A stretch of 64,000 nt of DNA from Catellatospora sp. TT07R-123. Lineage in GTDB: Bacteria; Actinomycetota; Actinomycetes; Mycobacteriales; Micromonosporaceae. Numbering within the stretch: the first letter of the stretch is position 1; each line of letters begins with the position of its first letter. This document shows, piece by piece, positions 1 to 64,000 of this stretch. Below the pieces are notes generated by a model. That model had not been told where the DNA came from. It was given only the letters and a program-made list of their open reading frames with translations, and ran no database searches. The position numbers were made by a program, and so were the translations under genes. Where the stretch lies: contig NZ_BNEM01000002.1 in the NCBI RefSeq assembly GCF_018327705.1, positions 930,001 through 994,000 of the forward strand. Direction: 5' to 3'.

Positions 1-1
1 C

Positions 2-403
2 GCGTCGTCGTGGCTGGTCGTGCTCGCCCCGGTGGTGCTCGTGTTCGCCGCCGCGTACGTCGGGTTCCTGCGGCACCTGCCCGCCCGCACCCGCCGACTG
101 GTCATCGCCGCCGGCTGCCTCTACGCCGCGGGCGTCGCCGCGACCGAGGTCTTCGGCGCGCTGACCGGCCTGCACGCGCCCGTCGGCCTGCACGGACAGG
201 CCCTGGCCGGCATCCCGTTCCTCCAGCACCTGGCCGGGGCCTCCGTCGAGGAACTGCTGCAACTGCTCGGCAGCATCACGTTCCTCTACGCCGTCACCGA
301 CCGGCTCGCGCAGTACCGCCGCCCCGCCGCCGCGGCACCGGCCCAGGCCCGCAGCGAGCAGGACGTCACCGCCGCCGAGCGTCGGCGGCCTGCGGCCGCG
401 TGA
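2..403 (+). CDS. Partial membrane protein, 3' end only
   Basis: The reading frame is open from the first bases of the window to the TGA at 401-403, so the 5' part lies outside. The visible 133 residues hold three hydrophobic segments separated by short basic loops: one at the very start, one after the RTRR loop, and one ending in FLYAVTDR. An Ala/Pro/Arg-rich cytoplasmic-looking tail follows. I do not recognise the family. Its last 38 bases overlap the 3' end of the convergent oxidoreductase gene, which leaves no room for a terminator between them. Coding is supported by strong third-position G/C bias and a sensible membrane topology. The function is unknown. Confidence 0.6.
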   Translation, partial: ASSWLVVLAPVVLVFAAAYVGFLRHLPARTRRLVIAAGCLYAAGVAATEVFGALTGLHAPVGLHGQALAGIPFLQHLAGASVEELLQLLGSITFLYAVTDRLAQYRRPAAAAPAQARSEQDVTAAERRRPAAA

Positions 404-1550
404 CCGGGCGGTGCCGGGTCGGCATGCCGAGCGTGGGGTTGGCCACGCCCCAGGCGGCGCCCTTGCACACCAGTTCCTTGTAGACCGCCGCCGTCCGGCC
501 GGTCAGTGCCGACTCCTTGGCGCGGTCGTCGGCGGTGACGAACTGGATCAGGCCGTCGCGGCGGCCCAGCGAGATGCACTGGTTGAAGTAGCGGATCGGC
601 GTCTCGGGCAGCTTGCCGCCGGTCAGGCGGGCCGCGATCGCGTCGGCGGCCTGCCACGCGGCCGGGGTGCCCGAGGCGCACGACATCCGCAGCGGCTTGC
701 CGCCGGGGCCCGTCGCCATGGCCGCGTCGCCGACGGCGTACACGTCCGGGTGCGACACCGAGCGCATGGTCGCGTCGACCACGATCTGGCCGGTGCCGGT
801 GACCTCCAGCGTGGTGGCCGCCGCGATCGGGTGCACCGCGAATCCGGTGGTCCACACGGTGACCGCCGCCGGGGCGACCCGGCCGTCGGCGATCGCGACC
901 CGGTCGGCCTCGACGCCGGTGACGTCGGCCTGCTCGTACACGGTGATGCCGAGCCGGTCGACGACCTTGCGCAGGTGCGCCCGGCCCTTGGGCGACAGCC
1001 AGTCGCCGAGGCCGCCCCGGACGGCCAGGGCCACGTCGAGGTCCGGGCGGGCCTCGGCGATCTCGGTCGCGGCCTCCAGGCCGGTGAGGCCGCCGCCGAC
1101 GACGGCCACGGGCTGCCCGGCGCCGAGGCGGGCCAGGCGCTCGCGCAGCCGCAGCGCGCCGGGACGGCTGGCGATCTCGTACGCGTGCTCGGCGGTGCCC
1201 GGGACGCCCTGGGTGTTCCAGCCGCTGCCCAGGGCGTAGACGAGCGTGTCGTAGCCCAGTTCGGTGGTGCCGCCGGCGCCGGTGACGGCGACGGTCCGGC
1301 GGTCGGCGTCGACGGCGGCGACCTCGGCCAGCCGCACCTCGACGCCGGTGCCCGCGAACATCTCGCGCAGCGGCCGGGGCTTGAGGTCCTGGCCGACGGC
1401 GAGCTGGTGCATCCGGACGCGCTCGACGAAGTCGGGCTCGGCGTTGACGAGGGTGATGGCGACGTCCTGGCGGCGCAGCCGCTTGGCGAGGCGGCCGGCG
1501 GCGATGGCACCGGTGTATCCGGCGCCGAGGACGACGATGCGGTGCTGCAT
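366..1550 (-). CDS. FAD/NAD(P)-binding oxidoreductase, NDH-2-like
   Basis: A 394-residue pyridine-nucleotide-disulfide-type flavoprotein. The start carries the FAD-binding dinucleotide fold motif VVLGAGYTGAIAAG. A second Rossmann motif, VAVVGGGLTGLEAA, near residue 150 binds NAD(P)H. A conserved YAVGDAAM-type motif near residue 270 contacts the flavin. Size and layout match the type II NADH dehydrogenase-like group, but the quinone-reducing role is inferred. The ATG at 1550 is preferred over an upstream in-frame codon because an AGGAG lies just before it and the GxGxxG motif begins a few residues later. The gene follows an ECF41-like sigma factor gene on the same strand, and such sigma factors are typically linked to one oxidoreductase target. 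It is therefore probably transcribed by that sigma factor. Confidence 0.88.
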   Translation of the reverse strand: MQHRIVVLGAGYTGAIAAGRLAKRLRRQDVAITLVNAEPDFVERVRMHQLAVGQDLKPRPLREMFAGTGVEVRLAEVAAVDADRRTVAVTGAGGTTELGYDTLVYALGSGWNTQGVPGTAEHAYEIASRPGALRLRERLARLGAGQPVAVVGGGLTGLEAATEIAEARPDLDVALAVRGGLGDWLSPKGRAHLRKVVDRLGITVYEQADVTGVEADRVAIADGRVAPAAVTVWTTGFAVHPIAAATTLEVTGTGQIVVDATMRSVSHPDVYAVGDAAMATGPGGKPLRMSCASGTPAAWQAADAIAARLTGGKLPETPIRYFNQCISLGRRDGLIQFVTADDRAKESALTGRTAAVYKELVCKGAAWGVANPTLGMPTRHRPVTRPQAADARRR

Positions 1551-1582
1551 TTCCTGCTCCTGTCTACGCGGGTTCGCCTCTT

Positions 1583-1610
1583 GAACCGGGCGGCCCGCCG
1601 ATTGCTGACA
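1583..1610 (-). promoter_or_regulatory. Candidate ECF41-type promoter of the oxidoreductase
   Basis: In the 91-bp gap between the sigma factor stop and the oxidoreductase ATG, the minus strand reads TGTCAGC, then 17 bases, then GTTC. ECF41 promoters are described as TGTCACA, 16-17 bases, CGTC. The match is partial (-35 good, -10 imperfect), so this is a candidate only. Confidence 0.3.
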
Positions 1611-1641
1611 GGTACGGACTGTGAAGCAGCTCACCTGACCG

Positions 1642-2586
1642 TCAGAACGCGCGGAACAGCGGCTCCCCGTGCTCGGTGGCCGCCCACTGCGCCGTCGCGC
1701 GCGCCAGCTTGTCGGGGTTGACCTGGTTGCGGAAGGCGGCGATGCCGTCCTCGGTCACCTCCAGGCACATGACGCCGACGACCCGGCCGTCCAGCACCGC
1801 CAGTGCGGCGGGGCCGCAGTTGGCGGTCCACGCGTACACCTCCGGCGTGCCGCCGACCAGGGCGCGCTTGGCCTCGGCGGGCCGGAACAGGCCCCACAGG
1901 AACTTCGCCACCGCGATCGCGCCCTCGAACGCCTTCGTGCGGGCCGGGATCCTGCCGCCGCCGTCGCCGATCGCGATCGCGTCGGCGGTGAGCAGGCGCA
2001 CCAGCGGCTCGGTCCGGCCGCTGGTCGCCGCGGCCAGGAACTCCTCGACGATCCGCCGGGCGGCCGCCTCGTCGACCTCGGTCCGGGCCCGGCCCTCGGC
2101 GACGTGCCGCTTGGCGCGGTGGAAGATCTGCTGGCTGGCGGACTCGGTGAGGTCGAGGATCTCCGCGATGTCGCGGTGCGGGTAGTCGAACGCCTCCCGC
2201 AGCACGTACACCGCCCGCTCGTTGGGCGACAGCCGCTCCATGAGCGTCAGCACCGCGTACGACACCGATTCGCGCTGCTCGGCGGTGTCGGCCGGGCCCA
2301 GCATCGGATCGCCCGCCAGCAGCGGCTCGGGCAGCCACTGGCCCACGTACGTCTCCCGGCGCGCCCGCGCCGAACCGAGCTGGTTCAGGCACAGGTTGGT
2401 GAGCACCTTCGTGAGCCACGCCTCGGGCACCTCGATCAGGTCGAGGTCGGCGGCCTGCCAGCGTAGGAACGCCTCCTGCACCGCGTCTTCGGCCTCGGCC
2501 GCCGAACCGAGCATGCGGTAGGCGATGGCCTCCAGCCGCGGCCGGGCGGCCTGGAACCGGTCTACGTCGGATGCGGTCAGCGGCAC
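1642..2586 (-). CDS. ECF sigma factor, SigJ/ECF41-like, with SnoaL-like C-terminal domain
   Basis: A 314-residue sigma-70 family protein. Region 2 lies near residues 10-75 (AYRMLGSAAEAEDAVQEAF, then WLTKVLTNLCLNQL). Region 4 lies near 120-175 (LSPNERAVYVLREAF, then an HTH ending SASQQIFHRAKRHV). A SnoaL/NTF2-like domain of about 110 residues follows and contains GDGGGR, the DGGG(K/R) motif that modulates activity in the ECF41 group. These factors lack a classical anti-sigma; the C-terminal domain does the control. The GTG at 2586 is chosen because region 2 starts shortly after it and a TANNNT hexamer (TACGCT on the minus strand, 2593-2598) sits 6 nt upstream, which suggests a leaderless transcript; no Shine-Dalgarno is visible. 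The likely target is the adjacent flavoprotein. Confidence 0.88.
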   Translation of the reverse strand: MPLTASDVDRFQAARPRLEAIAYRMLGSAAEAEDAVQEAFLRWQAADLDLIEVPEAWLTKVLTNLCLNQLGSARARRETYVGQWLPEPLLAGDPMLGPADTAEQRESVSYAVLTLMERLSPNERAVYVLREAFDYPHRDIAEILDLTESASQQIFHRAKRHVAEGRARTEVDEAAARRIVEEFLAAATSGRTEPLVRLLTADAIAIGDGGGRIPARTKAFEGAIAVAKFLWGLFRPAEAKRALVGGTPEVYAWTANCGPAALAVLDGRVVGVMCLEVTEDGIAAFRNQVNPDKLARATAQWAATEHGEPLFRAF

Positions 2587-2627
2587 GGTCCGAGCGTAGC
2601 CGCCCGGGACCGCGTGCCGCCGTACGG

Positions 2628-5600
2628 TCAGATCCCGGTGTGGGAGAACACGGCCCAGCGCATCGGCTGGTGGCGGGCGCGGCCGTGCAGCAGCGCGCGG
2701 ACCGCCCGGTGCAGTGCGGCCGCGGTGTGCGCGCTGGACATGCCGCCCTCGCGCAGCGCGCCGTACACGGCGGTCGCGGTGCTGCGCGAGTCGCGGTCCA
2801 GCACCGGCCAGTGGGTCGCGACCACGTTGGTGAACCCGGCGAGGTGGATCGCCGCGGCCAGGTGCACCGCCTCGTCGGGCAGGCGCCGGTCGCCCTTGGC
2901 GGTCGAGCACGCCGACAGGTAGGCGAGCTCCGCCTCGGACAGTGCCAGCCGCGCGATGTCGCGCACGGCCACGATGTCGCCGCCCGCCACGACGATGCCG
3001 GAGGCGTCCGGCCGGGCCGGGTCGAGGAAGCCGTGGCAGGCCAGGTGCACCCAGCTGTGGGTACGCAGCAGCGCCAGCACCCCCTCCCGCGTGGCGGCGG
3101 CGTCGACGAGCTCGGTCACGTCCCCGCCGCTGTGGTCCCGCAGCACCGCCCGCTCCTGCTCGATGTTGAGCGGCTGCTGCTCACCGGGGGTCTGCGACAT
3201 GCCGACCAGCGCGGCGCGGCGCAGCGGCGCCGCGGCACGGGCCCGCTCCCGGGCGCTGATGAGCGTGCGCAGCGTCGGGGTGTACGACGGCGCCACCCGG
3301 TGCGGCACCCCGTCGGTGAACGCCCCGTCGGCGGCGGCGTGGATCGGCAGCAGCGCCAGCGGGCCGGTCGGGCACCACCACACCCGGGGCCCGGCCTGGT
3401 CCCCGGCCAGCGGCCCGGTGTGCCCGAGGGCGGTGAGCACCGGCAGGGCCACGCGTTCCCACAGCCACCGCAGCGTGCCGGCCACGTCGATCTGCGCCGC
3501 CTCCTCGTGGTCGATGCCGGCCAGGAACGCCGCCACCTGCTCGGCCACGTCGGCCGGGGTCACCTCCAGCGGCACCACCACGGGCTCGCCCGGCCCGACG
3601 ATCAGGGCGTCGCTGCGGCGCCCGGCGATGTTGACGAGCACGACCGGACCGCCCTGCGCGGCCCCGGCCAGCCGGTCGTACGTGGGCAGGCGCAGGAAGT
3701 CGGCGAACCGGGGGTCCTGGCGCACCTGCGCCACCAGCCGGTCCCACTCCCGGGTCAGCGCGATGCGCCGGTCCAGCTCACCGCCGTCGGGCCCGATGGC
3801 GGCCTGGCGGGTGTCCTGGGCCAGCAGCGCGGCCCGGACCGACTCCAGCGCGGCCGCCCGGTCCGGGTAGGCGGCGGCGAGGTCGCGCAGGTCGGTGCGC
3901 AGTTGCAGCACCAGGTCCCACAGCACCGCCCGGCCCGCCTCGACCACCTCGACCGCGCGGCGCGGCCGCCCCGCCGCCAGCGCCCAGGCCGCCGCGTCGG
4001 CGGTGACGGCACCGGCCTCGATGAGCCACCGCTCCTGGTCGGTGCGGTCGAGGCCGCGCCAGACCAGCAGCGGCAGCAGCTCCACCGCCAGCGCGTACGC
4101 GTCGGCCGCCGCCACCGCGTCGTCCCGGCCCGTGGCCAGCGCCGCCGCCGCGGTCGCCGCCTGGAACCGGATCGCCGCCGCAGCGACCGGGTCGGCCGCC
4201 GCCCGCGCGAACCGCCGGTACGCCGCGTCGCCGCAGTCCTGCTCGCCCTGTCCGAACCGGGCGGCCAGCACCTGGCCCCAGCGCAGCAGCAGCAGGCCCC
4301 GGTCAGGGTGCCCCGGCGCGGGCTCGGCCCGGACGAGTTCGGTCTGCGCCAGCTCCAGATCGGAGGCGTCCCCGTGCGCGCCGGAACGCAGCAGCAGGGC
4401 CCGGACCAGTTCCGCCACCGTCCCAGCAGCCTCGGTGCCGTCCCTGCCCGCGGCCACGGCCCAGGTCAGCGCGGTCACGGCCTCGTCCAGGTCGGCCGGG
4501 TCCCCGTCGGCCCGGTAGCGGCCCAGCAGCGCCGCGCCGAACCCGGTGAGCGGCCCCGCCCGGTGGCCCGCCACGGCGGGACTGACGGCCAGCGCCGACC
4601 AGGACGCGTCGACCGCCTCCCGCGCGTCGGCGGCGTCACCGCGCAGGCCGTACCGCGTGAGCAGGGCCCGGCTCAGCTCGCCCTGGTAGAAGTCGCGGTG
4701 TCGGGAGCGGGTCGTGGTGGCGGCGACCGCGGCCCGGTACGCGACGATCGAAGCGTCGAGGTCGGCCTGCGTCCCGAGGCGCGCGTGCCGGTTGAGCAGC
4801 GCCTCCGCCAGGCTGGCCTGCACGGCGGGGGCCTGGGTGTGCTCGGGCGGGCAGGCGGCGGCCGCCGCGCGCAGGCGCTCGATCGCGGCGGCGAGGTCGC
4901 CCGCGTCACCGGTGATCCGCGAGCGGCCCAGCAGGGCCCGGCCGAGCTGGACCGCGACCACCGGCACGCGCAGGAACTCGATCGCCGTCCCGGCGGCCCC
5001 GTCGGCCAGGCCGACCAGGTCGGTGATCGCGGCGTCCAGGTCGCCGGTGTCACCGGTGAGCCGGTGCCGGGCCAGGCGGATCATCGCGAGGTTCAGCCGT
5101 GCGTGGTCGCCGCCTGCCCCGGTCTGCGGCTGCCGCCGGCTCAGCCGCAGCGCCTCGTCCAGCCGCTCCGGCTCGCCGTCCCGCTGGCCCCGGGCCGTCA
5201 TCAGGCCGATGTGGATGTCCAGGCCCCACCCGGCCGACCCGTCGCGCACCCGGTCGCCGTCCTCGGCCAGCAGGTCGGCGGCGGTGTCGAGCAGGTCGTC
5301 CGCGCCGGTGGCGGAGTGGGCGCGCAGCAGGCAGCCCGCGTACGCCGCGCGCAGCGTGGGCAGCAGCCCGGCGGGCACCGCGGCCAGCGCGTGCCGCGCG
5401 GTGGCCAGGCCGTGGTCGAGGTCGGCCAGGCGGGAGGTCTGCTCGAACCGGGTGACCATCAGGTCGCTGAGCACCGACTGGCGCGTTCCCAGCAGCGGCC
5501 AGCCCGCCGGGGTGGACGCCACGGACTCCGCCGCGCGGCTCACCGCCGCGTCGAGGTCGCCGACGTGCGCGGTACGCCGGAAGCGTTCGGACAGCAGCTG

Positions 5601-6341
5601 GGCCGCCAGCATCAGGCGCGGCGGATAGTGCTCGTCCTCCTCGGCGCTGGCGCCGATCGCCGCGTCGAGCTGCTCGATCGCCGCGTCGAGGTCGCCGTCG
5701 CGGTCGCGCACGGCCAGGGCGCGGGCCAGGCGGGTGACCGCCGCGACACTCATCATGTCGTCGTACGACGATTCCAGCAGCTCCACGGCCCGGTCGATGT
5801 GCTCGGCGCCGCGGCCGCGCTCGAAGTGGAGCTGGTGGGCCACCCCGAGGGAGTGCGCCGCCTCGACCAGTTCCACGCCGATGAAGAACCCGAAGGCCGC
5901 CAGGTCGGCGACGGCGCCCAGCGACAGCGGCGCCGCCTCCAGGTGCGCCACGGCCGCGTCCAGCGCCTGCTCGGCGGCGTGCAACGTCGCGGGGTCGCCG
6001 TCGCGCTGGGCCCGCAGCGACAGCGTGCGGGCGGCCACGCAGGCGACCGCGGCGGCGAGCGGATGGCCGGGCGGGGTCGCGGCCAGGGTCCGCATCGCCG
6101 CCTCGGCCAGGGCCAGGTGCTCCCCGGCGGGCTGGGCTCCGAGCAGCCGCAGCCGCAGCCATGCCGCGCGCAGCGCCTGCGGGACGCGCAGCGGGTCGTC
6201 CGGCGCCAGCCGGGGCAGCCGCGCCTCGATCTGCAACGCGGCCGCGAGCAGATCGTGCGGGCGTCCGTCGGCGATCGTGCTGTCGGTCAGCTCCACGCCG
6301 ACGTACCCGGTCATCCGACGGCGCAGCCACTGCGTAGGCAC
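2628..6341 (-). CDS. TPR-rich CHAT-domain (caspase-like) protease
   Basis: A 1237-residue protein. About the first 800 residues are Ala/Leu-rich helical repeats of TPR type, with recurring blocks such as GDLDAAI and a following helix. The C-terminal 350 residues form a CHAT domain, a caspase-like cysteine peptidase. The catalytic His lies in VHLACHGFLDP (about residue 1102) and the Cys in YLSACSTAKG (about residue 1144), both intact. TPR-CHAT proteins act as proteolytic effectors or adaptors in bacterial conflict systems (for example the type III-E CRISPR-associated TPR-CHAT); the substrate here cannot be inferred. The gene is divergent from a membrane-anchored P-loop-like gene 128 bp away and near a protease-NTPase island. 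The longest start is GTG at 6341; ATG at 6314 is the alternative. Neither has a good ribosome binding site. Confidence 0.85.
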   Translation of the reverse strand: MPTQWLRRRMTGYVGVELTDSTIADGRPHDLLAAALQIEARLPRLAPDDPLRVPQALRAAWLRLRLLGAQPAGEHLALAEAAMRTLAATPPGHPLAAAVACVAARTLSLRAQRDGDPATLHAAEQALDAAVAHLEAAPLSLGAVADLAAFGFFIGVELVEAAHSLGVAHQLHFERGRGAEHIDRAVELLESSYDDMMSVAAVTRLARALAVRDRDGDLDAAIEQLDAAIGASAEEDEHYPPRLMLAAQLLSERFRRTAHVGDLDAAVSRAAESVASTPAGWPLLGTRQSVLSDLMVTRFEQTSRLADLDHGLATARHALAAVPAGLLPTLRAAYAGCLLRAHSATGADDLLDTAADLLAEDGDRVRDGSAGWGLDIHIGLMTARGQRDGEPERLDEALRLSRRQPQTGAGGDHARLNLAMIRLARHRLTGDTGDLDAAITDLVGLADGAAGTAIEFLRVPVVAVQLGRALLGRSRITGDAGDLAAAIERLRAAAAACPPEHTQAPAVQASLAEALLNRHARLGTQADLDASIVAYRAAVAATTTRSRHRDFYQGELSRALLTRYGLRGDAADAREAVDASWSALAVSPAVAGHRAGPLTGFGAALLGRYRADGDPADLDEAVTALTWAVAAGRDGTEAAGTVAELVRALLLRSGAHGDASDLELAQTELVRAEPAPGHPDRGLLLLRWGQVLAARFGQGEQDCGDAAYRRFARAAADPVAAAAIRFQAATAAAALATGRDDAVAAADAYALAVELLPLLVWRGLDRTDQERWLIEAGAVTADAAAWALAAGRPRRAVEVVEAGRAVLWDLVLQLRTDLRDLAAAYPDRAAALESVRAALLAQDTRQAAIGPDGGELDRRIALTREWDRLVAQVRQDPRFADFLRLPTYDRLAGAAQGGPVVLVNIAGRRSDALIVGPGEPVVVPLEVTPADVAEQVAAFLAGIDHEEAAQIDVAGTLRWLWERVALPVLTALGHTGPLAGDQAGPRVWWCPTGPLALLPIHAAADGAFTDGVPHRVAPSYTPTLRTLISARERARAAAPLRRAALVGMSQTPGEQQPLNIEQERAVLRDHSGGDVTELVDAAATREGVLALLRTHSWVHLACHGFLDPARPDASGIVVAGGDIVAVRDIARLALSEAELAYLSACSTAKGDRRLPDEAVHLAAAIHLAGFTNVVATHWPVLDRDSRSTATAVYGALREGGMSSAHTAAALHRAVRALLHGRARHQPMRWAVFSHTGI

Positions 6342-6469
6342 CAGAAACTACTAGCAGAACCCGCCGTCCCCGGTGGACCGATGACCGGAATCCGACAGGA
6401 CCTTTCCCGCCCGTGCCGCCGCGGTGAGACTGGTGCGACAGCGGCGACCGAGGTGACCAGGACGGACGT

Positions 6470-8329
6470 ATGCGGGCGACGGAGACCTCCACACGGCCGG
6501 GCGCGGCTGGACCGGGAGGGTCTCCGCCCGCCGACACGCCCCCGGTGCGCTGGACGTCCGGATCGGACGGCGGCGGCCTGGCCGACCTGTCGTCGGCCGG
6601 CGTCGCGGCGCCCACCGGGCTGGTCGTGGTGATCGGGGCGGCCGCGACCGGGGTGTCGACGGTGCTGCACCGGCTGGCCGGCCAGGCGTCGCGCGACGGG
6701 CGGGTCACGCTGACGGCGTCGGCGGCGCGCTGGCGGCCCGGCGAGCGGACCTTCCCCGACTGGCTCACCGATGCCGCGATCGCCGCGGAAGCCGACCTGG
6801 CGCTGCCGGTGGTCGACCGGTGGCTGCGGGCCGAGCGCGTCGTCGCCGACGCGGCCACGGTCGCGCTCGTCGACGACGCCGACACGATCCCGGCGGCGTG
6901 GTCGGCGGCCGCGTGGGCCGGGCTCACCGCGTACGCCGCGGCGCACCTGGTCGTCGTCGGGTGCCGGGAGCAGGCGTACGCCCGGCTTGAGGCCGCCGGG
7001 GTCATCGGCGCGGACGTGCGGGTTATCCGGCTGCACCGGACCCGGCTGGCCGACGCCGCCGCCCGCGACGGGTGGGACCCGCGCCGCGTCGCCGGCCCGT
7101 ACACCCCGCCGGACGCGATGCCGCTGCTGCGACGCGCGCCCGCACCGGCCGCCGTGCCCGACGCGGACACCATCGCGGTGACGACGTACCTGTTCGGCGG
7201 CCTGGCGACACCGCCGGCGGCCGGGCCCGCGGCACCCGCCGGCGGCTGGACCCGCGCGCAGCAGCTGCGCTGGCTGGGCTTCCTGGCCCGGCACCTGGAC
7301 CGGCGCCGCACCGGCGAGATCCGGTTCTGGCACCTGATCGCCGAGGTCCCGGCGGTGCTGGGGGCGGTCGTCTACGCCCTGCTGGCCGCCCTGGTGTTCG
7401 AACTGACCAGCTGGCCGGGAATCCTGGCGGCCGAACGCCTCAGCCCCGGCGTCACCGCCGACCTGACCGCGCTGATGACCCGCTACCTGCACGAACACGG
7501 CGCGAGCTACATCACCGTCAGCGATCCGAGCCGCGCCCACGGGCACCTGTGGTGGCTCGGCGTGCTGACCGTGCTCGCCGCGATGACCGGCGCCTCCATC
7601 ACCGGCTCCCTCGCCACCCGCCCCAAGCTGCCCGCCGCCGCCCGGACCCGGCTGTCGGTCAGCCGGGTGGGCGCGGTGATCGGCCTGCGCCGCGGCCTGC
7701 GGTACGGGCCCGCGTTCCTGCTGCTGATGGCGGTCATGCGATACCTGAACTGGCCTGCGGCGGCGTGGGACCCGGCCACCGAGTGGCTCCGGCAGCGCCG
7801 CTGGTTCCCGCTGGGCGGCTGGCAGGAGCTCGCCTTCTACGCCGGTGTCGGCTACGCCGTCTTCATCGCCATCACGGTGTTCCGGGAGTCGGTCGTGGAC
7901 CGGCCCGCCCCCGCCGTCGAGGTCCGCACCGACGACCTGGCGGCCACCCTGTCCACCGTCACCCGCCGGTCCGTCCGGCTGGCTGCCGGCTTCGGCCTCG
8001 GCCCGCTCCTGCTGTGCCTGCTCATCGGCGTGCTGGGCACCGCGTTCCCCGAGAACATGCCGCACCGGCCGTCGCTGGCCGCCGTGGCGGTCGAGGGCGT
8101 CATGGCCTTCGCCGGGTTCGGGCTGATCACGTTCCTGGGCAGCGCCTGGGGCAGGTTCCACTTCGCCCGGATCTACCTGGCCGCCCGCGGGCACCTGCCC
8201 GCCGCGCTGCCGCGGTTCCTGATCCGGATGCAGGGGCAGGGAATCCTGGCCTGCTCGGGCGCCGTGCTGCGGTTCACCAACCCCGCCGTGCGCCGGTATC
8301 TGTCCCGCGACGGCGCCACGTCCGAGTAG
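6470..8329 (+). CDS. Membrane protein with degenerate NACHT/STAND-like P-loop domain
   Basis: A 619-residue protein. An N-terminal nucleotide-binding-like domain (about 30-210) has VVVIGAAATGVST at the Walker A position. The invariant Lys is replaced by Val (residue 62), so ATP hydrolysis is doubtful. VALVDDAD resembles Walker B. Residues about 275-580 contain roughly six hydrophobic segments separated by charged loops. The last 60 residues (RFLIRMQGQGILACSG...FTNPAVRRYLS) resemble the winged-helix end seen in actinobacterial NACHT membrane proteins. An AGGACGG precedes the ATG. The gene is divergent from the CHAT protease, which suggests a shared control region and a sensor/effector pairing at the membrane. 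That pairing is inference, and the family assignment rests on pattern only. Confidence 0.65.
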   Translation: MRATETSTRPGAAGPGGSPPADTPPVRWTSGSDGGGLADLSSAGVAAPTGLVVVIGAAATGVSTVLHRLAGQASRDGRVTLTASAARWRPGERTFPDWLTDAAIAAEADLALPVVDRWLRAERVVADAATVALVDDADTIPAAWSAAAWAGLTAYAAAHLVVVGCREQAYARLEAAGVIGADVRVIRLHRTRLADAAARDGWDPRRVAGPYTPPDAMPLLRRAPAPAAVPDADTIAVTTYLFGGLATPPAAGPAAPAGGWTRAQQLRWLGFLARHLDRRRTGEIRFWHLIAEVPAVLGAVVYALLAALVFELTSWPGILAAERLSPGVTADLTALMTRYLHEHGASYITVSDPSRAHGHLWWLGVLTVLAAMTGASITGSLATRPKLPAAARTRLSVSRVGAVIGLRRGLRYGPAFLLLMAVMRYLNWPAAAWDPATEWLRQRRWFPLGGWQELAFYAGVGYAVFIAITVFRESVVDRPAPAVEVRTDDLAATLSTVTRRSVRLAAGFGLGPLLLCLLIGVLGTAFPENMPHRPSLAAVAVEGVMAFAGFGLITFLGSAWGRFHFARIYLAARGHLPAALPRFLIRMQGQGILACSGAVLRFTNPAVRRYLSRDGATSE

Positions 8330-8767
8330 TGCTTTGTCATGTCGGAGACCGGCGTCTGCGGCGAGCGGTTCTGAGCCTTCGGCGGCAGGCGGAACAGGCG
8401 TCGATCCAGGCGGCGAGCTCGGCGACGACGTACGCGCATACGTGGTCGAGCATCTGGGCCGCCCGACGGGGTCCTGGTGGTGGACGAGACGGGGTTCGTC
8501 AAGCGGTGATAGCTCGGCCGGGGTCCAGCAGCAGACCGCAAACCTGACCCAGCTGTCCGCCAGTTTTCTACCGATCGCCAGCTGATTGCAATATTTCTAC
8601 TGACATGTCTAAATTATAGCCATCTAAGTCGTCGTTTCGCCCCACCTGCATCATGAATCATGATTGTTGTACTACGCTGTCCCCTCGTCCGATGACGAGC
8701 TCTTAGTGGACACGCAGAAAGACACAGGCAATGCGCATGGAGCAAAAGGGATGAGAGTGAGGAAGCG
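8330..8767. other. 438-bp junction: IS debris then A+T-richer promoter region
   Basis: Bases 8330-8560 are the transposase remnant and its flank. From about 8580 the sequence becomes clearly A+T-richer and carries no convincing ORF. It contains a perfect 10-bp palindrome AATCATGATT at 8656-8665 and a CTCGTC/GACGAG inverted repeat near 8684-8699. These are candidate operator sites for the downstream trypco2-protease genes, whose promoter must lie here. Confidence 0.45.
8395..8550 (+). pseudogene. IS701-like transposase remnant (frameshifted)
   Basis: Three short pieces in shifting frames read DDVRAYVVEHLG, then VLVVDETGFVKR followed by a stop, then DSSAGVQQQ. In this order they match the catalytic-core segment of IS701-family DDE transposases (VVDETG...KK...GVQRQ). 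Two frameshifts and the loss of both ends make it dead. It sits exactly at the switch from very high G+C sequence to the lower-G+C island, so it probably marks an old insertion junction. Confidence 0.7.
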
Positions 8768-9094
8768 ATGGACTCGGATCTGGCTCTTGTGGATGAATAC
8801 GGGGTACCTCTGTCGGTAGCGATTGCACAGTTGCGGGAAGAATTACAGGAAGCCGCAATTGGCGGGGCCAATGAGCGCATCCGGTTCTCAGTCGAGTCAA
8901 TCCACCTCAATCTTGAGGTTGTCGCCAGTGCGACCAAAGGAGCGGACGGGAAGGTCGGGTTGTGGAAGGTGCTCGCAGTCGGCAGCAAGCATCAAGTCGT
9001 TGATGCACCCGTCCACCGGGTGACGCTAGTACTGAAGCCGCACGACATTACACTGGGCGGCGACGGTGACACTCTGATCGGTGACGATTATTAG
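8768..9094 (+). CDS. Trypsin-co-occurring domain 2 (trypco2) small protein
   Basis: A 108-residue soluble protein. An amphipathic helix (PLSVAIAQLREELQEAA) is followed by beta strands RFSVESIHLNLEVVA, GKVGLWKVLAVGSK and HRVTLVLKP. This helix-plus-beta pattern is that of the trypco2 domain, named because it is encoded next to trypsin-like protease/STAND NTPase genes in bacterial conflict systems. The very next gene (9 nt away) is exactly such a protein, which strongly supports the call. The ATG is preceded by GAGGAAGCG. Its role is not established; a regulator or adaptor of the protease is inferred. Base composition is lower in G+C than in the flanking chromosome. Confidence 0.8.
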   Translation: MDSDLALVDEYGVPLSVAIAQLREELQEAAIGGANERIRFSVESIHLNLEVVASATKGADGKVGLWKVLAVGSKHQVVDAPVHRVTLVLKPHDITLGGDGDTLIGDDY

Positions 9095-9103
9095 AGAATC
9101 ACG

Positions 9104-12100
9104 ATGACCCTAGAGAACCACATTGCGCGTGCGGTGCTGGTGGATGGTGTGAAGTCAGGCTCAGGCTACGCAATCGGACCTGACCTGGTACTGACTGCGG
9201 GACATATCGTCGGCGCGCTCGGTAAATTATGTATAGTCCAGCCTTTTGGCAAACCCAAGTACAAGGCCGTGGTCGTCTGGCGAGGAGACGGTCTCGATGT
9301 CGATGCGGCCTTGGTCCAGTTGCGTGTAGCGGCTTGGACGCCTGCCGAAACGGTAACGCGCTATGGCCGCCTCGTGGGGAGCAGGCCGATCGGCTGTGTC
9401 ACGGTGGGCTACTCCTGGGCAAGGAAAAAAACAAACTCACCTCGCCCTGGCCGGATAGAAGAAGGCCACTGGCTGGTCATGCCGTCGACAGGGATCGAGG
9501 ATCAGCGCTACGCCCTCAGTTCTGACATCGCCGTGCCTAAAGAGCGGATCTTAGACCAGAACGCCAAGGACATGCTTTATAAGTCACCATGGGCCGGGCA
9601 TTCAGGATCGGCACTGATCACAGATAAGGATCGCGTACTAATTGGCATAGTCCGAAGCGCACCAGAACATTACACGACAGACCGCCTCGAGGCCGTCCGC
9701 ATCGATTACTTGATGACCGATGCCGTGTTCGCAACATTGGTTGGATCACATCTAAGCAAGATCGAGCCACTGTCGGAAGCGGATTCATTCAATGGGATCG
9801 TCGAGCACATGGACGAGGTTCGCGGCCTGACCGGCATGGCTGCCAATCTTCGAATCGAGTCGCTACCCTACCTTGCTCCGGATCCGATCAGCAATACTCA
9901 CCCGGATCGCATCCTCGATGAGCTCGACCGCTGTGCAAGCGAGTCAGGAACGTTGCTGGTCGGTGCTGCCGGGATCGGCAAGACTCGTACCTGTTTCGAG
10001 GTCGGTGAGCGTGCTGTCTCTGCTGGCTGGCAGGTTCTACATGTGAAGGCCGGCAAGACTCCGGTCACGACCGAACAGCTCCTCAGCACAATCCTTCGAG
10101 GTCCGAGCCGAGTCCTCGTGATTGTGGACTATCTGAACGAGTCCCGTCTGGACCTCGCGGCACTGCGGCATCAGGTATTTCCGGAGGCCCGACGTCGAGG
10201 AATCCGCCTGGCCCTGCTGGCCTCCGCACGGCCAGGCTGGTTCCACCGTCAGGACGATCCAGAACTTCGGCACTTGTTTCGTACGGTCGACTTGCAGCTC
10301 GAGGGCCAGTATAGCGATGCTATCCAGCGACACATCGTTCGGTCGTTGGCGCCGAGCGCCATTCGGGTCGTCGGCGAAGGTCGCCTACTCAACCTCTGCG
10401 GAAAACGACCCGTCCTAGCCGTCCTCATCGCTCTTGAGGCAGAGGCTAAAGCGAAGGCCGGGCTGCTTCATCCGACCGCTAAAGGCATCCGGCCCGGACA
10501 GCTCATCGACTGGCTGACCAGCCGGCTCGAGGAGGACAAGTTATTACCCGCAAAGGCAGCGAGCCTGCTTGAAGATAAGGATCCTCCACTTGCACTGCAG
10601 GTTTGTGCCGCCATGGTCGCCGCGATGCCACAGACCCGCGAGAGTATCGTCGAGTGCGGGTCAGCGGCATTTGGCGAAAGCGAAGGATCTGCAGATCATC
10701 TGCTCGCGGTCCTTTATGCCATGGGATGGGTAACCTCCTCCGACGAAGAATGGTCCGTCGTCCATGACATCGTCGCCGACCAGTTGCTCGAACGCACTCT
10801 GGTTCGCCGGATCAGCAACACGGTACGAGCCAATGTCGCGGAGCGGGTGCTGGCCAGTTGCCTCACACAGGCCCGAACGCTCGGGAGATTCGCTAGAAAT
10901 TTGGGCCGCTTACTCCGTGACCTGGAACTTGACGAGCGCGAAGCCGACCTGTCCAACTATTGTGCCACGTGGCTACCTAAGCATGTCCTGCACATTAGCA
11001 AACTGCTCTCATCACTTCGTGATGAGGGCGGCTATACAATCATTGCTCTAATCGAGAACACCGCATGGTCCTCAGTAGTCCATGCCAACTGGGCCACCAT
11101 CGTCCGACCGTGGCTCACCGAACACGCCGGTACCCGGCAAGCCCGGTACATCATTTATCGGGGTCTGAAATTCAGCTCCTCCGAGGAGTCAGGGCTTCTA
11201 CTCGTGGCCGCCCTCACCTGGCTTTCCGAACACGGCGCTCTTGTCGATGCCCAACTCGTCCTTGCCCCCCTTCTGAAAAGCAATGGCATCCCGGAATCCA
11301 CCACGGCCGACATACAGGCTCATGCGTCCGCCTGGCTCAGATTGTGCGGCTCTTCGCCGGAGGCGCAGTTCGTCCTCAGTTCGCTTCTTGACCGCACCGA
11401 CCTGGTCGATCCGAAGTCGGTCCATGCCGCCGCGTTCAAATGGCTCGAACTTCACGGCACCTCACCGGAAGCGCAATTCGTCCTCAGTCGGCTTCTCGAC
11501 CGCACCGACCTGGTCGATCCGAAGTCGGTCCACGCCGCCGCGTTCAAATGGCTCCAACTTCACGGCACCTCACCGGAAGCGCAATTCGTCCTCAGTCGGC
11601 TTCTCGACCGCACCGACCTGGTCGATCCGAAGTCGGTCCACGCCGCCGCGTTCAAATGGCTCCAACTTCACGGCACCTCGCCGGAAGCGCGGTTCGTCCT
11701 CAATTCGCTTCTCGGCCGACCGCGTCAAAGCCTCGGCCTCACCGACGCATATGCCTGTGCCCTCAGCTGGCTCGATACACACGGCGCCATGCCCGAGGCA
11801 CGCTTTCTCCTCGCGTCACTACTCAAGTGCGCCGACCTGATCGATCTGAAACCCGCCGTGACGCATGCATACACTTGGCTTGCACACAACGGTGGTGCAT
11901 CTGAAGCCGGATTTCTACTCGGGGTGTTGCTCAGGCGCAACGGAGCGGAACCTGAAATTGCCGCACACGCGTTTACCTGGCTTGCCGACCACGGCGCCAA
12001 GTCAGAGGCCAGGTTTGTAATAGCGCCGCTTCTGAAACCCGGAGATCTGCCCGCCCTTACCGACGCAGCGATATTTAGGTTCGCAGATAACTGGCTCACT

Positions 12101-13528
12101 CTTCACGGCCACTTATCAGAAGCTCGAATTATTCTCGTTTCACTCCTGAAGCGCGGCGACATCCCGAGCTCCGCCATCGCATATGGACATGTTTTCAATT
12201 GGCTTGCACAGTGCGGCACCACGATGGAAGCACAGCTTGTCCTATCTTCACTCTTGAAGCGGGAAGAACTTCCGGAACCCGATTTTGTGTGCGAGTGCGC
12301 CATCAGCTGGCTCGCCAGCCGCGGCGGCACGCCAGAAGCCCGGTTTGTCCTGACCGCGCTGCTGGGCCGCGAGGATCTACCTGACGCCAACGCGACGTAC
12401 AGCTACGTGCACAAATGGATCGCCGCACACAACTCGACGCCGGATGCGGCATACGTCCATAGTTCACTTTGGAGGCGCAACGGTCTTCCCGACCCCGATG
12501 CCGCATGGCCAGCCACACGCGACTGGCTCTCTCAGCATGGCGGCATACCGGAAGCACAGCTCGTCTTATCTTCACTCTTGAAGCGGGAAGAACTTCCGGA
12601 ACCCGATTTTGTGTGCGAGTGCGCCATCAGCTGGCTCGCCAGCCGCGGCGGCACGCCAGAAGCCCGGTTTGTCCTGACCGCGCTGCTGGGCCGCGAGGAT
12701 CTACCTGACGCCAACGCGACGTACAGCTACGTGCACAAATGGATCGCCGCACACAACTCGACGCCGGATGCGGCATACGTCCATAGTTCACTTTGGAGAG
12801 GCAACGGTCTTCCCGACCCCGATGCCGCATGGCCAGCCACACGCGACTGGCTTTCTCAGCATGGGGGAACCTTGAAGGCCGCGTATGTCCTTAACTCGAT
12901 ATTGCAACGCGGTAATCTGCCAGATGTTGATTTCTCACACAGGTACGCATTCGCCTGGCTTTCCGAACATGGCGGCACACCGGAAGCCCGGTTCGTTCTT
13001 GCCCCACTTCTTGATCAAGTCGACTCGACCGGAGTCACCAACAGCCATATACGAGCACATTCTTGGCCAACTGCTCACGAAGCATCCAACGTCGGGCATA
13101 GCACCACAGCTTCTCCGCAGCACGACCGGCTGCATGAGTCCATCGCCAGCGCAGTCCACGCCTACTGCCGCCTCTGGATCGCTACTCATGGCAGCTTAAA
13201 AGGAGCCTGGCTCGTCATTGCCGCACTTCTCAGACGCAGGGATTCGCGCGCGCCGGCCATTGCCGACGCGCTGGACTGGCTAACCGAACATGGGCATGTG
13301 CTCGAAGCCAGATTCGTCATCGCTGAACTCCTCAGCTCTGATGACCTGCCCGAATTGTTGACCGTTACCGTGCATGGCTTCGCTTTCGCCTGGCTCACCA
13401 ACCACGGAGACACACGGGACGCCGGCCTTCTTGTCGACTCGCTCCTAAACAACGGCGTTCCGCCTGAACACGTCGCAGACAAACGAACGGCGGGGAAAGC
13501 GGTTCCACTCCCTGGGGACGAGCCTTAG
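9104..13528 (+). CDS. Trypsin-like protease - STAND NTPase - 36-residue solenoid repeat protein
   Basis: A 1474-residue three-part protein. Residues 1-215 are a trypsin-fold serine protease: His34 in LVLTAGH, Asp67 in DVDAAL and Ser167 in AGHSGSAL form an intact triad. Residues about 265-640 are a STAND/NACHT-type NTPase: Walker A GAAGIGKT (287-294), Walker B VLVIVDYLNE (337-346), then a winged-helix-like part (VVHDIVADQLLERTL). From about residue 690 to 1450 there are about 20 units of roughly 36 residues with the pattern WL..HG..pEA.fVL..LL.R.dL, a helical TPR/PPR-like solenoid expected to sense a ligand. The architecture matches NTP-dependent conflict systems in which ligand binding to the solenoid oligomerises the NTPase and activates the protease. 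It is probably co-transcribed with the trypco2 gene 9 nt upstream. Lower G+C and in-gene duplications suggest transfer and recent diversification. Confidence 0.85.
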   Translation: MTLENHIARAVLVDGVKSGSGYAIGPDLVLTAGHIVGALGKLCIVQPFGKPKYKAVVVWRGDGLDVDAALVQLRVAAWTPAETVTRYGRLVGSRPIGCVTVGYSWARKKTNSPRPGRIEEGHWLVMPSTGIEDQRYALSSDIAVPKERILDQNAKDMLYKSPWAGHSGSALITDKDRVLIGIVRSAPEHYTTDRLEAVRIDYLMTDAVFATLVGSHLSKIEPLSEADSFNGIVEHMDEVRGLTGMAANLRIESLPYLAPDPISNTHPDRILDELDRCASESGTLLVGAAGIGKTRTCFEVGERAVSAGWQVLHVKAGKTPVTTEQLLSTILRGPSRVLVIVDYLNESRLDLAALRHQVFPEARRRGIRLALLASARPGWFHRQDDPELRHLFRTVDLQLEGQYSDAIQRHIVRSLAPSAIRVVGEGRLLNLCGKRPVLAVLIALEAEAKAKAGLLHPTAKGIRPGQLIDWLTSRLEEDKLLPAKAASLLEDKDPPLALQVCAAMVAAMPQTRESIVECGSAAFGESEGSADHLLAVLYAMGWVTSSDEEWSVVHDIVADQLLERTLVRRISNTVRANVAERVLASCLTQARTLGRFARNLGRLLRDLELDEREADLSNYCATWLPKHVLHISKLLSSLRDEGGYTIIALIENTAWSSVVHANWATIVRPWLTEHAGTRQARYIIYRGLKFSSSEESGLLLVAALTWLSEHGALVDAQLVLAPLLKSNGIPESTTADIQAHASAWLRLCGSSPEAQFVLSSLLDRTDLVDPKSVHAAAFKWLELHGTSPEAQFVLSRLLDRTDLVDPKSVHAAAFKWLQLHGTSPEAQFVLSRLLDRTDLVDPKSVHAAAFKWLQLHGTSPEARFVLNSLLGRPRQSLGLTDAYACALSWLDTHGAMPEARFLLASLLKCADLIDLKPAVTHAYTWLAHNGGASEAGFLLGVLLRRNGAEPEIAAHAFTWLADHGAKSEARFVIAPLLKPGDLPALTDAAIFRFADNWLTLHGHLSEARIILVSLLKRGDIPSSAIAYGHVFNWLAQCGTTMEAQLVLSSLLKREELPEPDFVCECAISWLASRGGTPEARFVLTALLGREDLPDANATYSYVHKWIAAHNSTPDAAYVHSSLWRRNGLPDPDAAWPATRDWLSQHGGIPEAQLVLSSLLKREELPEPDFVCECAISWLASRGGTPEARFVLTALLGREDLPDANATYSYVHKWIAAHNSTPDAAYVHSSLWRGNGLPDPDAAWPATRDWLSQHGGTLKAAYVLNSILQRGNLPDVDFSHRYAFAWLSEHGGTPEARFVLAPLLDQVDSTGVTNSHIRAHSWPTAHEASNVGHSTTASPQHDRLHESIASAVHAYCRLWIATHGSLKGAWLVIAALLRRRDSRAPAIADALDWLTEHGHVLEARFVIAELLSSDDLPELLTVTVHGFAFAWLTNHGDTRDAGLLVDSLLNNGVPPEHVADKRTAGKAVPLPGDEP
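11350..11705 (+). repeat. Three near-identical 108-bp tandem repeats inside the solenoid gene
   Basis: The block gaagtcggtcca recurs at 11413, 11521 and 11629, a spacing of exactly 108 bp, with almost no differences between copies. Each unit encodes one 36-residue solenoid repeat (RTDLVDPKSVHAAAFKWLQ and the HGTSPEAQFVLSRLLD that follows). The reading frame is preserved. Confidence 0.95.
12229..12868 (+). repeat. 324-bp tandem duplication (three solenoid units)
   Basis: The segment from about 12229 is repeated with an offset of exactly 324 bp (gaagcgggaag at 12256 and 12580) and very few mismatches along its whole length. It equals three 36-residue repeats, so the duplication adds a whole super-unit without breaking frame or helix register. 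Near-identity implies a recent event. Confidence 0.95.
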
Positions 13529-13775
13529 CCGATTACCGGGAGCACCGTTGATCAGCGTATACCGGCAGTGGCAGGACCAGCTTGTTCACGACGGTCCCGC
13601 CGACGCAGAGGAAGCCTTGGCTCGCCCTCAGACGTGTGCGTTCGGCGCGACACGCAGGCCGACAGTGAACACAGCACGGCGAAGTATCCCGTCAAGCTGC
13701 GCGGGTCGATCGTGGCACCAATGTTGGCCAAAGCCCCTTGTACCCGATGATGTGACCGGACTACCGTCACGATGC

Positions 13776-14600
13776 ATGACTGTCGAAATGGACGACGATC
13801 CGATACTGGCGCTGCCTGCCGCGGATGTTCTCATCCCCGGCATCCCCGCACACCTGGTCATGCCGCTTCGACATTGGACCGAGCGTGTTTTCGACCGGCG
13901 CCATCCGCTAGCTCAAATACGCACACAGGCTGTATGTCTCCGGCTCGGCATCACCCCTCATCAAGGCGACTACCTCAATGGCTTGAAGAGGCAGCCTGAC
14001 CGAGAGCTGTTGAAGATTGTTCAGGCGACGCTGGCGATCATCGAGCTTGATGAAGAGGACCTGGCCAACCTTGAGCAGATCTTCGTCCTCGGTCGCTCGA
14101 TCTATGAACTCCAGCGGTATGACATGAGACCTCGAATCGGACGACGCATGCCTGCGGGGGTAACCGCAGTGGTGGACCGAGCCCGGCATGATGCGCCCAC
14201 TCAGGCGGCCGCCCACCTTGGCAACGCGATCAGGGCGGCGTACGACCTTGAACCTGACCCGAACAAGGCCTACCTGGAATCGGTCATGGCAGTCGAGGCT
14301 GTCATCTGTCCCCTGGTGGAGCCGAACTCGACACGAGCCTCCCTCAGCACCACCGTACGCAACCTTGAGAACGACATGAACTCGTCGGCGCCGGCGTGGA
14401 TGCTGCAGTGGGGTGGGCCAAAAGGCCAGCCAGCCCAAATGGTTCGGCTCACGTCTATGCTTCAACTACTCTTCCAAGCCCACCACCGTCACGGCGGTGC
14501 GGTGACAATGAGCCAGAGCCAGGAAGAGGCGGAGTGGTCCGTGCATCTTGCGGCAGCCCTGGTTCAAATGATCAGCACTGGCCTTCTCCGCAAGATCTAG
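13776..14600 (+). CDS. Abortive-infection/HEPN-like protein
   Basis: A 274-residue mostly helical protein. The N-terminal half is unassigned. The C-terminal half (about 150-270) carries AYLESVMAVEAVICPLVEPN, then TLTSMLQLLFQ-like helices, HHRHGG, and EEAEWSVHLAAALVQMIS. This order resembles the Abi C-terminal/HEPN-type domain of actinobacterial abortive-infection proteins, in which an R/H-containing loop before HGG is conserved. A canonical RxxxxH RNase motif is not clearly present, so RNase activity is uncertain. A longer frame begins at TTG 13548, but its first 76 residues look non-coding, so ATG 13776 is used; its ribosome binding site is weak. The gene lies in the same lower-G+C block as the protease-NTPase gene and reads in the same direction. 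Confidence 0.6.
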   Translation: MTVEMDDDPILALPAADVLIPGIPAHLVMPLRHWTERVFDRRHPLAQIRTQAVCLRLGITPHQGDYLNGLKRQPDRELLKIVQATLAIIELDEEDLANLEQIFVLGRSIYELQRYDMRPRIGRRMPAGVTAVVDRARHDAPTQAAAHLGNAIRAAYDLEPDPNKAYLESVMAVEAVICPLVEPNSTRASLSTTVRNLENDMNSSAPAWMLQWGGPKGQPAQMVRLTSMLQLLFQAHHRHGGAVTMSQSQEEAEWSVHLAAALVQMISTGLLRKI

Positions 14601-14631
14601 GCCGGGGCGGGCCGCGGTGGCCCGCCCCGGC
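14601..14631. terminator. Bidirectional hairpin terminator
   Basis: Arms of 13 bp (14601-14613 and 14619-14631, GCCGGGGCGGGCC and its complement) with a 5-nt loop lie between the convergent HEPN-like and RTX genes. Confidence 0.8.
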
Positions 14632-14641
14632 GCACGACCGG

Positions 14642-17600
14642 TCAGTCGGTGCAGGACGGGGCGTCGAAGTGGCCGGGCGTGCCCGGGTACGCCGAGCCCG
14701 ACCCGTGGTCGTTGTCTGCCGGGTACACGATCGCGATCTCCCGGTACGCCGAGGTGCCCGACGTGGCCGCGTCGGCGGCGTTGCGGCCCGCTCCCCCGCC
14801 CCACGCAACGTTCATCAGGAACTCGCGGGTGTGCGGGCTGGGTGAGCGGATGGCGTTGTCGCCGCCGTAGCTCGCGTTGCAGACGGTGAACAGGTTGTAG
14901 TTGCCGTGCCAGTCGAACAGCCGGTCGCCGGTGTCGGGGCCGTTGACCGACACGTCGCCCTGGAGCACGTCGCGGTCCCACCCGCCGTAGATGAAGTCGA
15001 CACCGTGGTGGTGCTGGTTGTTCGCGGCGTCGGCGTCGGCCAGGTCGGTCCATACGAACCACTGACACGGGTCCACGGTGACGGTGCCGGTGGTGACCGG
15101 CCAGGCCCCGGCGGCGCAGTTGCCGGGGTACGACCCGCGCGGCCGCCAGTCGAGCAGGTCCGAGCCGAGCACCGCGTCCACGGCGGGGCCGCTGGTCGCC
15201 CCCGCGCCGCCGAAGACGTGGTCGACGAACTGGTCCCGGCTGCCGCGCGCGGCCTGCCAGAAGGCGCCGCCGTTGCGGCATTCCGGGTCGGCGGCGTCCA
15301 GGACCGGGTCGCAGCCCTTGCCGCCCCACAGCACGTCGGCTCCGTCGGCGCCGAAGACCTCGTCGCCGCCGCTGTCGCCGTTGGCCAGGTCGTCGCCGTA
15401 CCCGGTGTGGATGGTGTCGGCGCCGGCCCCGCCGCGGACCCGGTCGCCGCCGCCGGAGGTGTGCCCGTCGTGGACCATCGCCGGGCTGGTGGCCGAGCCC
15501 AGCCAGGTGTCGCCGTCGGTGTCGTGGAACAGGTCGACCCGCCGGTCGTAGTAGCCGGGACGGAACCCGGTGTAGGTCTCCTTCGGGTGGTTGGTGCTGT
15601 CGGTGAACCCGAGCGCGGCGACGTCGTCGGCGTTGAGGTACTGGCTCATCACGCCGCCCCGGTCGCCGAGGATGGCGTCGCGGCCGGCGTCGCCGTACAG
15701 GGTGTCGGCGCCGAGTTCGCCGAACAGGTCGTCGTCGCCGTCGCCGCCGGAGACGGTGTCGTCGCCGTCCTGCGCCCAGACGCCGTCGTTGCCGCCGTCG
15801 CCGAACAGCCGGTCGTCGCCGTACGCCCCGGCGGGCTCGCAGGTCGCCTGGGCGGTGGTGCAGAACCGGGTCGACGGGCCGGGCAGGTCCGGGTCGTGGG
15901 TGCGGATCGCGGTCGCGTTCGCGGGCACGGCCCCGGTCGGGTACCGCTCGGTGTAGACCCGCTCAGCGCCGCCGACGACGGTGCGCAGCAGCGACCCGTT
16001 GTCGCCGAGGATGGCGTCGTCGCCGCCGTTGCCCTCGACGACGTCGCCGGTGTCGCGGAAGCCGGGGCTGCTGCTGCCGCCGAGCAGGTCGTCCTGACCG
16101 GCCGGGGTGCCGGTGCCGATCAGGTCGGCCGCGGTGCCCGGCGCGCCGGGCCAGCCCGGGTCGGGCAGCGGGGTGACGGTGCTGCGCCCGGGGCCGGACA
16201 GCGGGGTGTCCCCGCGCAGCGTGTCGGCGCCGCCGTTGCCCTCGGCGTAGTCGCCGTCGCCGTCGCCGGAGATCGCGTCGTCGCCGTCCTGGCCCCAGGC
16301 CAGGTCGACGCCGTCGCCGCCGCTGATCAGGTCGGAGCCGTGGCGGGTGACGTCGGCGGCGCCCCGGTCATACAGGTCGACGACCCGGGTCGCGATGGGT
16401 GAGCCGGTGGCGCCGACGCGCACGGTGGCGCGGGTCGGGGCCTGGCCGGGCAGCGGCAACAGCACCTGGCCGTTGTCGCCGATCACGACGTCGGAGCCGG
16501 GGCCGCCGTGGATGGCGTCGGCGGTGTCGGGCTGGCCGGTGGTGGCCGACCCGGTGCCCGCGTACGGCGTGGACGAGCCGCCGACCAGGTCGTCGTCGCC
16601 CGCGTCGCCCTCGATCCAGTCGGTCAGCGGGCCGCCCTCGGCGTAGTCGGCGCCGTCGCCGCCGCGCAGGCGGTCGGTGCCGCCCTGGCCGAGCAGGACG
16701 TCCTCGTTGGCGCCGCCGAGGATGAGGTCGGCGCCGCTGGTGCCGGGTGCGGGGCTGAACCCGAGGTCGAGCAGCGTGATCCGGTGCGGGGCCACGGCGC
16801 GGGCCTGGGTGATCCGGGTCGGGGCGCCCCCGGCCGGGGCCAGGGTGCCGTTGTCGCCGATGACCAGGTCGGCGCCGCTGTCGCCATACAGCGTGTCGCC
16901 GGTGTCGGGGCGGCCGGTGCCGGGCGCCGCCTCCTGCGACGACCCGCCGATGATCTCGTCGTCGCCGCCGTCGCCGTGCACGGTGTCGGCGCCGTTGTTG
17001 CCCTCGATCAGGTCGTCGCCGAGGTCGCCGTGCACGTCGTCGTCGCCGAGCCCGCCGTAGACCAGGTCGCGGTGGTCGCCGCCGGAGATGGTGTCGCCTG
17101 CGCCCGCGGTCGGCACATCCCCGGCCAGGTCCAGCGGGTACGGCCCGCCGGCGTCGGCGGCGCTGCCGTTGTCGCCGACGATGCGGTCCTCGCCCGCCTC
17201 GCCGTAGAGGCGGTCGGCGCCGTCGGCCGCACCGGCTTCGCGGGTGCCGCCGTAGATGACGTCGGCCTCGGTGCCGCCGAAGACCTGGTCGGCGCCGCCG
17301 TCGCCTTCGAGGGTGTCGGGGCCGGGGCCGCCGTACACGCCGTCGTCGCCCTCGTTGCCGAAGCCGAGGTCGGCGCCGTCGCCGCCGAGCACCTGGTCGG
17401 TGCCCGCCTGGCCCCAGCCCTTGTCGTCGCCGCCGCCGAGGTCGAGCACGTCGTCGCCGAGCTGCCCACAGGCCAGGTCGGCGCCGTCACCGAGGTCGGC
17501 GCGGTCGTCGCCGCCGCCCGCGCTGACCACGTCGGCTCCCGCGCCGCCGAGGATCAGGTCGCGGTCGCCCTGGTCGCTGGGCGCCACCTGGGCGTACGTC

Positions 17601-20600
17601 GTGTTGTCGGCGCACTTCTCGGCGGGCAGGTATCGGTCGCCGAAGATGGTGGCGCCGCCGTCGCCGCCGATGACGTGGTCGCGGCCGTCGCCGCCGACGA
17701 GCAGCTTGGGCTGCGAGGTCACGCCCGCGGGCAGCGGGGTGTGGGTGACCTGCCGCAGCGGCCCGTAGCCGTCGTCGTCTCCGGCGGCGTCCACCCGCGA
17801 CGGCTCGGCGATGACGTAGTCCTGGCCGGGGCCGCCGTAGACCTCGTCGGTGCCGTAGCCGCCGAGCAGGACGTCGTCGGCGCCGTAGCCGTAGACGTGG
17901 CCGCTCTGGCCGTTGGCGGAGTGGGAGGTGACCAGGTCGACGCCGGCGCTGCCGTACACGGTGTCGGCGCCGCCGCCGGTGTCGACGCTGTTGGGCAGGT
18001 CGTTGTCGGCGTCGCCGTAGCCGCCGTGGTCGGGGTCCGGCGGGATCGCGCTGGTCGAGGTGTGGATGGTGTCGGTGCCGTCGCCGCCGTTGACGGTGTC
18101 GGCGCCGGGGCCGCCCACCAGGGTGTTGGCCCCGTCGGGGTGTACGCCGTCGGCGAGCACGCCGATGACGTCGTCGCCGCCGTTGCCGTACACGGTGTTG
18201 GCGCCGCGGCCGACGGTGATGTGGTCGGCGCCGTCGCTGTCGGCGGCGCCCTCGCCCGGGTTGCCGAGGCTGTCCCAGTTCACCAGGCCGGACAGGTCCT
18301 TGTTGCCGGCCCCGGTGGTGACAGTGGTCTTGCCGGGGCGGTCGGCGGCGGCCAGGGTGCCGTCGCCGGCCACGGTCGCGGAACCGGTGCCGGTGGTGAT
18401 GTCGTCGGCGCCGGAGCCGCCCGTGACGTGCGCGGTGTGCGCGTCGTCCTGGACGGTGACGATCTGGTCGTCGCCTCCGCGGCCGTCGACGTACGAGTCC
18501 GCGGTGCCGGTGCGGATCAGGTCGTTGCCGTCGGAGCCGATGACCACGGCCGCGCGGTCGAACGACGACGTCTTGGTCCGGTCGCCGCTGGGGTGGCCGT
18601 CGCCGAGCATGAGCACCGACATCGCGGTCTTGCCGGGCAGGTCGTAGCCGCGCCCGTCGACCACGACCCGGTTCAGGCCCGGGTTCATGAACTCCTGGCG
18701 GCGGCCCAGCGCCTCGACGGCGAACCCGTCGAAGCCGCTGTCGTCGGGATTGGGCCCGGCGTAGTGCAGGGCATAGACCTTGATGACGTCGCCCTCGTAC
18801 GTGCCGGAGTCGTTGGACCAGGCGGTGTCGCCGCGCTGGTCGGCCTTGCCGAACCGGCCCGCGAACACGACCAGGGTGTCCCCGACGGTCCCGCCGAGCT
18901 CCGGCGGGTCCGGTTCGCAGTCAGGCTGTGCCCTGAAGTCCAGCAGCACCGCGTTGACCAGGGTGAACGCGAACTTCTTGGAGAACAGGAACAGGTCGAT
19001 GGTGATGTAGACCCGCAGGAACACCGACAGCTGGCCGCTGGTGGTGAACAGGCAGATCGGGTTGACCATCAGCGCGTGCACGAACTCGCTGAGCCGGAAC
19101 TTGCCGTCGTTGTTCGGGTCGTTCCAGCTGAACCCGACGGTGAGCCGGATGCCGCCCTCGATGCCCGCCTTGAGGATCAGCACGCTGACCTCGGCACCCG
19201 CGGCGATCTCACCGCGCAGCGTCACCACCGGCACGGCCTTGCCGGTGCTGTCGGCGGTCTTGAAGTACAGCCCGTCCAGCAGCTTCACCGCGTCCAGGGA
19301 CTCGTTGCCCTGGGCCGCCTCGATGGCGTGGCGGATGCCCGCGGTGTCCAGCCCCGCGATGAACCGGGCGGTCACCGACGCGCTGCCGGACAGGGTGACG
19401 AACACCGGCGGCGGGGCGTACACCGGCCCGAACGCCTGGCGCCAGCTGAACCCGAGCTCCAGCGGCCCGGAGTCGAAGCTGACCAGCTCGACGTCCTGGC
19501 CCAGGATCAGCCCGAACAGCGAGCCGGGGTTGTCGAAGACCGGGAAGGTGAACCCGGTGCGCTGGGCGTTGCTCTTGTGGTCGGTGCCGGTGGCGGCGAA
19601 GACCTTCTCGCCGTCGCTGCCGGCCGCAGCGTCGACCGCAGCCTCGACCTGGGCCTTGGTCTTGGCGATCGAGTGGTCGCGGTCGATGAGCGACTCGGCG
19701 GTGGCGGCGGTCGCCTCGGTGTTCAGCGCCTTGTCCGGGCGGATCGTCATCAGGTCGCCGATGGGGATGGAGCACTCGTCGCCGGTGTCGCAGTCGGGGA
19801 CGCTGTTGACGAACCTGATGACCTCGCGGATCGTGTCGACGAACTCCAGCTTCGGCCCGCCGTTGAGGGTGCTGAACGTCCTGGCCAGCCAGATCAGCGT
19901 GATGTCGGGTCCGCCGGTGGCCTTGGACAGGTCCGACAGCACCGGGATGGGCGCGTACAGGGTGTCGATGACCGGTTGCAGCGGGCCGGTGACGGTCTTC
20001 AGCTTCTCCAGCACCGGCTTGAGGATCTGGGAGAAGAACGCGCCCGCGTCCAGCGCCAGGTGCGCGAACTCGATCTTCAGCGGACGGGTGACGGTGCCGC
20101 CGGTCCCGGCGGCCAGCGCGGTGCGGTGGTTGCTCAGGCCCCAGTCCAGCAGGAAGTCGGCGCTGATGCCGGGCAGCGCCGACGCCGCGCTGTTCCCGGC
20201 GGCCACCTTGGCCGCCAGGTGCAGGTCGACGTGGACGTCGGCGGTCAGGCTGGTGGCCAGCAGCGAGCCGAGGTCGCCGAGCCGGGCCAGGCTGAGCTTG
20301 GCGCCGGTGTCCTCGGCGCAGTCGGCGGCGGCCACGTCGGCGAAGCAGCTCTGCTCGCCCGGCGAGCTCTTCAGGTCGATGGCGAAGTGCGCCCGCACCA
20401 GCGGCGCGGCGCCCTTCTTCGTCGCCTTGACCTGGATGAACGCCAGCTGCGCGGCCAGGTCGTCGGTGAGGTCGAACGCGGCGCCGATCTGGAGTTCCGG
20501 GGTGAGGTCGGAGCCGGAGTGGGTGGGGATGTAGAAGCCCTCGGTCCGGTCGAGCACCAGGTCGAGGTGGGCCTTCCAGCCCAGCCGCGCCTGCACGCCG

Positions 20601-23600
20601 CCGGTGGCGCCCTTGGCCGCCTTCAGGGACAGGCCGGGGATGCCCAGGTCGAGCGGGACGTCGAGCTCCAGGCAGCGCTTGTGCTCGTCGGGTTCGTCGG
20701 CGGCTGCGGCGCAGCCCTGCGCGGCCGATACGTTGCCCTTGACCGCGGTCAGCGAGATGCGTACGGCCTGGAGGTATTCCTGCCCGCACGGCACCGCCGG
20801 GGCGCCGGCCTGGCAGGTGACGGTGGCGGTGGCGCCGGGCGCGACCCGCTGGAGCACGTCGGTGAGCCCGTCGGACAGGCCCTTGCTGTCCAGGGTGGCG
20901 TTGGCCAGGACCGGGCCGATCGCGTTCCGGACGTCGACGCGCAGCTGCGCGATGAACTGCTGGCCCTGCTGGAGGTCGTCGCCGACCAGCGGCAGCTTGC
21001 CGTCGAAGCTGGCCAGCCGCAGCGCCTGCTCGATCTTGGCCAGGTAGCCGTCGATGCCGACGTTGAAGTCGGTCAGGGTCAGCGCCAGGTTGGCGAAGCA
21101 GCTGGTCAGATCGGGAGACTGCGTGCTCGGGTCGAAGCCGAGCGGGCTGGCGGTGAGCTTGAGCTGGAACGCCAGGATGTTGGTGCCGGTGTCGGGGGTG
21201 CAGCCGTTGACGAAGACCGGCGCGCGGGCGCAGATCGCCACGTCGGTGCCGCCGGAGCCCGCGCCGCAGTCGGTGCCCGCGGTGGTGAAGGTCGGGCTGA
21301 GCCCGAACAGGCCGGACACCGGGCCGTCGGCGGTGAGGCCGCCGAGGCCGACGCTGAAGTCCGCCTGGACCTTGCCGAAGTCGGGGTCCTTGCCCAGGTC
21401 GAGGGCGAGCGGGCCGACCCGGGCCCCGACGGCGAGCCCGTCGGCGCTGCCGGAGACGGTGACGGCCGCCTGCGAGGTGTGGTCCAGCAGCGGCGCGGCG
21501 CCGAGCTTGAGCGGCAGCAGCAGGCCGAGTTGCGCGTGGGCGTCGACGTCGACCGAGAACGAGCCGGCGGACTCCAGGCTGATCAGGTCGCGGGCGGCGT
21601 CCCATTTGAACGCCAGCGGGCCGCCGGTGTGGAAGTCGCGCTTCCAGTCCAGCCCCAGGCGCAGGTACGGCCCGCCGGGCCGCTGGTCGAGCGTGAAGTT
21701 GAGGCCGCTGTCTTCGCCGATGACGTCGTTGACCACGTCGAGGGCGTCCTGCAGGGTCTCCGGCGGCGCGGCCAGCAGCCGGTCCAGCGCGTCGGCCAGC
21801 TCGGGCCGTACGGCGTAGGCGCTGCCCGCGGCCGGGACCGGGCTGCCCGCCGCCGCGATGCGCAGGGTCTTGCCCTCGCCCTCGACGCCGAGGATGCGGT
21901 AGGCCTTGCTGCCGATGACGATGGTGCGATTCGCCAGGCGGGCCGGGAACTTCGCCCGCTCGGACTCGCGCCCGGAGTCGGTGAGCAGGAACTCGTCGGC
22001 GGTGGCCCCGGCAGCGTAGGCGACCGCGCCGCCGACGCCGCTCTGGTCGCTGCCGATCAGCTGGCGGGCTGAGCGGCCGACCAGCGGGATCTGCTGGTCC
22101 ATCAGGCCGGTGCCGCTGCCGGAGGCGGCCAGCGCGGCGTTGACCGACCGCAGCGCCTCCAGCACCAGCGCGAACAGGGCCTTGGGGTCGTCGGGGTTGA
22201 AGTCCAGCGCCATCAGCCCGCCCAGGCGGGTGAAGTCGATGGACGGTTCCGGGTCGCCGGCATACCAGTTCAGGTCGATGCTGACACCGTTGCCCAGCGC
22301 GCCGGTGGCGCCGGGGATGCTGGCCTTGACCCGGCCGCTGGTGCGCACGGACGTGGTGACGTCGAACAGCCCCGCCGGGTCGTCCTTGAGCCGGGTGAAC
22401 AGGGTGCCCAGGCTGAGGTCGGCGGCGTCGTGGAACCGGACCTGGAGCATGTCGGTGTCGGGCTCGGCCGGGTCGACGCTGAGGTCGCCGGACAGCCGTA
22501 CGCGCAGGAAGCCGATGGTGCTGTAGTAGTCGGCGACCGTCGTGATCGGGAAGTTCGCGGTGAACAGCGGCACGGCCGGGTCGGTGCGCAGCAGCACCCG
22601 GTCGGCGGGCTCGCCGCCGGTCTCGTCGCGCAGGTCGAGCACGACGGTGAGGCGGGCCGTGTAGCTGGGGTCGACCAGGGCGAAGCTGGCCTGGGCGTTG
22701 GCGTTCTTGAGGCCGGTCTTCTTGCCGCCGACGGTCGCGGTGACCAGGCCGCCTAGCTCGACGGCGCCGACGTGGGCGGCGGAGCTGCTGACGACCCACG
22801 GGCTGTCGGCGGCGGGTCTGCGCCCGACCCAGCCGGTGGCGTCGAGCGTGACCGTGTCGGCGGTGTTGGCCGCGACGGTGCCCGCCGACGTGCCGGCCAC
22901 GACGCGCTGGCCGACCAGGGCGCCGGGGGTGAACCGGGCGCCGTCGACGCTGAAGCCCGCGTTGGTGAAGGTCGCGCCGCGCCCGGAGACGCTGCCCGCG
23001 CCGGGGTCCAGCGGCTGCGGCTCGCCGGTGGCCGCCCTCGTCAGCTGGAGGGTGAAGGCGAGTTTGCCGCCGCTGAAGCCGACGTCGCTGACGGGCAGGC
23101 CCTCCTCGGGCAGCAGCCGCAGCAGCTCCTGCAACGAGGTGAACTTCGGCTGCCCGGCCTTGGCCGGGTCGTCCCCGGGGCCCGACTCGGAGCTGCCCGG
23201 CTGCGGGTGGACGTGCTTCTTCAGGAACGCCGTCAGCTTCTCATTGATCTTGACAGCGTCGGCGAAGGTGCCCTTGAGGAACGGCAGGTTCAGGTTGCCC
23301 GCGCCGCCGCTGCCCTGCACGCCGCCGAGCAGGGTGGCGAGCTGGGCCAGGCCCGAGGCCAGGTCCAGCGGGCTCATGTTGGCGAACTGCGACACCACGT
23401 CGTCCAGGCCCTCGGTGGTGGCCTGCGGCGAGCCGGTGTCGACCGCGGGCCAGTCGATGCGCACGGTCGCATCGATCGCGGGCAGCGCCAGGCCGGAGCC
23501 GGTCGCGGCGGCGCCGAGCAGCAGCACGGCGGCGAAGCTGCCGGGGCCGGACTCGGTGTCGGTGTCGCTGGTCTGTCCGCCCGCCGTGTCCAGCGCGATC

Positions 23601-24352
23601 CGCGCCAGGCCCGCGAGCGAGCCGGTGGCGGCCAGCTCGCCGGTGCCGGTTCCGGACGCGGTGTCGAAGGCGAGGGCGCCGTCGGCGTTCGGGTCGGCGA
23701 AGGTCACTTTCAGGTGGGTACGGGCGGTGAGCGTGCTGCCGTCGCGCAGGGTCACGCCGAGGATGCCGATGGCGGCGGTGGCCTGGTCGAACTCGGCGGT
23801 GGGCCGCAGCGTCGCGAGCGCGTCGACGTCGATGCGCGGCGACTGGTCGTCGCGGATCAGGTAGGCCTGCCCGGCCGCGGTGTAGCGGGCCTTGACGTGC
23901 AGGGTCGCCCAGCCGGTGAGGTTGACCGCCCTGGCGACGGTGACCCCGGCGGCGACGATCTCCTGCGCGGTGCGCTGCTTGCGCACCCGCAGCACCACGT
24001 CCAGGACGCGGTCGCCGCCGTCCTCGGTGACGGTGCTGGTGAGGCGGGCGCCGCCGCCCAGGTCCTCGTCGGTGTGGGTGAGCTCGGCCGCGAGGGCGTC
24101 GGCGGCGGTCCGCATCAGTTTGTCGGCGTCCACGAGGCTGCCGGGGCTGACCCCGAGCAGCGGCAGCGGCTTGGCCAGCTGCCCGACGCGGCCGAGCCCG
24201 TCCTCGGCCCAGGTGGCGGTGCGTGCCATCAGTGACCGCAGGCCGGTCTCCCACGGCTGCGCGGCCTGGGCGGGCAGGGGTGTCGCCACCACGGCCAGCG
24301 GCACCGCGACCAGGGCCGCCACCGCCGCGGTCAACAGACGTCTGATGCGCAT
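14642..24352 (-). CDS. Giant secreted RTX (haemolysin-type Ca-binding repeat) protein
   Basis: A protein of about 3236 residues. The start at 24352 gives a textbook Sec signal peptide (MRIRRLL, a hydrophobic AAVAALVAVPLAVVAT core, cleavage after PAQAA); an in-frame ATG at 24379 is the alternative. Residues about 40-1900 form a long beta-rich region of unknown fold, poor in Cys. Residues about 1940-3040 contain dozens of GGxGxDxhx nonapeptide repeats (for example GGDGADYAEGG, GGAGADVVSAGGGDD), the calcium-binding beta-roll of RTX proteins. A roughly 190-residue tail with a few Cys ends the protein. RTX proteins usually leave by type I secretion; here a Sec signal peptide is present and no T1SS genes are nearby. 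A giant extracellular or wall-attached matrix or adhesin-like protein is inferred; no catalytic domain is recognised. The plus-strand ORFs opposite it are shadows. Confidence 0.85.
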   Translation of the reverse strand: MRIRRLLTAAVAALVAVPLAVVATPLPAQAAQPWETGLRSLMARTATWAEDGLGRVGQLAKPLPLLGVSPGSLVDADKLMRTAADALAAELTHTDEDLGGGARLTSTVTEDGGDRVLDVVLRVRKQRTAQEIVAAGVTVARAVNLTGWATLHVKARYTAAGQAYLIRDDQSPRIDVDALATLRPTAEFDQATAAIGILGVTLRDGSTLTARTHLKVTFADPNADGALAFDTASGTGTGELAATGSLAGLARIALDTAGGQTSDTDTESGPGSFAAVLLLGAAATGSGLALPAIDATVRIDWPAVDTGSPQATTEGLDDVVSQFANMSPLDLASGLAQLATLLGGVQGSGGAGNLNLPFLKGTFADAVKINEKLTAFLKKHVHPQPGSSESGPGDDPAKAGQPKFTSLQELLRLLPEEGLPVSDVGFSGGKLAFTLQLTRAATGEPQPLDPGAGSVSGRGATFTNAGFSVDGARFTPGALVGQRVVAGTSAGTVAANTADTVTLDATGWVGRRPAADSPWVVSSSAAHVGAVELGGLVTATVGGKKTGLKNANAQASFALVDPSYTARLTVVLDLRDETGGEPADRVLLRTDPAVPLFTANFPITTVADYYSTIGFLRVRLSGDLSVDPAEPDTDMLQVRFHDAADLSLGTLFTRLKDDPAGLFDVTTSVRTSGRVKASIPGATGALGNGVSIDLNWYAGDPEPSIDFTRLGGLMALDFNPDDPKALFALVLEALRSVNAALAASGSGTGLMDQQIPLVGRSARQLIGSDQSGVGGAVAYAAGATADEFLLTDSGRESERAKFPARLANRTIVIGSKAYRILGVEGEGKTLRIAAAGSPVPAAGSAYAVRPELADALDRLLAAPPETLQDALDVVNDVIGEDSGLNFTLDQRPGGPYLRLGLDWKRDFHTGGPLAFKWDAARDLISLESAGSFSVDVDAHAQLGLLLPLKLGAAPLLDHTSQAAVTVSGSADGLAVGARVGPLALDLGKDPDFGKVQADFSVGLGGLTADGPVSGLFGLSPTFTTAGTDCGAGSGGTDVAICARAPVFVNGCTPDTGTNILAFQLKLTASPLGFDPSTQSPDLTSCFANLALTLTDFNVGIDGYLAKIEQALRLASFDGKLPLVGDDLQQGQQFIAQLRVDVRNAIGPVLANATLDSKGLSDGLTDVLQRVAPGATATVTCQAGAPAVPCGQEYLQAVRISLTAVKGNVSAAQGCAAAADEPDEHKRCLELDVPLDLGIPGLSLKAAKGATGGVQARLGWKAHLDLVLDRTEGFYIPTHSGSDLTPELQIGAAFDLTDDLAAQLAFIQVKATKKGAAPLVRAHFAIDLKSSPGEQSCFADVAAADCAEDTGAKLSLARLGDLGSLLATSLTADVHVDLHLAAKVAAGNSAASALPGISADFLLDWGLSNHRTALAAGTGGTVTRPLKIEFAHLALDAGAFFSQILKPVLEKLKTVTGPLQPVIDTLYAPIPVLSDLSKATGGPDITLIWLARTFSTLNGGPKLEFVDTIREVIRFVNSVPDCDTGDECSIPIGDLMTIRPDKALNTEATAATAESLIDRDHSIAKTKAQVEAAVDAAAGSDGEKVFAATGTDHKSNAQRTGFTFPVFDNPGSLFGLILGQDVELVSFDSGPLELGFSWRQAFGPVYAPPPVFVTLSGSASVTARFIAGLDTAGIRHAIEAAQGNESLDAVKLLDGLYFKTADSTGKAVPVVTLRGEIAAGAEVSVLILKAGIEGGIRLTVGFSWNDPNNDGKFRLSEFVHALMVNPICLFTTSGQLSVFLRVYITIDLFLFSKKFAFTLVNAVLLDFRAQPDCEPDPPELGGTVGDTLVVFAGRFGKADQRGDTAWSNDSGTYEGDVIKVYALHYAGPNPDDSGFDGFAVEALGRRQEFMNPGLNRVVVDGRGYDLPGKTAMSVLMLGDGHPSGDRTKTSSFDRAAVVIGSDGNDLIRTGTADSYVDGRGGDDQIVTVQDDAHTAHVTGGSGADDITTGTGSATVAGDGTLAAADRPGKTTVTTGAGNKDLSGLVNWDSLGNPGEGAADSDGADHITVGRGANTVYGNGGDDVIGVLADGVHPDGANTLVGGPGADTVNGGDGTDTIHTSTSAIPPDPDHGGYGDADNDLPNSVDTGGGADTVYGSAGVDLVTSHSANGQSGHVYGYGADDVLLGGYGTDEVYGGPGQDYVIAEPSRVDAAGDDDGYGPLRQVTHTPLPAGVTSQPKLLVGGDGRDHVIGGDGGATIFGDRYLPAEKCADNTTYAQVAPSDQGDRDLILGGAGADVVSAGGGDDRADLGDGADLACGQLGDDVLDLGGGDDKGWGQAGTDQVLGGDGADLGFGNEGDDGVYGGPGPDTLEGDGGADQVFGGTEADVIYGGTREAGAADGADRLYGEAGEDRIVGDNGSAADAGGPYPLDLAGDVPTAGAGDTISGGDHRDLVYGGLGDDDVHGDLGDDLIEGNNGADTVHGDGGDDEIIGGSSQEAAPGTGRPDTGDTLYGDSGADLVIGDNGTLAPAGGAPTRITQARAVAPHRITLLDLGFSPAPGTSGADLILGGANEDVLLGQGGTDRLRGGDGADYAEGGPLTDWIEGDAGDDDLVGGSSTPYAGTGSATTGQPDTADAIHGGPGSDVVIGDNGQVLLPLPGQAPTRATVRVGATGSPIATRVVDLYDRGAADVTRHGSDLISGGDGVDLAWGQDGDDAISGDGDGDYAEGNGGADTLRGDTPLSGPGRSTVTPLPDPGWPGAPGTAADLIGTGTPAGQDDLLGGSSSPGFRDTGDVVEGNGGDDAILGDNGSLLRTVVGGAERVYTERYPTGAVPANATAIRTHDPDLPGPSTRFCTTAQATCEPAGAYGDDRLFGDGGNDGVWAQDGDDTVSGGDGDDDLFGELGADTLYGDAGRDAILGDRGGVMSQYLNADDVAALGFTDSTNHPKETYTGFRPGYYDRRVDLFHDTDGDTWLGSATSPAMVHDGHTSGGGDRVRGGAGADTIHTGYGDDLANGDSGGDEVFGADGADVLWGGKGCDPVLDAADPECRNGGAFWQAARGSRDQFVDHVFGGAGATSGPAVDAVLGSDLLDWRPRGSYPGNCAAGAWPVTTGTVTVDPCQWFVWTDLADADAANNQHHHGVDFIYGGWDRDVLQGDVSVNGPDTGDRLFDWHGNYNLFTVCNASYGGDNAIRSPSPHTREFLMNVAWGGGAGRNAADAATSGTSAYREIAIVYPADNDHGSGSAYPGTPGHFDAPSCTD

Positions 24353-24461
24353 CGCCGCCACCCGTTCCCCAGCACTCATCGACGTCCACCACTGCGGACG
24401 CACTCGCACACAACACCCAGGCGCACGTCACGGGGCAACGCTTCTGTCGGAAACGTTACAT

Positions 24462-24473
24462 TGAAATATTTCA
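24462..24473. promoter_or_regulatory. Palindrome TGAAATATTTCA in divergent promoter region
   Basis: A perfect 12-bp palindrome in the A+T-rich 186-bp gap between the divergent RTX and carboxypeptidase genes. It stands out against the G+C-rich background and could be an operator or part of overlapping -10 elements. No cognate regulator is adjacent. Confidence 0.4.
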
Positions 24474-24538
24474 CTTGACGTGATCGCCTGAGGTTGACCT
24501 GCACCATCGGGCTGGATGTATCCACATCGGAGGCTGAC

Positions 24539-26479
24539 TTGCGCCGCAGAACCCGGACCCTGATCACCGCACTGGTCACCACCGCCGCCGTGCTGCTGAC
24601 GGCGCCGGCACCGGGCAGCGGCGCCCCGCCGGAACGCGGATCCGACCACCCGCGCGGCTCGTACACCGTGCGCGGCCTGGCGGGCAGGGACGACCTGAGC
24701 CGGCTCACCGCCGCCGGGGCCGCCATCGACTACGTCGAACACGGCACGGTCTACGTCACGGCCACCGACCGCACCGCCGCGGCCCTGCGGGCCCAGGGCC
24801 TGGAGGTCACCGCGCAGGCCGGGGCGGGCACGCTCGTCACGTACCCGCGCGTCGACGCGGGCTACACGACCTACCCCGAGCTGCTGGCCGCGGTCGACGC
24901 CATCGTCGCGGCGCATCCGGGCATCGCCAAGCGCGTCTCCATCGGCAGGTCAGCCGAGAACCGCGACCTGGTCGCTCTCAAGATCTCCGACAACGTCGCC
25001 ACCGACGAGGCCGAGCCCGAGCTGCTGTTCACCGCCAACCAGCACGCCCGCGAGCACCTCACCGTCGAGCAGGCGCTCTACCTGGCCAAGCAGCTCACCG
25101 ACGGGTACGCGGCCGATCCCCGCGTGACCGCCGTCGTCGACAGCCGCGAGATCTGGATCGTCCCGATGGTCAACCCCGACGGCGTGACCTGGGACTTCGG
25201 CGCCTCCAACGGGCGCTACCGCAACTGGCGGCTCAACCGGCAGCCAAACGCCGACGGCTCGGTCGGCACCGACCTCAACCGCAACTGGGGCTACCAGTGG
25301 GCCTGCTGCCCGACCGGCTCCACCGACATCCCCGGCGACGAGACCTACCACGGCACCGCCGCGTTCTCCGCGCCGGAGACCGCCGCCATCCGCGACTTCG
25401 TCACCAGCCGCGTCGTCGGCGGCAAGCAGCAGATCAAGGCACACCTGGACATCCACACCTACAGCGAACTGGTGATCTTCCCGGCGTCGTACTCGCAGAG
25501 CCCGCTGGTGCCCGGCATGGCCGCCGACGACCGGGCGATGTTCCAGGGCCTGGCCCGCGGCATGGCCGACCGCAACGGGTACGTCCCCGGGCAGTCCAGC
25601 ATCATGTACATCGCCGACGGCGAGATCACCGACTGGATGTGGTTCACCCAGCACATCGCCAGCTTCACCTTCGAGATGTACCCCGGCACGCCCAACCCCG
25701 GCTTCTACCCGCCCGCCTCGGTGATCCCGGCCGAGACCGCCCGCAACCGCGACGCGCTGCTGTTCCTGATCGAGTCCGCCGACTGCCCCTACCGCGTCAG
25801 CGGCAAGGAGACCACGTACTGCACCGCCGCCGACGACCTGTCGGTCAGCACCGCGACCTCGGGCGGCCCGGTGGCCCGCGGCGCCGCCGCCACGGTCGCC
25901 GTCACCACCGCGGTCACCGCCGGATCGGCCCAGCCGGTGACCTTCTCCGTGCTCGGCCTGCCGCCCGGCGCCACCGCGAGCTTCTCCCCCGCCACCGTCA
26001 CCGCGGGCGGTTCCACCACCCTCACCGTGACCGCCGGGGCGTCGTCGCCGCAGGGCCTGTTCCCGCTCACGATCCTCGGCAACGGCACGCAGATCAGCCG
26101 GTCGGCCGCGTACGCGCTGACCGTGCAGGGCAGCCCCGACTGCACCGGCACCAACGACACCGACACCGCCATCCCCGACCCGGGCACCATCAACAGCGTC
26201 ATCACCGTCACCGGCTGCGCGGGCAAGGCCAACGCCCACTCCAGGGTCGAGGTGCACATCCGCCACGACTACGTGGGCGACCTGACCGTCAGCCTGGTCC
26301 GGCCCGACGGAGTGCTCGTCCCGCTGCACCGCCGCGGCGGCGACGGCTACCCGAACATCGACACGCCGTACGTGGTGGATCTGTCGGCGGTCAACGCCGC
26401 GGGCACCTGGCGGCTGCGGGTCAACGACGCCGGCGGCAGCGGCACCGGCCTGCTCGACAGCTGGACGCTGACCCTGTGA
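24539..26479 (+). CDS. Secreted M14 zinc carboxypeptidase with C-terminal P domain
   Basis: A 646-residue exported metallopeptidase. After a signal peptide (RRRTRTLITALVTTAAVLL...) and a short prodomain-like part, the M14 domain (about 105-430) shows NQHAREH (zinc ligands His and Glu), MVNPDG, LNRNW, DIHTYSE (third zinc ligand) and FTFEMYPG (catalytic Glu). Next comes an Ig/cadherin-like segment rich in Thr/Val. Residues about 540-646 resemble the P (proprotein-convertase) domain: DLTVSLVRPDG, GTWRLRVNDAG, LDSWTLTL. It removes C-terminal residues from peptides outside the cell. The TTG at 24539 is chosen because CGGAGG lies just upstream and the signal peptide starts there; a TTG at 24494 is in frame but lacks a ribosome binding site. 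Confidence 0.9.
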   Translation: MRRRTRTLITALVTTAAVLLTAPAPGSGAPPERGSDHPRGSYTVRGLAGRDDLSRLTAAGAAIDYVEHGTVYVTATDRTAAALRAQGLEVTAQAGAGTLVTYPRVDAGYTTYPELLAAVDAIVAAHPGIAKRVSIGRSAENRDLVALKISDNVATDEAEPELLFTANQHAREHLTVEQALYLAKQLTDGYAADPRVTAVVDSREIWIVPMVNPDGVTWDFGASNGRYRNWRLNRQPNADGSVGTDLNRNWGYQWACCPTGSTDIPGDETYHGTAAFSAPETAAIRDFVTSRVVGGKQQIKAHLDIHTYSELVIFPASYSQSPLVPGMAADDRAMFQGLARGMADRNGYVPGQSSIMYIADGEITDWMWFTQHIASFTFEMYPGTPNPGFYPPASVIPAETARNRDALLFLIESADCPYRVSGKETTYCTAADDLSVSTATSGGPVARGAAATVAVTTAVTAGSAQPVTFSVLGLPPGATASFSPATVTAGGSTTLTVTAGASSPQGLFPLTILGNGTQISRSAAYALTVQGSPDCTGTNDTDTAIPDPGTINSVITVTGCAGKANAHSRVEVHIRHDYVGDLTVSLVRPDGVLVPLHRRGGDGYPNIDTPYVVDLSAVNAAGTWRLRVNDAGGSGTGLLDSWTLTL

Positions 26480-26484
26480 CGCCC

Positions 26485-26531
26485 GCGCGGCCGCGACCCC
26501 GCCGAACCTGTCGACGAGGTCACGGCCGCGC
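26485..26531. terminator. Hairpin between convergent genes
   Basis: Arms of 14 bp with one mismatch (26485-26498 GCGCGGCCGCGACC and 26518-26531) and a 19-nt loop lie between the carboxypeptidase stop and the chitinase stop. Confidence 0.65.
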
Positions 26532-26536
26532 GATGT

Positions 26537-27616
26537 TCAGCAGGACAGGTTGTTCCCGGCGGGCACGCCGAGGACGCCCACGAACTGCTGGTACTTGCTG
26601 ACCCGGCTCTGCACCTGGCCGGGGTTGCCGCCGTTGCACTCCAGCGAGCCGTTGATGCTGCGGATCGTCTCACCGAAGCCGGCGCCGTTGACCATGGCGT
26701 TGTGCGGGGTCATGGTGCCCGGGCCGTTCTGCGTCATCCAGTACCAGATGCCGGTCTTCCAGGCGACCGAGGCGTCGGTCTCGACCAGCCACGGGTTGGT
26801 CAGCAGCGGCAGGCCGAGGGCGTTGCCCGCGGCGTTGTAGTTGAAGTTCCAGCTGAGCTGGATCGGGCCGCGGCCGTAGTAGGCGGCCTGCCCGGCCGGG
26901 CAGCCGTACGACTGGGTGTAGTCGCAGTAGTGGGGGTAGTTGGCGGTGTTCTGCTCGACGATGTAGACCAGCCCGCCGGTCTCGTGCGACACGTTGGCCA
27001 GGAACGCCGCGGCCTCCTGCTTGCGCACGGTGTCGCTGCCGGTGCCCGCGAACGCCGGGTAGGCGCTGAGCGCGGCCACCAGGCCGGAGTACGTATAGAA
27101 CGAGTTGCGGCCCGGGAACATCTGGTTGAACTGGGCCTCGCTGACCACGAACCCGCCGGGGTTGGTCGGCGGCGTGCTCGCCGGGGGCTGGCCCCCGCAG
27201 GTGTACGGATCCCAGTACCAGGTGCTGATGATGGGATCGTAGCCGGGGTTGTCGTGCTCGGCGATGTAGTACTGGCCGTTGGTGTAGCGCACGACGGCAC
27301 CGGTGGCATACCAGGTGCCCGCGGCCCAGTTCGGGTAGTTGCAGGTCGGCGGCTGCGACGGCGGCGTGCTGCCACCGCAGGAGCCGAGGTCCTGCCACAC
27401 GCCGGAGGTGCCGGGCGGCACCTCGTTCTGGGTCCACCACTTGGCCTGGTAGTTGCGGCCGCTGTAGGACACCTGCATGCCACCGGTGTACACGGCCGAG
27501 GACTGCCACGGCGTCGCGCAGGCGGCGGCGGACGCCGCCGTCGTCGGGATGATCGCGATCAGTCCGCTCGCGACGGCCAGGGCCAGGGCTACCAGCAGGG
27601 AGCGCGTTCTCGACAT
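26537..27616 (-). CDS. Secreted GH19 chitinase with two chitin-binding modules
   Basis: A 359-residue protein. The signal peptide (MSRTRSLLVALALAVASGL) is cleaved near ASAA. Two small aromatic-rich modules follow: CBM5/12-like about 30-80 (WQSSAVYTGGMQVSYSGRNY, then KWWTQ) and a related one about 90-140 (WYATGAVVRYTNGQYY). Pro/Ser linkers separate them from the GH19 catalytic domain (about 155-359), with FLANVSHETGG carrying the catalytic Glu and YYGRGPIQLSWNFNY the substrate cleft. It hydrolyses chitin by inversion outside the cell. The ATG at 27616 has GGAGAGGAG upstream and begins a clean signal peptide; the longer frame is not used. A GGAAAGTTTCC site lies about 80 bp upstream. Confidence 0.92.
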   Translation of the reverse strand: MSRTRSLLVALALAVASGLIAIIPTTAASAAACATPWQSSAVYTGGMQVSYSGRNYQAKWWTQNEVPPGTSGVWQDLGSCGGSTPPSQPPTCNYPNWAAGTWYATGAVVRYTNGQYYIAEHDNPGYDPIISTWYWDPYTCGGQPPASTPPTNPGGFVVSEAQFNQMFPGRNSFYTYSGLVAALSAYPAFAGTGSDTVRKQEAAAFLANVSHETGGLVYIVEQNTANYPHYCDYTQSYGCPAGQAAYYGRGPIQLSWNFNYNAAGNALGLPLLTNPWLVETDASVAWKTGIWYWMTQNGPGTMTPHNAMVNGAGFGETIRSINGSLECNGGNPGQVQSRVSKYQQFVGVLGVPAGNNLSC

Positions 27617-27695
27617 GTGCTCACTCCTCTCCGGGGGAGGGTGCGGCCGGGACGGTCCGGCCGCCCATCGATAGGCGTGAGCGTAACATCTATAT

Positions 27696-27706
27696 GGAAA
27701 GTTTCC
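27696..27706. promoter_or_regulatory. GGAAAGTTTCC palindrome upstream of chitinase
   Basis: An 11-bp dyad (GGAAA, one base, TTTCC) sits in an A+T-rich patch 80 bp upstream of the chitinase ATG. Similar GGAAACTTTCC motifs recur upstream of secreted polysaccharidase genes in actinomycetes. This is a likely operator of the chitinase; the regulator is unknown. Confidence 0.5.
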
Positions 27707-27837
27707 TAATAATTCCTGAACGAACCCCACCCGCCGTCCAGGCCGGTCCCGGCGCGCGGACGTGGGATGCCACCATGGACCGATTCCTGAAACGATCGGC
27801 GTCGGCACGTACCACGCCGAGGGAGGGCCGCCGAGCG

Positions 27838-30800
27838 ATGACCGGTGCTTCGGACCCAGCCAGGAAGAAGGCTGACGACCTCATCGCCGCCGCGCGGCGC
27901 AGCAGGGCACGCACCCTGGACCTGAGCTGGACCGAACTGGGGTCCGTCCCGGAGGGCGTCCGGGAGCTGACCGACCTCACCACCTTGAACCTGAGCCATA
28001 CCAGACTGATCGCGCTGCCCGGCTGGCTGCGCGAGCTGGCCGGACTCACCACGCTCGTCCTCGACGGCAACGAACGCATGCACCTGCCGGACTGGCTGCC
28101 CGACCTGCCCAGGCTGACCTCGCTGGACCTGCGGCGCCAGCAGCTCACCTCGCTGCCCAGGGTTTTCGGCTACCTGACCGGCCTGGCACAGCTCCACCTG
28201 GACAGCAACCGGCTGAGCGAGCTGCCGCCATGGCTGGACCTGCTGACCGGGCTGACCACCCTCTCCGTACGCAACAACCAGCTGACCGCACTGCCAGCCG
28301 GCATCGGCAGGCTGACCGCGCTAACCACCCTGAACCTCGAACACAACCAGCTCGCCGAGCTGCCGGCCGGCATCGGCGCGATGACCGCGCTCACCACGCT
28401 GAACCTCGAACACAACCAGCTGACGGCGCTGCCGGAATCGATCGGACGGCTCACCGGACTGACCACGCTGGACCTGGAGCGCAACCAGCTGGCCGCACTG
28501 CCCGACAGCATCGGCGACCTGGCCGGGCTGACCGCCCTGGACCTCAGCTTCAACAGCCTCACCGCACTGCCCGGCACCACCGGCGGGCTGACCGGCCTGC
28601 TCACCCTGGACCTGCAGAGCAACCAGCTGCGGGAACTGCCTCCCGGCTTCGGGAGGCTCACCCGGCTGACCCGGCTCGACCTGCGGCACAACCGGTTGCG
28701 CGGCCTGCCGGAGGAGATCGGCGACCTGGCCCGGCTCCAGCGGCTCGACGTCCAGCACAACCGGCTGCGCGACCTGCCCGAACGCCTGGGCGAGCTGTCC
28801 CAGCTGGCCAAGCTCGACGTGGGACACAACTTCCTCGACGCCCTGCCCGCCGGCCTCGGGCGCCTGACCGGCCTCACCGCACTCGACCTGCGCAACAACC
28901 CGCTGACCAGCCCGCCCCCGGAGATCGTGGCGCAGGGAGGCGAGGCGGTCCTCGCGTTCCTGCGGGCGAGCACCACGTCCCTGCAGCAGTGGGCGTCGAA
29001 GCTGATGATCGTCGGCGAGGGCCGGGTCGGCAAGACCTCACTGGTCAAGGCACTGTCCGGCCGCAGCCACGACGTCGCGGAGCCGACCACCCACGGCCTG
29101 CTGATCTCCCGGCTGCCGCTGGCGCACCCGGCCCGGCCGGTCACCATGGAGCTGTCGGCCTGGGACTTCGGCGGCCAGGACATCTACCACGCCACCCATC
29201 AGTTCTTCCTCACCGGACGCTCGCTGTTCCTGCTGGTGTGGAACGTCAGCGAGGGAACCGAACGGGGCCGGCTGCGCTACTGGCTGGACATCATCACCGC
29301 CCGCGCGCCTCAGGCGCCGATCCTGATCGTCGCCACCCATACCGCCCAGCGCCCGGCCGACATCGACCTGGACAGCCTGCGGGAGCGATACCCGGCGATC
29401 GTCGGGCACTTCAGCGTCGACTGCGCCGCCCGCACCGGCGTCGAAGCGCTGCACACCGCGGTGGCGCAGGCGGCGGCAGGCCTGCCGCTCATGGGCGCCT
29501 CGTGGCCGAAGCGCTGGGTCGACACCGCCGCCGAGCTCATCGGCCCCGGCCGGCCGCCGCACGTGTCCGCGGCCGCGCTGTGGCAGGCGATGACCCGGGC
29601 CGGCGTCGCCGACCCGGAGGAGCAGCAGACCCTCGCCCTGGCCATGCACCACCGCGGCGAGATCCTGTACTTCCCCGAGGACGACGATCTCGGCGACATG
29701 GTCGTCCTCGACCCGCAGTGGCTCAACGTGCGGATCGCCGCGATCCTCGACGATCCGGCGGTGGCCGCCCGGCGCGGCACGCTCACCGCCGCGGACATGG
29801 CCACGGTATGGCCTGACCTGCCCTGGGCCGACCGGGAGCGCCTGCTGAACCTGATGGACCGCTTCGACGTGTCCTACCGGGTGCGCGACAGCGACGACGG
29901 CGCCCGCGCCGTGGTCGTCGGCTGGCTGCCCCAGTCCGCCCCGGACATCAGCGGGTTGTGGCAGGCCGCCGACCGGGAGATCCGGGTCGTCTACGAACTG
30001 CCGGTGCTGCCGCCGGGGATCCCGGGCTGGTTCCTGGCCCGGTCGCACCGCTTCGCCACCCAGTACCGGTGGCGCACCGGGGCGCTGCTGCGCCACCCCG
30101 ACAGCGAGCACATCGGGCTGCTGCGCAGCGACGTCCAGCGCAACCGGATCGCGCTGACCGTCCGGGGGCCGCTGCCCGCGGCCTTCTTCGCGGTGCTCGA
30201 CGACGGCCTCAACCTGACGTTCGACCGCTATCCCGGCTTGAAGATCACCAGGTGGATCCCGTGCCGTGGGCACGGGCCGTGCGACAAGGAGTTCGACTAC
30301 GCCAAGGTCATCAGCCGCGTCAAGCGCGGCGAGCACGCGATCTACTGCGACGAGGTCGACCAGCCGGTCGACATCACGGGGCTGCTCACCGGCATCGCCA
30401 TGCCCGCCCGGGAGCTGACCGACAGCGGTCTGCGCCGGCTCATCGGGGCGGAGTTCGAGCGGCTGCGCGCCGACCTGGACCAGCGGCACGGAACGGCGCA
30501 GCGCGACCACCAGCAGCTGACCACCATGATCCAGAAATCGCAGCAGGCACACTGCCCCAGCGTGTTCACGATCGTGCCCGACGGCCGCAAGGGCATCGGC
30601 AGGACCCGCCACCTCCTGCGCCTCTACTGCGAGGAGCCCGGCGTGTGGCATCCGCTGTCCGGAGACGACGGATGCTACGAGATCACCGAGCTCGCCGACT
30701 GGCTGCGGACCGCGGGCCCCTACCTGGCCAGGACGCTGCGCATTCTCAGGGCCGCCGTGCCCTACGCCGGGCCGATCCTCGGCATCGCCGCCGACGACCT

Positions 30801-31083
30801 GCAGGAGAAGCTGGCCGACGAGCTCGACCTGGCCAAGGAGGTCCTCGACGACATCCCCGCCGAACGGTTGGCGGAAGAACCAGAGCTGGGCCGCGACCCG
30901 CACCGCGAGCCGAGCCGCCACGCCCGGTCCGACGCCGACTACCGGGTGCTGCGCGCCATGATGCTGAAGCTCGACCCGCAGCAGCGGTGGGGCGGGCTGT
31001 CGCACCTGGTCACCCCGGAAGGCCTCAGCCTCTACCTGTGCGCCGAGCACCTGGCCGGATACCAGCGGCTGCCGGCGCCGTGA
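27838..31083 (+). CDS. LRR-Roc-COR (Roco) family protein
   Basis: A 1081-residue protein. Residues about 20-370 contain 14-15 leucine-rich repeats of 23 residues (LP..IG.LT.LTTLNLE.NQL). A Roc GTPase domain starts near 385: P-loop VGEGRVGKTS, switch motif WDFGGQDIYHATHQFF and a base-contact region VATHTAQ, where the expected Asp of THxD is replaced. A COR domain follows (about 560-780). A C-terminal region of about 280 residues includes a Cys/His cluster (PCRGHGPCDKEF...YCDE) and PDGRKGIGR. Bacterial Roco proteins dimerise through COR and respond to GTP; their cellular role is mostly unknown, and several lie in conflict-type loci. ATG 27838 is chosen; ATG 27775 is possible. No partner gene is evident next to it. 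Confidence 0.85.
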   Translation: MTGASDPARKKADDLIAAARRSRARTLDLSWTELGSVPEGVRELTDLTTLNLSHTRLIALPGWLRELAGLTTLVLDGNERMHLPDWLPDLPRLTSLDLRRQQLTSLPRVFGYLTGLAQLHLDSNRLSELPPWLDLLTGLTTLSVRNNQLTALPAGIGRLTALTTLNLEHNQLAELPAGIGAMTALTTLNLEHNQLTALPESIGRLTGLTTLDLERNQLAALPDSIGDLAGLTALDLSFNSLTALPGTTGGLTGLLTLDLQSNQLRELPPGFGRLTRLTRLDLRHNRLRGLPEEIGDLARLQRLDVQHNRLRDLPERLGELSQLAKLDVGHNFLDALPAGLGRLTGLTALDLRNNPLTSPPPEIVAQGGEAVLAFLRASTTSLQQWASKLMIVGEGRVGKTSLVKALSGRSHDVAEPTTHGLLISRLPLAHPARPVTMELSAWDFGGQDIYHATHQFFLTGRSLFLLVWNVSEGTERGRLRYWLDIITARAPQAPILIVATHTAQRPADIDLDSLRERYPAIVGHFSVDCAARTGVEALHTAVAQAAAGLPLMGASWPKRWVDTAAELIGPGRPPHVSAAALWQAMTRAGVADPEEQQTLALAMHHRGEILYFPEDDDLGDMVVLDPQWLNVRIAAILDDPAVAARRGTLTAADMATVWPDLPWADRERLLNLMDRFDVSYRVRDSDDGARAVVVGWLPQSAPDISGLWQAADREIRVVYELPVLPPGIPGWFLARSHRFATQYRWRTGALLRHPDSEHIGLLRSDVQRNRIALTVRGPLPAAFFAVLDDGLNLTFDRYPGLKITRWIPCRGHGPCDKEFDYAKVISRVKRGEHAIYCDEVDQPVDITGLLTGIAMPARELTDSGLRRLIGAEFERLRADLDQRHGTAQRDHQQLTTMIQKSQQAHCPSVFTIVPDGRKGIGRTRHLLRLYCEEPGVWHPLSGDDGCYEITELADWLRTAGPYLARTLRILRAAVPYAGPILGIAADDLQEKLADELDLAKEVLDDIPAERLAEEPELGRDPHREPSRHARSDADYRVLRAMMLKLDPQQRWGGLSHLVTPEGLSLYLCAEHLAGYQRLPAP

Positions 31084-31101
31084 CGTCCGCTCCGGCGGTG
31101 G

Positions 31102-32502
31102 TCAGGCGGGGCGCGGCTGCTGATCTGCGTGGATCACCAGGCTGAGCAGATCGGCCAGGCCGAAGGCCCCGCCGGCGGCGGGCAGGGTCGCCGCCCAGTC
31201 CGGTTCGAGGCTGAGATAGCTGGCCGGGTCGGCGCGCAGCAGCCCGATCAGCACCTCCGCGACGATGCGCCCGCCGACCGGGCCGAGCCGGTCGCCGCCG
31301 CCGCGTTGCTCGGCCTCCTTGAGGACGTAGAACCACAGCGGGGTGCCGTCCGGCCAGGACCGCTCCAGCTCGTCGGCGGACAGCGGCTCCTCGCCGAGCA
31401 GCGCGGCGACCGCCTCGCCGCTGGGCAGGCCGGTGGTCTCGCCGCGCAGCAGGTCACGTACGGCCAGAGAGCGGTAGGCGGCGGTGTCGACGGCGCCGGT
31501 GACCTGCTCGGGCAGCCCGATCAGGCTGGCGGCCAGCCGCCCGTCGAGCCGTTTGGCCCGCTGGGCGGGCGGGTGGCCGGGGACGTCGAAGACCTGCGCG
31601 AGGTCGAGTCGACGGTCGGCCGGGACGGGCCCGAACCCGACCAGGTCCGGGAAGAGCGGCACCGCCGGGCCGCCGTCGACGAGCCGGTACGTGTGCCGGA
31701 TCTGGCCGTGGCCGTACCGGAAGGCGGCGTCGGCGAACTCCAGCGGGATGAACGCCTGCGACGGCTGCGGGGCGAACCAGCGGCCGCCCTCGGCGAGGAT
31801 CTGGTCGACCAGGTCCGGCCCGACGAGCCGGGGCAGGAAGTCGTGCACCGCGATCCACTGGTAGTGCCAGGTCACGGTGATGCGGGCGCGCTCGAACACC
31901 TCGGTCTCGGGCACCCCCTCGGCGCGCAGCCGGTCGACGACGCGGTTGTGGGCGTGCAGCAGGGCCACGTGCAGGCTCAGCGCGAACAGGTGCGAGTCGT
32001 TGCGCGGGTCGCCGATCAGGGCCACGCCCTGCTGGTTGCGCGGCACGTCGCCGCCGTCCGGGCTGAGCAGGAACTTCGCCGGGTCGTGCAGGTCGTATAG
32101 GAAGGGCGAGCCGATCGGGCCGTCGGAGTAGACCATCTCCAGGTTGAGCTTCGGGGCGCGGGCGTTGCGCAGCACCTCGGGATCGGTGCCCCCGCCGATG
32201 GGCGAGCGGTCGGCGGTGATGTCGTGGGCGATCAGCTGCCCGAGGAACGGCCAGCCCGCGGCTTCGGTGGCGTCGTCGCCGCCGGGGGCGAGCCGGTCCA
32301 GGACGGCGGCCGCGTCGCAGATGCCGCCGCTCTGACCGGCCCGGGTCAGCAGCCCCGGGTCGGTCCCGAGCGGGGTGAGGCCGGGGAACATCCGCCCGTA
32401 GCGGGCGGCGCCGGTGGGCCGGTCGACCGCGCGCACCAGGCTGAGGCAGTGGTCACGGGCGGCCACACGGGCGCCGTGGGTGTACGCCGGGGCGCTGCTC
32501 AC
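31102..32502 (-). CDS. Animal-type haem peroxidase family protein
   Basis: A 466-residue protein of the peroxidase-cyclooxygenase superfamily. GQLIAHDIT near residue 100 carries the distal His. HVALLHAHNRVVDRL followed by an ITVTWHYQWIAVHDFLP block, and FADAAFRYGHGQIRHTYRL with the proximal His, follow in the family's order. Expected chemistry is H2O2-dependent oxidation at haem; the substrate is unknown. No signal peptide is seen. The GTG at 32502 starts a sensible N-terminus (SSAPAYTHGARVAARDHCLSLVRAVDRP); the upstream extension is low-complexity shadow. It lies downstream of the aldehyde dehydrogenase on the same strand, but a strong hairpin separates the two. Confidence 0.82.
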   Translation of the reverse strand: MSSAPAYTHGARVAARDHCLSLVRAVDRPTGAARYGRMFPGLTPLGTDPGLLTRAGQSGGICDAAAVLDRLAPGGDDATEAAGWPFLGQLIAHDITADRSPIGGGTDPEVLRNARAPKLNLEMVYSDGPIGSPFLYDLHDPAKFLLSPDGGDVPRNQQGVALIGDPRNDSHLFALSLHVALLHAHNRVVDRLRAEGVPETEVFERARITVTWHYQWIAVHDFLPRLVGPDLVDQILAEGGRWFAPQPSQAFIPLEFADAAFRYGHGQIRHTYRLVDGGPAVPLFPDLVGFGPVPADRRLDLAQVFDVPGHPPAQRAKRLDGRLAASLIGLPEQVTGAVDTAAYRSLAVRDLLRGETTGLPSGEAVAALLGEEPLSADELERSWPDGTPLWFYVLKEAEQRGGGDRLGPVGGRIVAEVLIGLLRADPASYLSLEPDWAATLPAAGGAFGLADLLSLVIHADQQPRPA

Positions 32503-32516
32503 AGGCCGAGCGTATG

Positions 32517-32546
32517 CCCGACGGGCCCGGTGCCGGGCCCGTCGGG
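32517..32546. terminator. Strong hairpin between aldehyde dehydrogenase and peroxidase
   Basis: Arms of 14 bp (32517-32530 CCCGACGGGCCCGG and 32533-32546) with only TG between them lie 5 bp past the aldehyde dehydrogenase stop. This terminates or attenuates transcription into the peroxidase gene. Confidence 0.75.
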
Positions 32547-32551
32547 GAAAT

Positions 32552-33979
32552 TCAGCGCTGGATGGACGTGGTCTCCAGGAACTCCTCCAGGCCCAGGCGC
32601 CCGAACTCGCGGCCGTTGCCCGACTGCCGGTGCCCGCCGAAGGGCGCCAGGGCGTTCCACGGGGCGCCGTTGAGGTCGACCTGCCCGACCCGCAGCCGCC
32701 GCGCCACGGCCAGCGCGTGCGCGGGCTCGCCGAAGACACCGCTGGTCAGGCCGTACATCGTGCTGTTGGCGATCGTGACGGCCGCATCGTCGCCGACGTA
32801 CGGGATGATCGTCAGCACGGGGCCGAAGATCTCCTCCTGGGCGATAGCCGAAGCGGGGTCGACGCCGGCGAACACGGTGGGCCGCACGTACGCGCCGTGG
32901 GCCAGCCCCTGCGGGTGCCCCGGGCCGCCGAACACGAGTCTCGCCCCGTCGGCCAGGCCGCGGCGGATGTAGCCGTCGACCTTGTCCCGGTGCGCGGCCG
33001 AGGCCATCGGCCCGATCCGGGTCGCCTCGTCAGCCGGGTCGCCCACGGTGTACTGCGCGGCCGCCGCGACGACCAGCTCCACGATCTCGTCGTGGCGCGC
33101 GGCGGGCACCAGCATCCGCGGCCACGCGCCGCAGACCTGCCCGCCGTTGGTGAACGCCATCATCAGGCCCTTCTCCACGGCCTTGGCCACGTCGGCGTCG
33201 TCGAGGACGATGTTGGCGCCCTTGCCGCCCAGCTCCAGCGCGACGCGCTTGACCGTCTGCGCGGCCACGGCCCCGATGCGCCGCCCGGCGCGGGTCGAGC
33301 CGGTGAACGAGATCATGTCGATGCCGGGATGGGCCGAGATCGCCTCGCCGACGATCTCGCCGGTGCCGTACACGACGTTGAAGACCCCTGCGGGCAGCCC
33401 GGCCGCTGCGGTGACCTCGGCCAGGACGGCGGCGGTCAGCGGTGCCTGCTCCGACGGCTTGAACACCATCGTGTTCCCGCCGACCAGCGCCGGGGCGAGC
33501 TTCGACACGATCTGCTGGAGGGGGAAGTTCCACGGGGTGATCGCGCCGACGACGCCGACGGGTTCGCGCACCACCAGCGAGTGGCCCACCTGCTCGGTCC
33601 AGGCGAAGTCGGCGGCCAGGTCGGCGAAGGACTGCGCCACCGCCACCGGGAAACCCACCTGCGCGGTGCGCGACAGGCTGATCGGCGCCCCCATCTCCGT
33701 GGTGATCGTGGCGGCGATCAGCTCGCCGCGTGCCTGCAACCCGGCCGCGATGCGCCGTAGGACGGCGACGCGCTCGGCCGGGGGCGTCGCCGCCCAGCCG
33801 GGAAGTGCCGCCTGGGCGGCGGCCACGGCCCGGTCGACGTCGGCCGCCGTGCCTGCGGGCACAGTGGCCACGGTCAGGCCGTCGGCCGGGTTGACCACGG
33901 CGATGGTGTCCGTCGAGGCGTTGGGGGCGACGGCTCCCCCGATCCAGTGTCCGGCCGGTGAGCCGCTGTGTTCGATCAT
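32552..33979 (-). CDS. NAD(P)-dependent aldehyde dehydrogenase
   Basis: A 475-residue member of the ALDH superfamily of normal length. TPWNFPLQQIVSKLAPAL and VFKPSEQAPL form the cofactor site, FTGSTRAGRRIG is the Rossmann turn, ALELGGKGANIV holds the general-base Glu, and FTNGGQVCGA the catalytic Cys. EEIFGPVL is also present. It oxidises an aldehyde to the acid; the substrate cannot be read. ATG 33979 has GGGAAC upstream. The gene is divergent, with a 152-bp gap, from an XRE-type regulator that probably controls it. Confidence 0.92.
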   Translation of the reverse strand: MIEHSGSPAGHWIGGAVAPNASTDTIAVVNPADGLTVATVPAGTAADVDRAVAAAQAALPGWAATPPAERVAVLRRIAAGLQARGELIAATITTEMGAPISLSRTAQVGFPVAVAQSFADLAADFAWTEQVGHSLVVREPVGVVGAITPWNFPLQQIVSKLAPALVGGNTMVFKPSEQAPLTAAVLAEVTAAAGLPAGVFNVVYGTGEIVGEAISAHPGIDMISFTGSTRAGRRIGAVAAQTVKRVALELGGKGANIVLDDADVAKAVEKGLMMAFTNGGQVCGAWPRMLVPAARHDEIVELVVAAAAQYTVGDPADEATRIGPMASAAHRDKVDGYIRRGLADGARLVFGGPGHPQGLAHGAYVRPTVFAGVDPASAIAQEEIFGPVLTIIPYVGDDAAVTIANSTMYGLTSGVFGEPAHALAVARRLRVGQVDLNGAPWNALAPFGGHRQSGNGREFGRLGLEEFLETTSIQR

Positions 33980-34131
33980 GTTCCCGAGTCTCGGCGCGTC
34001 CCGGGGTGCCAACCAGGGACAGCCGATCCGTGGCTGACCGGCGCGGGTGCCGCGATGTGACGGGGTCGGTCCCGGGGAACAGCGCCGGCCAGGGCACTGT
34101 TGGCGCAGACGAGGAGAGGGGGTGCGGCGGC

Positions 34132-34959
34132 GTGGACCGGGCCAGGCTCGCGGCCTTCCTGCGTACCCGCAGGCAGGCGCTGCAACCGGAGGACGTCGGC
34201 CTGCCCCGCGGCATCCGCCGCCGCCGCACCGGCGGCCTGCGCCGCGAGGAGGTCGCCGCGCTCAGCGGCATGTCCGCCGACTACTACAGCCGGATCGAGC
34301 AGCAACGCGGTCCCCAGCCGTCGCAGCAGCTGCTCGCCGCGGTCGCGCGCGGCCTGCGGCTGAACCCCGACGAGCGCGACCACCTGCTGCGACTGGGCGG
34401 CTACCCGCCCCGGCAGCGGGATCTGAGCACCGACCAGGTCAACCCCGGCATGCAGCGCATCCTCGACGGCCTCGACGGTGCCGCCGCCCAGGTCGTGAGC
34501 AGCCTCGGCGAGACGCTGTGCCAGACCCCGCTGGCGGTGGCGCTGCTGGGCGACCAGACCGCGTACACCGGCCTGGACCGCAGCCTGCACCACCGGTGGT
34601 TCACGACTCCCGAGAGCAGGCAGCTGCACCCGGCCGACGACCATCCCACGCTGAGCCGCCAGCTCGTCGCCGACCTGCACCGGGCGTACACCGCCGACGC
34701 ACCGGGCGCGCGCTCGCACGCGATGGTCGGCGCGCTGCTGGCGAGCAGCGCCGAGTTCGCGGCCCTGTGGCAGGAGCACCCGGTCGCCGGGACGTACTGC
34801 GCGCCCAAGCGCATCCGGCACCCGCGCGTGGGGCTGCTGGAACTGCACTGCCAGATCCTGGTCGACCCCGACCGGACCCAGTCGCTGCTGGTCTACACCG
34901 CCGTCCCCGGCAGCCCGAGCCGCCGCAAGCTGGACGAGCTCGCGGGCCGCGCCAGCTGA
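34132..34959 (+). CDS. XRE-family regulator with MmyB-like ligand-binding domain
   Basis: A 275-residue protein. The N-terminal HTH_3/XRE domain (RRRTGGLRREEVAALSGMSADYYSRIEQ) is typical of the actinobacterial MmyB-type group, and an MmyB-like ligand-binding domain (about 100-265; TAYTGLDRSLHHRWFT, VTSDLHRAY-like helices) follows. GTG 34132 is preceded by GAGGAGAGGGGG, a strong ribosome binding site. These regulators usually sit divergently to a single oxidoreductase operon; here the target is most likely the aldehyde dehydrogenase. Confidence 0.85.
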   Translation: MDRARLAAFLRTRRQALQPEDVGLPRGIRRRRTGGLRREEVAALSGMSADYYSRIEQQRGPQPSQQLLAAVARGLRLNPDERDHLLRLGGYPPRQRDLSTDQVNPGMQRILDGLDGAAAQVVSSLGETLCQTPLAVALLGDQTAYTGLDRSLHHRWFTTPESRQLHPADDHPTLSRQLVADLHRAYTADAPGARSHAMVGALLASSAEFAALWQEHPVAGTYCAPKRIRHPRVGLLELHCQILVDPDRTQSLLVYTAVPGSPSRRKLDELAGRAS

Positions 34960-34970
34960 CGCGGCCCGCG
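34941..34970. terminator. Hairpin spanning the XRE gene stop
   Basis: Arms of 11 bp (34941-34951 CGCGGGCCGCG and 34960-34970) with an 8-nt loop containing the stop codon lie between convergent genes. Confidence 0.65.
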
Positions 34971-34981
34971 GGCGGATGCGG

Positions 34982-35743
34982 TCAGACCAGTTCCAGGCCG
35001 CCGTCGACGGCGAGGATCTGCCCGGTCAGCCACGCCGCGGCAGGATCGGCCAGCCGCAGGATCCAGGTGGCGACCTCCTCGGGCTCGCCGCGCCGACCCA
35101 GCGGGATCCGCCGGGCCTCCTCCTGCTTGATCTCGTCGAGCAGTTGCTCGGACAGCCCGGCCGTGCGCAGGGCGTCGCTCTCGGTCGGGCCCGGCGCGAC
35201 CCCGTTGACGCGTATGCCGTCGGCGGCCAGTTCCAGCGCCCAGCTGCGGGTCAGCTGCTCCACCGCGGCCTTGGTCGCCGCGTAGTGCGACGCCCCGGGC
35301 AGCGGGCGGCGGCCGTACGTGCTGGACACGTTCACGATCGAGCCACGGCTCTCCCGCAGCTGCGGCAGGCAGGCGCGGGCCAGCAGGCTCGGCGCCGTGA
35401 CGTTCAGGTCGAACAGGTCGGTGATCTGCGCTCCGGTGACCTCGGCCAGCGGGATCAGCGCGGTGGCCCCGGCGTTGTTGACCAGCACGTCGACCCGCCC
35501 CCACCGCTGCGCGGCGAAGGCGGCGACGGCCTCGGGCGCACCCGGCGCGCGCACGTCGACCGCGAACGGCACCACGCTCCCGTGCCGCGCGGCGGTCTGC
35601 TCCAGCGCCTCCGGCCTGCGGCCGACGCCCACGACGTGGGCGCCGTGGCGGGCGAAGGCGAGCGCGGTGGCCCGCCCGATGCCCGATCCGGCGCCGGTGA
35701 CGATGACGACCCGCTCGGCGTACGACGGATTGAGGTGTTCCAT
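34982..35743 (-). CDS. SDR-family oxidoreductase
   Basis: A 253-residue classical short-chain dehydrogenase/reductase: TGAGSGIGRA (cofactor turn), NNAGA, IVNVSS (catalytic Ser), YAATK (catalytic Tyr and Lys), VAPGPTES and a C-terminal DGGLELV. It is an NAD(P)(H)-dependent alcohol/ketone oxidoreductase of unknown substrate. The ATG is preceded by GGGGGAGCAG. It is divergent from an alpha/beta hydrolase across a 149-bp gap that contains two dyads. Confidence 0.9.
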   Translation of the reverse strand: MEHLNPSYAERVVIVTGAGSGIGRATALAFARHGAHVVGVGRRPEALEQTAARHGSVVPFAVDVRAPGAPEAVAAFAAQRWGRVDVLVNNAGATALIPLAEVTGAQITDLFDLNVTAPSLLARACLPQLRESRGSIVNVSSTYGRRPLPGASHYAATKAAVEQLTRSWALELAADGIRVNGVAPGPTESDALRTAGLSEQLLDEIKQEEARRIPLGRRGEPEEVATWILRLADPAAAWLTGQILAVDGGLELV

Positions 35744-35774
35744 GAGTGCTGCTCCCCCGTTGTTTCACTTAACT

Positions 35775-35791
35775 CGGATAAACCATATCCG
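35775..35791. promoter_or_regulatory. Inverted repeat CGGATA-N5-TATCCG
   Basis: A perfect 6-bp dyad with a 5-nt spacer lies 32 bp upstream of the SDR start. It is a candidate operator for the SDR; no adjacent regulator gene is seen. Confidence 0.35.
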
Positions 35792-35853
35792 CATAAATGT
35801 GCGGTGGTCCGGCCCAGCCCGGCATCGTCGGTCCCGATTCCTGTGAGAAAACT

Positions 35854-35868
35854 AACCGACCGGTCGTT
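35854..35868. promoter_or_regulatory. TetR-like palindrome AACCGACCGGTCGTT
   Basis: A near-perfect dyad centred on GACCGGTC lies 24 bp upstream of the alpha/beta hydrolase start and resembles TetR-family operators. No TetR gene is adjacent, so the regulator would act from elsewhere. Confidence 0.4.
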
Positions 35869-35892
35869 CGTATTCATTGCTAGCCTGCGATC

Positions 35893-36747
35893 ATGAAGGC
35901 AGCGATCCTCCTCACCGGCCGGTTCCTGAACACCGCCGCCGTCGTCGCACCACCGGTCGGCCGCAACCTCGCCTACCGGCTCTTCTTCCGGCCGACCGGG
36001 CGCGCCAAGGTCCACCCTCGCGAGCAGGACGTCCATGCGGCCGCGACGGTCGGGCAGCTCGACCTCGACGGCGTGCCGGTCAGCACCTACGCCTGGGGTG
36101 ACGGCCGCCGCCCGGTGCTGCTGGTGCACGGCTGGAGCTCCCGGGGCTCCCGGTATGCCGGGATGGTCAGCGAGCTGCTCCACCGCGGCTACAGCCCCGT
36201 CACGTTCGACGCGCCCGGCCACGGCGACTCCGGCGGCTCCTCGACCAACCTGCTCCAGTACGAGCGCGTCATGCACCTGCTCCAGCAGCGACACGGCGAC
36301 TTCGCCGCGGTCGTCGCGCACTCGTTCGGCGTCCCGTGCGCCTTCCACGCCCTGCGCACCGGCCTGCGCGCCGACCGGCTCGTCGCCGTCAGCGGCCCGG
36401 CCGAGTTCGACCACCTCGTCACCGAGTTCAGCCGCCAGCTGCGGCTGCGGCCGTCGCTGGCCGAGCACCTGCGGGTCCAGTCGGTCCGCGACATCGGCGT
36501 GCCCGACCTGTGGGAGCGGTTCTCCAGCGTGTACGAGCCGACGGCGGTCACGGTGCCGTTGCTGATCGTCCACGACGAGGACGACGACGTGGTCGGCGTG
36601 GACCACGGCCGTCGCCTGCACGCGGCGTACCCGGGGTCGCGGCTGCTGGTCACGAGCGGGCTCGGGCACCGGCGGATCCTCGGCGACCCGCGCATCGTCG
36701 GGCCGGTGGCCGACTTCCTCGACGCCGCGGCGCCGGTGCCGCGCTGA
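35893..36747 (+). CDS. Alpha/beta hydrolase
   Basis: A 284-residue alpha/beta-hydrolase-fold protein. Oxyanion motif LLVHGWSSRG, nucleophile elbow VAHSFGVP (Ser), acid HDEDDDVVG (Asp) and GLGHRRIL (His) complete the triad. An N-terminal helix (AILLTGRFLNTAAVVAPP) could associate with the membrane. Esterase or lipase-like activity is expected; the substrate is unknown. Divergent from the SDR gene and convergent with the first GH30 gene. Confidence 0.87.
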   Translation: MKAAILLTGRFLNTAAVVAPPVGRNLAYRLFFRPTGRAKVHPREQDVHAAATVGQLDLDGVPVSTYAWGDGRRPVLLVHGWSSRGSRYAGMVSELLHRGYSPVTFDAPGHGDSGGSSTNLLQYERVMHLLQQRHGDFAAVVAHSFGVPCAFHALRTGLRADRLVAVSGPAEFDHLVTEFSRQLRLRPSLAEHLRVQSVRDIGVPDLWERFSSVYEPTAVTVPLLIVHDEDDDVVGVDHGRRLHAAYPGSRLLVTSGLGHRRILGDPRIVGPVADFLDAAAPVPR

Positions 36748-36753
36748 CGCGAG

Positions 36754-36787
36754 CCGGGACGCCCGCCGGATTCGACGGACGTCCCGG
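36754..36787. terminator. Hairpin between convergent genes
   Basis: Arms of 12 bp with one mismatch (36754-36765 CCGGGACGCCCG and 36776-36787) lie between the hydrolase stop and the GH30 stop. Confidence 0.6.
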
Positions 36788-36805
36788 GCCGCTGAGCGCG
36801 GCGGA

Positions 36806-39109
36806 TCAGGGCTGGGCGACCAGCCGGAACGACTGGGCGACCCCGCCGGTGCAGGTCCACTGCTGGATCCGCGCACCGTCGGCGGTGGACACGTCGCGTA
36901 CGTCGAGACACTTGCCGCTGTTGCGGGCGACGAACCGGTAGAGCCCGTTGCCGAGCGCGACCGGCTGCCACTGCTGGTTGGTGCCGCCGACGTAGGACCA
37001 CAGGTGCACCTGGGTGCCGTCACCGGTGGCGCCGGGGCCGCCGTCGACGTCCCAGACCAGGCTGGTGGCGTACCGGTTGACGACCTGGTAGTAGCCGCCG
37101 CTGGTGGGCCGCAGCTGCCACATCTGGTTCGCCGCGGCCGGGGTCGAGCAGGCCCACTGCTGGAGGCCCGCCCCGTTGGCGGTGTTGCGGTCCTGGTCGT
37201 CGAGGCACTTGCCGCTGTTGGTGTTGATCACCTGGTACCAGGCGTTGGGGTCGATCCCGCCCCCGCCGCCGGTGCCCGTCGTGGTGACCGCGACGCTGTT
37301 GGAGGCCGCAGAGGTGTTGCCGGCGGCGTCACGGGCCTTGACGGTGTACGTGTAGGTCGTGGCCGCCGCCAGGCCGGTGTCGGTGTAGCCGGTGCCGGTG
37401 ACGGTCGCGACCTGGGTGCCGTTGCGGAACACCAGGTAACCGGTGACCCCGACGTTGTCGGTGGCGGCGCTCCAGGACAGGTTGGTCGACGAGGACGTGG
37501 TGCCGGAGGCCGCCAGGTTGCCCGGCACGGTCGGCGCGGTGCTGTCGCCGCCGCCGCCGGTGCCCGGCCAGGTCAGCGTGGTGATCGCCCCGGGCGCCAC
37601 CGTGTACGACACGACCATGCCGTTGAACGAGACGCCGAACGTCTGGGTGCCGCCGCCGATGTTGGCCACGAACAGGGCGTACGAGCCGTCGGGGTTGCGG
37701 AACGCGACGTCGTTCAGGTCGCCGGCGTTGTTGGACGCCAGCCGCACCGCGCCCGGCCGGACGAACTTGGCCAGGTGGCCCAGCGTGTAGTACTCGGCGT
37801 TGCGGGTCACCGTGGTGCCGTCGACCGTCACCACGCCGGAGCACATGCCGGCCGGGTTGTTGCCGCAGCCGCCGTTGACCGGGCCGCCGCGGCCGTTCAG
37901 GGCCAGGTTCCAGTTGATCACCGACTTGGCCCAGTTGCGGACGACGCCGACCTCCAGGTTCTGCGCGTGCCACTTGAGCGTGTCGTTGAAGACCTGCGCC
38001 GCCGAGTCGTTGACGCCGTGCCAGCCGGAGCACTCGGTGAACCAGATGTCCTTGGCCGGGAAGGCGTTGTGCAGCGAGGTCTGGGCACCCGCGTCACCGG
38101 AGTAGCAGTGGTAGGCCGTGCCCGCGATCCATTGCGCGGCGCTGGTGTTGAGGATGTCGGACGGGTAGTTCGGTTCGGCGGGCACGCCCAGCCGCCCGGC
38201 GTCGGCGATGTCGTCGGGGTGCTCGGCCCAGTTGTGGTCGTACGAGATGATCTTCACGCTGCCCAGGCCGTTGTCGCGCAGCAGCGGCCCCAGCTCGTTG
38301 ATCACCTTCGCCTGGTGCGCGACGGGCATGTCGGTGCCCGGGTAGCCGTCCGGGGTGCGGTTCTGGGGCTCGTTCTGCACGGTCAGCGCGTAGACCGGCA
38401 CCCCCGCCGCCTGGTAGGCCTGCACGAACTTCAGCAGGTACAGGGCGTACGCGTGGAAGACCGCCGGGTCGTCCTTGAGCCGCCCGCCGACCAGCGAGTT
38501 GTTCGCCTTCATCCAGGCGGGCTGCCCCCACGGGGTGGCGATGATCCGCAGCGCCGGGTTGAGCTGGCGCGCCTGGCGCAGCAGCGGCAGGATCTGCGCC
38601 TCGTCGTGGGCGATGCTGAACCTGGCCATGCTGTAGTCGGTCTGGCCGCTGGGCAGGTCGTCGAAGGTGTAGTGCGCCTCGTCGGTGAAGTCGGAGCTGC
38701 CGATCGGCTGGCGCAGCAGGCTCAGGCCGACGCCGGCGGCCGGGTCGAACAGCGATGCCATGACCTGGTCGCGCTGGGTCTGCGGCAGGCCGTACAGCAG
38801 GGCCGCCGAGGAGTCGGTGATGGACGCGCCGAAGCCGTCCATCACCTGGAGCGCCTGGGCGGGGTCGATCGTGATCATCTGGCCGGGCCGGGTGCCGTCG
38901 CTGTTGAACACCTGGCCGGCGAGCGGGTTGAGCAGTTGGGCCCGGTCGGGCGTGGTCGTCCAGCCCGACACGGTCGGGCCGGTGGCCGCCTCGGCCGGGA
39001 CGGCGCCGCCGAGCGCGGCGGCGGCGGCCAGTGCGGCGGCGGCCGCGACGGCCAGGCCGCGGATCCGGCGGCGCGGCGTACGCGGCCGCACCGGGTGCAG
39101 ATCGCTCAT
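36806..39109 (-). CDS. Secreted GH30 glycosidase with FN3 and ricin-type (CBM13) domains
   Basis: A 767-residue exported enzyme. A signal peptide ([19 protein letters not shown], cleavage after AEA) precedes a GH30 catalytic domain (about 45-505), with QNEPQN carrying the acid/base Glu and [10 protein letters not shown] the nucleophile Glu; [13 protein letters not shown] is the family's N-terminal motif. A fibronectin type III domain (about 520-612, [13 protein letters not shown]...) and a ricin-like beta-trefoil (about 622-767, with repeated SGKCLD and QQW motifs) follow, the latter binding sugars. GH30 acts on beta-glucans, beta-1,6-galactans or glucuronoxylans; the exact substrate is not determined. 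AAGGAG precedes the ATG. The downstream paralogue suggests a shared polymer. Confidence 0.9.
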
Positions 39110-39200
39110 GAGCTGCTCCTTACGGAGGTGGTGGGAGCGCGGGCGGCGGGCACCGCCCGGATCCGGGGGTCCGGGGCGCCATCGCCCCGGCCACCAGAAG

Positions 39201-39216
39201 ATCGATGTTTATCGAT
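39201..39216. promoter_or_regulatory. Duplicated ATCGAT dyad upstream of GH30 gene
   Basis: ATCGATGTTTATCGAT places two ATCGAT palindromes 4 nt apart in an A+T-rich stretch 92 bp upstream of the first GH30 gene. It is a candidate operator and promoter region. Confidence 0.4.
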
Positions 39217-39245
39217 TTATTAGCGCCGATGGCGCCAGTGGTGCG

Positions 39246-39295
39246 GGAGTGCGGCGGCGGGTCGGGTGTCCCCCTCCGGCCCGCCGCCGCACTCC
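39246..39295. terminator. Long hairpin after the second GH30 gene
   Basis: Perfect 16-bp arms (39246-39261 GGAGTGCGGCGGCGGG and 39280-39295) with an 18-nt loop lie 20 bp past the stop of the CBM32-type GH30 gene. Confidence 0.75.
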
Positions 39296-39314
39296 GGTCA
39301 GCGGTGCAGGCGGG

Positions 39315-41240
39315 TCAGCGGTACAGGCGCAGGTCGGCGATGCTCCACCAGTTGCCGGCCGACGCCGTGGCGGTCACCCGCAGGTGGCGGGCCCGGGTGG
39401 GCGGCAGGTCCACGGTGGTGAGCTGGCCGGTCGCCTGGCCGTCGGCCACGACCCGCCAGTGCGTGCCGTCGTCGCTGACCGACAGCTGCCAGCCGCGGGC
39501 GAAGTCGCCCAGGTTGCCGCCGCTGTCGATCGCCACCCGGCGCAGCAGCTGCGGGCCGCCGAGGTCGACCTGGAGGTACTGGCCGGGCTCCTGGCCCTGG
39601 CCGCTGCTCCAGCGGGTCGAGGCGTCCCCGTCGACGGCGGCCGCCGGGTTCTCTCCCTGCGGCTGCGCGGTGGCGGTCGCCCCCGCCAACGACACCTGGC
39701 GCAGTTTCGGCCGGGGCAGCCGGTCGGGCCAGGTGAAGGTGGCAAGCGCGCCGCCGGGCAGGGTGTACTCGAACAGCTGGTCGCCGACGGCGACGGCGAA
39801 CGAGCGCGGGTCGTCGTTCTCGTTGTGCACGACCAGCACCGTCGAGCCGTCCGGGTTGCGGAAGGCGACGTCCATGATCTGGCCGTTCCAGCCGACCGTG
39901 CCGAAGCTGGTGCTGCCGATGCGCACGGCGCCGGGCCGGACGAACTTCGACAGGTGCCCGATCGTGTAGTACTCGGCGTTGGTGGTGACCTGCCCGTCCG
40001 CCCCGATGGTGACCAGGCCGGTGCAGGTGTCGCAGCCGCCCAGGTGCGGACCGCCCGCGGCGTCCAGCGCGAGGTTCCAGTTCACCACCGACCGGGCCCA
40101 GTTGCGGGTCGCGCCGATGGCCAGGGTGCGCGCGTGCCACACCAGGGTGTCGCGGAAGAACTTGGCGGGCGGGTCGGCGGGCCCGTGCGAGCCGGAGCAC
40201 TCGGTGAGCCAGACGCCCTTGTCCGGGAAGGCGTCGTGCAGCGCGGTCTGCGCGGCCGGGTCGCCGTAGTAGCAGTGGTACGCGGTCCCGGCGACCCAGC
40301 GTGCCGCCGGTCCGGACAGGACGCGGTACGGGTAGTCGGTCTCCGGGTCCTCGCCGGGCGGGGTCCCGGCCACGTCGTTGGGGTGCTCGGCCCAGTTGTG
40401 GTCGTAGGCCAGGATCTGGGTGCGCGGGCTGGCCGCCCGCAGCTTCGGCCCGAGCGCCAGGATGACGCGCTCCTGCTGCCGCGCCGTCAGGTCCGTGCCC
40501 GGATAGCCGGACGGGGTGCGGTTCTGCGGCTCGTTCTGCAGCGACAGGTAGTCGACGGGCACGCCCGCCGCCGCGTACGCGCGCACGAAGGCGACCAGGT
40601 AGCGGGCGTAGGCGTCGTACACCGCCGGGTCGTCCTTGAGGCGGCCGCCGACCAGCGAACCGGTGGTCTTCATCCACGCGGGCGGGCTCCACGGCGTGGC
40701 CATGATGCTCAGCCTCGGGTTGAGCCGCCGGGCCTGGCGCAGCAGCGGCAGGATCATGGCCTCGTCCCGGGCGGTGCTGAAGTGCCGCAGCGCGAAATCG
40801 GTCTGCCCGGCGGGCATGTCGTCGTAGGTGTAGTGCGCGGTGGCGGCGGTGAAGTCCGACGAGCCGACGGGCTGGCGCAGGAAGCTCACGCCGATGCCCT
40901 CGACCGGGTCGAACAGCTGCCGCATCGCCTGGTCGCGGGCGGCGGGGCCCAGGCCGTACAGGACGGTGGCGGCCGAGTCGGTGAGCGAGGCGCCGAAACC
41001 GTCCATCGACTGGTACGACCGGCTCGGGTCGACCACGATGGTCGGCTGGTCGGAGGTGCCGGGCCCGAACGCGACCGGGGTGCCCTCGCGCAGCAGCGAC
41101 GTCTGGTCCACCGTGGTCAGCCATACCCTGGCCCGGACCGCCGGGTCCGGGCGGCCCGCCGCCACGGCGTTCGCCCCGGCCAGCCCGAGCGTCACCGCCA
41201 GCGTCGCGGCGGCGGTCGCCAGGACAGGTCTGATGTGCAT
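39315..41240 (-). CDS. Secreted GH30 glycosidase with F5/8C (CBM32-like) domain
   Basis: A 641-residue exported enzyme, paralogous to the GH30 gene downstream. A signal peptide (PVLATAAATLAVTLGLAG) precedes the GH30 domain (about 35-490: MDGFGASLTDSAA, QNEPQN acid/base, WLTECSGSHG nucleophile). A discoidin-like galactose-binding domain follows (about 505-641: AVDGDASTRWSSG, QYLQVDLGG, RRVAIDSGG). The different binding tail suggests a different target site on the same polymer. The ATG at 41240 has GAGGTGG upstream. It is divergent from a LacI regulator, and its promoter region is packed with TGAAACA heptamers, so LacI-type repression relieved by a sugar is likely. Confidence 0.9.
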   Translation of the reverse strand: MHIRPVLATAAATLAVTLGLAGANAVAAGRPDPAVRARVWLTTVDQTSLLREGTPVAFGPGTSDQPTIVVDPSRSYQSMDGFGASLTDSAATVLYGLGPAARDQAMRQLFDPVEGIGVSFLRQPVGSSDFTAATAHYTYDDMPAGQTDFALRHFSTARDEAMILPLLRQARRLNPRLSIMATPWSPPAWMKTTGSLVGGRLKDDPAVYDAYARYLVAFVRAYAAAGVPVDYLSLQNEPQNRTPSGYPGTDLTARQQERVILALGPKLRAASPRTQILAYDHNWAEHPNDVAGTPPGEDPETDYPYRVLSGPAARWVAGTAYHCYYGDPAAQTALHDAFPDKGVWLTECSGSHGPADPPAKFFRDTLVWHARTLAIGATRNWARSVVNWNLALDAAGGPHLGGCDTCTGLVTIGADGQVTTNAEYYTIGHLSKFVRPGAVRIGSTSFGTVGWNGQIMDVAFRNPDGSTVLVVHNENDDPRSFAVAVGDQLFEYTLPGGALATFTWPDRLPRPKLRQVSLAGATATAQPQGENPAAAVDGDASTRWSSGQGQEPGQYLQVDLGGPQLLRRVAIDSGGNLGDFARGWQLSVSDDGTHWRVVADGQATGQLTTVDLPPTRARHLRVTATASAGNWWSIADLRLYR

Positions 41241-41250
41241 CGTCCACCTC

Positions 41251-41302
41251 GAAACTGAAACAATTGAAACAAAACTGAAACACCGTTACGCGGATCGAAA
41301 CA
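41251..41302. promoter_or_regulatory. Cluster of GAAAC repeats (LacI-type operators)
   Basis: GAAAC occurs at 41251, 41257, 41266, 41277 and 41297, several within the heptamer TGAAACA (41256, 41265, 41276). Further TGAAACA copies lie at 41390 and at 41464, just before the regulator's ATG. The clustering in an otherwise G+C-rich region between the GH30 gene and a LacI gene makes these likely binding sites for that regulator. Confidence 0.6.
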
Positions 41303-41449
41303 CCGGCAGGGATCGAAGTCAATAGCTCCCATCGGCCAACTTGGACGCGATCACCATTCCCTGAGGTGCACTGGCCTGTAACAGAAGACTGAAACATCGG
41401 GGCGTCCCGGCTACCGGCACCGCGCCGACTGGCCGGTATGCTGCCCGGC

Positions 41450-41479
41450 ATGGAACAGAGGCCTGAAACAAATGGTTAG
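41450..41479 (+). other. Possible leaderless nine-codon upstream ORF
   Basis: An ATG at 41450 opens a nine-codon frame (MEQRPETNG) that stops at 41477-41479, overlapping the LacI start codon at 41472 in another frame. A TATGCT hexamer ends 7 nt before it, the spacing of leaderless actinobacterial starts. It could couple or limit LacI translation; this may be chance. Confidence 0.25.
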
Positions 41480-42503
41480 CGCGCCCCGGGACCGGGTCAC
41501 GGTCCGCCAGATCGCCGCGCAGACCGGCCTGTCCATCGCCACCGTGTCCCGGGTGCTCAACGGGCACCCGCACGTGGCCGAACGCACCCGCGAGCTCGTC
41601 CGCCAGGCCATGGACCGGTTCGGCGACGCCGCACCGAGCCCGCGCTCGGCCGCACCCCGGGCCGTGGACCCCGGCCCGGCGGGCGTGTTCGTCCGCTGCC
41701 CCTACCAGCTGACCGACTACTTCGGCCTGATCGTCTCCTCGATCGCCGAGACCCTGCACCACTACGGGCGCCACCTCGTCCTCGACGCGGGGCAGATCGC
41801 CCAGAACGAGGACGTGCTGCCCACCCTCGCCCAGCGGCCCGGCATCGAGGGCGCCATCCTGATCCTGCCGCCCGAGCACACCGACGACCTCCAGCGGCTG
41901 CGCGCCAGCCGCCTGCCGTTCGTCGTCGTCGACCCGCGCACCCCGCCGCCGCGCGACATCCCGGCCGTGTCGGCCGCCCACTTCAGCGGCGCCCGCGCCG
42001 TCACCGAACACCTGCTCCAGCTCGGCCACCGGCGGATCGGGGTGCTGGCCGGGCCGCACAACTGGCTCGCGGGCAAGGCCCGCCTGGCCGGGCACAACTC
42101 CGCCCTGGCCGACGTGGGCATGCTCGCCGACCCCAGCCTGGTCCGCTCGGCCGAACCGACGACCGCCTTCGGCCACGCGGCCGCGGCGGAGCTGCTCGAC
42201 CTGCCCGAGCCGCCCACGGCCGTCATCGGGTTCAACGACAAGGTCGCCGTCGGCATCATCTCGGCGGCGGCCGACCGCGGCCTGCGGGTGCCCGACGACC
42301 TGTCGGTCACCGGCTTCGACGACATCGACCTGGCCCAGGCGACGAACCCGAAGCTCACCACGGTCCGCCAGCCGCTGGAGGAGATGGGCCGGATGGCGGT
42401 CAGCCTCATCATCCGGCTGCTGGACAAGCACCGGCTCGAAGCACTCCACATCGAACTGGCGACCGAGCTGGTCGTACGCGGTTCCACCGGCCCCCGCCGC
42501 TGA
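41472..42503 (+). CDS. LacI-family transcriptional regulator
   Basis: A 343-residue repressor. The N-terminal HTH (VTVRQIAAQTGLSIATVSRVLNGHPHVAERTR) is classical LacI, including the hinge-side VLNG. A periplasmic-binding-protein-like effector domain follows (FGLIVSSIAETLHHYGR, ILILPPEHTDDL, HRRIGVLAGP, TAVIGFNDKVAVGII, VTGFDDIDLAQATNPKLTTVRQP). It is expected to bind a sugar and control the divergent GH30 genes and itself; TGAAACA motifs lie on both sides of the intergenic region, one of them immediately before its ATG. AGAGG lies 10 nt upstream of the start. Confidence 0.9.
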   Translation: MVSAPRDRVTVRQIAAQTGLSIATVSRVLNGHPHVAERTRELVRQAMDRFGDAAPSPRSAAPRAVDPGPAGVFVRCPYQLTDYFGLIVSSIAETLHHYGRHLVLDAGQIAQNEDVLPTLAQRPGIEGAILILPPEHTDDLQRLRASRLPFVVVDPRTPPPRDIPAVSAAHFSGARAVTEHLLQLGHRRIGVLAGPHNWLAGKARLAGHNSALADVGMLADPSLVRSAEPTTAFGHAAAAELLDLPEPPTAVIGFNDKVAVGIISAAADRGLRVPDDLSVTGFDDIDLAQATNPKLTTVRQPLEEMGRMAVSLIIRLLDKHRLEALHIELATELVVRGSTGPRR

Positions 42504-42536
42504 GGCGCGCCCCGCGGATCACTGAGCGGGGCCGCC
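42504..42536. terminator. Hairpin after LacI gene
   Basis: GCCCCGC (42509-42515) pairs with GCGGGGC (42526-42532) around a 10-nt loop, directly after the LacI stop. Confidence 0.5.
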
Positions 42537-42680
42537 TGCCGTGCCCCGAAGGATCCGCAGCGCCCGGATCGTGACGCCCATCGATGCCATGCATGCAGGC
42601 ACACAACCGTTTCACAGCCGATCCGCAGCCGCTTCCTGCTCTCCTGACTGGCGCCCCATAGGCGAGAGTCCGGAGGAGAC

Positions 42681-44516
42681 ATGAGGCTATCCAGCCCTAA
42701 AGCAACCACGCGGCATCGGATACTGGGCGCGATCGCGTTGACGGCCGCGCTCCTGGCGTCCTCGGGTGCCACGCAGGCCAGCGCGTCGATCGACGCACAT
42801 CCGACGCTGGCCGCCCAGCAGTCCTGGCAGGCGAAGATCTCGCAGCTCGCCAAGCCGGCGCAGGGCTGCTTCAAGGCCACCTACCCGGACGTCGCCTGGC
42901 AGCAGTCGGCGTGCGCGACGCCGTCGCGCAATCCGATGGTCCCCCGCCCGGCGGCTCCGCAGACCCCTCGCACCGGTCCGCGGCCCATGGTGGTGGGCAA
43001 CGGCGACGACATCTCGGCCAAGGCGCCCAGCGGTTTCATCTTCAACGCGATCGGCTCGTTCGACAACGTGTCGGGCGTGACCAGCGTGAGCAGTCCCCCC
43101 GGCGGCGTGGGTGCGCCGGTGGCCAACGCCTACTCGCTCCAGCTGAACACCGACTTCTTCGTCAGCACCGCGTGCGCCGCCTCGCCCGACCCGAACTGCC
43201 GGGGCTGGGAGCAGTTCATCTTCGCCAACAACGGCACCTCCGGCCTGTCGTTCATCCAGTACTGGCTCATCTTCTACAACACCACCTGCCCCGCCGGGTG
43301 GTTCACGTACACGATCCACTGCTACCGCAACAGCCCCACCGGCGCGGTGGTGCCCAACCAGCCGATCACGAACCTGGCCAACCTCAAGGTGTCCGGCACG
43401 GCGAACCCGGGCAGCGACAGCGTCACCACGTTCGTCGGGCTCACCGCCTACACGACGGCCGGTGGCAACTACGTCAACGCGGCCGCGGGCTGGAAGATCG
43501 CCGAGTTCAACGTGTTCGGCGACGGCGGCGGGTTCGCCGCCAACTTCAACCCGGGCGCCTCGCTGACCGTACGGACCAGGATCAACTACGGCGGCACCGC
43601 CGCACCCATCTGCGTGGCCCAGGGCTTCACGGGTGAGACCAACAACCTCAGCTTCGGGTCTCCCCCGCCACCCGCCTCACCGCCGGGACCTGCGATCCTG
43701 GTCACGGAGAACACGACCAACACGTCGACGGCGAACTGTGCGTACGCCACCGCCGTGGGCGACACCCACGAGAACACCTTCTCCGGGCTGGCCTACGACT
43801 TCCAGGCCAGCGGGGACTTCGTCGAGGCGCGTACCGGCACGGGCTTCGAGGTGCAGGCGCGGAAGGTGTCCGGCGCGCCGACCTGGCCGGACACGTCGGT
43901 CAACTCCTGCGTCGGAACGCGGACCGGCAGCACCAGCGTCGTGGTGGCGCTGGGCCCGAAGCTCTACGTGAACGGGCGTCCCACCGCCCTCACCTCGGGC
44001 CAGCTCGCGCTGCCCGGCGTCGTCGTCAACCGCAGCGGCAACACCTACACCGTCGTCAACGACGCCGGTGACAGCATGAAGGCCGAGGTGAACTCCACCC
44101 ACATCGACCTGTCCGTGGGCATGGGCACCTGGCCGACCTCGGTGCGCGGCCTGCTCGCCAACCCCGGCAACGACGTCACCAAGCTGGAGGCGGCCGACGG
44201 CACCGTGTTCAACGTGCCGCTGTCCTTCAACGACCTGTACAACGTCTACGGCCAGAGCTGGCGGGTCCCGCCCACCTCCACGCTGCTCACGGCCTGTAGC
44301 GGCCAGCTCCAGATCGGCAACCCGAGCAGGCCGTTCTTCGCGAACAACCTGCCGCAGGACGTCCGCGACCAGGCCCAGGCCGTCTGCGTCCGGGCCGAGA
44401 TCCACCAGGCCTGGCTCGGCAACTGCACGCTGGACGTCGCGGTGCTCGGCGAGAAGGCCGCGCAGGCCTACGTCGGCGCGGCCCCGCCGGTCCTCGACGG
44501 CAACCCCCGCCAGTAG
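42681..44516 (+). CDS. Secreted protein with von Willebrand type D-like domain
   Basis: A 611-residue exported protein. A signal peptide (ILGAIALTAALLASSGATQASA) is followed by a beta-rich region of about 300 residues with few Cys and no recognised family. A VWD-like domain runs about 355-520: YATAVGDTHENTFSGLAYDFQASGDFV-type start, then EVQARKVSG, KLYVNGRP, IDLSVGMGTWPTSVRGLLANPGND, and SFNDLYNVYGQSWRV. VWD domains act in adhesion or matrix assembly. A Cys-containing C-terminal tail ends the protein. GGAGGAGAC precedes the ATG. No partner gene is evident. The substrate or ligand is unknown. Confidence 0.72.
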   Translation: MRLSSPKATTRHRILGAIALTAALLASSGATQASASIDAHPTLAAQQSWQAKISQLAKPAQGCFKATYPDVAWQQSACATPSRNPMVPRPAAPQTPRTGPRPMVVGNGDDISAKAPSGFIFNAIGSFDNVSGVTSVSSPPGGVGAPVANAYSLQLNTDFFVSTACAASPDPNCRGWEQFIFANNGTSGLSFIQYWLIFYNTTCPAGWFTYTIHCYRNSPTGAVVPNQPITNLANLKVSGTANPGSDSVTTFVGLTAYTTAGGNYVNAAAGWKIAEFNVFGDGGGFAANFNPGASLTVRTRINYGGTAAPICVAQGFTGETNNLSFGSPPPPASPPGPAILVTENTTNTSTANCAYATAVGDTHENTFSGLAYDFQASGDFVEARTGTGFEVQARKVSGAPTWPDTSVNSCVGTRTGSTSVVVALGPKLYVNGRPTALTSGQLALPGVVVNRSGNTYTVVNDAGDSMKAEVNSTHIDLSVGMGTWPTSVRGLLANPGNDVTKLEAADGTVFNVPLSFNDLYNVYGQSWRVPPTSTLLTACSGQLQIGNPSRPFFANNLPQDVRDQAQAVCVRAEIHQAWLGNCTLDVAVLGEKAAQAYVGAAPPVLDGNPRQ

Positions 44517-44527
44517 CACCTGACCGG

Positions 44528-44566
44528 CAGCGCCGGCCGACCGGTCATCCCGGTCGGCCGGCGCTG
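44528..44566. terminator. Strong bidirectional terminator
   Basis: Perfect 17-bp arms (44528-44544 CAGCGCCGGCCGACCGG and 44550-44566) with a 5-nt loop lie between convergent genes. Confidence 0.8.
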
Positions 44567-44610
44567 TCGTCGCGCTTCGGGGCACCGCCGCCGGCGCGCG
44601 GCGGCACGGA

Positions 44611-47172
44611 TCAGTGGAGGTCGCCCGGATCGTCGTCGGGCTCGGACGCGTCCGGGCTGGGCGGATCGCTGGCGTCCTGCGCCCCGGCCGGTGACGGCGG
44701 CGGCTGATCGTCATCCTGGTCGTCCGGGCAGAGCAGGTCGACGACGCAGCCGGGCGGCGACGCCTTGCTCGGGGACGGGCTGGGCGAGGGCTCGACGCCG
44801 TCGCCGACGTCCTTGGTCTCGCCGAGCTTGCCGCCGGTGCCGTTGGCCAGCGGTTCCGGCGCCAGCTTCATGTCGGCGTGGGCGGTGTTCATGAAGCCCT
44901 GCCAGATGTCGGCGGGCAGGCCGACGCTGAGGATGTTGCCGCCGCCGCGCGCCTTGGGCAGGTAGATCGGGTCGGAGGCGTTCTTGACGTTGCCGACCCA
45001 GATCGCCGCCGCGATCTGCGGCGTGTAACCGACGGTCCAGGCGTGGGCGTTGCCGCCCTCGACGGCCCGGCTCTCCCAGGTGCCGGTCTTCGCGGCGGCC
45101 TGGCGGCCGGTGACCGGGTGGTAGTAGTACGCCGGCATCTGCTTGAGCACGCCGGTGACCTCGTCGGCGACCTCGGTCCGGATACGCCGCTCGCCCGTGA
45201 CGACCTCGCCGCTGTTGGGGACGAGGTGGTACTGCCCGGTCTTCTCGTCTTTCTTCTCCACTTTCATCACGAAGTGGGGCTTGTGGTAGATGCCCCGGTC
45301 GGCGAAGGTGGCCATGCCGGAGGCGTGGTCCAGCACCGTGATCGGGTACTGCCCGAAGCCGACCTGGTAGTCGAACGAGGCGCGGCTGATGTCGGTGCCG
45401 GGTTCGTCGAGGTGGCGGGCCTTGCCGTCGATCAGGGCCCACATGGTGTCGATGCCCGCCGCGTGCGCCATGGAGACGACCTTGTCCGGGCCGATCTTCT
45501 TGGCGATCTTGAAGAAGGGCACGTTGAGCGACATCTTCGTGACCTCCTCCAGGGTGCACTTCCGCTTACACTTGATCTTGCCCTGCGAGCGGCCCGCGTT
45601 CTCCACCTCGTACGGGCAGGCCTGGTACTTGTCGCAGTTCTTGCCCTTGCCCTCCGCCACGATCGGGGTCGGGTCCCAGGTGGACTTGAGCGAGATGCCC
45701 GCGTCGATCGCCGCCGCCAGCGTGTACACCTTGAACGACGACGCGGGCGGGTGGCCGCCGTCCTCCCAGATCGTGCCCTCGTTCGTCTTCCCGGCGTAGT
45801 CGATGCCCGTGCCGTCGGCACCGCCGTAGTAGGCCAGCACCCGCCCGTTGCGCGGGTCGATGGCGACCCCGGCCGCGATCACGTTCTTCGGGTACCCGGC
45901 GATCTTCGTACCCTTGCGGTCGACCGCCTTGACCACGTCGTTGTCGCAGCGGCGCTTGTCGCCCTTGCCGGTGCACGTCTCCTTCCACTCGTACGTGCGG
46001 AACAGCTGCGCCTCCAGCGCCTTCTGCGCCCGGGAGTCGATCGTCGTCGTGATCCGGTACCCGCTGTTGCGCCAGTCCTGGATGCCCCAGGCGGCGAGCT
46101 CGCGCTCGACGTACTTCGTGATCACGAAACCGGTGCCGGTGCCCTGGATCCCGGTCTCCCCCGAGCTCGCCGTGTACTTGCGCAGCGACTTCTCCGGATA
46201 CATCATCGCGGCCCGCTGCTTCGGGTCCAGCTTGCCCATCTCGACCATGTTGTCGAGCACGTAACCCCAGCGGCTGCGGGCGGCGTCCGGGTTGAAGTGC
46301 GGGTCGTAGCCCTTCGAGCCGTCGCCGTCGTTGGGCTCCGGCTGCCTGAGCACCGCCCCGAGCACCGCCGCCTCCTCGACCGTGAGCTGCCCGGCGGGCT
46401 TGCCGAAGTAAGCCTTCGCGGCCGCGCCGACCCCGGTGGAGGCCCGCCCGAACCACACCGTGTTGACGTAGTACCCGAGGATCTCGTCCTTGGTGTGCTC
46501 CTGCTCCAGGCGCCGCGCCATCACCGCCTCGCGCAGCTTGCGGGCGTAGCTGACCTCCAGGTCCTTGGCGGCGTTGCGGGCGTACTGCTGCGTGATGGTC
46601 GACGCGCCCTGCGTCTCGCCGCCGGTCAGGTTGTTCCAGGCCGCGCGGGCCACGCCCCACAGGTCGATGCCGCTGTGGGTGAAGAAGTTCTTGTCCTCGC
46701 CCGCGATCAGCGCGGATTTCACCTGGTCGGACAGCGACGACATGGCGACGATCTCGCGGTTCTCCCCGCCGAGCTTGGCGATGCGCGCGCCGTCGGAGGA
46801 GTAGACGAACGTGTTCTCGGCCGCGCTGAAGTCGGCGGGCTCGGGCACCGAGTCGTAGAAGTAGGCGACACCGATCATGCCCGCACCGGCGATCAGGATC
46901 AGCACCGCGACCCCCGCCAGCAGCAGGCTGCGCCACCTGCGCCCACGGCCCTTGCCCCGCCCCGGGCGCACCCCGGCGCCGGGCGGGGCCTTGCCCGCGT
47001 CACGCCCGTCCGGGCGCATGGCGGCCGCGGGCACGCTGGCGCGACCGACGGCGCGCGTACCCGCCTCCCCGGCGCTCGCGGCGCCGCCGCTGCCGTTCTC
47101 CCCCTCGGGCGGCTGGTGGCCGTCCGGGTCCGGCGGGACCCGGCGCGACCGGGGCGTGGGACGTGAGGACAT
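44611..47172 (-). CDS. Class A penicillin-binding protein (GT51 plus transpeptidase)
   Basis: An 853-residue bifunctional peptidoglycan synthase. A basic Pro-rich cytoplasmic tail precedes one membrane helix (SLLLAGVAVLILIAGAGMIG, about 86-110). The GT51 domain (about 130-310) has GEDKNFFTHSGID with the catalytic Glu, GASTITQQYARNA and EAVMARRLEQ. The transpeptidase domain has SSFK (about 477-480, nucleophile Ser), SLN (about 548) and KTGTWE (about 695), all intact. Two Cys pairs near 525-545 (CDKYQAC, CKRKC) are unusual and could form disulfides outside the cell. The C-terminal tail is Pro/Ser/Asp-rich. It polymerises and cross-links cell-wall glycan. It is divergent, across 265 bp, from the membrane-fused sigma factor, a context suggestive of envelope-stress control. 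Confidence 0.92.
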   Translation of the reverse strand: MSSRPTPRSRRVPPDPDGHQPPEGENGSGGAASAGEAGTRAVGRASVPAAAMRPDGRDAGKAPPGAGVRPGRGKGRGRRWRSLLLAGVAVLILIAGAGMIGVAYFYDSVPEPADFSAAENTFVYSSDGARIAKLGGENREIVAMSSLSDQVKSALIAGEDKNFFTHSGIDLWGVARAAWNNLTGGETQGASTITQQYARNAAKDLEVSYARKLREAVMARRLEQEHTKDEILGYYVNTVWFGRASTGVGAAAKAYFGKPAGQLTVEEAAVLGAVLRQPEPNDGDGSKGYDPHFNPDAARSRWGYVLDNMVEMGKLDPKQRAAMMYPEKSLRKYTASSGETGIQGTGTGFVITKYVERELAAWGIQDWRNSGYRITTTIDSRAQKALEAQLFRTYEWKETCTGKGDKRRCDNDVVKAVDRKGTKIAGYPKNVIAAGVAIDPRNGRVLAYYGGADGTGIDYAGKTNEGTIWEDGGHPPASSFKVYTLAAAIDAGISLKSTWDPTPIVAEGKGKNCDKYQACPYEVENAGRSQGKIKCKRKCTLEEVTKMSLNVPFFKIAKKIGPDKVVSMAHAAGIDTMWALIDGKARHLDEPGTDISRASFDYQVGFGQYPITVLDHASGMATFADRGIYHKPHFVMKVEKKDEKTGQYHLVPNSGEVVTGERRIRTEVADEVTGVLKQMPAYYYHPVTGRQAAAKTGTWESRAVEGGNAHAWTVGYTPQIAAAIWVGNVKNASDPIYLPKARGGGNILSVGLPADIWQGFMNTAHADMKLAPEPLANGTGGKLGETKDVGDGVEPSPSPSPSKASPPGCVVDLLCPDDQDDDQPPPSPAGAQDASDPPSPDASEPDDDPGDLH

Positions 47173-47437
47173 CGGTCACCACCATTCCCGTCGAGTGGCA
47201 CACGGCATCCGCACCACGGCCGAACCCCCGGGGGAGGCGGTGCGCGGGCCGCGCGCGCAACCGTCTGTGATCATTTCTGCTTCGCTTTCCGCCCTGAGTT
47301 GCTTTACTTTGCACCTTTCTAACGACCGACTCCGGATAACCGCTCCGCCGGTACGATGCGCATCCGGCGCCACCGCGGCCGCGATGTGCCCCAACCTCCC
47401 GCCGGGCGGCTGCGTATTGGTGGTGGAGGTTGATCAC

Positions 47438-49048
47438 GTGAACAGGTATGAGGGCTTTCAGGAGTTCGTGGTGGCGCGCGGTGGCGCGCTGTCCCGCACG
47501 GCGTTCCTGCTGACCGGCGAGCATCACGCGGCCGAGGATCTGGTGCAGTCCGCGCTGGCCAAGGCCGCGACCCGGTGGCGGCAGATCCGCGACGGCGGCC
47601 AGCCAGAGGCCTACGTGCGGCGCATCATGATCAATGAGCAGATCTCGTGGTGGCGGCGCCGTCCGGCCCGCCCGGTCGCGGAGGTCCCCGACCGGCCAGG
47701 CCCCGATCACGGGCAGCGGGTACTGGACCGGATCATGCTCGACCAAGCCTTGGACCGGCTGACCCCGCGCCAGCGCGCGACAGTCGTGCTGCGCTTCTAC
47801 GAGGACCTGTCCGAAGCTGACACCGCCTCGGTCATCGGCTGCTCCGTCGGCGCGGTCAAACGCAACACCCATGACGCCCTGAACCGGCTGCGCGAAGCCC
47901 TGCCCATGCTGGCCGAGCACGCCGGGCAGTACGCCGACGCCGGTGCCGCCGTGACCACGGCGAAGCGGCGCCGGACCGGCCGGATCGCCGTCACCGCGGC
48001 GCTGGCACTGCTGCTGGCCGCCGGCGGATACGCCGTGTTCGGCAGCCGCCTGACCAGATTCGAACCAGCCCCGCCGGCCGCCTCGCCGTCAGCGTTCCCG
48101 TCGCCGTACCCGCCCTCGGCGCCGGTCACCCTGCCCTCCAGCCTCGCCGACCGCAGCTCCACCGCCCAGCCGCTGCCCGAGGACCGGGGCGTCGGGCGGG
48201 CGACGCTGCTGCTGGACGCGCTCGACCGCCGCGACGGCTACCTCGTGGGCGCCGACGGCACCTGGTGGCGGCGCCCACAGACCAAGCCGGGCGTCTACCA
48301 GCTGTCGCCCGACGGCCGCTGGCTGGCCCGCCGCGACGAGACGCAGGTCGTGGTGCGCGACCTGGTCGGCACGGCGCAGCACACACTGCCACGCGCCGAC
48401 GAGGTCTGGTGGGCCCCCGCCAGCGGCTGGCTGTACGGCACGACCGTCGACGGCCCCGCCTGGCTGGCTTCGCTGACCGACTGGTCACCGCACGAGGTCG
48501 ACCCGGTGACCGCACGCTCGTTCCTCGCCGTCACCGATGCGGGCGAGCTGCTGTGCACCGCCGAGGGCACCAGCAGGACGCGGGTCCCGCTGCGTCTGGT
48601 CTCCCCGGCCACCGGAGCCGAGCACGAGCTCGCCGTCGACCTGACCGGGCAGCTGGGCACGGACGAGAAGCTGGCCCAGGTGAGCATCACCAACGTAGCG
48701 GGCGGCATCCTCACCCCCGTCGTCGTGGCGGCGGACGGTGTCGCCGCGGTCGAGTTCTACCGGCACGAGCCCGGCAACGAGACGGTCTCCATCGCCAGTG
48801 GAGTGATCCAGTTCTCCCTGGCCGACGGACGCGTCCTGCGCCGCGTCGACCTGGTCGGCCAGGACGGGCGGCAGGGGCAGCTGCTGTGCTTCCGAGGCGG
48901 CGAACTGCTCTGGACCGACAAGCTGACCCTGCGGGGCGTGACAGCCGGGGCGGTCACCTCGCACACGATCCTGGAGCTGAAGCTTCCGCGCTGGATCCAC
49001 CACCCGGCCGGCTGCCCTGCCGGCGCACTCCCGAACCAGCTCCAGTGA
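47438..49048 (+). CDS. SigE-family ECF sigma factor fused to membrane anchor and extracytoplasmic domain
   Basis: A 536-residue fusion. Residues 1-160 are an ECF sigma factor of the actinobacterial SigE type: region 2 (FVVARGGALSRTAFLLTGEH, DLVQSALAKAATRW) and region 4 (LDRLTPRQRATVVLRFYEDL, then VIGCSVGAVKRNTHDALNRLRE). A single membrane helix (IAVTAALALLLAAGGYAVF, about 181-203) follows. The remaining 330 residues lie outside the membrane, start with a Pro/Ser linker, and look like a beta-propeller (repeated strand-turn units such as YQLSPDGRWLARRDE). Sensing and transcription would thus be in one chain; release presumably needs proteolysis. GGAGG lies 7 nt before GTG 47438. It is divergent from the penicillin-binding protein gene. 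Confidence 0.85.
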   Translation: MNRYEGFQEFVVARGGALSRTAFLLTGEHHAAEDLVQSALAKAATRWRQIRDGGQPEAYVRRIMINEQISWWRRRPARPVAEVPDRPGPDHGQRVLDRIMLDQALDRLTPRQRATVVLRFYEDLSEADTASVIGCSVGAVKRNTHDALNRLREALPMLAEHAGQYADAGAAVTTAKRRRTGRIAVTAALALLLAAGGYAVFGSRLTRFEPAPPAASPSAFPSPYPPSAPVTLPSSLADRSSTAQPLPEDRGVGRATLLLDALDRRDGYLVGADGTWWRRPQTKPGVYQLSPDGRWLARRDETQVVVRDLVGTAQHTLPRADEVWWAPASGWLYGTTVDGPAWLASLTDWSPHEVDPVTARSFLAVTDAGELLCTAEGTSRTRVPLRLVSPATGAEHELAVDLTGQLGTDEKLAQVSITNVAGGILTPVVVAADGVAAVEFYRHEPGNETVSIASGVIQFSLADGRVLRRVDLVGQDGRQGQLLCFRGGELLWTDKLTLRGVTAGAVTSHTILELKLPRWIHHPAGCPAGALPNQLQ

Positions 49049-49093
49049 CGTAGCGCCGCTGCACCGGCTCAGCCGCGCGTCGCGGCCCTCGGA

Positions 49094-49153
49094 CGGCGAG
49101 ATCTTGTGCGTTTTCTGCTGCTGGAGCGACGGAAAACGCACAAGATCTCGCCG
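49094..49153. repeat. Long perfect inverted repeat, REP-like
   Basis: Two perfect 22-bp arms (49094-49115, beginning CGGCGAGATCTTGTGCG, and 49132-49153) flank a 16-nt loop. It lies in the gap between the sigma-fusion stop and the convergent unknown gene and would terminate both. Length and A+T-rich ends suggest a dispersed REP-type element rather than a plain terminator. Confidence 0.75.
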
Positions 49154-49279
49154 GATCGGGCAGTGCGGGGCAGGTAGCGGCGCGGCGGCCCGGGCGGGAC
49201 GGGCTGTCGCGCACGACGGGTGACCGGCCCGGGAGCGGATGCTCCCGGGCCGGTTCGCGTCTGGTGCCCGCCGGGCGGC

Positions 49280-49780
49280 TCACAGGGTGATCGTGGTCCG
49301 CTCGTGGTTCTCGTCGAGCAGGGTCGCGGTCAGCTCGGTGAGCAGCTGCAGGCGCTCCATGCCCGCCGCGTCGAACCAGGTCTCGGGGAAGCCGGTGTCG
49401 ACCCCTTCGAGCAGCACCGCCACCACGACGGTCTCCTCCCGGGTGTCGGGATCGGTCATCGGCAGCAGCGCGCCGCTGGCCAGGTCGTCCTGCTCTCCGT
49501 TGAACAGCAGCCGCGCGAAGGTCGGGTATTCGGCGGCGAGCCGGCGTCCCTGCTCCTCGGTCGCCCCGGACACGTCGTCGAGCAGCACGTCGATCTCGTC
49601 GTCGAGATTGGCGACGAACGCCACCTGCCGGGGACCGTACGGGACCGCGTACATGACCAGGCAGCTGTCGTCGAGCCGCATCTCCAGCTCGACGTAGTCG
49701 TCGGTGGCCCGCATCCCGAAGGCGCCGTCGGTCAGGTCGTGCAGGCCGGGGTCCCGGCTCTCCTGGATGAAGAAGCGCAC
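49280..49780 (-). CDS. Acidic conserved-looking protein of unknown function
   Basis: A 166-residue soluble, strongly acidic protein (many Asp/Glu, for example LDDEIDVLLDDVSG). It starts at GTG 49780 with AGGAGAC upstream. A mixed alpha/beta pattern is visible, with no signal peptide, membrane segment or catalytic motif that I recognise. No operon partner: it is monocistronic between a REP-like repeat and the divergent ssu-like operon. I do not recognise the family. Confidence 0.65.
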   Translation of the reverse strand: MRFFIQESRDPGLHDLTDGAFGMRATDDYVELEMRLDDSCLVMYAVPYGPRQVAFVANLDDEIDVLLDDVSGATEEQGRRLAAEYPTFARLLFNGEQDDLASGALLPMTDPDTREETVVVAVLLEGVDTGFPETWFDAAGMERLQLLTELTATLLDENHERTTITL

Positions 49781-49878
49781 GCCGTCTCCTGACTGTTGGG
49801 TCGGTCAGTCTTCCGATGCAGGGTAGCGGGTGCGCAGACCCGCCCTCAGCCCGCATGGCAGCGCCATTCCCATAATTC

Positions 49879-49893
49879 CTATCGGGTTGATAG
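49879..49893. promoter_or_regulatory. Inverted repeat CTATCGGGTTGATAG upstream of sulfonate operon
   Basis: CTATC and GATAG form a perfect dyad with a 5-nt spacer in an A+T-rich patch 54 bp before the substrate-binding protein gene. It probably binds a sulfur-responsive repressor or overlaps the promoter. No regulator gene is in the operon. Confidence 0.5.
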
Positions 49894-49946
49894 TGTATGG
49901 CCGTCACCGGCGACGACACGACCGCTGCCACCCCAGGAGAACACCC

Positions 49947-50909
49947 ATGACCGTCCTGCCCCGACTGTCCCGCCGCACCCTGCTGGCCGCGCTGGCCGCA
50001 GCGCCGCTGTCGGCGACCCTCACCGCCTGCGGCGAGGACGAACCGGCCGCCGGCGGGCAGCCGCTGCGCATCGGCTACCAGCGCTTCGGCGGGCTCAGCC
50101 TCGTCAAGGCCCGCAACGCCGCCGACCCGAAGGCGACGTGGTCGCTGTTCGAGAGCGGACCCGCGCTGACCGAGGGCCTGAAGGCCAGGTCGATCGACCT
50201 CGGCCAGACCGGCGAGGCCCCGCCGATCTTCGCCGCCGCCGGGAAGATCGACTTCAAGATCATCGGCACCTCGGCACCGGTACCGAAGGGCGAGGCGGTC
50301 CTGGTCAAGAAGGCCAAGGGCTTCGCCTCGTTCGCCGACCTCAAGGGCAGGTCCGTGGCCCTGAACAAGGGGTCCAACGTCAACTGGCTGCTGGTCAAGC
50401 TGCTGGAGAAGCACCACCTGACCCTGAAGGACATCGAGGTCAAGTACCTCAAGCCCGCCGACGCCCGGCCCGCCTTCGACAGCGACCAGGTCGACGCGTG
50501 GATCATCTGGGACCCGTACTTCGCACTGGCCGAGCAGCCCGGCGTCGCGGTCCTGGAGGACGCCACCGGGCTCGCCTCCAACCGCGAATACCTGCTGGCG
50601 GACCCGGCCGCCCTCGACCAGAAGGCCGACCGGCTGGCCGATTTCATCCGGCAGTACCGCACCGTCACCGACTGGGGCATCGCCCACCCCGACGAGCGTG
50701 CCGCCGCGCTCGCCCCGGAACTGAAGATCCCGCTCGACGTCACCACCCGCGCTCTGTCCCGCAGCGCCCAGCCCCTCGCCGCGATCACCCCCGAGATCGG
50801 CGACGAGCTGCAGGCCATCGCGGACGGATTCGCGGCGCTCCAGCTCATCCCGGAGAAGATCGACATCAAGTCGCGCATCGACTCCCGCTTCAACGAGGTG
50901 CTCCAGTGA
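49947..50909 (+). CDS. ssuA: Sulfonate ABC transporter substrate-binding lipoprotein
   Basis: A 320-residue SsuA/NrtA-like binding protein. The N-terminus has a twin-arginine motif (SRRTLL) and a lipobox LTAC with lipidated Cys28, so it is anchored outside the membrane. The binding fold shows LRIGYQRFGGLSLVK, DLGQTGEAPPIFAAA, KGRSVALNKGSN and DAWIIWDPYFA, as in aliphatic-sulfonate binders. CAGGAG precedes the ATG. The next three genes (permease, ATPase, SsuD-like monooxygenase) complete a sulfonate utilisation operon used for sulfur scavenging. Confidence 0.88.
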   Translation: MTVLPRLSRRTLLAALAAAPLSATLTACGEDEPAAGGQPLRIGYQRFGGLSLVKARNAADPKATWSLFESGPALTEGLKARSIDLGQTGEAPPIFAAAGKIDFKIIGTSAPVPKGEAVLVKKAKGFASFADLKGRSVALNKGSNVNWLLVKLLEKHHLTLKDIEVKYLKPADARPAFDSDQVDAWIIWDPYFALAEQPGVAVLEDATGLASNREYLLADPAALDQKADRLADFIRQYRTVTDWGIAHPDERAAALAPELKIPLDVTTRALSRSAQPLAAITPEIGDELQAIADGFAALQLIPEKIDIKSRIDSRFNEVLQ

Positions 50910-51748
50910 CAGCCGCCGCGGCGGCGGCCCCCGCCGCCGCCGCGGCCACCGACGACGACACCCGGCCGGCCGCGCCGCGACCCCGCGACCGCGTACGCCG
51001 CTGGCAGCGCGCCCTCACCCCGCTCGCGCTGGTGACCGCATGGGAGATCGCCGCCCGCACCGGCTACCTGTCCCCGGACAAACTCCCCGCGCCCAGCGAC
51101 GTCCTGCGCACCGGATGGCGGCTGGCCGCCGACGGCACCCTGGGCGAACACCTGCTCGACTCCTTGCAGCGGGCCGCGATCGGCCTGCTCGCCGGCGGCC
51201 TGCTCGCCCTCGCCCTCGGCGCCGCCGCAGGGCTGCTGCGGCTGGGCGACGACCTGGTCGACCCGCCCGTGCAGATGGCTCGCATGCTGCCCCACCTCGC
51301 CCTGGTGCCGCTACTGATCATCTGGGTCGGCATCGGCGAGGAACTGAAGATCACCCTCGTCGCGCTCGGCAGCTTCTTCCCCATCTACTTCAACACGTAC
51401 GCGGGCATCCGCGACATCGACGAGCGGCTCGTCGAGGCCGCCCGGACCTGCGGGCTCGGCCAGCTCGCCCGGCTGCGCCACGTGGTGCTGCCCGGCGCCC
51501 TGCCGTCGCTGTTCCTCGGACTGCGCCTGGCCATCGGCGCGGCCTGGCTCAGCCTGGTCGTCGGCGAGCAGGTCAACGCCCAGTCCGGCATCGGCTTCCT
51601 GATGATGGAGGCCCGCGAGTTCATGCAGACCGACGTGGTGCTGGTCGGCCTGTTCGTGTACGCGCTGCTGGGACTGCTGTCCGACCTGCTGCTGCGGATC
51701 GCGGAACGGAGGGCCCTGGCGTGGCGTCGCGGACTGAAGGCGAGCTGA
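50906..51748 (+). CDS. ssuC: Sulfonate ABC transporter permease
   Basis: A 280-residue inner-membrane permease of the SsuC/TauC type. After an Ala-rich N-terminus there are about six hydrophobic segments and the EAA loop (DERLVEAARTCGLGQLARLRHVVLPGALPSL) that docks the ATPase. The GTG start overlaps the ssuA stop (GTGA), which shows translational coupling. Confidence 0.9.
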   Translation: MTAAAAAAPAAAAATDDDTRPAAPRPRDRVRRWQRALTPLALVTAWEIAARTGYLSPDKLPAPSDVLRTGWRLAADGTLGEHLLDSLQRAAIGLLAGGLLALALGAAAGLLRLGDDLVDPPVQMARMLPHLALVPLLIIWVGIGEELKITLVALGSFFPIYFNTYAGIRDIDERLVEAARTCGLGQLARLRHVVLPGALPSLFLGLRLAIGAAWLSLVVGEQVNAQSGIGFLMMEAREFMQTDVVLVGLFVYALLGLLSDLLLRIAERRALAWRRGLKAS

Positions 51749-52440
51749 CCCCCGTGCTGACCGCCGAGGGCGTGCGGCGCTCGTTCGGCGGCACCGTCGT
51801 GCTGGCCGGAGCGGACCTGTCCATCGCACCCGGCGAGGTCGTGGCGCTGCTCGGCGGCAGCGGCTCGGGCAAGAGCACGCTGCTGCGCGTGCTGGCCGGG
51901 CTCGACCCCGACGCCACCGGCACGGTCCGGCGGCCGCCGCACCTGGCCGTGGTGTTCCAGGAGCACCGGCTGCTCCCCTGGAAGCGGGTCGCCGACAACG
52001 TCGCGCTCGGCCTGTCCGGCCCCGGCGTACGCGCCCGCGCCGACGCCGCGCTGGCAGAGGTCGGCCTGCACGGCCGCGGCGCCGCCTGGCCCGCCGAGCT
52101 GTCCGGCGGGCAGGCGCAGCGGGTCGCGGTCGCCCGCGCCCTGGTCCGCGAACCGCAGCTGCTGCTGCTCGACGAGCCGTTCGGGGCACTGGACGCGCTC
52201 ACCCGGCTGCGCATGCAGCAGCTGTTCCTGCGGCTGCACCGCCAGCACGGCTTCGCGGCACTGCTGGTCACCCACGACGTCGAGGAGGCGCTGCTGCTGG
52301 CCGACCGGACCGTCGTGCTGGACGGCGGGCGCCTGGTCGAGGACCGGGCCGTCGAGCTGGCCCACCCCCGTACGCCCGACGACCCGGCCTTCGGCAGCCT
52401 GCGCCGGCGCCTGCTGGCGCGGCTCGGGGTCTCGGCCTGA
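51721..52440 (+). CDS. ssuB: Sulfonate ABC transporter ATP-binding protein
   Basis: A 239-residue ATPase: Walker A GGSGSGKST, Q-loop VVFQEHRLLPW, signature LSGGQAQRVAVARAL, Walker B LLLLDEPFGALD and switch His in VTHDVEEA. GTG 51721 is chosen because GGAGG lies 8 nt upstream; the start overlaps the permease gene by 28 bp. GTG 51754 is an alternative. It powers uptake by the SsuA/C complex. Confidence 0.9.
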   Translation: MASRTEGELTPVLTAEGVRRSFGGTVVLAGADLSIAPGEVVALLGGSGSGKSTLLRVLAGLDPDATGTVRRPPHLAVVFQEHRLLPWKRVADNVALGLSGPGVRARADAALAEVGLHGRGAAWPAELSGGQAQRVAVARALVREPQLLLLDEPFGALDALTRLRMQQLFLRLHRQHGFAALLVTHDVEEALLLADRTVVLDGGRLVEDRAVELAHPRTPDDPAFGSLRRRLLARLGVSA

Positions 52441-52474
52441 CCCCCGCACCCACCCGAGCGAGAGAAGCGACTCG

Positions 52475-53629
52475 ATGAGCCTCACCTTCCACTGGTTCCT
52501 GCCCACGTACGGCGACAGCCGCTTCATCGTCGGCGGCGGCCACGGGCTGCCCGCGGGCGTCGCGACCGGAGCCCGCCCGGCGACCCTGGCCTACCTGGGC
52601 CAGATCGCCCGCACCGCCGAGCAGCTCGGCTTCGTCGGCGCGCTCACCCCGACCGGCGCCTGGTGCGAGGACGCCTGGCTGTCCACCGCGATGCTGACCG
52701 AGGTGACCGAGCGGCTGAAGTTCCTGGTCGCATTCCGGCCCGGCCTGCTGTCGCCGACCCTGGCCGCGCAGATGGCCGCCACGTTCCAGCGGCACTCCGG
52801 CGGGCGGCTGCTGCTCAACGTGGTCACCGGCGGCGAGGCGCACGAGCAGCGCGCCTACGGCGACTTCCTGGACAAGGACGACCGCTACGCCCGCGCCGAC
52901 GAGTTCCTCCACGTCGTACGGTCGCTGTGGCGCGGCGGCAGCACCGACTTCGACGGCCGCCACGTACGCGTGGAGGGCGCGACGATCCCGCGGGTGCCCG
53001 ACCCGGTCCCGCCGGTCTACTTCGGCGGCTCCTCCGCGGCGGCCGGCCCCGTCGCCGCCCGGCACGCCGACGTCTACCTGACCTGGGGCGAACCGCCCAC
53101 GGACGTGGCCGCCAAGCTCGCCTGGATCGGCAAGCTCGCCGCCGAGGCCGGGCGCGAGCTGCGCTACGGCATCCGGCTGCACGTCATCACCCGCGACACC
53201 GCCGAGGAGGCCTGGGCGCAGGCGGGCAAGCTGCTGGCGGGCATCACCGACACCGACATCGAACGGGTGCAGACCGGCCTGGCCCGCAGCGAGTCCGAGG
53301 GCCAGCGGCGGATGCTGGCGCTGCACGGCGGCAGCCGCCACCGGCTGGAGGTCGCCCCGAACCTGTGGGCCGGGGTCGGCCTGGTGCGCGGCGGCGCGGG
53401 CACCGCCCTGGTCGGCAGCCACACCGAGGTCGCCGACCGTATCGCCGAATACGCCGAGCTCGGGATCAGCGAGTTCATCCTGTCCGGGCACCCGCACGTG
53501 GAGGAGGCGTACTGGTTCGGCGAGGGCGTGCTGCCGCTGCTGCGGGCCCGGGGCCTGTGGCGGCACCCGGCCGGGGACGGCGCCGCCGAGACGCCCGACG
53601 TCCCGTTCGCCGCGAACGGGACCCGCTGA
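52475..53629 (+). CDS. ssuD: FMNH2-dependent alkanesulfonate monooxygenase
   Basis: A 384-residue luciferase-like monooxygenase close to the usual SsuD length. Motifs include FHWFLPTYGDSR, EQLGFVGALTPTG, VAFRPGLLSPTLAAQMAAT, LLLNVVTGG, KDDRYARADEFL and VYFGGSS. It splits C-S bonds of alkanesulfonates to release sulfite using reduced FMN. No flavin reductase (SsuE) gene is present in the operon, so FMNH2 must come from elsewhere. Located 34 bp after ssuB. Confidence 0.92.
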   Translation: MSLTFHWFLPTYGDSRFIVGGGHGLPAGVATGARPATLAYLGQIARTAEQLGFVGALTPTGAWCEDAWLSTAMLTEVTERLKFLVAFRPGLLSPTLAAQMAATFQRHSGGRLLLNVVTGGEAHEQRAYGDFLDKDDRYARADEFLHVVRSLWRGGSTDFDGRHVRVEGATIPRVPDPVPPVYFGGSSAAAGPVAARHADVYLTWGEPPTDVAAKLAWIGKLAAEAGRELRYGIRLHVITRDTAEEAWAQAGKLLAGITDTDIERVQTGLARSESEGQRRMLALHGGSRHRLEVAPNLWAGVGLVRGGAGTALVGSHTEVADRIAEYAELGISEFILSGHPHVEEAYWFGEGVLPLLRARGLWRHPAGDGAAETPDVPFAANGTR

Positions 53630-53631
53630 CG

Positions 53632-54312
53632 GTGGCCCCCGACCACGGCGGCACCCACCGCTGCGCGCCGCGCGTCCCGCGGGTCCGGCGCTGGTGCTGG
53701 AGCCCGCAGGTCGGCTTCCACGACCGCGCCGACCCGCAGCGCCCGGTGCGGCTGCGGGTCGGCGCCGCGCTGCTGCCCGGCGGCCGGGCCGTCAGCGCGC
53801 GACAGGCGGCCGGCCTGGGCGCGGGCGGGCCGCTGCCGCCCGTCGCGGCCGGTTTCTGCGGCCTGGACCAGTGGGTACGGTTCGACGACGCCGCCCCGTT
53901 CGCCCGGCTCGGCCACGCCGTGTCCCGCGCCAGTCCACCACCCGGCGACCACCTCGTGCGGCACGCGCTCAGCCTGATCGACCCGGACCGGATACCCCCG
54001 CCGTGGCGGGCACCGCTGGCCGCCGCGACCGCGGACGGCCCGGTCCCGGCCACGGTCGAGGCGGTGCACGCGGCCGCGTACCAGCGGCTCACCCGGTTCC
54101 ACGACGGCTGGCCGCCGCCCCGGCTCGACCGGCAGGCCTGGTGGGACTACGCCGTCACCCGGACCTGCCTGGCCCTGCGCGACCACGACTGGGCCGCGGC
54201 GGCCGCGGCGGTGGCGGACCTGTTCGGACAGGTCGGCCCGGACCCGGAGCAGGCCGTGGCGTGGCTGGACGCGATCTCCGCGCGGGCCGCCGATCAGGCC
54301 GAAACGGCCTGA
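53632..54312 (+). CDS. Unknown protein at the end of the sulfonate operon
   Basis: A 226-residue protein starting at GTG 53632, two bases after the ssuD stop, so probably co-transcribed. It is Ala/Pro/Trp-rich with no signal peptide or membrane helix; it contains blocks CGLDQWVRFDDAAPFARLGHA and YAVTRTCLALRDHDW. I do not recognise the family. Position suggests an accessory to sulfonate metabolism, but a chance neighbour is possible. Strong codon bias supports it as real. Confidence 0.6.
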   Translation: MAPDHGGTHRCAPRVPRVRRWCWSPQVGFHDRADPQRPVRLRVGAALLPGGRAVSARQAAGLGAGGPLPPVAAGFCGLDQWVRFDDAAPFARLGHAVSRASPPPGDHLVRHALSLIDPDRIPPPWRAPLAAATADGPVPATVEAVHAAAYQRLTRFHDGWPPPRLDRQAWWDYAVTRTCLALRDHDWAAAAAAVADLFGQVGPDPEQAVAWLDAISARAADQAETA

Positions 54313-54336
54313 ACAGCCCGGGGATGCCCATAGGCT
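54309..54336 (+). promoter_or_regulatory. Candidate leaderless promoter
   Basis: CTGAAC (54309-54314), a 16-bp spacer and TAGGCT (54331-54336) precede GTG 54342 by 5 nt. The geometry fits a leaderless transcript of the AI-2E-type permease, starting within the end of the previous gene. Confidence 0.35.
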
Positions 54337-54341
54337 GGCCC

Positions 54342-55460
54342 GTGACAGGCGCCCGCTACGGGGAACGGAGCGTCGGGATTGTGGCGGACAGGCGGCGGGT
54401 CGACAGGCGCGAGGTGTTCGGCTGGGCGGTCGCCGCGGCATGCGGCGTCACCCTGGTCGGCCTGCTGCTGTCAGCGGTGTGGGCGGTCCGCGGGATCCTG
54501 GTGCTCGTGCTGGTGTCGCTGTTCGTCGCGGTCAGCCTCGACCCGGCCGTACGCTGGCTGGTCGCCCACCGCGTCCGGCGCCCGTACGCCGTCGTCCTGA
54601 TCCTGTTCGCCGCCCTGGTCCTGGTCGGGCTGCTCTGCGCGGGCATCGGGCCGCCGCTGGTGCACCAGGCCGGGCAGCTGTCGGACGGCCTGCCCGGCTA
54701 CATCGCCGACCTCGCCGAGCGGTCCCGGGCGTTCCGGCGCCTCAGCGCCCGCTACGGGCTCGGCGACCGGCTCAACGAGCTGGCCGCCTCGGTGCCCGAG
54801 CGGGTCGGCACCGGACTGCTCAGCCTGTTCCGGACGTTCCTCGGCACGCTCGCGGTGGCGCTGACCGTGCTGGTGCTCTCGCTGTACTTCCTGGCCGACC
54901 TGCCCCGCCTGCGCCGTCAGGTCCAGCTGCTGGCGCCGCTGCGGCACCGTGAGCGGGTCCGCCGCGTCGTCGACGTGAGCGTCGACAAGGTCGGCTCCTA
55001 CATGATCGGCAACCTGCTGATCTCCCTCATCGCCGGCGTCACCGCGTACGCCGGGCTCGCGCTGCTGCACATCCCGTTCGCGCTGCCCCTGGCGCTGATC
55101 GTCGCCGTCACCGACCTCATCCCGCTGGTCGGGGCGACGCTGGGCACCGCGGTATGCGGGATCGTCGCGGCGATCGCGTCCGGACTGTGGCCCGCCGCGA
55201 TCGGGATCGTGCTGTGGCTGCTGGTCTACCAGCAGATCGAGAACTACCTGATCGTCCCGAGGGTGATGCGGCGCAGCCTCGACATGCCCGCCCTGGCCGT
55301 GCTGCTGGCCAGCCTGCTCGGCGCCGGGCTGCTGGGCCTGATCGGCGCGCTGATGGCCATCCCGATCGCCGCCACGGTCAAGGCCGTCGCCACCGAACTG
55401 CGGAGCATGCCGGACAGCCCGCCGCCCCCCGACGACGGCCAGGCCCCACCCGCGCCGTGA
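54342..55460 (+). CDS. AI-2E/PerM-family membrane transporter
   Basis: A protein of about 372 residues with seven to eight hydrophobic segments in the AI-2E exporter-like order: paired helices at the N-terminus (VFGWAVAAACGVTLVGLLL; GILVLVLVSLFVAVSLDP), a soluble middle (LSDGLPGYIADLAERSRAF), then a C-terminal bundle with VTDLIPLVGATLG, YQQIENYLIVPRVM and LLGLIGALMAIPIAA. The family includes autoinducer-2 exporters and Na+/H+ antiporters; the substrate is unknown. GTG 54342 is preferred (leaderless), with GTG 54381 (GGAG 10 nt upstream) as an alternative. Confidence 0.82.
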   Translation: MTGARYGERSVGIVADRRRVDRREVFGWAVAAACGVTLVGLLLSAVWAVRGILVLVLVSLFVAVSLDPAVRWLVAHRVRRPYAVVLILFAALVLVGLLCAGIGPPLVHQAGQLSDGLPGYIADLAERSRAFRRLSARYGLGDRLNELAASVPERVGTGLLSLFRTFLGTLAVALTVLVLSLYFLADLPRLRRQVQLLAPLRHRERVRRVVDVSVDKVGSYMIGNLLISLIAGVTAYAGLALLHIPFALPLALIVAVTDLIPLVGATLGTAVCGIVAAIASGLWPAAIGIVLWLLVYQQIENYLIVPRVMRRSLDMPALAVLLASLLGAGLLGLIGALMAIPIAATVKAVATELRSMPDSPPPPDDGQAPPAP

Positions 55461-55487
55461 CATCTACGTGCGGCCCTCTCCGTGGTG

Positions 55488-55510
55488 GTGCAGTTTCGGG
55501 GAAACTGCAC
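55488..55510. terminator. Hairpin between convergent genes
   Basis: GTGCAGTTTC and GAAACTGCAC form a perfect 10-bp stem with a GGG loop in the gap between the AI-2E-type gene and the peptide cluster. A related half, GAAACTGC, recurs about 40 bp downstream. Confidence 0.65.
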
Positions 55511-55597
55511 GAAAGCAGCACAGGATTCCAGCACTTTGCCCGAAACTGCGGCATCCCGCCGCCGATGGGGCGCGCCCGGCAGCAGCGTTGACGCCGG

Positions 55598-56059
55598 TCA
55601 CGGGTGGGAGGCGTGCTCCGACGTCTCGGGTGGCAGCATCCGCACCACGAAACCCACGATCCGGTCGGCGGGGATCAGCCCCCACTGCTTGCTGTCCTCG
55701 CTGCGCGGATGGTCGCCGAGCACCGCGACGCGGCCCGGCGGGACCACGAAGTCGCGGTCCCATCCCTGCGCGGCGCTGATGACCGCGGGCACCCGGTCGC
55801 CGGGGCGCCCGACCAGCCGTTTGATCCGGATCGGGCGTATGGCCGCCTCGTAGGCCGTCTCCGGCGCCCGGACCACCACCAGGTCGCGGGCGGCGCTGAT
55901 CCGGCCCGGCCGCCGCCACACCACCACCCGGTCACCCTCGTGCAGGGCGGGGGTCATGCTCCCGCCGCGGACGGTCACCACCAGGACCCGCCGCCACAGC
56001 GCCAGCAGCGCCGCGACGAGCACCACGACCGCGGCGGCGGCGATCGCCGGCCCGGTCAT
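55598..56059 (-). CDS. S26-family signal peptidase of the peptide cluster
   Basis: A 153-residue S26 peptidase: an N-terminal membrane helix (IAAAAVVVLVAALLALW), RGGSMTPALHEGD with nucleophile Ser34, IKRLVGRPGD with general base Lys80, and LGDHPRSEDSKQWGLI near the end. It is shorter than housekeeping LepB. Its ATG overlaps the ABC exporter stop (ATGA), so it is translated with the exporter and likely removes the leader of the cysteine-rich peptide at an AxA site. Confidence 0.85.
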   Translation of the reverse strand: MTGPAIAAAAVVVLVAALLALWRRVLVVTVRGGSMTPALHEGDRVVVWRRPGRISAARDLVVVRAPETAYEAAIRPIRIKRLVGRPGDRVPAVISAAQGWDRDFVVPPGRVAVLGDHPRSEDSKQWGLIPADRIVGFVVRMLPPETSEHASHP

Positions 56060-57921
56060 GAGACCAGCTCCTGGTATCCCTCAGCCTGGCGCTGGTACAT
56101 CTGCGCATAGTGGCCCCGGGCGGCGACGAGTTCGTCGTGCGAACCGGACTCCACGACCTGGCCGCCGTCGAGCACCACGACGTGGTCGGCGGCCCGGATG
56201 GCGCTCAGCCGGTGCGAGATGAGCAGGCTGGTCCGCCCCAGCCGGTGCGTCCGCAGAGTCTCGTGCACCCGGAACTCGGCGTTGGCGTCCAGCCCCGAGC
56301 TGGGCTCGTCCATGATCAGCAGGTCGGCGTCGCCGCGCATCAGCGAGCGCGCCAGCGCCACCCGCTGCCATTGGCCGCCCGACAGGGTGCTGCCCACGCC
56401 GGACCGGTCCTGCTCGTCGGCGTAGAAGATCCGGCTCAGCAGCGTGTCGTAGCCCTGGGGCAGGCCGGCGAGGAAGCCGTCCGCCTCGGCGAGGTCGGCC
56501 GCGCGCCGCACCCGGTCAGCGGAGTCCAGCGCGGGAAGGTCGCCCAGCCCGATGTTCTCCCGCACGGTCAGGTCGTAGCGGACGAAGTCCTGGAACACCG
56601 CCGCGACCCGCGCGCGCAGCTCGTCGGTGCGCAGCGTACGCACGTCGACGCCGTCCCACAGGATCTGGCCCCGCTGCGGGTCGTAGAAGCGGCACAGCAG
56701 CTTGACCAGCGTGCTCTTGCCCGCACCGTTCTCACCGACGAGGCCGACCGACTCGCCGTGGCGCAGGGTGAGGCTGACGCCGCGCAGCACCCACGGCCCG
56801 TCCTCGTCGTAGCGGAACCACACGTCGCGGAACTCGACGCCCTGCCGCAGCGGCGGCGCGGGCAGCTCGCCGGCGGGCAGGTCGCCCGCCATGCTGAGCA
56901 GGTCCTGATAGGCGCCGTAGGTGAGCAGCGCCCCGTAGGACATGCCGAGGTCGCCGACCATGGACAGCAGGCACGCCTGGACACCGGCCAGCGCTGCCAG
57001 CAGCAGCACGACGTCGCCGACGGACAGGTCCCCCGCCGCGGCCCGGCTGACGGCCAGGATCAGACCCGCCGCCGTCACGAGCTGGCCGAGCAGGCCGAGC
57101 AGCGTGCGGGCCGTGGTCAGGCGCCGGTCCAGCGCCGCCTCGGCCCGGTCGGTCGCGGTCAGGGTGGCGACGAGCTTGTCGTACAGGAAACCGCCGATGC
57201 CGAACAGGCGCACCTCCTTGGCGGCGTCCGGCTCGGTCAGCAGCGTCTCGTAGAAGTGCCTGCGCCGCAGCGTATGCGAGATCGTCGACTCAAGCTGCGC
57301 GTTGGCCCGCGCCAGCCGCACCTCGGCCACGATCGCGGGCAGCGCCGCGACCACGACCAGGGCCAGGATCGGCGGCCACAGCGCCCAGACGGCGACGGCG
57401 AAGCCGATCGACTGCACGGCCGCCCGCGCCAGGCGCGGCCCGGCCCCGGCGATCTGCTGCGGGGCGAACCCGCCGGACTGCTGCGCCATCCGCAGCTGGT
57501 CGTGCAGCCGCGGGTCCTCGAACCGGCCCAGCCCGATGAAGGTGTTGACCTTGGCGAACAGCCGCCGCTGCACGTCGGTGGCGATCCGGCGCCGCAGCTC
57601 GTGGTCGACGAACCCCGAGAGCTGCTGGACCAGCACCATGGCGGCGCCGCCGACCACGACCGCCGCCAGCGGCGGCCAGATCGCCCGGCTCGGCCAGGCC
57701 AGGCCGTCGAGCAGCTGCTTGGTGTAGAACGCGACGGCGACCGGCAGGAGCCCGCCGACGAGGTTCAGCGCGAGCGCGGTGAGCAGCAGCCGGGGCGCGG
57801 CCCGCCAGCACTGGCGGGCCGCCTGGCCGAGCCGCCGCGCCATGGCGCGGGCCGGCGCACCCGACCGCGCGCCGTCCTCCACGCGGACGGTCTGCACCCG
57901 CGTGACCTCTACCGCGCTCAT
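56056..57921 (-). CDS. ABC-type peptide exporter (fused permease and ATPase)
   Basis: A 621-residue half-transporter: six-helix membrane domain (about 40-330) followed by an ATPase with GENGAGKST (Walker A), TLSGGQWQRVALARSL (signature) and LLIMDEPSSGLD (Walker B). There is no N-terminal C39 peptidase domain; cleavage is apparently delegated to the S26 enzyme encoded next. The start overlaps the thioredoxin-like gene's stop by 4 bp. Export of the cysteine-rich peptide 1.1 kb upstream is inferred from the operon. Confidence 0.87.
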   Translation of the reverse strand: MSAVEVTRVQTVRVEDGARSGAPARAMARRLGQAARQCWRAAPRLLLTALALNLVGGLLPVAVAFYTKQLLDGLAWPSRAIWPPLAAVVVGGAAMVLVQQLSGFVDHELRRRIATDVQRRLFAKVNTFIGLGRFEDPRLHDQLRMAQQSGGFAPQQIAGAGPRLARAAVQSIGFAVAVWALWPPILALVVVAALPAIVAEVRLARANAQLESTISHTLRRRHFYETLLTEPDAAKEVRLFGIGGFLYDKLVATLTATDRAEAALDRRLTTARTLLGLLGQLVTAAGLILAVSRAAAGDLSVGDVVLLLAALAGVQACLLSMVGDLGMSYGALLTYGAYQDLLSMAGDLPAGELPAPPLRQGVEFRDVWFRYDEDGPWVLRGVSLTLRHGESVGLVGENGAGKSTLVKLLCRFYDPQRGQILWDGVDVRTLRTDELRARVAAVFQDFVRYDLTVRENIGLGDLPALDSADRVRRAADLAEADGFLAGLPQGYDTLLSRIFYADEQDRSGVGSTLSGGQWQRVALARSLMRGDADLLIMDEPSSGLDANAEFRVHETLRTHRLGRTSLLISHRLSAIRAADHVVVLDGGQVVESGSHDELVAARGHYAQMYQRQAEGYQELVS

Positions 57922-58451
57922 GCGTGCGCGAGGTGCTTGATTCCCACGGCGTCGATGCTCGTAGCCGCGACGGACCCGCCCTCGAACCGCAGCACGGTCG
58001 GGAAGGCGGCCACCTTGAACGCCTGCATCAGCTCCGTGTCGCCGTCGTGGATGAGGTGGACCTGGCAGCCCTGCAGCCGTTCCAGGGTCTCGTCCAGGTC
58101 GTCGCCGCGGTGCACCCGCACCATCGCGACCGCCCGGCCCCCGTACGTGAGCAGCTGCTGTGCCGCGGTCGCGAAGTCGGGCATCGCCTCGTGGCAGGGC
58201 GCGCAGGTCGGCGTGAAGAACCCGATCAGCGTGGGCGACTTCTGCAACTGCTCGCGGGCGACGAGCCCGCCGTCGAGCGTCTCGATCGGCGCGAACTCCG
58301 GCAGCCGGTCGCCGACCAGCAACTCCGGGCGGCTCTGCCCGCCCGTGGCCTTCACCTCGCGCACGATGGCACTCAGGCGAAGCACCAGGGCCAGGTTCAC
58401 GGCGCACATGGCGGCCAGCACGGCCACCGCCACCGTCAGGACGGTCAGCAT
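57918..58451 (-). CDS. Membrane-anchored thioredoxin-like (TlpA/ResA-type) protein
   Basis: A 177-residue protein with an N-terminal membrane helix (VLTVAVAVLAAMCAVNLALVL) and an extracytoplasmic thioredoxin fold: FFTPTCAPCHEAMPDFA carries the CxxC pair Cys83 and Cys86, and AFPTVLRF the cis-Pro. It acts in thiol-disulfide exchange outside the membrane. With the MauE-like protein encoded one base upstream it probably oxidises or isomerises the nine-cysteine peptide. Confidence 0.87.
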   Translation of the reverse strand: MLTVLTVAVAVLAAMCAVNLALVLRLSAIVREVKATGGQSRPELLVGDRLPEFAPIETLDGGLVAREQLQKSPTLIGFFTPTCAPCHEAMPDFATAAQQLLTYGGRAVAMVRVHRGDDLDETLERLQGCQVHLIHDGDTELMQAFKVAAFPTVLRFEGGSVAATSIDAVGIKHLAHA

Positions 58452-58452
58452 G

Positions 58453-58995
58453 TCAGACTTCCTTCGTCGTCGTGAACAGGAATCGCAGGTCGTCCCAGCG
58501 CACCACGGGCAGCGCCAGGCTCACGCCGACGGCGACCGCGAAAGCCGCCGCGGCCAGTTCGGCGACCGAGCCGGACGCCGTCAGGTCGACCGGTCCGGCG
58601 GCCAGGCCGAGCGCGGCGGCCAGCGCCAGGGTGAGGTTGCGGACCGCATGGTCGGCCCGCAGAAGTCCGCCGGATGCCCCGAAGCAGCGGCAGTACGCCG
58701 TGGTGCCGCGCCTCAGCACCAGGCCGATGACGGCACTGAACGCCACCAGCAGCAGCCCGGACAGGACGAGCCCGGCCCCGGCGGTCGGCGGCCACAGCAG
58801 CAGTCCCGTGGCGGCCACCTCGGCGGCGGCCACCAGCAGGCCCAGCGGCGCCGCCAGCGCCCGCGGCACCAAGCCGAGCTCCCGCAGGGAGGCCGTGAAC
58901 GCGCGCAGCGCGGACGGCCGGCGCAGCTTCGAGTACGCCGCGGTCGCGAACACCACCGCCAGCGCGGCGTGCAGAGTGATCAGGACGAGGTTCAC
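58453..58995 (-). CDS. MauE/DoxX-like redox membrane protein
   Basis: A 180-residue membrane protein with four to five hydrophobic segments. TAAYSKLRRPSALRAF near the start and YCRCFGASGG in the middle are typical of MauE-type proteins, which support disulfide formation (VKOR/DsbB-like role) in amine dehydrogenase and peptide systems. GTG 58995 has AAGGAG upstream. It is separated from the precursor gene by a strong hairpin and is followed one base later by the thioredoxin-like gene. Confidence 0.82.
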   Translation of the reverse strand: MNLVLITLHAALAVVFATAAYSKLRRPSALRAFTASLRELGLVPRALAAPLGLLVAAAEVAATGLLLWPPTAGAGLVLSGLLLVAFSAVIGLVLRRGTTAYCRCFGASGGLLRADHAVRNLTLALAAALGLAAGPVDLTASGSVAELAAAAFAVAVGVSLALPVVRWDDLRFLFTTTKEV

Positions 58996-59021
58996 CGTCG
59001 CTCCTTAGCGGATCGCCGAAG

Positions 59022-59054
59022 GCGGCCGGGCGCCGCTGTGCAGCGCCCGGCCGC
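59022..59054 (-). terminator. Hairpin between precursor and MauE-like genes
   Basis: Perfect 12-bp arms (GCGGCCGGGCGC at 59022-59033 and its complement at 59043-59054) with a 9-nt loop follow the precursor stop. Partial termination here would give much more precursor mRNA than processing-enzyme mRNA, a common arrangement in peptide clusters. Confidence 0.7.
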
Positions 59055-59060
59055 GGTGAC

Positions 59061-59279
59061 TCAGCAGTACGAGGCGTCGGCCGCCACGCACCGGCAGCCG
59101 CCCCAGGCGCCACAGCTGGTGGTGCAGTTGCCCGAGGTGGAGCAGGTGCGGTAGCAGGTCTGGACGTAGACGCCGTTGTAGCACTCGACCCGCTTCTGCT
59201 GGTACGGGTCCGGCGGGCAGCCGGCGGCGGCGTCGGCCTTGGCGGCCAGCCCGAGGACCCGGTCAAGCAGCTTCGTCAT
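59061..59279 (-). CDS. Cysteine-rich secreted peptide precursor
   Basis: A 72-residue peptide. A leader of about 19 residues (MTKLLDRVLGLAAKADAAA) ends in Ala-rich AxA sites, and the C-terminal 53 residues hold nine cysteines (positions 21, 33, 42, 46, 52, 56, 62, 64, 72) spaced by Thr/Ser/Gly. The leader is not a classical Sec signal (no long hydrophobic core), which fits export through the cluster's ABC transporter and cleavage by the cluster's S26 peptidase. The core is likely a disulfide-bonded extracellular peptide, perhaps antimicrobial or signalling; an odd Cys number suggests one free or lipid/dimer-forming Cys. GGGAGG precedes the ATG, giving strong translation. I know no family match. 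Confidence 0.72.
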   Translation of the reverse strand: MTKLLDRVLGLAAKADAAAGCPPDPYQQKRVECYNGVYVQTCYRTCSTSGNCTTSCGAWGGCRCVAADASYC

Positions 59280-59364
59280 GCTTGCCTCCCTTTCATCGAC
59301 AGAGACATCCGTGGTGAAACTCCGGCTGGAGCAGCACCACAGCGTCCATCGTGCGGGCCGACGC

Positions 59365-59392
59365 TCCACACCGGATTCACATATGCTTCACA
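59365..59392. promoter_or_regulatory. SARP-type direct repeats, 11-bp spacing
   Basis: TCCACA (59365), TTCACA (59376) and TTCACA (59387) repeat with an 11-bp period in the divergent gap between the precursor peptide and the SARP gene. SARP regulators bind direct heptamer repeats spaced by one helical turn, so this is a good candidate target of the adjacent SARP. Confidence 0.6.
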
Positions 59393-59415
59393 CGCACACA
59401 TCCACGGGGGGATAG

Positions 59416-60639
59416 ATGCAGATACAAATATTGGGTCGCGTCGTCGTCCTGTCAGGATGGTCGACCCATCGCGTCGACCGAGCCCAGACCCGGGGCATCC
59501 TGGCCCTGCTCGCACTCAACACCGGCCGGGTGGTCACCCACGACGGCATCGCCGAGGCCATGTGGGGCGACACCCCGCCGCGGCGGGCCCGGTCGCGGAT
59601 ACACACCGCGGTCTCCGACATCCGCCGCTGCTTCCAGGACATCGGCCTCACCGACCCCATCACCAGCGACCGCTACGGCTACCTGCTGGACGCTCCGCGC
59701 GAATGCCTGGACGCCCACCGCATGGACGAGGAGCTGCGCCGGGCCCGGCGGCTGCTCGCCGAGGGCGACCACGCCGCCGCCGAGGAGTGCCTGCGCGGCG
59801 CGCTCGGCCTGTGCCGGGGCGGCCCGCTGGCCGACGCCGCCGGTGCCTTCGTCGACCCGACCCGCGTGGCCCTGGAGGAGCAGCGCCTGTGCGCGGTCGA
59901 GGACCTGGCCGTGGCCCGGCTGGCGCTGCGCCGCTACGACGAGGTCGTCGGCGAGCTGCTCCCGCTGACCGAGCTGCATCCGTTCCGGGAGCGGATGCGC
60001 GGCTGCCTCATGGTGGCGCTGCACCGCTCGGGCCGCCAGGCCCAGGCGCTCCAGGTGTTCCGGGAGTACCGGGTGCGGCTGGCCGAGCGGGACGGCCTGG
60101 ATCCCGGCCGTGAGCTCACCGAACTCGCCGACGCCATCGTGCAGGACCGCGAGCTCGGCTGGGACGGGGCCCTGCCGGACGAGCGCCGCCCCACGGGCAC
60201 CCCGCGCCTCAGCGCCGTGGCGCGCGGGCACGGCGACGGCGTCGGCATGGCGCTGCGGCATGGTCCGCCGCCTGAGGCGACCGCCGCACCGAGGCCGGAC
60301 CGCCGAGGCCGGCTGGCGGCCATCGCGGTGCCGCGCCGGGTCCGGCGTGAGGCGGTCACCGCGCCGGTCAGCCCTGCTCCCCCGCCCCGCCAGCCCGGAC
60401 GCCTGCCGCAGGGCATGCTGTCGGGCAAGCGCGACGAGGCGGACCTGCCGTGCCCTCCGCACGGGCTGCCCCGATACCGGTTGCTGACCGGGCCTGGCGA
60501 CGCGACGTTCTGCCGCCGCGTCAGCGAGGCCCTCGACCTCGGGTACCGGCTGCACGGCGGCGCCTCGGTCGCCTTCGACGGTGAGAAGATGATCGCCGTC
60601 CAGGCGGTCGTCTGGCCGGGGACCGTCCCGGGGATCTGA
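59416..60639 (+). CDS. SARP-type regulator with C-terminal DUF1737 domain
   Basis: A 407-residue regulator. Residues 1-92 are an OmpR-like winged helix (MQIQILGRVVVL, HTAVSDIRRCFQD). Residues about 95-245 are the BTAD helical domain (ECLRGALGLCRGGPLAD, RERMRGCLMVALHRSGRQAQAL, LAERDGLDPGREL). A Pro/Arg-rich linker of about 100 residues leads to a DUF1737-like domain (about 350-400: YRLLTGPGDATFCRRVSEAL, then VAFDGEKMIAVQAVVWP). SARPs activate biosynthetic or peptide clusters; the fused domain is unusual and may be a small-ligand or contact module. GGGGGGATAG precedes the ATG. It is divergent from the cysteine-rich precursor gene and is its probable activator. Confidence 0.85.
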   Translation: MQIQILGRVVVLSGWSTHRVDRAQTRGILALLALNTGRVVTHDGIAEAMWGDTPPRRARSRIHTAVSDIRRCFQDIGLTDPITSDRYGYLLDAPRECLDAHRMDEELRRARRLLAEGDHAAAEECLRGALGLCRGGPLADAAGAFVDPTRVALEEQRLCAVEDLAVARLALRRYDEVVGELLPLTELHPFRERMRGCLMVALHRSGRQAQALQVFREYRVRLAERDGLDPGRELTELADAIVQDRELGWDGALPDERRPTGTPRLSAVARGHGDGVGMALRHGPPPEATAAPRPDRRGRLAAIAVPRRVRREAVTAPVSPAPPPRQPGRLPQGMLSGKRDEADLPCPPHGLPRYRLLTGPGDATFCRRVSEALDLGYRLHGGASVAFDGEKMIAVQAVVWPGTVPGI

Positions 60640-60671
60640 CCGACCGGCAGCGTTCCAGAGAGGACCGACAG

Positions 60672-61448
60672 ATGGAGCAGGATGAGCGGGCACGTCACGC
60701 GTCGTCGTTCGGCGCGGCGGCCACCGCGTACGCCGAGCACCGCCCCGACTACGCGCAGGCCGCCGTACGCTGGGCGCTCGAACCCGCGCCGGGCCTGCGC
60801 GTGCTCGACCTCGGCGCCGGGACCGGCAAGCTGACCGCCGTGCTGGCCGCGCTGGGCGCCGACGTCGTCGCGGTCGAGCCCGACCCGGCGATGCTGGCCG
60901 AACTGCGCCGCACCCTGCCGGAGGTCCGTGCCCTGCCGGGCAGCGCCGAGGCGATCGCGCTGCCGGACGCCTCGGTCGACGCCGTGCTGGCCGGCAACGC
61001 CATGCACTGGTTCGACATGGCCGCCGCCGGGCCGGAGATCGCCCGGGTGCTCGCCCCCGGCGGCGTCCTCGCCGGGCTGTGGAACGTGCTCGACGACCGG
61101 GTCGACTGGGTCGCCGGGCTCGCCCGGGTCGGCGGCAGCGCGGCGATCGGCCCGCGCGACACGCTCGGCGACTGGCGTGCCGCCACGGCGGGCATGCACC
61201 TGCCGAAGACCGGCGCCGCCCGGTTCGGGTCGCCGGAGCAGGCCGAGTTCCCGCACGGGCAGCGCCGCACCGCGGACTCGCTCGTCGCGACCCTCGCGAC
61301 GCGCGCGGGCATGCTGGTCATGCCGCAGCCGCAGCGGCAGGCCGCGCTCGACCGGATCCGTGCGGTGCTCGCGAGCCGGCCGGAGACCGCCGACGGCGAG
61401 TTCACCCTCCCGATGCTGACCGGCGTGCTGCGGGTGCGGCGGCGGTGA
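60672..61448 (+). CDS. Class I SAM-dependent methyltransferase
   Basis: A 258-residue methyltransferase of the Methyltransf_11 type: VLDLGAGTGKLT (SAM motif I), VVAVEPDPAML (motif II acidic), AIALPDASVDAVLAGNAMHWFD and RVLAPGGVLAGLWN (motif post III). An N-terminal SFGAAATAYAEHRPDY matches the group's start. The substrate is unknown. AGAGAGGACC precedes the ATG. It ends 9 bp before the stop of the convergent alcohol dehydrogenase. Confidence 0.88.
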   Translation: MEQDERARHASSFGAAATAYAEHRPDYAQAAVRWALEPAPGLRVLDLGAGTGKLTAVLAALGADVVAVEPDPAMLAELRRTLPEVRALPGSAEAIALPDASVDAVLAGNAMHWFDMAAAGPEIARVLAPGGVLAGLWNVLDDRVDWVAGLARVGGSAAIGPRDTLGDWRAATAGMHLPKTGAARFGSPEQAEFPHGQRRTADSLVATLATRAGMLVMPQPQRQAALDRIRAVLASRPETADGEFTLPMLTGVLRVRRR

Positions 61449-61457
61449 GCGGCGCCG

Positions 61458-62492
61458 TCAGACGGCGATGAGCACCTTCAGGGCTCGGCGGTCGGCCATG
61501 GCCTGGTAGCCCTCGGGCACCCCGTCGAGCCCGATCGTGGTGTCGAACACCCGGCCCGGCTGCACCTTGCCGTCCAGCACGTCGGGCAGCAGCTCCTCGA
61601 TGTAGGCCCTGGCCGGGGCCACTCCTCCGGTCAGGGTGACGTTGCGCAGGAACGACGGGGCGCCGGCGGGCACCTCCGGGTACTGCGGCACGCCGACGCG
61701 GCTGATCCGGCCGCCCGCGCGGACCACGCCGTACGCGGTGTCGATCGCGTCCCTGAGGCCCACGCACTCCAGCACGGCGTGGGTGCCGTCGCCGCCGGTC
61801 AGTTCCATGACCTTCGCGACACCCTCTTCGCCGCGCTCGGCCACGACGTCGGTGGCGCCGAAGTCGCGCCCGATGTCGGTCCGGACCTTGTGCCGTCCCA
61901 TCAGGACGATCTGCTCGGCGCCGAGGCGCTTGGCCGCCAGCACCGCGCACAGGCCGACGGCGCCGTCTCCGATGACCGTGACGGTGGTGCGCGGGCCGAC
62001 GCCCGCGGTGGTGGCGGCGTGGTGGCCGGTCCCGAAGACGTCAGACAGCGTCAGCAGTGACGGCAGCAGCGCCGAGTCCTCGCCGACGGGCAGCTTGACC
62101 AGCGTCCCGTCGGCCTGCGGCACCCGGACGGCCTCGCCCTGGCCGCCGTCGACGCCGCCGGCGCCCCAGAAGCCGCCGTGCCGGCAGGAGGTCTGGAGCC
62201 CCTGCGCGCAGAAGTCGCAGGTGCCGTCGGAGTACACGAACGGGGCCACCACCACGTCACCGCGTTTGAAGCGGGACACCTCGGCGCCGGTGTCCTCGAC
62301 CACGCCGAGGAACTCGTGGCCGATGCGGTCGCCCTCGGCCGTGGCCGGCCGCGACCCGTACGGCCACAAATCGCTGCCGCAGATGCAGGAGCGCAGCACC
62401 CGTACCAGGGCGTCGGTCGGTTCCCGCAGCACCGGGTCCGGCACCTCCTCGACCCGTACGTCACCCGCGCCGTAGATCAACGTCGCTCGCAT
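61458..62492 (-). CDS. Zinc-dependent alcohol dehydrogenase (MDR family)
   Basis: A 344-residue medium-chain dehydrogenase. SCICGSDLWPY and GHEFLGVVED hold catalytic zinc ligands; CDFCAQGLQTSCRHG is consistent with a structural zinc site, though with fewer Cys than the usual four. VTVIGDGAVGLCAVLAAKRLG is the NAD(P)-binding turn. It oxidises alcohols or reduces aldehydes; the substrate is unknown. GGAGG lies just upstream of ATG 62492. Confidence 0.88.
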   Translation of the reverse strand: MRATLIYGAGDVRVEEVPDPVLREPTDALVRVLRSCICGSDLWPYGSRPATAEGDRIGHEFLGVVEDTGAEVSRFKRGDVVVAPFVYSDGTCDFCAQGLQTSCRHGGFWGAGGVDGGQGEAVRVPQADGTLVKLPVGEDSALLPSLLTLSDVFGTGHHAATTAGVGPRTTVTVIGDGAVGLCAVLAAKRLGAEQIVLMGRHKVRTDIGRDFGATDVVAERGEEGVAKVMELTGGDGTHAVLECVGLRDAIDTAYGVVRAGGRISRVGVPQYPEVPAGAPSFLRNVTLTGGVAPARAYIEELLPDVLDGKVQPGRVFDTTIGLDGVPEGYQAMADRRALKVLIAV

Positions 62493-62638
62493 GGCGCCTC
62501 CTTCCCCGTCAGGTGGAACATGGCCAGTTCCATCAAACCGGGTTCGGTCACCGCGCGTGACGTTCTGGGCGACCCCGCGCCCCCGGCCGCCCCGCCCGCC
62601 GGGCCACACCGGCCCATCCCGCCCGCGAGGGCCGAAAC

Positions 62639-62731
62639 CCACCCCAAGATCACCCAACTTGCCGGGCAGTCGGGCGTATCTTGACGGTTCACATGCCCGA
62701 TTGCCCGGCAAGTCGGGTGATCTTGGGGTGG
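62639..62731. repeat. Long imperfect inverted repeat, REP-like
   Basis: Two 37-bp arms (62639-62675 and 62695-62731) match at 35 of 37 positions around a 19-nt loop; each carries the block aagatcaccc and its complement. It fills the gap between the SDR stop and the alcohol dehydrogenase promoter and resembles a dispersed REP element; it may also end the SDR transcript. Confidence 0.75.
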
Positions 62732-62773
62732 CCCGTGGCCCGTGGCCGGTGGCCGGTGGACGGGGGCGGGCGG

Positions 62774-63718
62774 TCAGGGGTGGAGTAGGGCGAGGGAGAG
62801 TTGCCACAGGCGGGCGGCGTGATCGGGGTCGAGGGCGTACGCGGCCACGCCGCGGCGCACCCCCGGCCGGTGCGGCGCCGCTTCGGCGCAGTCCTCGAAG
62901 TAGCGCCCGGTGACGCCCTCGACCAGCGGCGACGCGGCCAGCAGCACCGAGGTCGCGGCGCCCTGCGCGGCATCCTTCCAGGACACGTCGGTGCTGGCGG
63001 GGTCGAACGAGGCCGGACTGCGGGAGATGTCGCCGATGTGGCGCGACAGCCCGGTGCCGGTGATGCGGCCGGGGTTCAGCGCGTTGACGGCGATCCGGTC
63101 GGGCGCCCAGCGGCGGGCCGCCTCGACGGCGAACAGGATGTTGGCGGTCTTGGACTGGCTGTAGGCGGCCCACGGGTCGTACGGACGGTGCTCGAAGTTG
63201 ACGTCGTCCCAGCAGATGTCGCCGTTGACGTGGCCGACCGAGCTGACCGAGACGACCCGGGCACCGCGAGCTCGCGCCAGCGCGTCGTGCAGGCCGAGGG
63301 CGAGGGCGAGGTGGCCGAGGTGGTTGGTGGCGAACTGCGACTCCCAGCCCTGCCCGGTCCGGGCGAGCGGCGCGGCCATGATCCCGGCGTTGAGCACCAG
63401 CATGTGCAGCGGCCCGCACCAGTCCTGCGCGAAGGCGCGGACGCTGTCCTGGTCGGCGAGGTCGAGCCGGGCGGCGCGCACCGTGCCCGGTCCGCCCGCG
63501 GGGGCGATCTCGGCGGCGACCCGGTTCCCGCCGTCCGGGTCGCGTACGCCGAGGACGACCTCGGCACCGGCTGCGGCCAGGGCGCGCGCGGTCTCCAGGC
63601 CGATGCCGGAGGCTCCGCCGGTGACCACGGCGCGCCTGCCGGACAGGTCGACGCCCGCGAGCACGTCGGCGGCGGTGCTCTGCGCGCCGAAGGGGGTGGT
63701 GATGAGGTGGCGTGCCAT
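62774..63718 (-). CDS. SDR-family oxidoreductase (retinol dehydrogenase/WWOX-like group)
   Basis: A 314-residue extended short-chain dehydrogenase: VVTGGASGIGLETARAL (cofactor turn), LVLNAGIM, VVSVSSVGH (Ser), WAAYSQSKTANILF (Tyr, Lys) and ALNPGRITG. GGAGGACGAC precedes the ATG. It is divergent from a TetR gene, with two identical palindromes between them, and is therefore the likely target of that repressor. Confidence 0.9.
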   Translation of the reverse strand: MARHLITTPFGAQSTAADVLAGVDLSGRRAVVTGGASGIGLETARALAAAGAEVVLGVRDPDGGNRVAAEIAPAGGPGTVRAARLDLADQDSVRAFAQDWCGPLHMLVLNAGIMAAPLARTGQGWESQFATNHLGHLALALGLHDALARARGARVVSVSSVGHVNGDICWDDVNFEHRPYDPWAAYSQSKTANILFAVEAARRWAPDRIAVNALNPGRITGTGLSRHIGDISRSPASFDPASTDVSWKDAAQGAATSVLLAASPLVEGVTGRYFEDCAEAAPHRPGVRRGVAAYALDPDHAARLWQLSLALLHP

Positions 63719-63766
63719 GTCGTCCTCCAGGTGGGCGGCCCCGGGCCGGTTGCCGTAGGCTCGTAT

Positions 63767-63782
63767 CCGGAACTGGTTCCGG
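63767..63782. promoter_or_regulatory. TetR operator copy 1
   Basis: CCGGAACTGGTTCCGG is a 16-bp palindrome (7-bp arms around TG) lying between the divergent SDR and TetR genes. It is the first of two identical copies. Confidence 0.75.
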
Positions 63783-63798
63783 TTTCATCCGACAGTAA

Positions 63799-63814
63799 CC
63801 GGAACTGGTTCCGG
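63799..63814. promoter_or_regulatory. TetR operator copy 2
   Basis: A second identical CCGGAACTGGTTCCGG, 32 bp (three helical turns) from the first. Two same-face sites suggest cooperative binding by the TetR protein encoded immediately downstream. Confidence 0.75.
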
Positions 63815-63843
63815 ATACCAGACGGCACCTGGAAGGACCCGCC

Positions 63844-64000
63844 TTGGCCCCCACCGCCGACGACGGCGCGGCACCCTCGCGCAGGCCGCTGCGCGCCGAC
63901 GCTCAGCGCAACGAGGACCGCCTGCTCCAGGCCGCGGCGGCCGCCTTCGCCCGCGACGGCGCGGACGCCTCGGTCAAGGACATCGCCCGCGCCGCCGGAG
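63844..64000 (+). CDS. TetR-family regulator, N-terminal part (runs off the window)
   Basis: The first 52 codons are present. After a short Ala/Asp/Arg-rich start, RNEDRLLQAAAAAFARDGAD and VKDIARAAG are the first helices of a TetR DNA-binding domain. The start is TTG 63844 with GGAAGGA upstream. It is probably autoregulated and represses the divergent SDR gene via the two palindromes. Confidence 0.8.
   Translation, partial: MAPTADDGAAPSRRPLRADAQRNEDRLLQAAAAAFARDGADASVKDIARAAG

Follow-up and report, generated by a model that had tools for sequence, protein, structure and literature searches.

The gene cluster at positions 55598 to 60639 of a 64-kb stretch of DNA (the window; NZ_BNEM01000002.1:930,001-994,000, assembly GCF_018327705.1) from the filamentous actinomycete Catellatospora sp. 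TT07R-123 is likely to be an operon for the leader-directed biosynthesis and export of one secreted, disulfide-rich peptide. On the minus strand a precursor gene and a hairpin are followed by genes for a MauE-family protein, a TlpA-like thioredoxin, an ABC exporter and an S26 peptidase, and a SARP gene diverges from them on the plus strand (Table 1). The TlpA-like gene starts 1 nt past the MauE gene, and the ABC and S26 genes each overlap the preceding gene through ATGA. An earlier sequence-only reading had named these components, including the CxxC motif, the ABC protein lacking a C39 peptidase and the tight spacing, and Pfam, NCBIfam and the coordinates bear it out; the precursor it described, 72 residues long with an AxA leader end and nine Cys in the last 53 residues, is found as such at 59279-59061.

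Table 1. Features of the cluster, given in window positions
Feature	Position	Strand	Basis
Precursor peptide gene, 72 aa	59061..59279	-	Family HMM, E 3.8e-18; window member itself in that HMM
Leader, 19 residues, amphipathic, ends A17-x-A19	59223..59279	-	Alignment of 51 members and leader measures
Predicted mature peptide, 53 residues from GCPPD, nine Cys	59064..59222	-	Sequence and AlphaFold
14-bp hairpin between precursor and MauE gene	59023..59053	-	Folding vs shuffles; family-wide
MauE-family membrane protein, C102-x-C104-F-G	58453..58995	-	PF07291
TlpA-like thioredoxin, N-terminal hydrophobic anchor, C83-x-x-C86 (CAPC), Pro151	57918..58451	-	Motif and alignment
ABC exporter without C39 peptidase	56056..57921	-	Pfam and alignment
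S26 (signal-peptidase-like) peptidase, Ser34/Lys80	55598..56059	-	PF10502, TIGR02227
Three TYCACA repeats, 11-bp spacing (59365, 59376, 59387), putative SARP box	59365..59392	.	Between precursor and SARP
SARP regulator, Trans_reg_C and BTAD, C-terminal DUF1737	59416..60639	+	Pfam

In the route that we propose, the ribosome would make the 72-residue precursor, whose amphipathic leader, unlike a Sec signal, would target it to the cluster's own dedicated exporter, the ABC protein. At the outer side of the membrane S26 would cut after Ala19 to release the 53-residue peptide, and the membrane-anchored TlpA-like thioredoxin may form with MauE a joint oxidising relay through which the peptide, once exported, acquires its disulfides. 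The SARP would turn on the divergent operon via the 11-bp repeats, the hairpin may favour precursor over machinery, and the family as a whole would amount to a leader-plus-variable-core library. This maturation route is well supported by comparison of the gene set, and the steps assigned in the sequence-only reading (oxidation, export, leader cleavage and control) gain support because Cys numbers are predominantly even, S26 and the AxA end are lost together, catalytic residues are conserved and MauE occurs fused to a thioredoxin. The order of the steps, the redox direction, control by the SARP, the role of the hairpin and dimerisation are what we infer.

Relatives were retrieved with an alignment of the ABC sub-domain, while a scan of genome contigs with the single precursor as query gave none. 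At least 590 stretches in named genomes encode a related exporter domain, and in the best 80 of these, which were checked for the other genes, the TlpA-like gene was found in 77, S26 in 75, a family precursor in 69 and MauE in 60 (none found in 20); all four genes occurred with the precursor in 54/80 and the SARP in 27/80. Conservation of the small ORF with the other genes, which had been proposed as a check, is therefore observed in this sample. No precursor match was obtained in 11 of the 80 loci, although two of them (L205 and L212) show a plausible one by eye. The same set recurs across relatives and seems to define a large, almost undescribed peptide family. In the Mau cluster, MauE and a thioredoxin-like partner serve a disulfide-rich small protein during maturation of methylamine dehydrogenase (in part after PMC7794033), and the MauE family match here (PF07291, 85.9 bits, cut-off 27) could be taken to mean that MauE and the TlpA-like protein have that same task, with the small ORF incidental. 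This is hardly credible given that the TlpA-like protein reaches 15.1 bits against MauD in NCBIfam, where the cut-off is 188.6, that no dehydrogenase lies beside the present set, and that the precursor is kept beside it so frequently in those best 80 loci. The methylamine dehydrogenase light subunit (Me-amine-dh_L) had no match in the source genome, but control genomes likewise gave none, so that this negative does not establish its absence.

The match of the precursor to its family is not a chance one, since the next-best matches of the HMM in the window reach only E 1.4 and 4.8, the 9.17-Mb source genome holds two matches at E<=0.01, and a phylum sample gave matches in 2/296 genomes at E<=1e-4, one of these being the source genome itself. 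Pfam and NCBIfam scans of 51 precursors, a PDB profile search and Foldseek returned nothing above chance (best family E 0.03). Family precursors have in common a short amphipathic leader ending AxA, followed by a hypervariable core, and an HMM of the leader alone retrieves family members; in the 51 aligned members A19 is invariant and A17 is kept in at least 90%. An AxA end was counted in 149/153 precursors of the mature-peptide set, but since our rule set the cut at whichever site ahead of the first Cys looked most like AxA, part of this figure follows from the rule itself (the cut is probably misplaced in L141 and L199, with the Cys count unaffected). The hydrophobic core of a Sec signal peptide is absent from the leader as judged from simple measures of charge-free runs alone: in the window leader the longest such run spans 6 residues, the family median is 7 and stretches of at least 12 occur in 2/153. 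All nine Cys of the window precursor fall after the leader end, and AlphaFold predicts four strands for the window peptide, with block mean pLDDT of 78-87 for residues 21-60 and a pTM of 0.48. Across 33 close pairs of relatives pooled dN/dS was 0.40 for the leader and 0.49 for the core; the precursor ORF is therefore coding, and the core value gives no general arms-race signal; general positive selection on cores was not found, although core dN lies above dS in 5/33 pairs. Over all close pairs Cys was retained at 492/510 positions compared with 1357/2018 for other residues.

Cys was even in number in 145/153 distinct mature peptides, where a binomial simulation gave 77 +/- 6 with a maximum of 96, and it was even in 108/116 first members of clusters at 60% identity and in 52/55 at 45%. 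Gly, Ser, Thr, Tyr and Ala were even in 48-53% of peptides, and rarer residues less often. Left out of the set were HMM matches that began beyond profile position 12, tails exceeding 110 residues, and two repeats, whose removal took the count from 155 to 153 (L164 is the same contig as L065, and L182 the same as L126). Outside it, four cores from the f22 loci (8 Cys each) and that of L074 (6) are all even by reading. Because of these even counts the family cysteines are very probably paired, and disulfides would be the modification of the core. In a different view the redox pair would act as a reductant or an isomerase, and the cysteines would be metal-bound or otherwise crosslinked; TlpA-type proteins are often reductants, and the nine Cys of the window peptide, an odd number, are unusual for the family. 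We consider this improbable in the light of the parity itself, of Cys spacings that vary widely among members and of the failure to recognise a known crosslinking enzyme among the families recurring in at least 5/131 loci. Within the preferred reading of paired cysteines, the odd number belongs to the branch of four genomes that includes the window, where 6/7 peptides have odd Cys counts against 2/146 elsewhere; this grouping was recognised post hoc. Since peptides of this branch are mostly odd, the Cys left over probably links two chains through a disulfide.

Both C102 and C104 of MauE are present in 33/33 aligned sequences, and in aligned relatives of the TlpA-like protein C83 is kept in 39/39, C86 in 38/39 and Pro151, which we take to be the cis-Pro position, in 38/38. 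A single ORF encodes MauE and a CxxC thioredoxin in 4/5 f22 loci retrieved, L128 and L129 among them; the fifth (L241) has only a partial exporter with no precursor, MauE or S26, and was left uncounted. The pair would act in the oxidising direction. In the ABC protein the ATPase domain is clear (111.8 bits), whereas the membrane domain stays under the Pfam cut-off (17.2 vs 28); Pfam/NCBIfam scans give no C39 peptidase match, and relatives of the protein are 42-55% identical. A PADLOC scan gave ABC-type matches only. For the S26 peptidase (PF10502, 72 bits; TIGR02227, 69.6 bits, cut-off 47), S34 and K80 are kept in 44/44 aligned sequences. Across loci S26 tracks the AxA leader end, being found within 5 kb in 100/106 AxA loci (none in the other 6) and in 0/5 loci without AxA (Fisher 3.6e-6, from only two lineages). 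The base was 130 loci with an exporter of the clade, comprising these 106, the five without AxA, among which L129 has slightly less than 4.5 kb on one exporter side, and 19 without an assigned precursor, which did not enter the test. Of these 19, 16 have S26 and 3 lack it, and the repeats L164 and L182 are counted among them.

The hairpin that had been read after the precursor gene is real, as the 14-bp stem at 59053-59023 has a z of -3.9 and 0/200 shuffles were as good; a terminator-type T-run was sought there and none was found. Such a hairpin is a family feature, with a mean z of -2.17 in the 75 nt past the precursor stop (79/153 below -2) compared with -0.40 before the start (17/152). The TYCACA triple, a putative SARP box, has P 0.004 at spacing 11, and other spacings from 8 to 14 were not below 0.4; upstream regions of SARP genes in relatives back it weakly, with strong 11-bp-spaced repeats in 12/47 and spacing 9 not far behind in 8/47. 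The DUF1737 tail of the SARP had no match in 144 related loci. A sigma-70-like site lies on the minus strand at 59455-59427. A methyltransferase gene 33 nt past the SARP was dropped as a cluster member, no such family being among those in at least 5/131 related loci.

The lack of lanthipeptide, lasso and radical-SAM enzymes claimed beforehand holds: no Lan enzyme, YcaO, radical SAM or lasso cyclase was found in the window proteins scanned (seven by Pfam, six by NCBIfam), nor did inspection by eye of the families shared by 5 or more of 131 related loci reveal one. At the sequence level the family does show the conserved leader and variable core of a RiPP in the broad sense. Sublancin and class II bacteriocins also pair a small exported Cys peptide with an ABC exporter and sometimes dedicated thiol oxidoreductases, but their double-glycine leader is cut by a C39 domain, whereas the present leader ends AAA-G, not GG, the ABC protein has no C39 match and a separate S26 is encoded. 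The suggestion that the system may be undescribed stands as regards the well-known RiPP classes, but not entirely, as three mauE candidate families were listed in 2020 (decRiPPter, PMC7794033). These are uncharacterised candidate RiPP families from three Streptomyces strains, in which mauE (in one family also mauD) adjoins the gene of a precursor that has 8 Cys or more and is proposed to modify that precursor. The likeness is mauE beside a Cys-rich precursor, of 9 Cys in the window; leader, S26, parity, distribution and experiments are not treated in the passages of that paper on these candidates. Identity with the present family is plausible on comparison of descriptions only, and the S. viridosporus NRRL 2414 locus (L207) has a core with 6 Cys, not 8. 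A literature search for a direct antecedent gave PMC7794033 only; PMC13192320 and PMC9928984 were ruled out, 'MauE' there being author names only. Linear polyphosphorylated peptides (PMC13381572) likewise have a conserved leader with variable core, a leader peptidase of signal-peptidase-like type and an exporter resembling MsbA, and SpI-like peptidases are stated there to be previously undescribed in RiPP pathways. The system described there has an archaeal-type SipW-like enzyme, an RRE and an HprK-like kinase and is mostly from Bacillota, whereas the present cluster has a redox pair and an S26 whose Ser and Lys are conserved, and no RRE or kinase matched among the window proteins scanned.

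As to end use, we hold antagonism of other microbes, an antimicrobial role, to be the most likely, if still tentative, answer. None of the families that recur in 5 or more of 131 loci could be recognised as an immunity gene, which is unusual for an antibacterial and counts against antagonism. This, together with the SARP adjoining the precursor and the occurrence of several precursors in one genome (G083 has 11 matches), would suit a signal or developmental surface peptide, an alternative that we regard as possible but rather unlikely: cores are hypervariable, occurrence is patchy (0 matches to the window-branch precursor at E<=1e-4 in 10 other genomes of the genus) and two-component genes are infrequent (response regulator 16/131, sensor kinase 7/131, by eye). 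Other low-frequency neighbours named by eye in the 131 loci are a serine hydrolase (9), a short-chain dehydrogenase (7), an MFS transporter (10) and a MacB-like permease (7).

With due caution, we suggest that the family could be an actinomycete counterpart of animal venom-peptide libraries, in which one leader and one export-oxidation-S26 machine would serve open-ended disulfide scaffolds, with about a dozen scattered precursors per machine in some genomes and odd-Cys covalent dimers in the window's branch. If our reading is true, these clusters would encode a class of secreted disulfide peptides, widespread and nearly uncharacterised, along with the full set of genes for their maturation, and would open a genetically encoded way to many new scaffolds of this kind. 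They would also provide a bacterial signal-peptidase-like leader peptidase that works for an ABC exporter, as well as a simple system in which to test the MauE/thioredoxin partnership.

The six-gene layout proposed by the sequence-only reading (a Cys-rich precursor, a MauE-like protein, a TlpA-like protein, an ABC exporter, an S26 peptidase and a divergent SARP) was borne out, with every gene in its proposed position. The 72-residue precursor starts with the leader MTKLLDRVLGLAAKADAAA, which does end in AxA and is followed by 53 residues holding nine Cys. MauE matches Pfam PF07291, the next gene encodes a thioredoxin-like protein with a CAPC motif and a hydrophobic stretch N-terminal to it, and the S26 protein scores above the NCBIfam signal peptidase I cut-off. 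The exporter was expected to lack a C39 peptidase, and no C39 match was found in the ABC protein. From MauE onward the genes are spaced by 1 nt or overlap at ATGA, and the predicted hairpin 3' of the precursor is present with a 14-bp stem, a family-wide feature. A class I methyltransferase gene, 33 nt past the SARP on the same strand, is seemingly not conserved with the cluster.

Features of the window and of related loci
Feature	Sequence	Coordinates
Precursor cluster	window	55598-60639
TYCACA repeat region	window	59280-59415
SARP	window	59416-60639
Class I methyltransferase	window	60672-61448
Sister cluster	L074	5536-8738
Second cluster in the window's genome	L115	G000:C1:786500-802500
Myxococcus vastator locus	L202	6313-9172

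The earlier reading depended on the small ORF being conserved with the other genes, which it is. The sample least dependent on the precursor was an ABC-baited scan of named genomes, in which at least 590 of at least 592 stretches encode a related domain. The best 80 of these, mostly from Streptomyces, Nonomuraea, Actinomadura, Lentzea, Micromonospora and relatives, carried the TlpA-like gene in 77, S26 in 75, the precursor in 69, MauE in 60 and a SARP in 27, counted anywhere within about 8 kb or less either side; precursor and full set occurred together in 54. Searches with the precursor matched 16 of 250 genomes of the family (E<=0.01, the window's own counted), and around these matches 24 loci were fetched. 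Using the window proteins as tblastn queries, MauE, the TlpA-like protein, ABC and S26 lay beside the precursor in seven; L042 had the whole set minus MauE, and the remaining precursors stood without it. ABC relatives 42-55% identical were found in nine of ten precursor-positive genomes, with G035 giving matches near 35% only, and 14 of 20 further ABC-baited loci had a small ORF in which this leader precedes a different Cys-rich core. More widely, 38 of 394 genomes of the class matched (E<=0.01, own genome included, the weakest probably by chance), the four genes surrounding the precursor in 16 of the 20 loci fetched, and two of 296 genomes of the phylum matched at E<=1e-4, one being the window's own. 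The second cluster in the window's genome, on another contig, has a 6-Cys core, divergent SARP, TlpA-like protein, ABC and S26, with MauE about 3 kb off. Outside Actinomycetota, the Myxococcus vastator locus has the TlpA-like, ABC and S26 genes; no precursor was found there, and a transposase-like ORF was seen upstream by eye.

One genome (G083) gave 11 precursor matches at E<=1e-4, yet one ABC of the window's clade, so a single machine seems to serve many precursors in trans. Another, the 14.1 Mb assembly G075, flagged at 10% contamination, has nineteen exporters belonging to that clade (42-55% identity), and all ten loci fetched from it contain a precursor, with differing Cys-rich cores.

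We took 155 precursors from 145 loci, giving 153 distinct mature parts; among 51 tested against Pfam, NCBIfam and PDB sequences there was no family match (best Pfam/NCBIfam E 0.03). The leader consensus is roughly (A/G)DRLLxxLVPxxxAxA, and simple measures show no extended hydrophobic run in the leaders; all 51 aligned members have A19 (window precursor numbering), and at least 90% of them have A17. The cut falls at an AxA in 149 of 153, having itself been placed by looking for AxA. Random pairs share 40% identity in leaders and 33% in cores, against 30% for shuffled cores, and 22% when shared Cys are left out. Pooled over 33 independent close pairs, dN/dS came to 0.49 in cores and 0.40 in leaders, and both are therefore translated; core dN exceeds dS in five of the 33 pairs, so an arms-race signal is not general. 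Across all close pairs, 492 of 510 aligned Cys were conserved, against 1357 of 2018 for other residues.

S26 lies within 5 kb at 100 of 106 loci with AxA precursors; three of the six exceptions are in G075, and at L211 S26 lies further away. Two lineages are without AxA. In family f22 the cores at four loci are homologous (CPPDC...CGAW...C), and their leaders end in AVRD or similar; the fifth f22 locus looked at is a partial match without the set. In the sister cluster L074 the core opens without a leader at an ATG 7 nt behind AGGAGG, although it may be a fused form given a frame open upstream into a LuxR-type ORF. S26 is absent from all five AxA-less loci (Fisher 3.6e-6, a value that overstates the case because these loci represent two evolutionary events). 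Ser34 and Lys80 of S26 are kept in 44 of 44.

Both Cys of the MauE CxCFG motif are kept in 33 of 33, and the CxxC cysteines of the TlpA-like protein in 39 and 38 of 39. In the four f22 loci (L128, L129, L239, L240) MauE and a CxxC thioredoxin domain form a single protein, adjoining an ABC exporter and the AxA-less precursor; L128 and L129 also have a MacB-like ABC pair, whose permease family was seen by eye in seven of 131 loci. Of the 153 mature peptides 145 have an even Cys count, as do 108 of 116 and 52 of 55 cluster first members at 60% and 45% identity. A binomial simulation of 2000 draws at equal Cys content gave 77 +/- 6 of 153 and never more than 96. For comparison, 15 other residues were scored in the peptides that contain them: even counts occur in 48-53% for Gly, Ser, Thr, Tyr and Ala, and less often for rarer residues (lowest Leu, 15 of 88). 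The simplest cause of this parity would be cysteines used in pairs. Together with the conserved Cys and the fusion, parity supports a putative coupled disulfide-forming pair of MauE and TlpA-like protein. From the export setting, and from the account in PMC7794033 of MauE in methylamine dehydrogenase, we infer that this pair would drive oxidation, not reduction.

The window's peptide belongs to an exception. The ABC tree places the window in one clade with L031, L032 and L042 (support 0.868) and makes L074 the sister of that clade (0.989). Cys counts in this branch are 9; 7 and 7; 9 and 7; and 4 and 5, six of seven being odd; outside the branch two of 146 are (Fisher 1.2e-8, for a grouping noticed after the fact). 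Against 354 genomes of the family, a model of the four branch genomes gave those four at E 1e-26 or better and the next at 5.8e-12, and no fifth branch genome was found; at E<=1e-4 none of ten other genomes of the genus matched. With an odd count one thiol is left over that could bond to another chain, and these peptides may dimerise through it; two branch loci hold a precursor pair, both members odd.

SARPs are known to bind 11-bp direct repeats. Upstream of the window's SARP, TYCACA occurs three times 11 bp apart (triple P 0.004; of spacings 8-14 tried, only 11 stands out). Of eight spacings compared across the regions upstream of 47 SARPs, 11 comes out on top, with z>2 in 12 against 8 for spacing 9, which weakly suggests that such repeats are putative SARP sites. 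The window's SARP has a C-terminal DUF1737 (E 2.1e-16), with no match to this tail at 144 related loci.

An AlphaFold model of the precursor from 20 sequences (mean pLDDT 72.3, pTM 0.48) has four strands, with block means of 78-87 over residues 21-60 and a low-confidence leader helix; Foldseek against the PDB gave nothing at E<=0.001. PMC7794033 describes three mauE-containing candidate families from Streptomyces, one of which has mauD too, with precursors of 8 Cys or more each; they are the only direct antecedent found. PMC13381572 describes a SipW-like leader peptidase and calls such enzymes new to RiPP pathways; the window system differs from it in its S26 type and redox pair. No RRE was found among the genes of the window system. 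It would be a system of leader-directed exported peptides, its branch apparently noticed once (PMC7794033) and uncharacterised in the literature found. Antagonism is our first choice for the peptides' role, held tentatively at somewhat under even chances, while signalling or development is a less probable role. An antibacterial role is made less likely because no immunity gene was recognised among the recurring neighbours of related loci, a pattern which would fit antagonism towards a target outside the producer's own kind.
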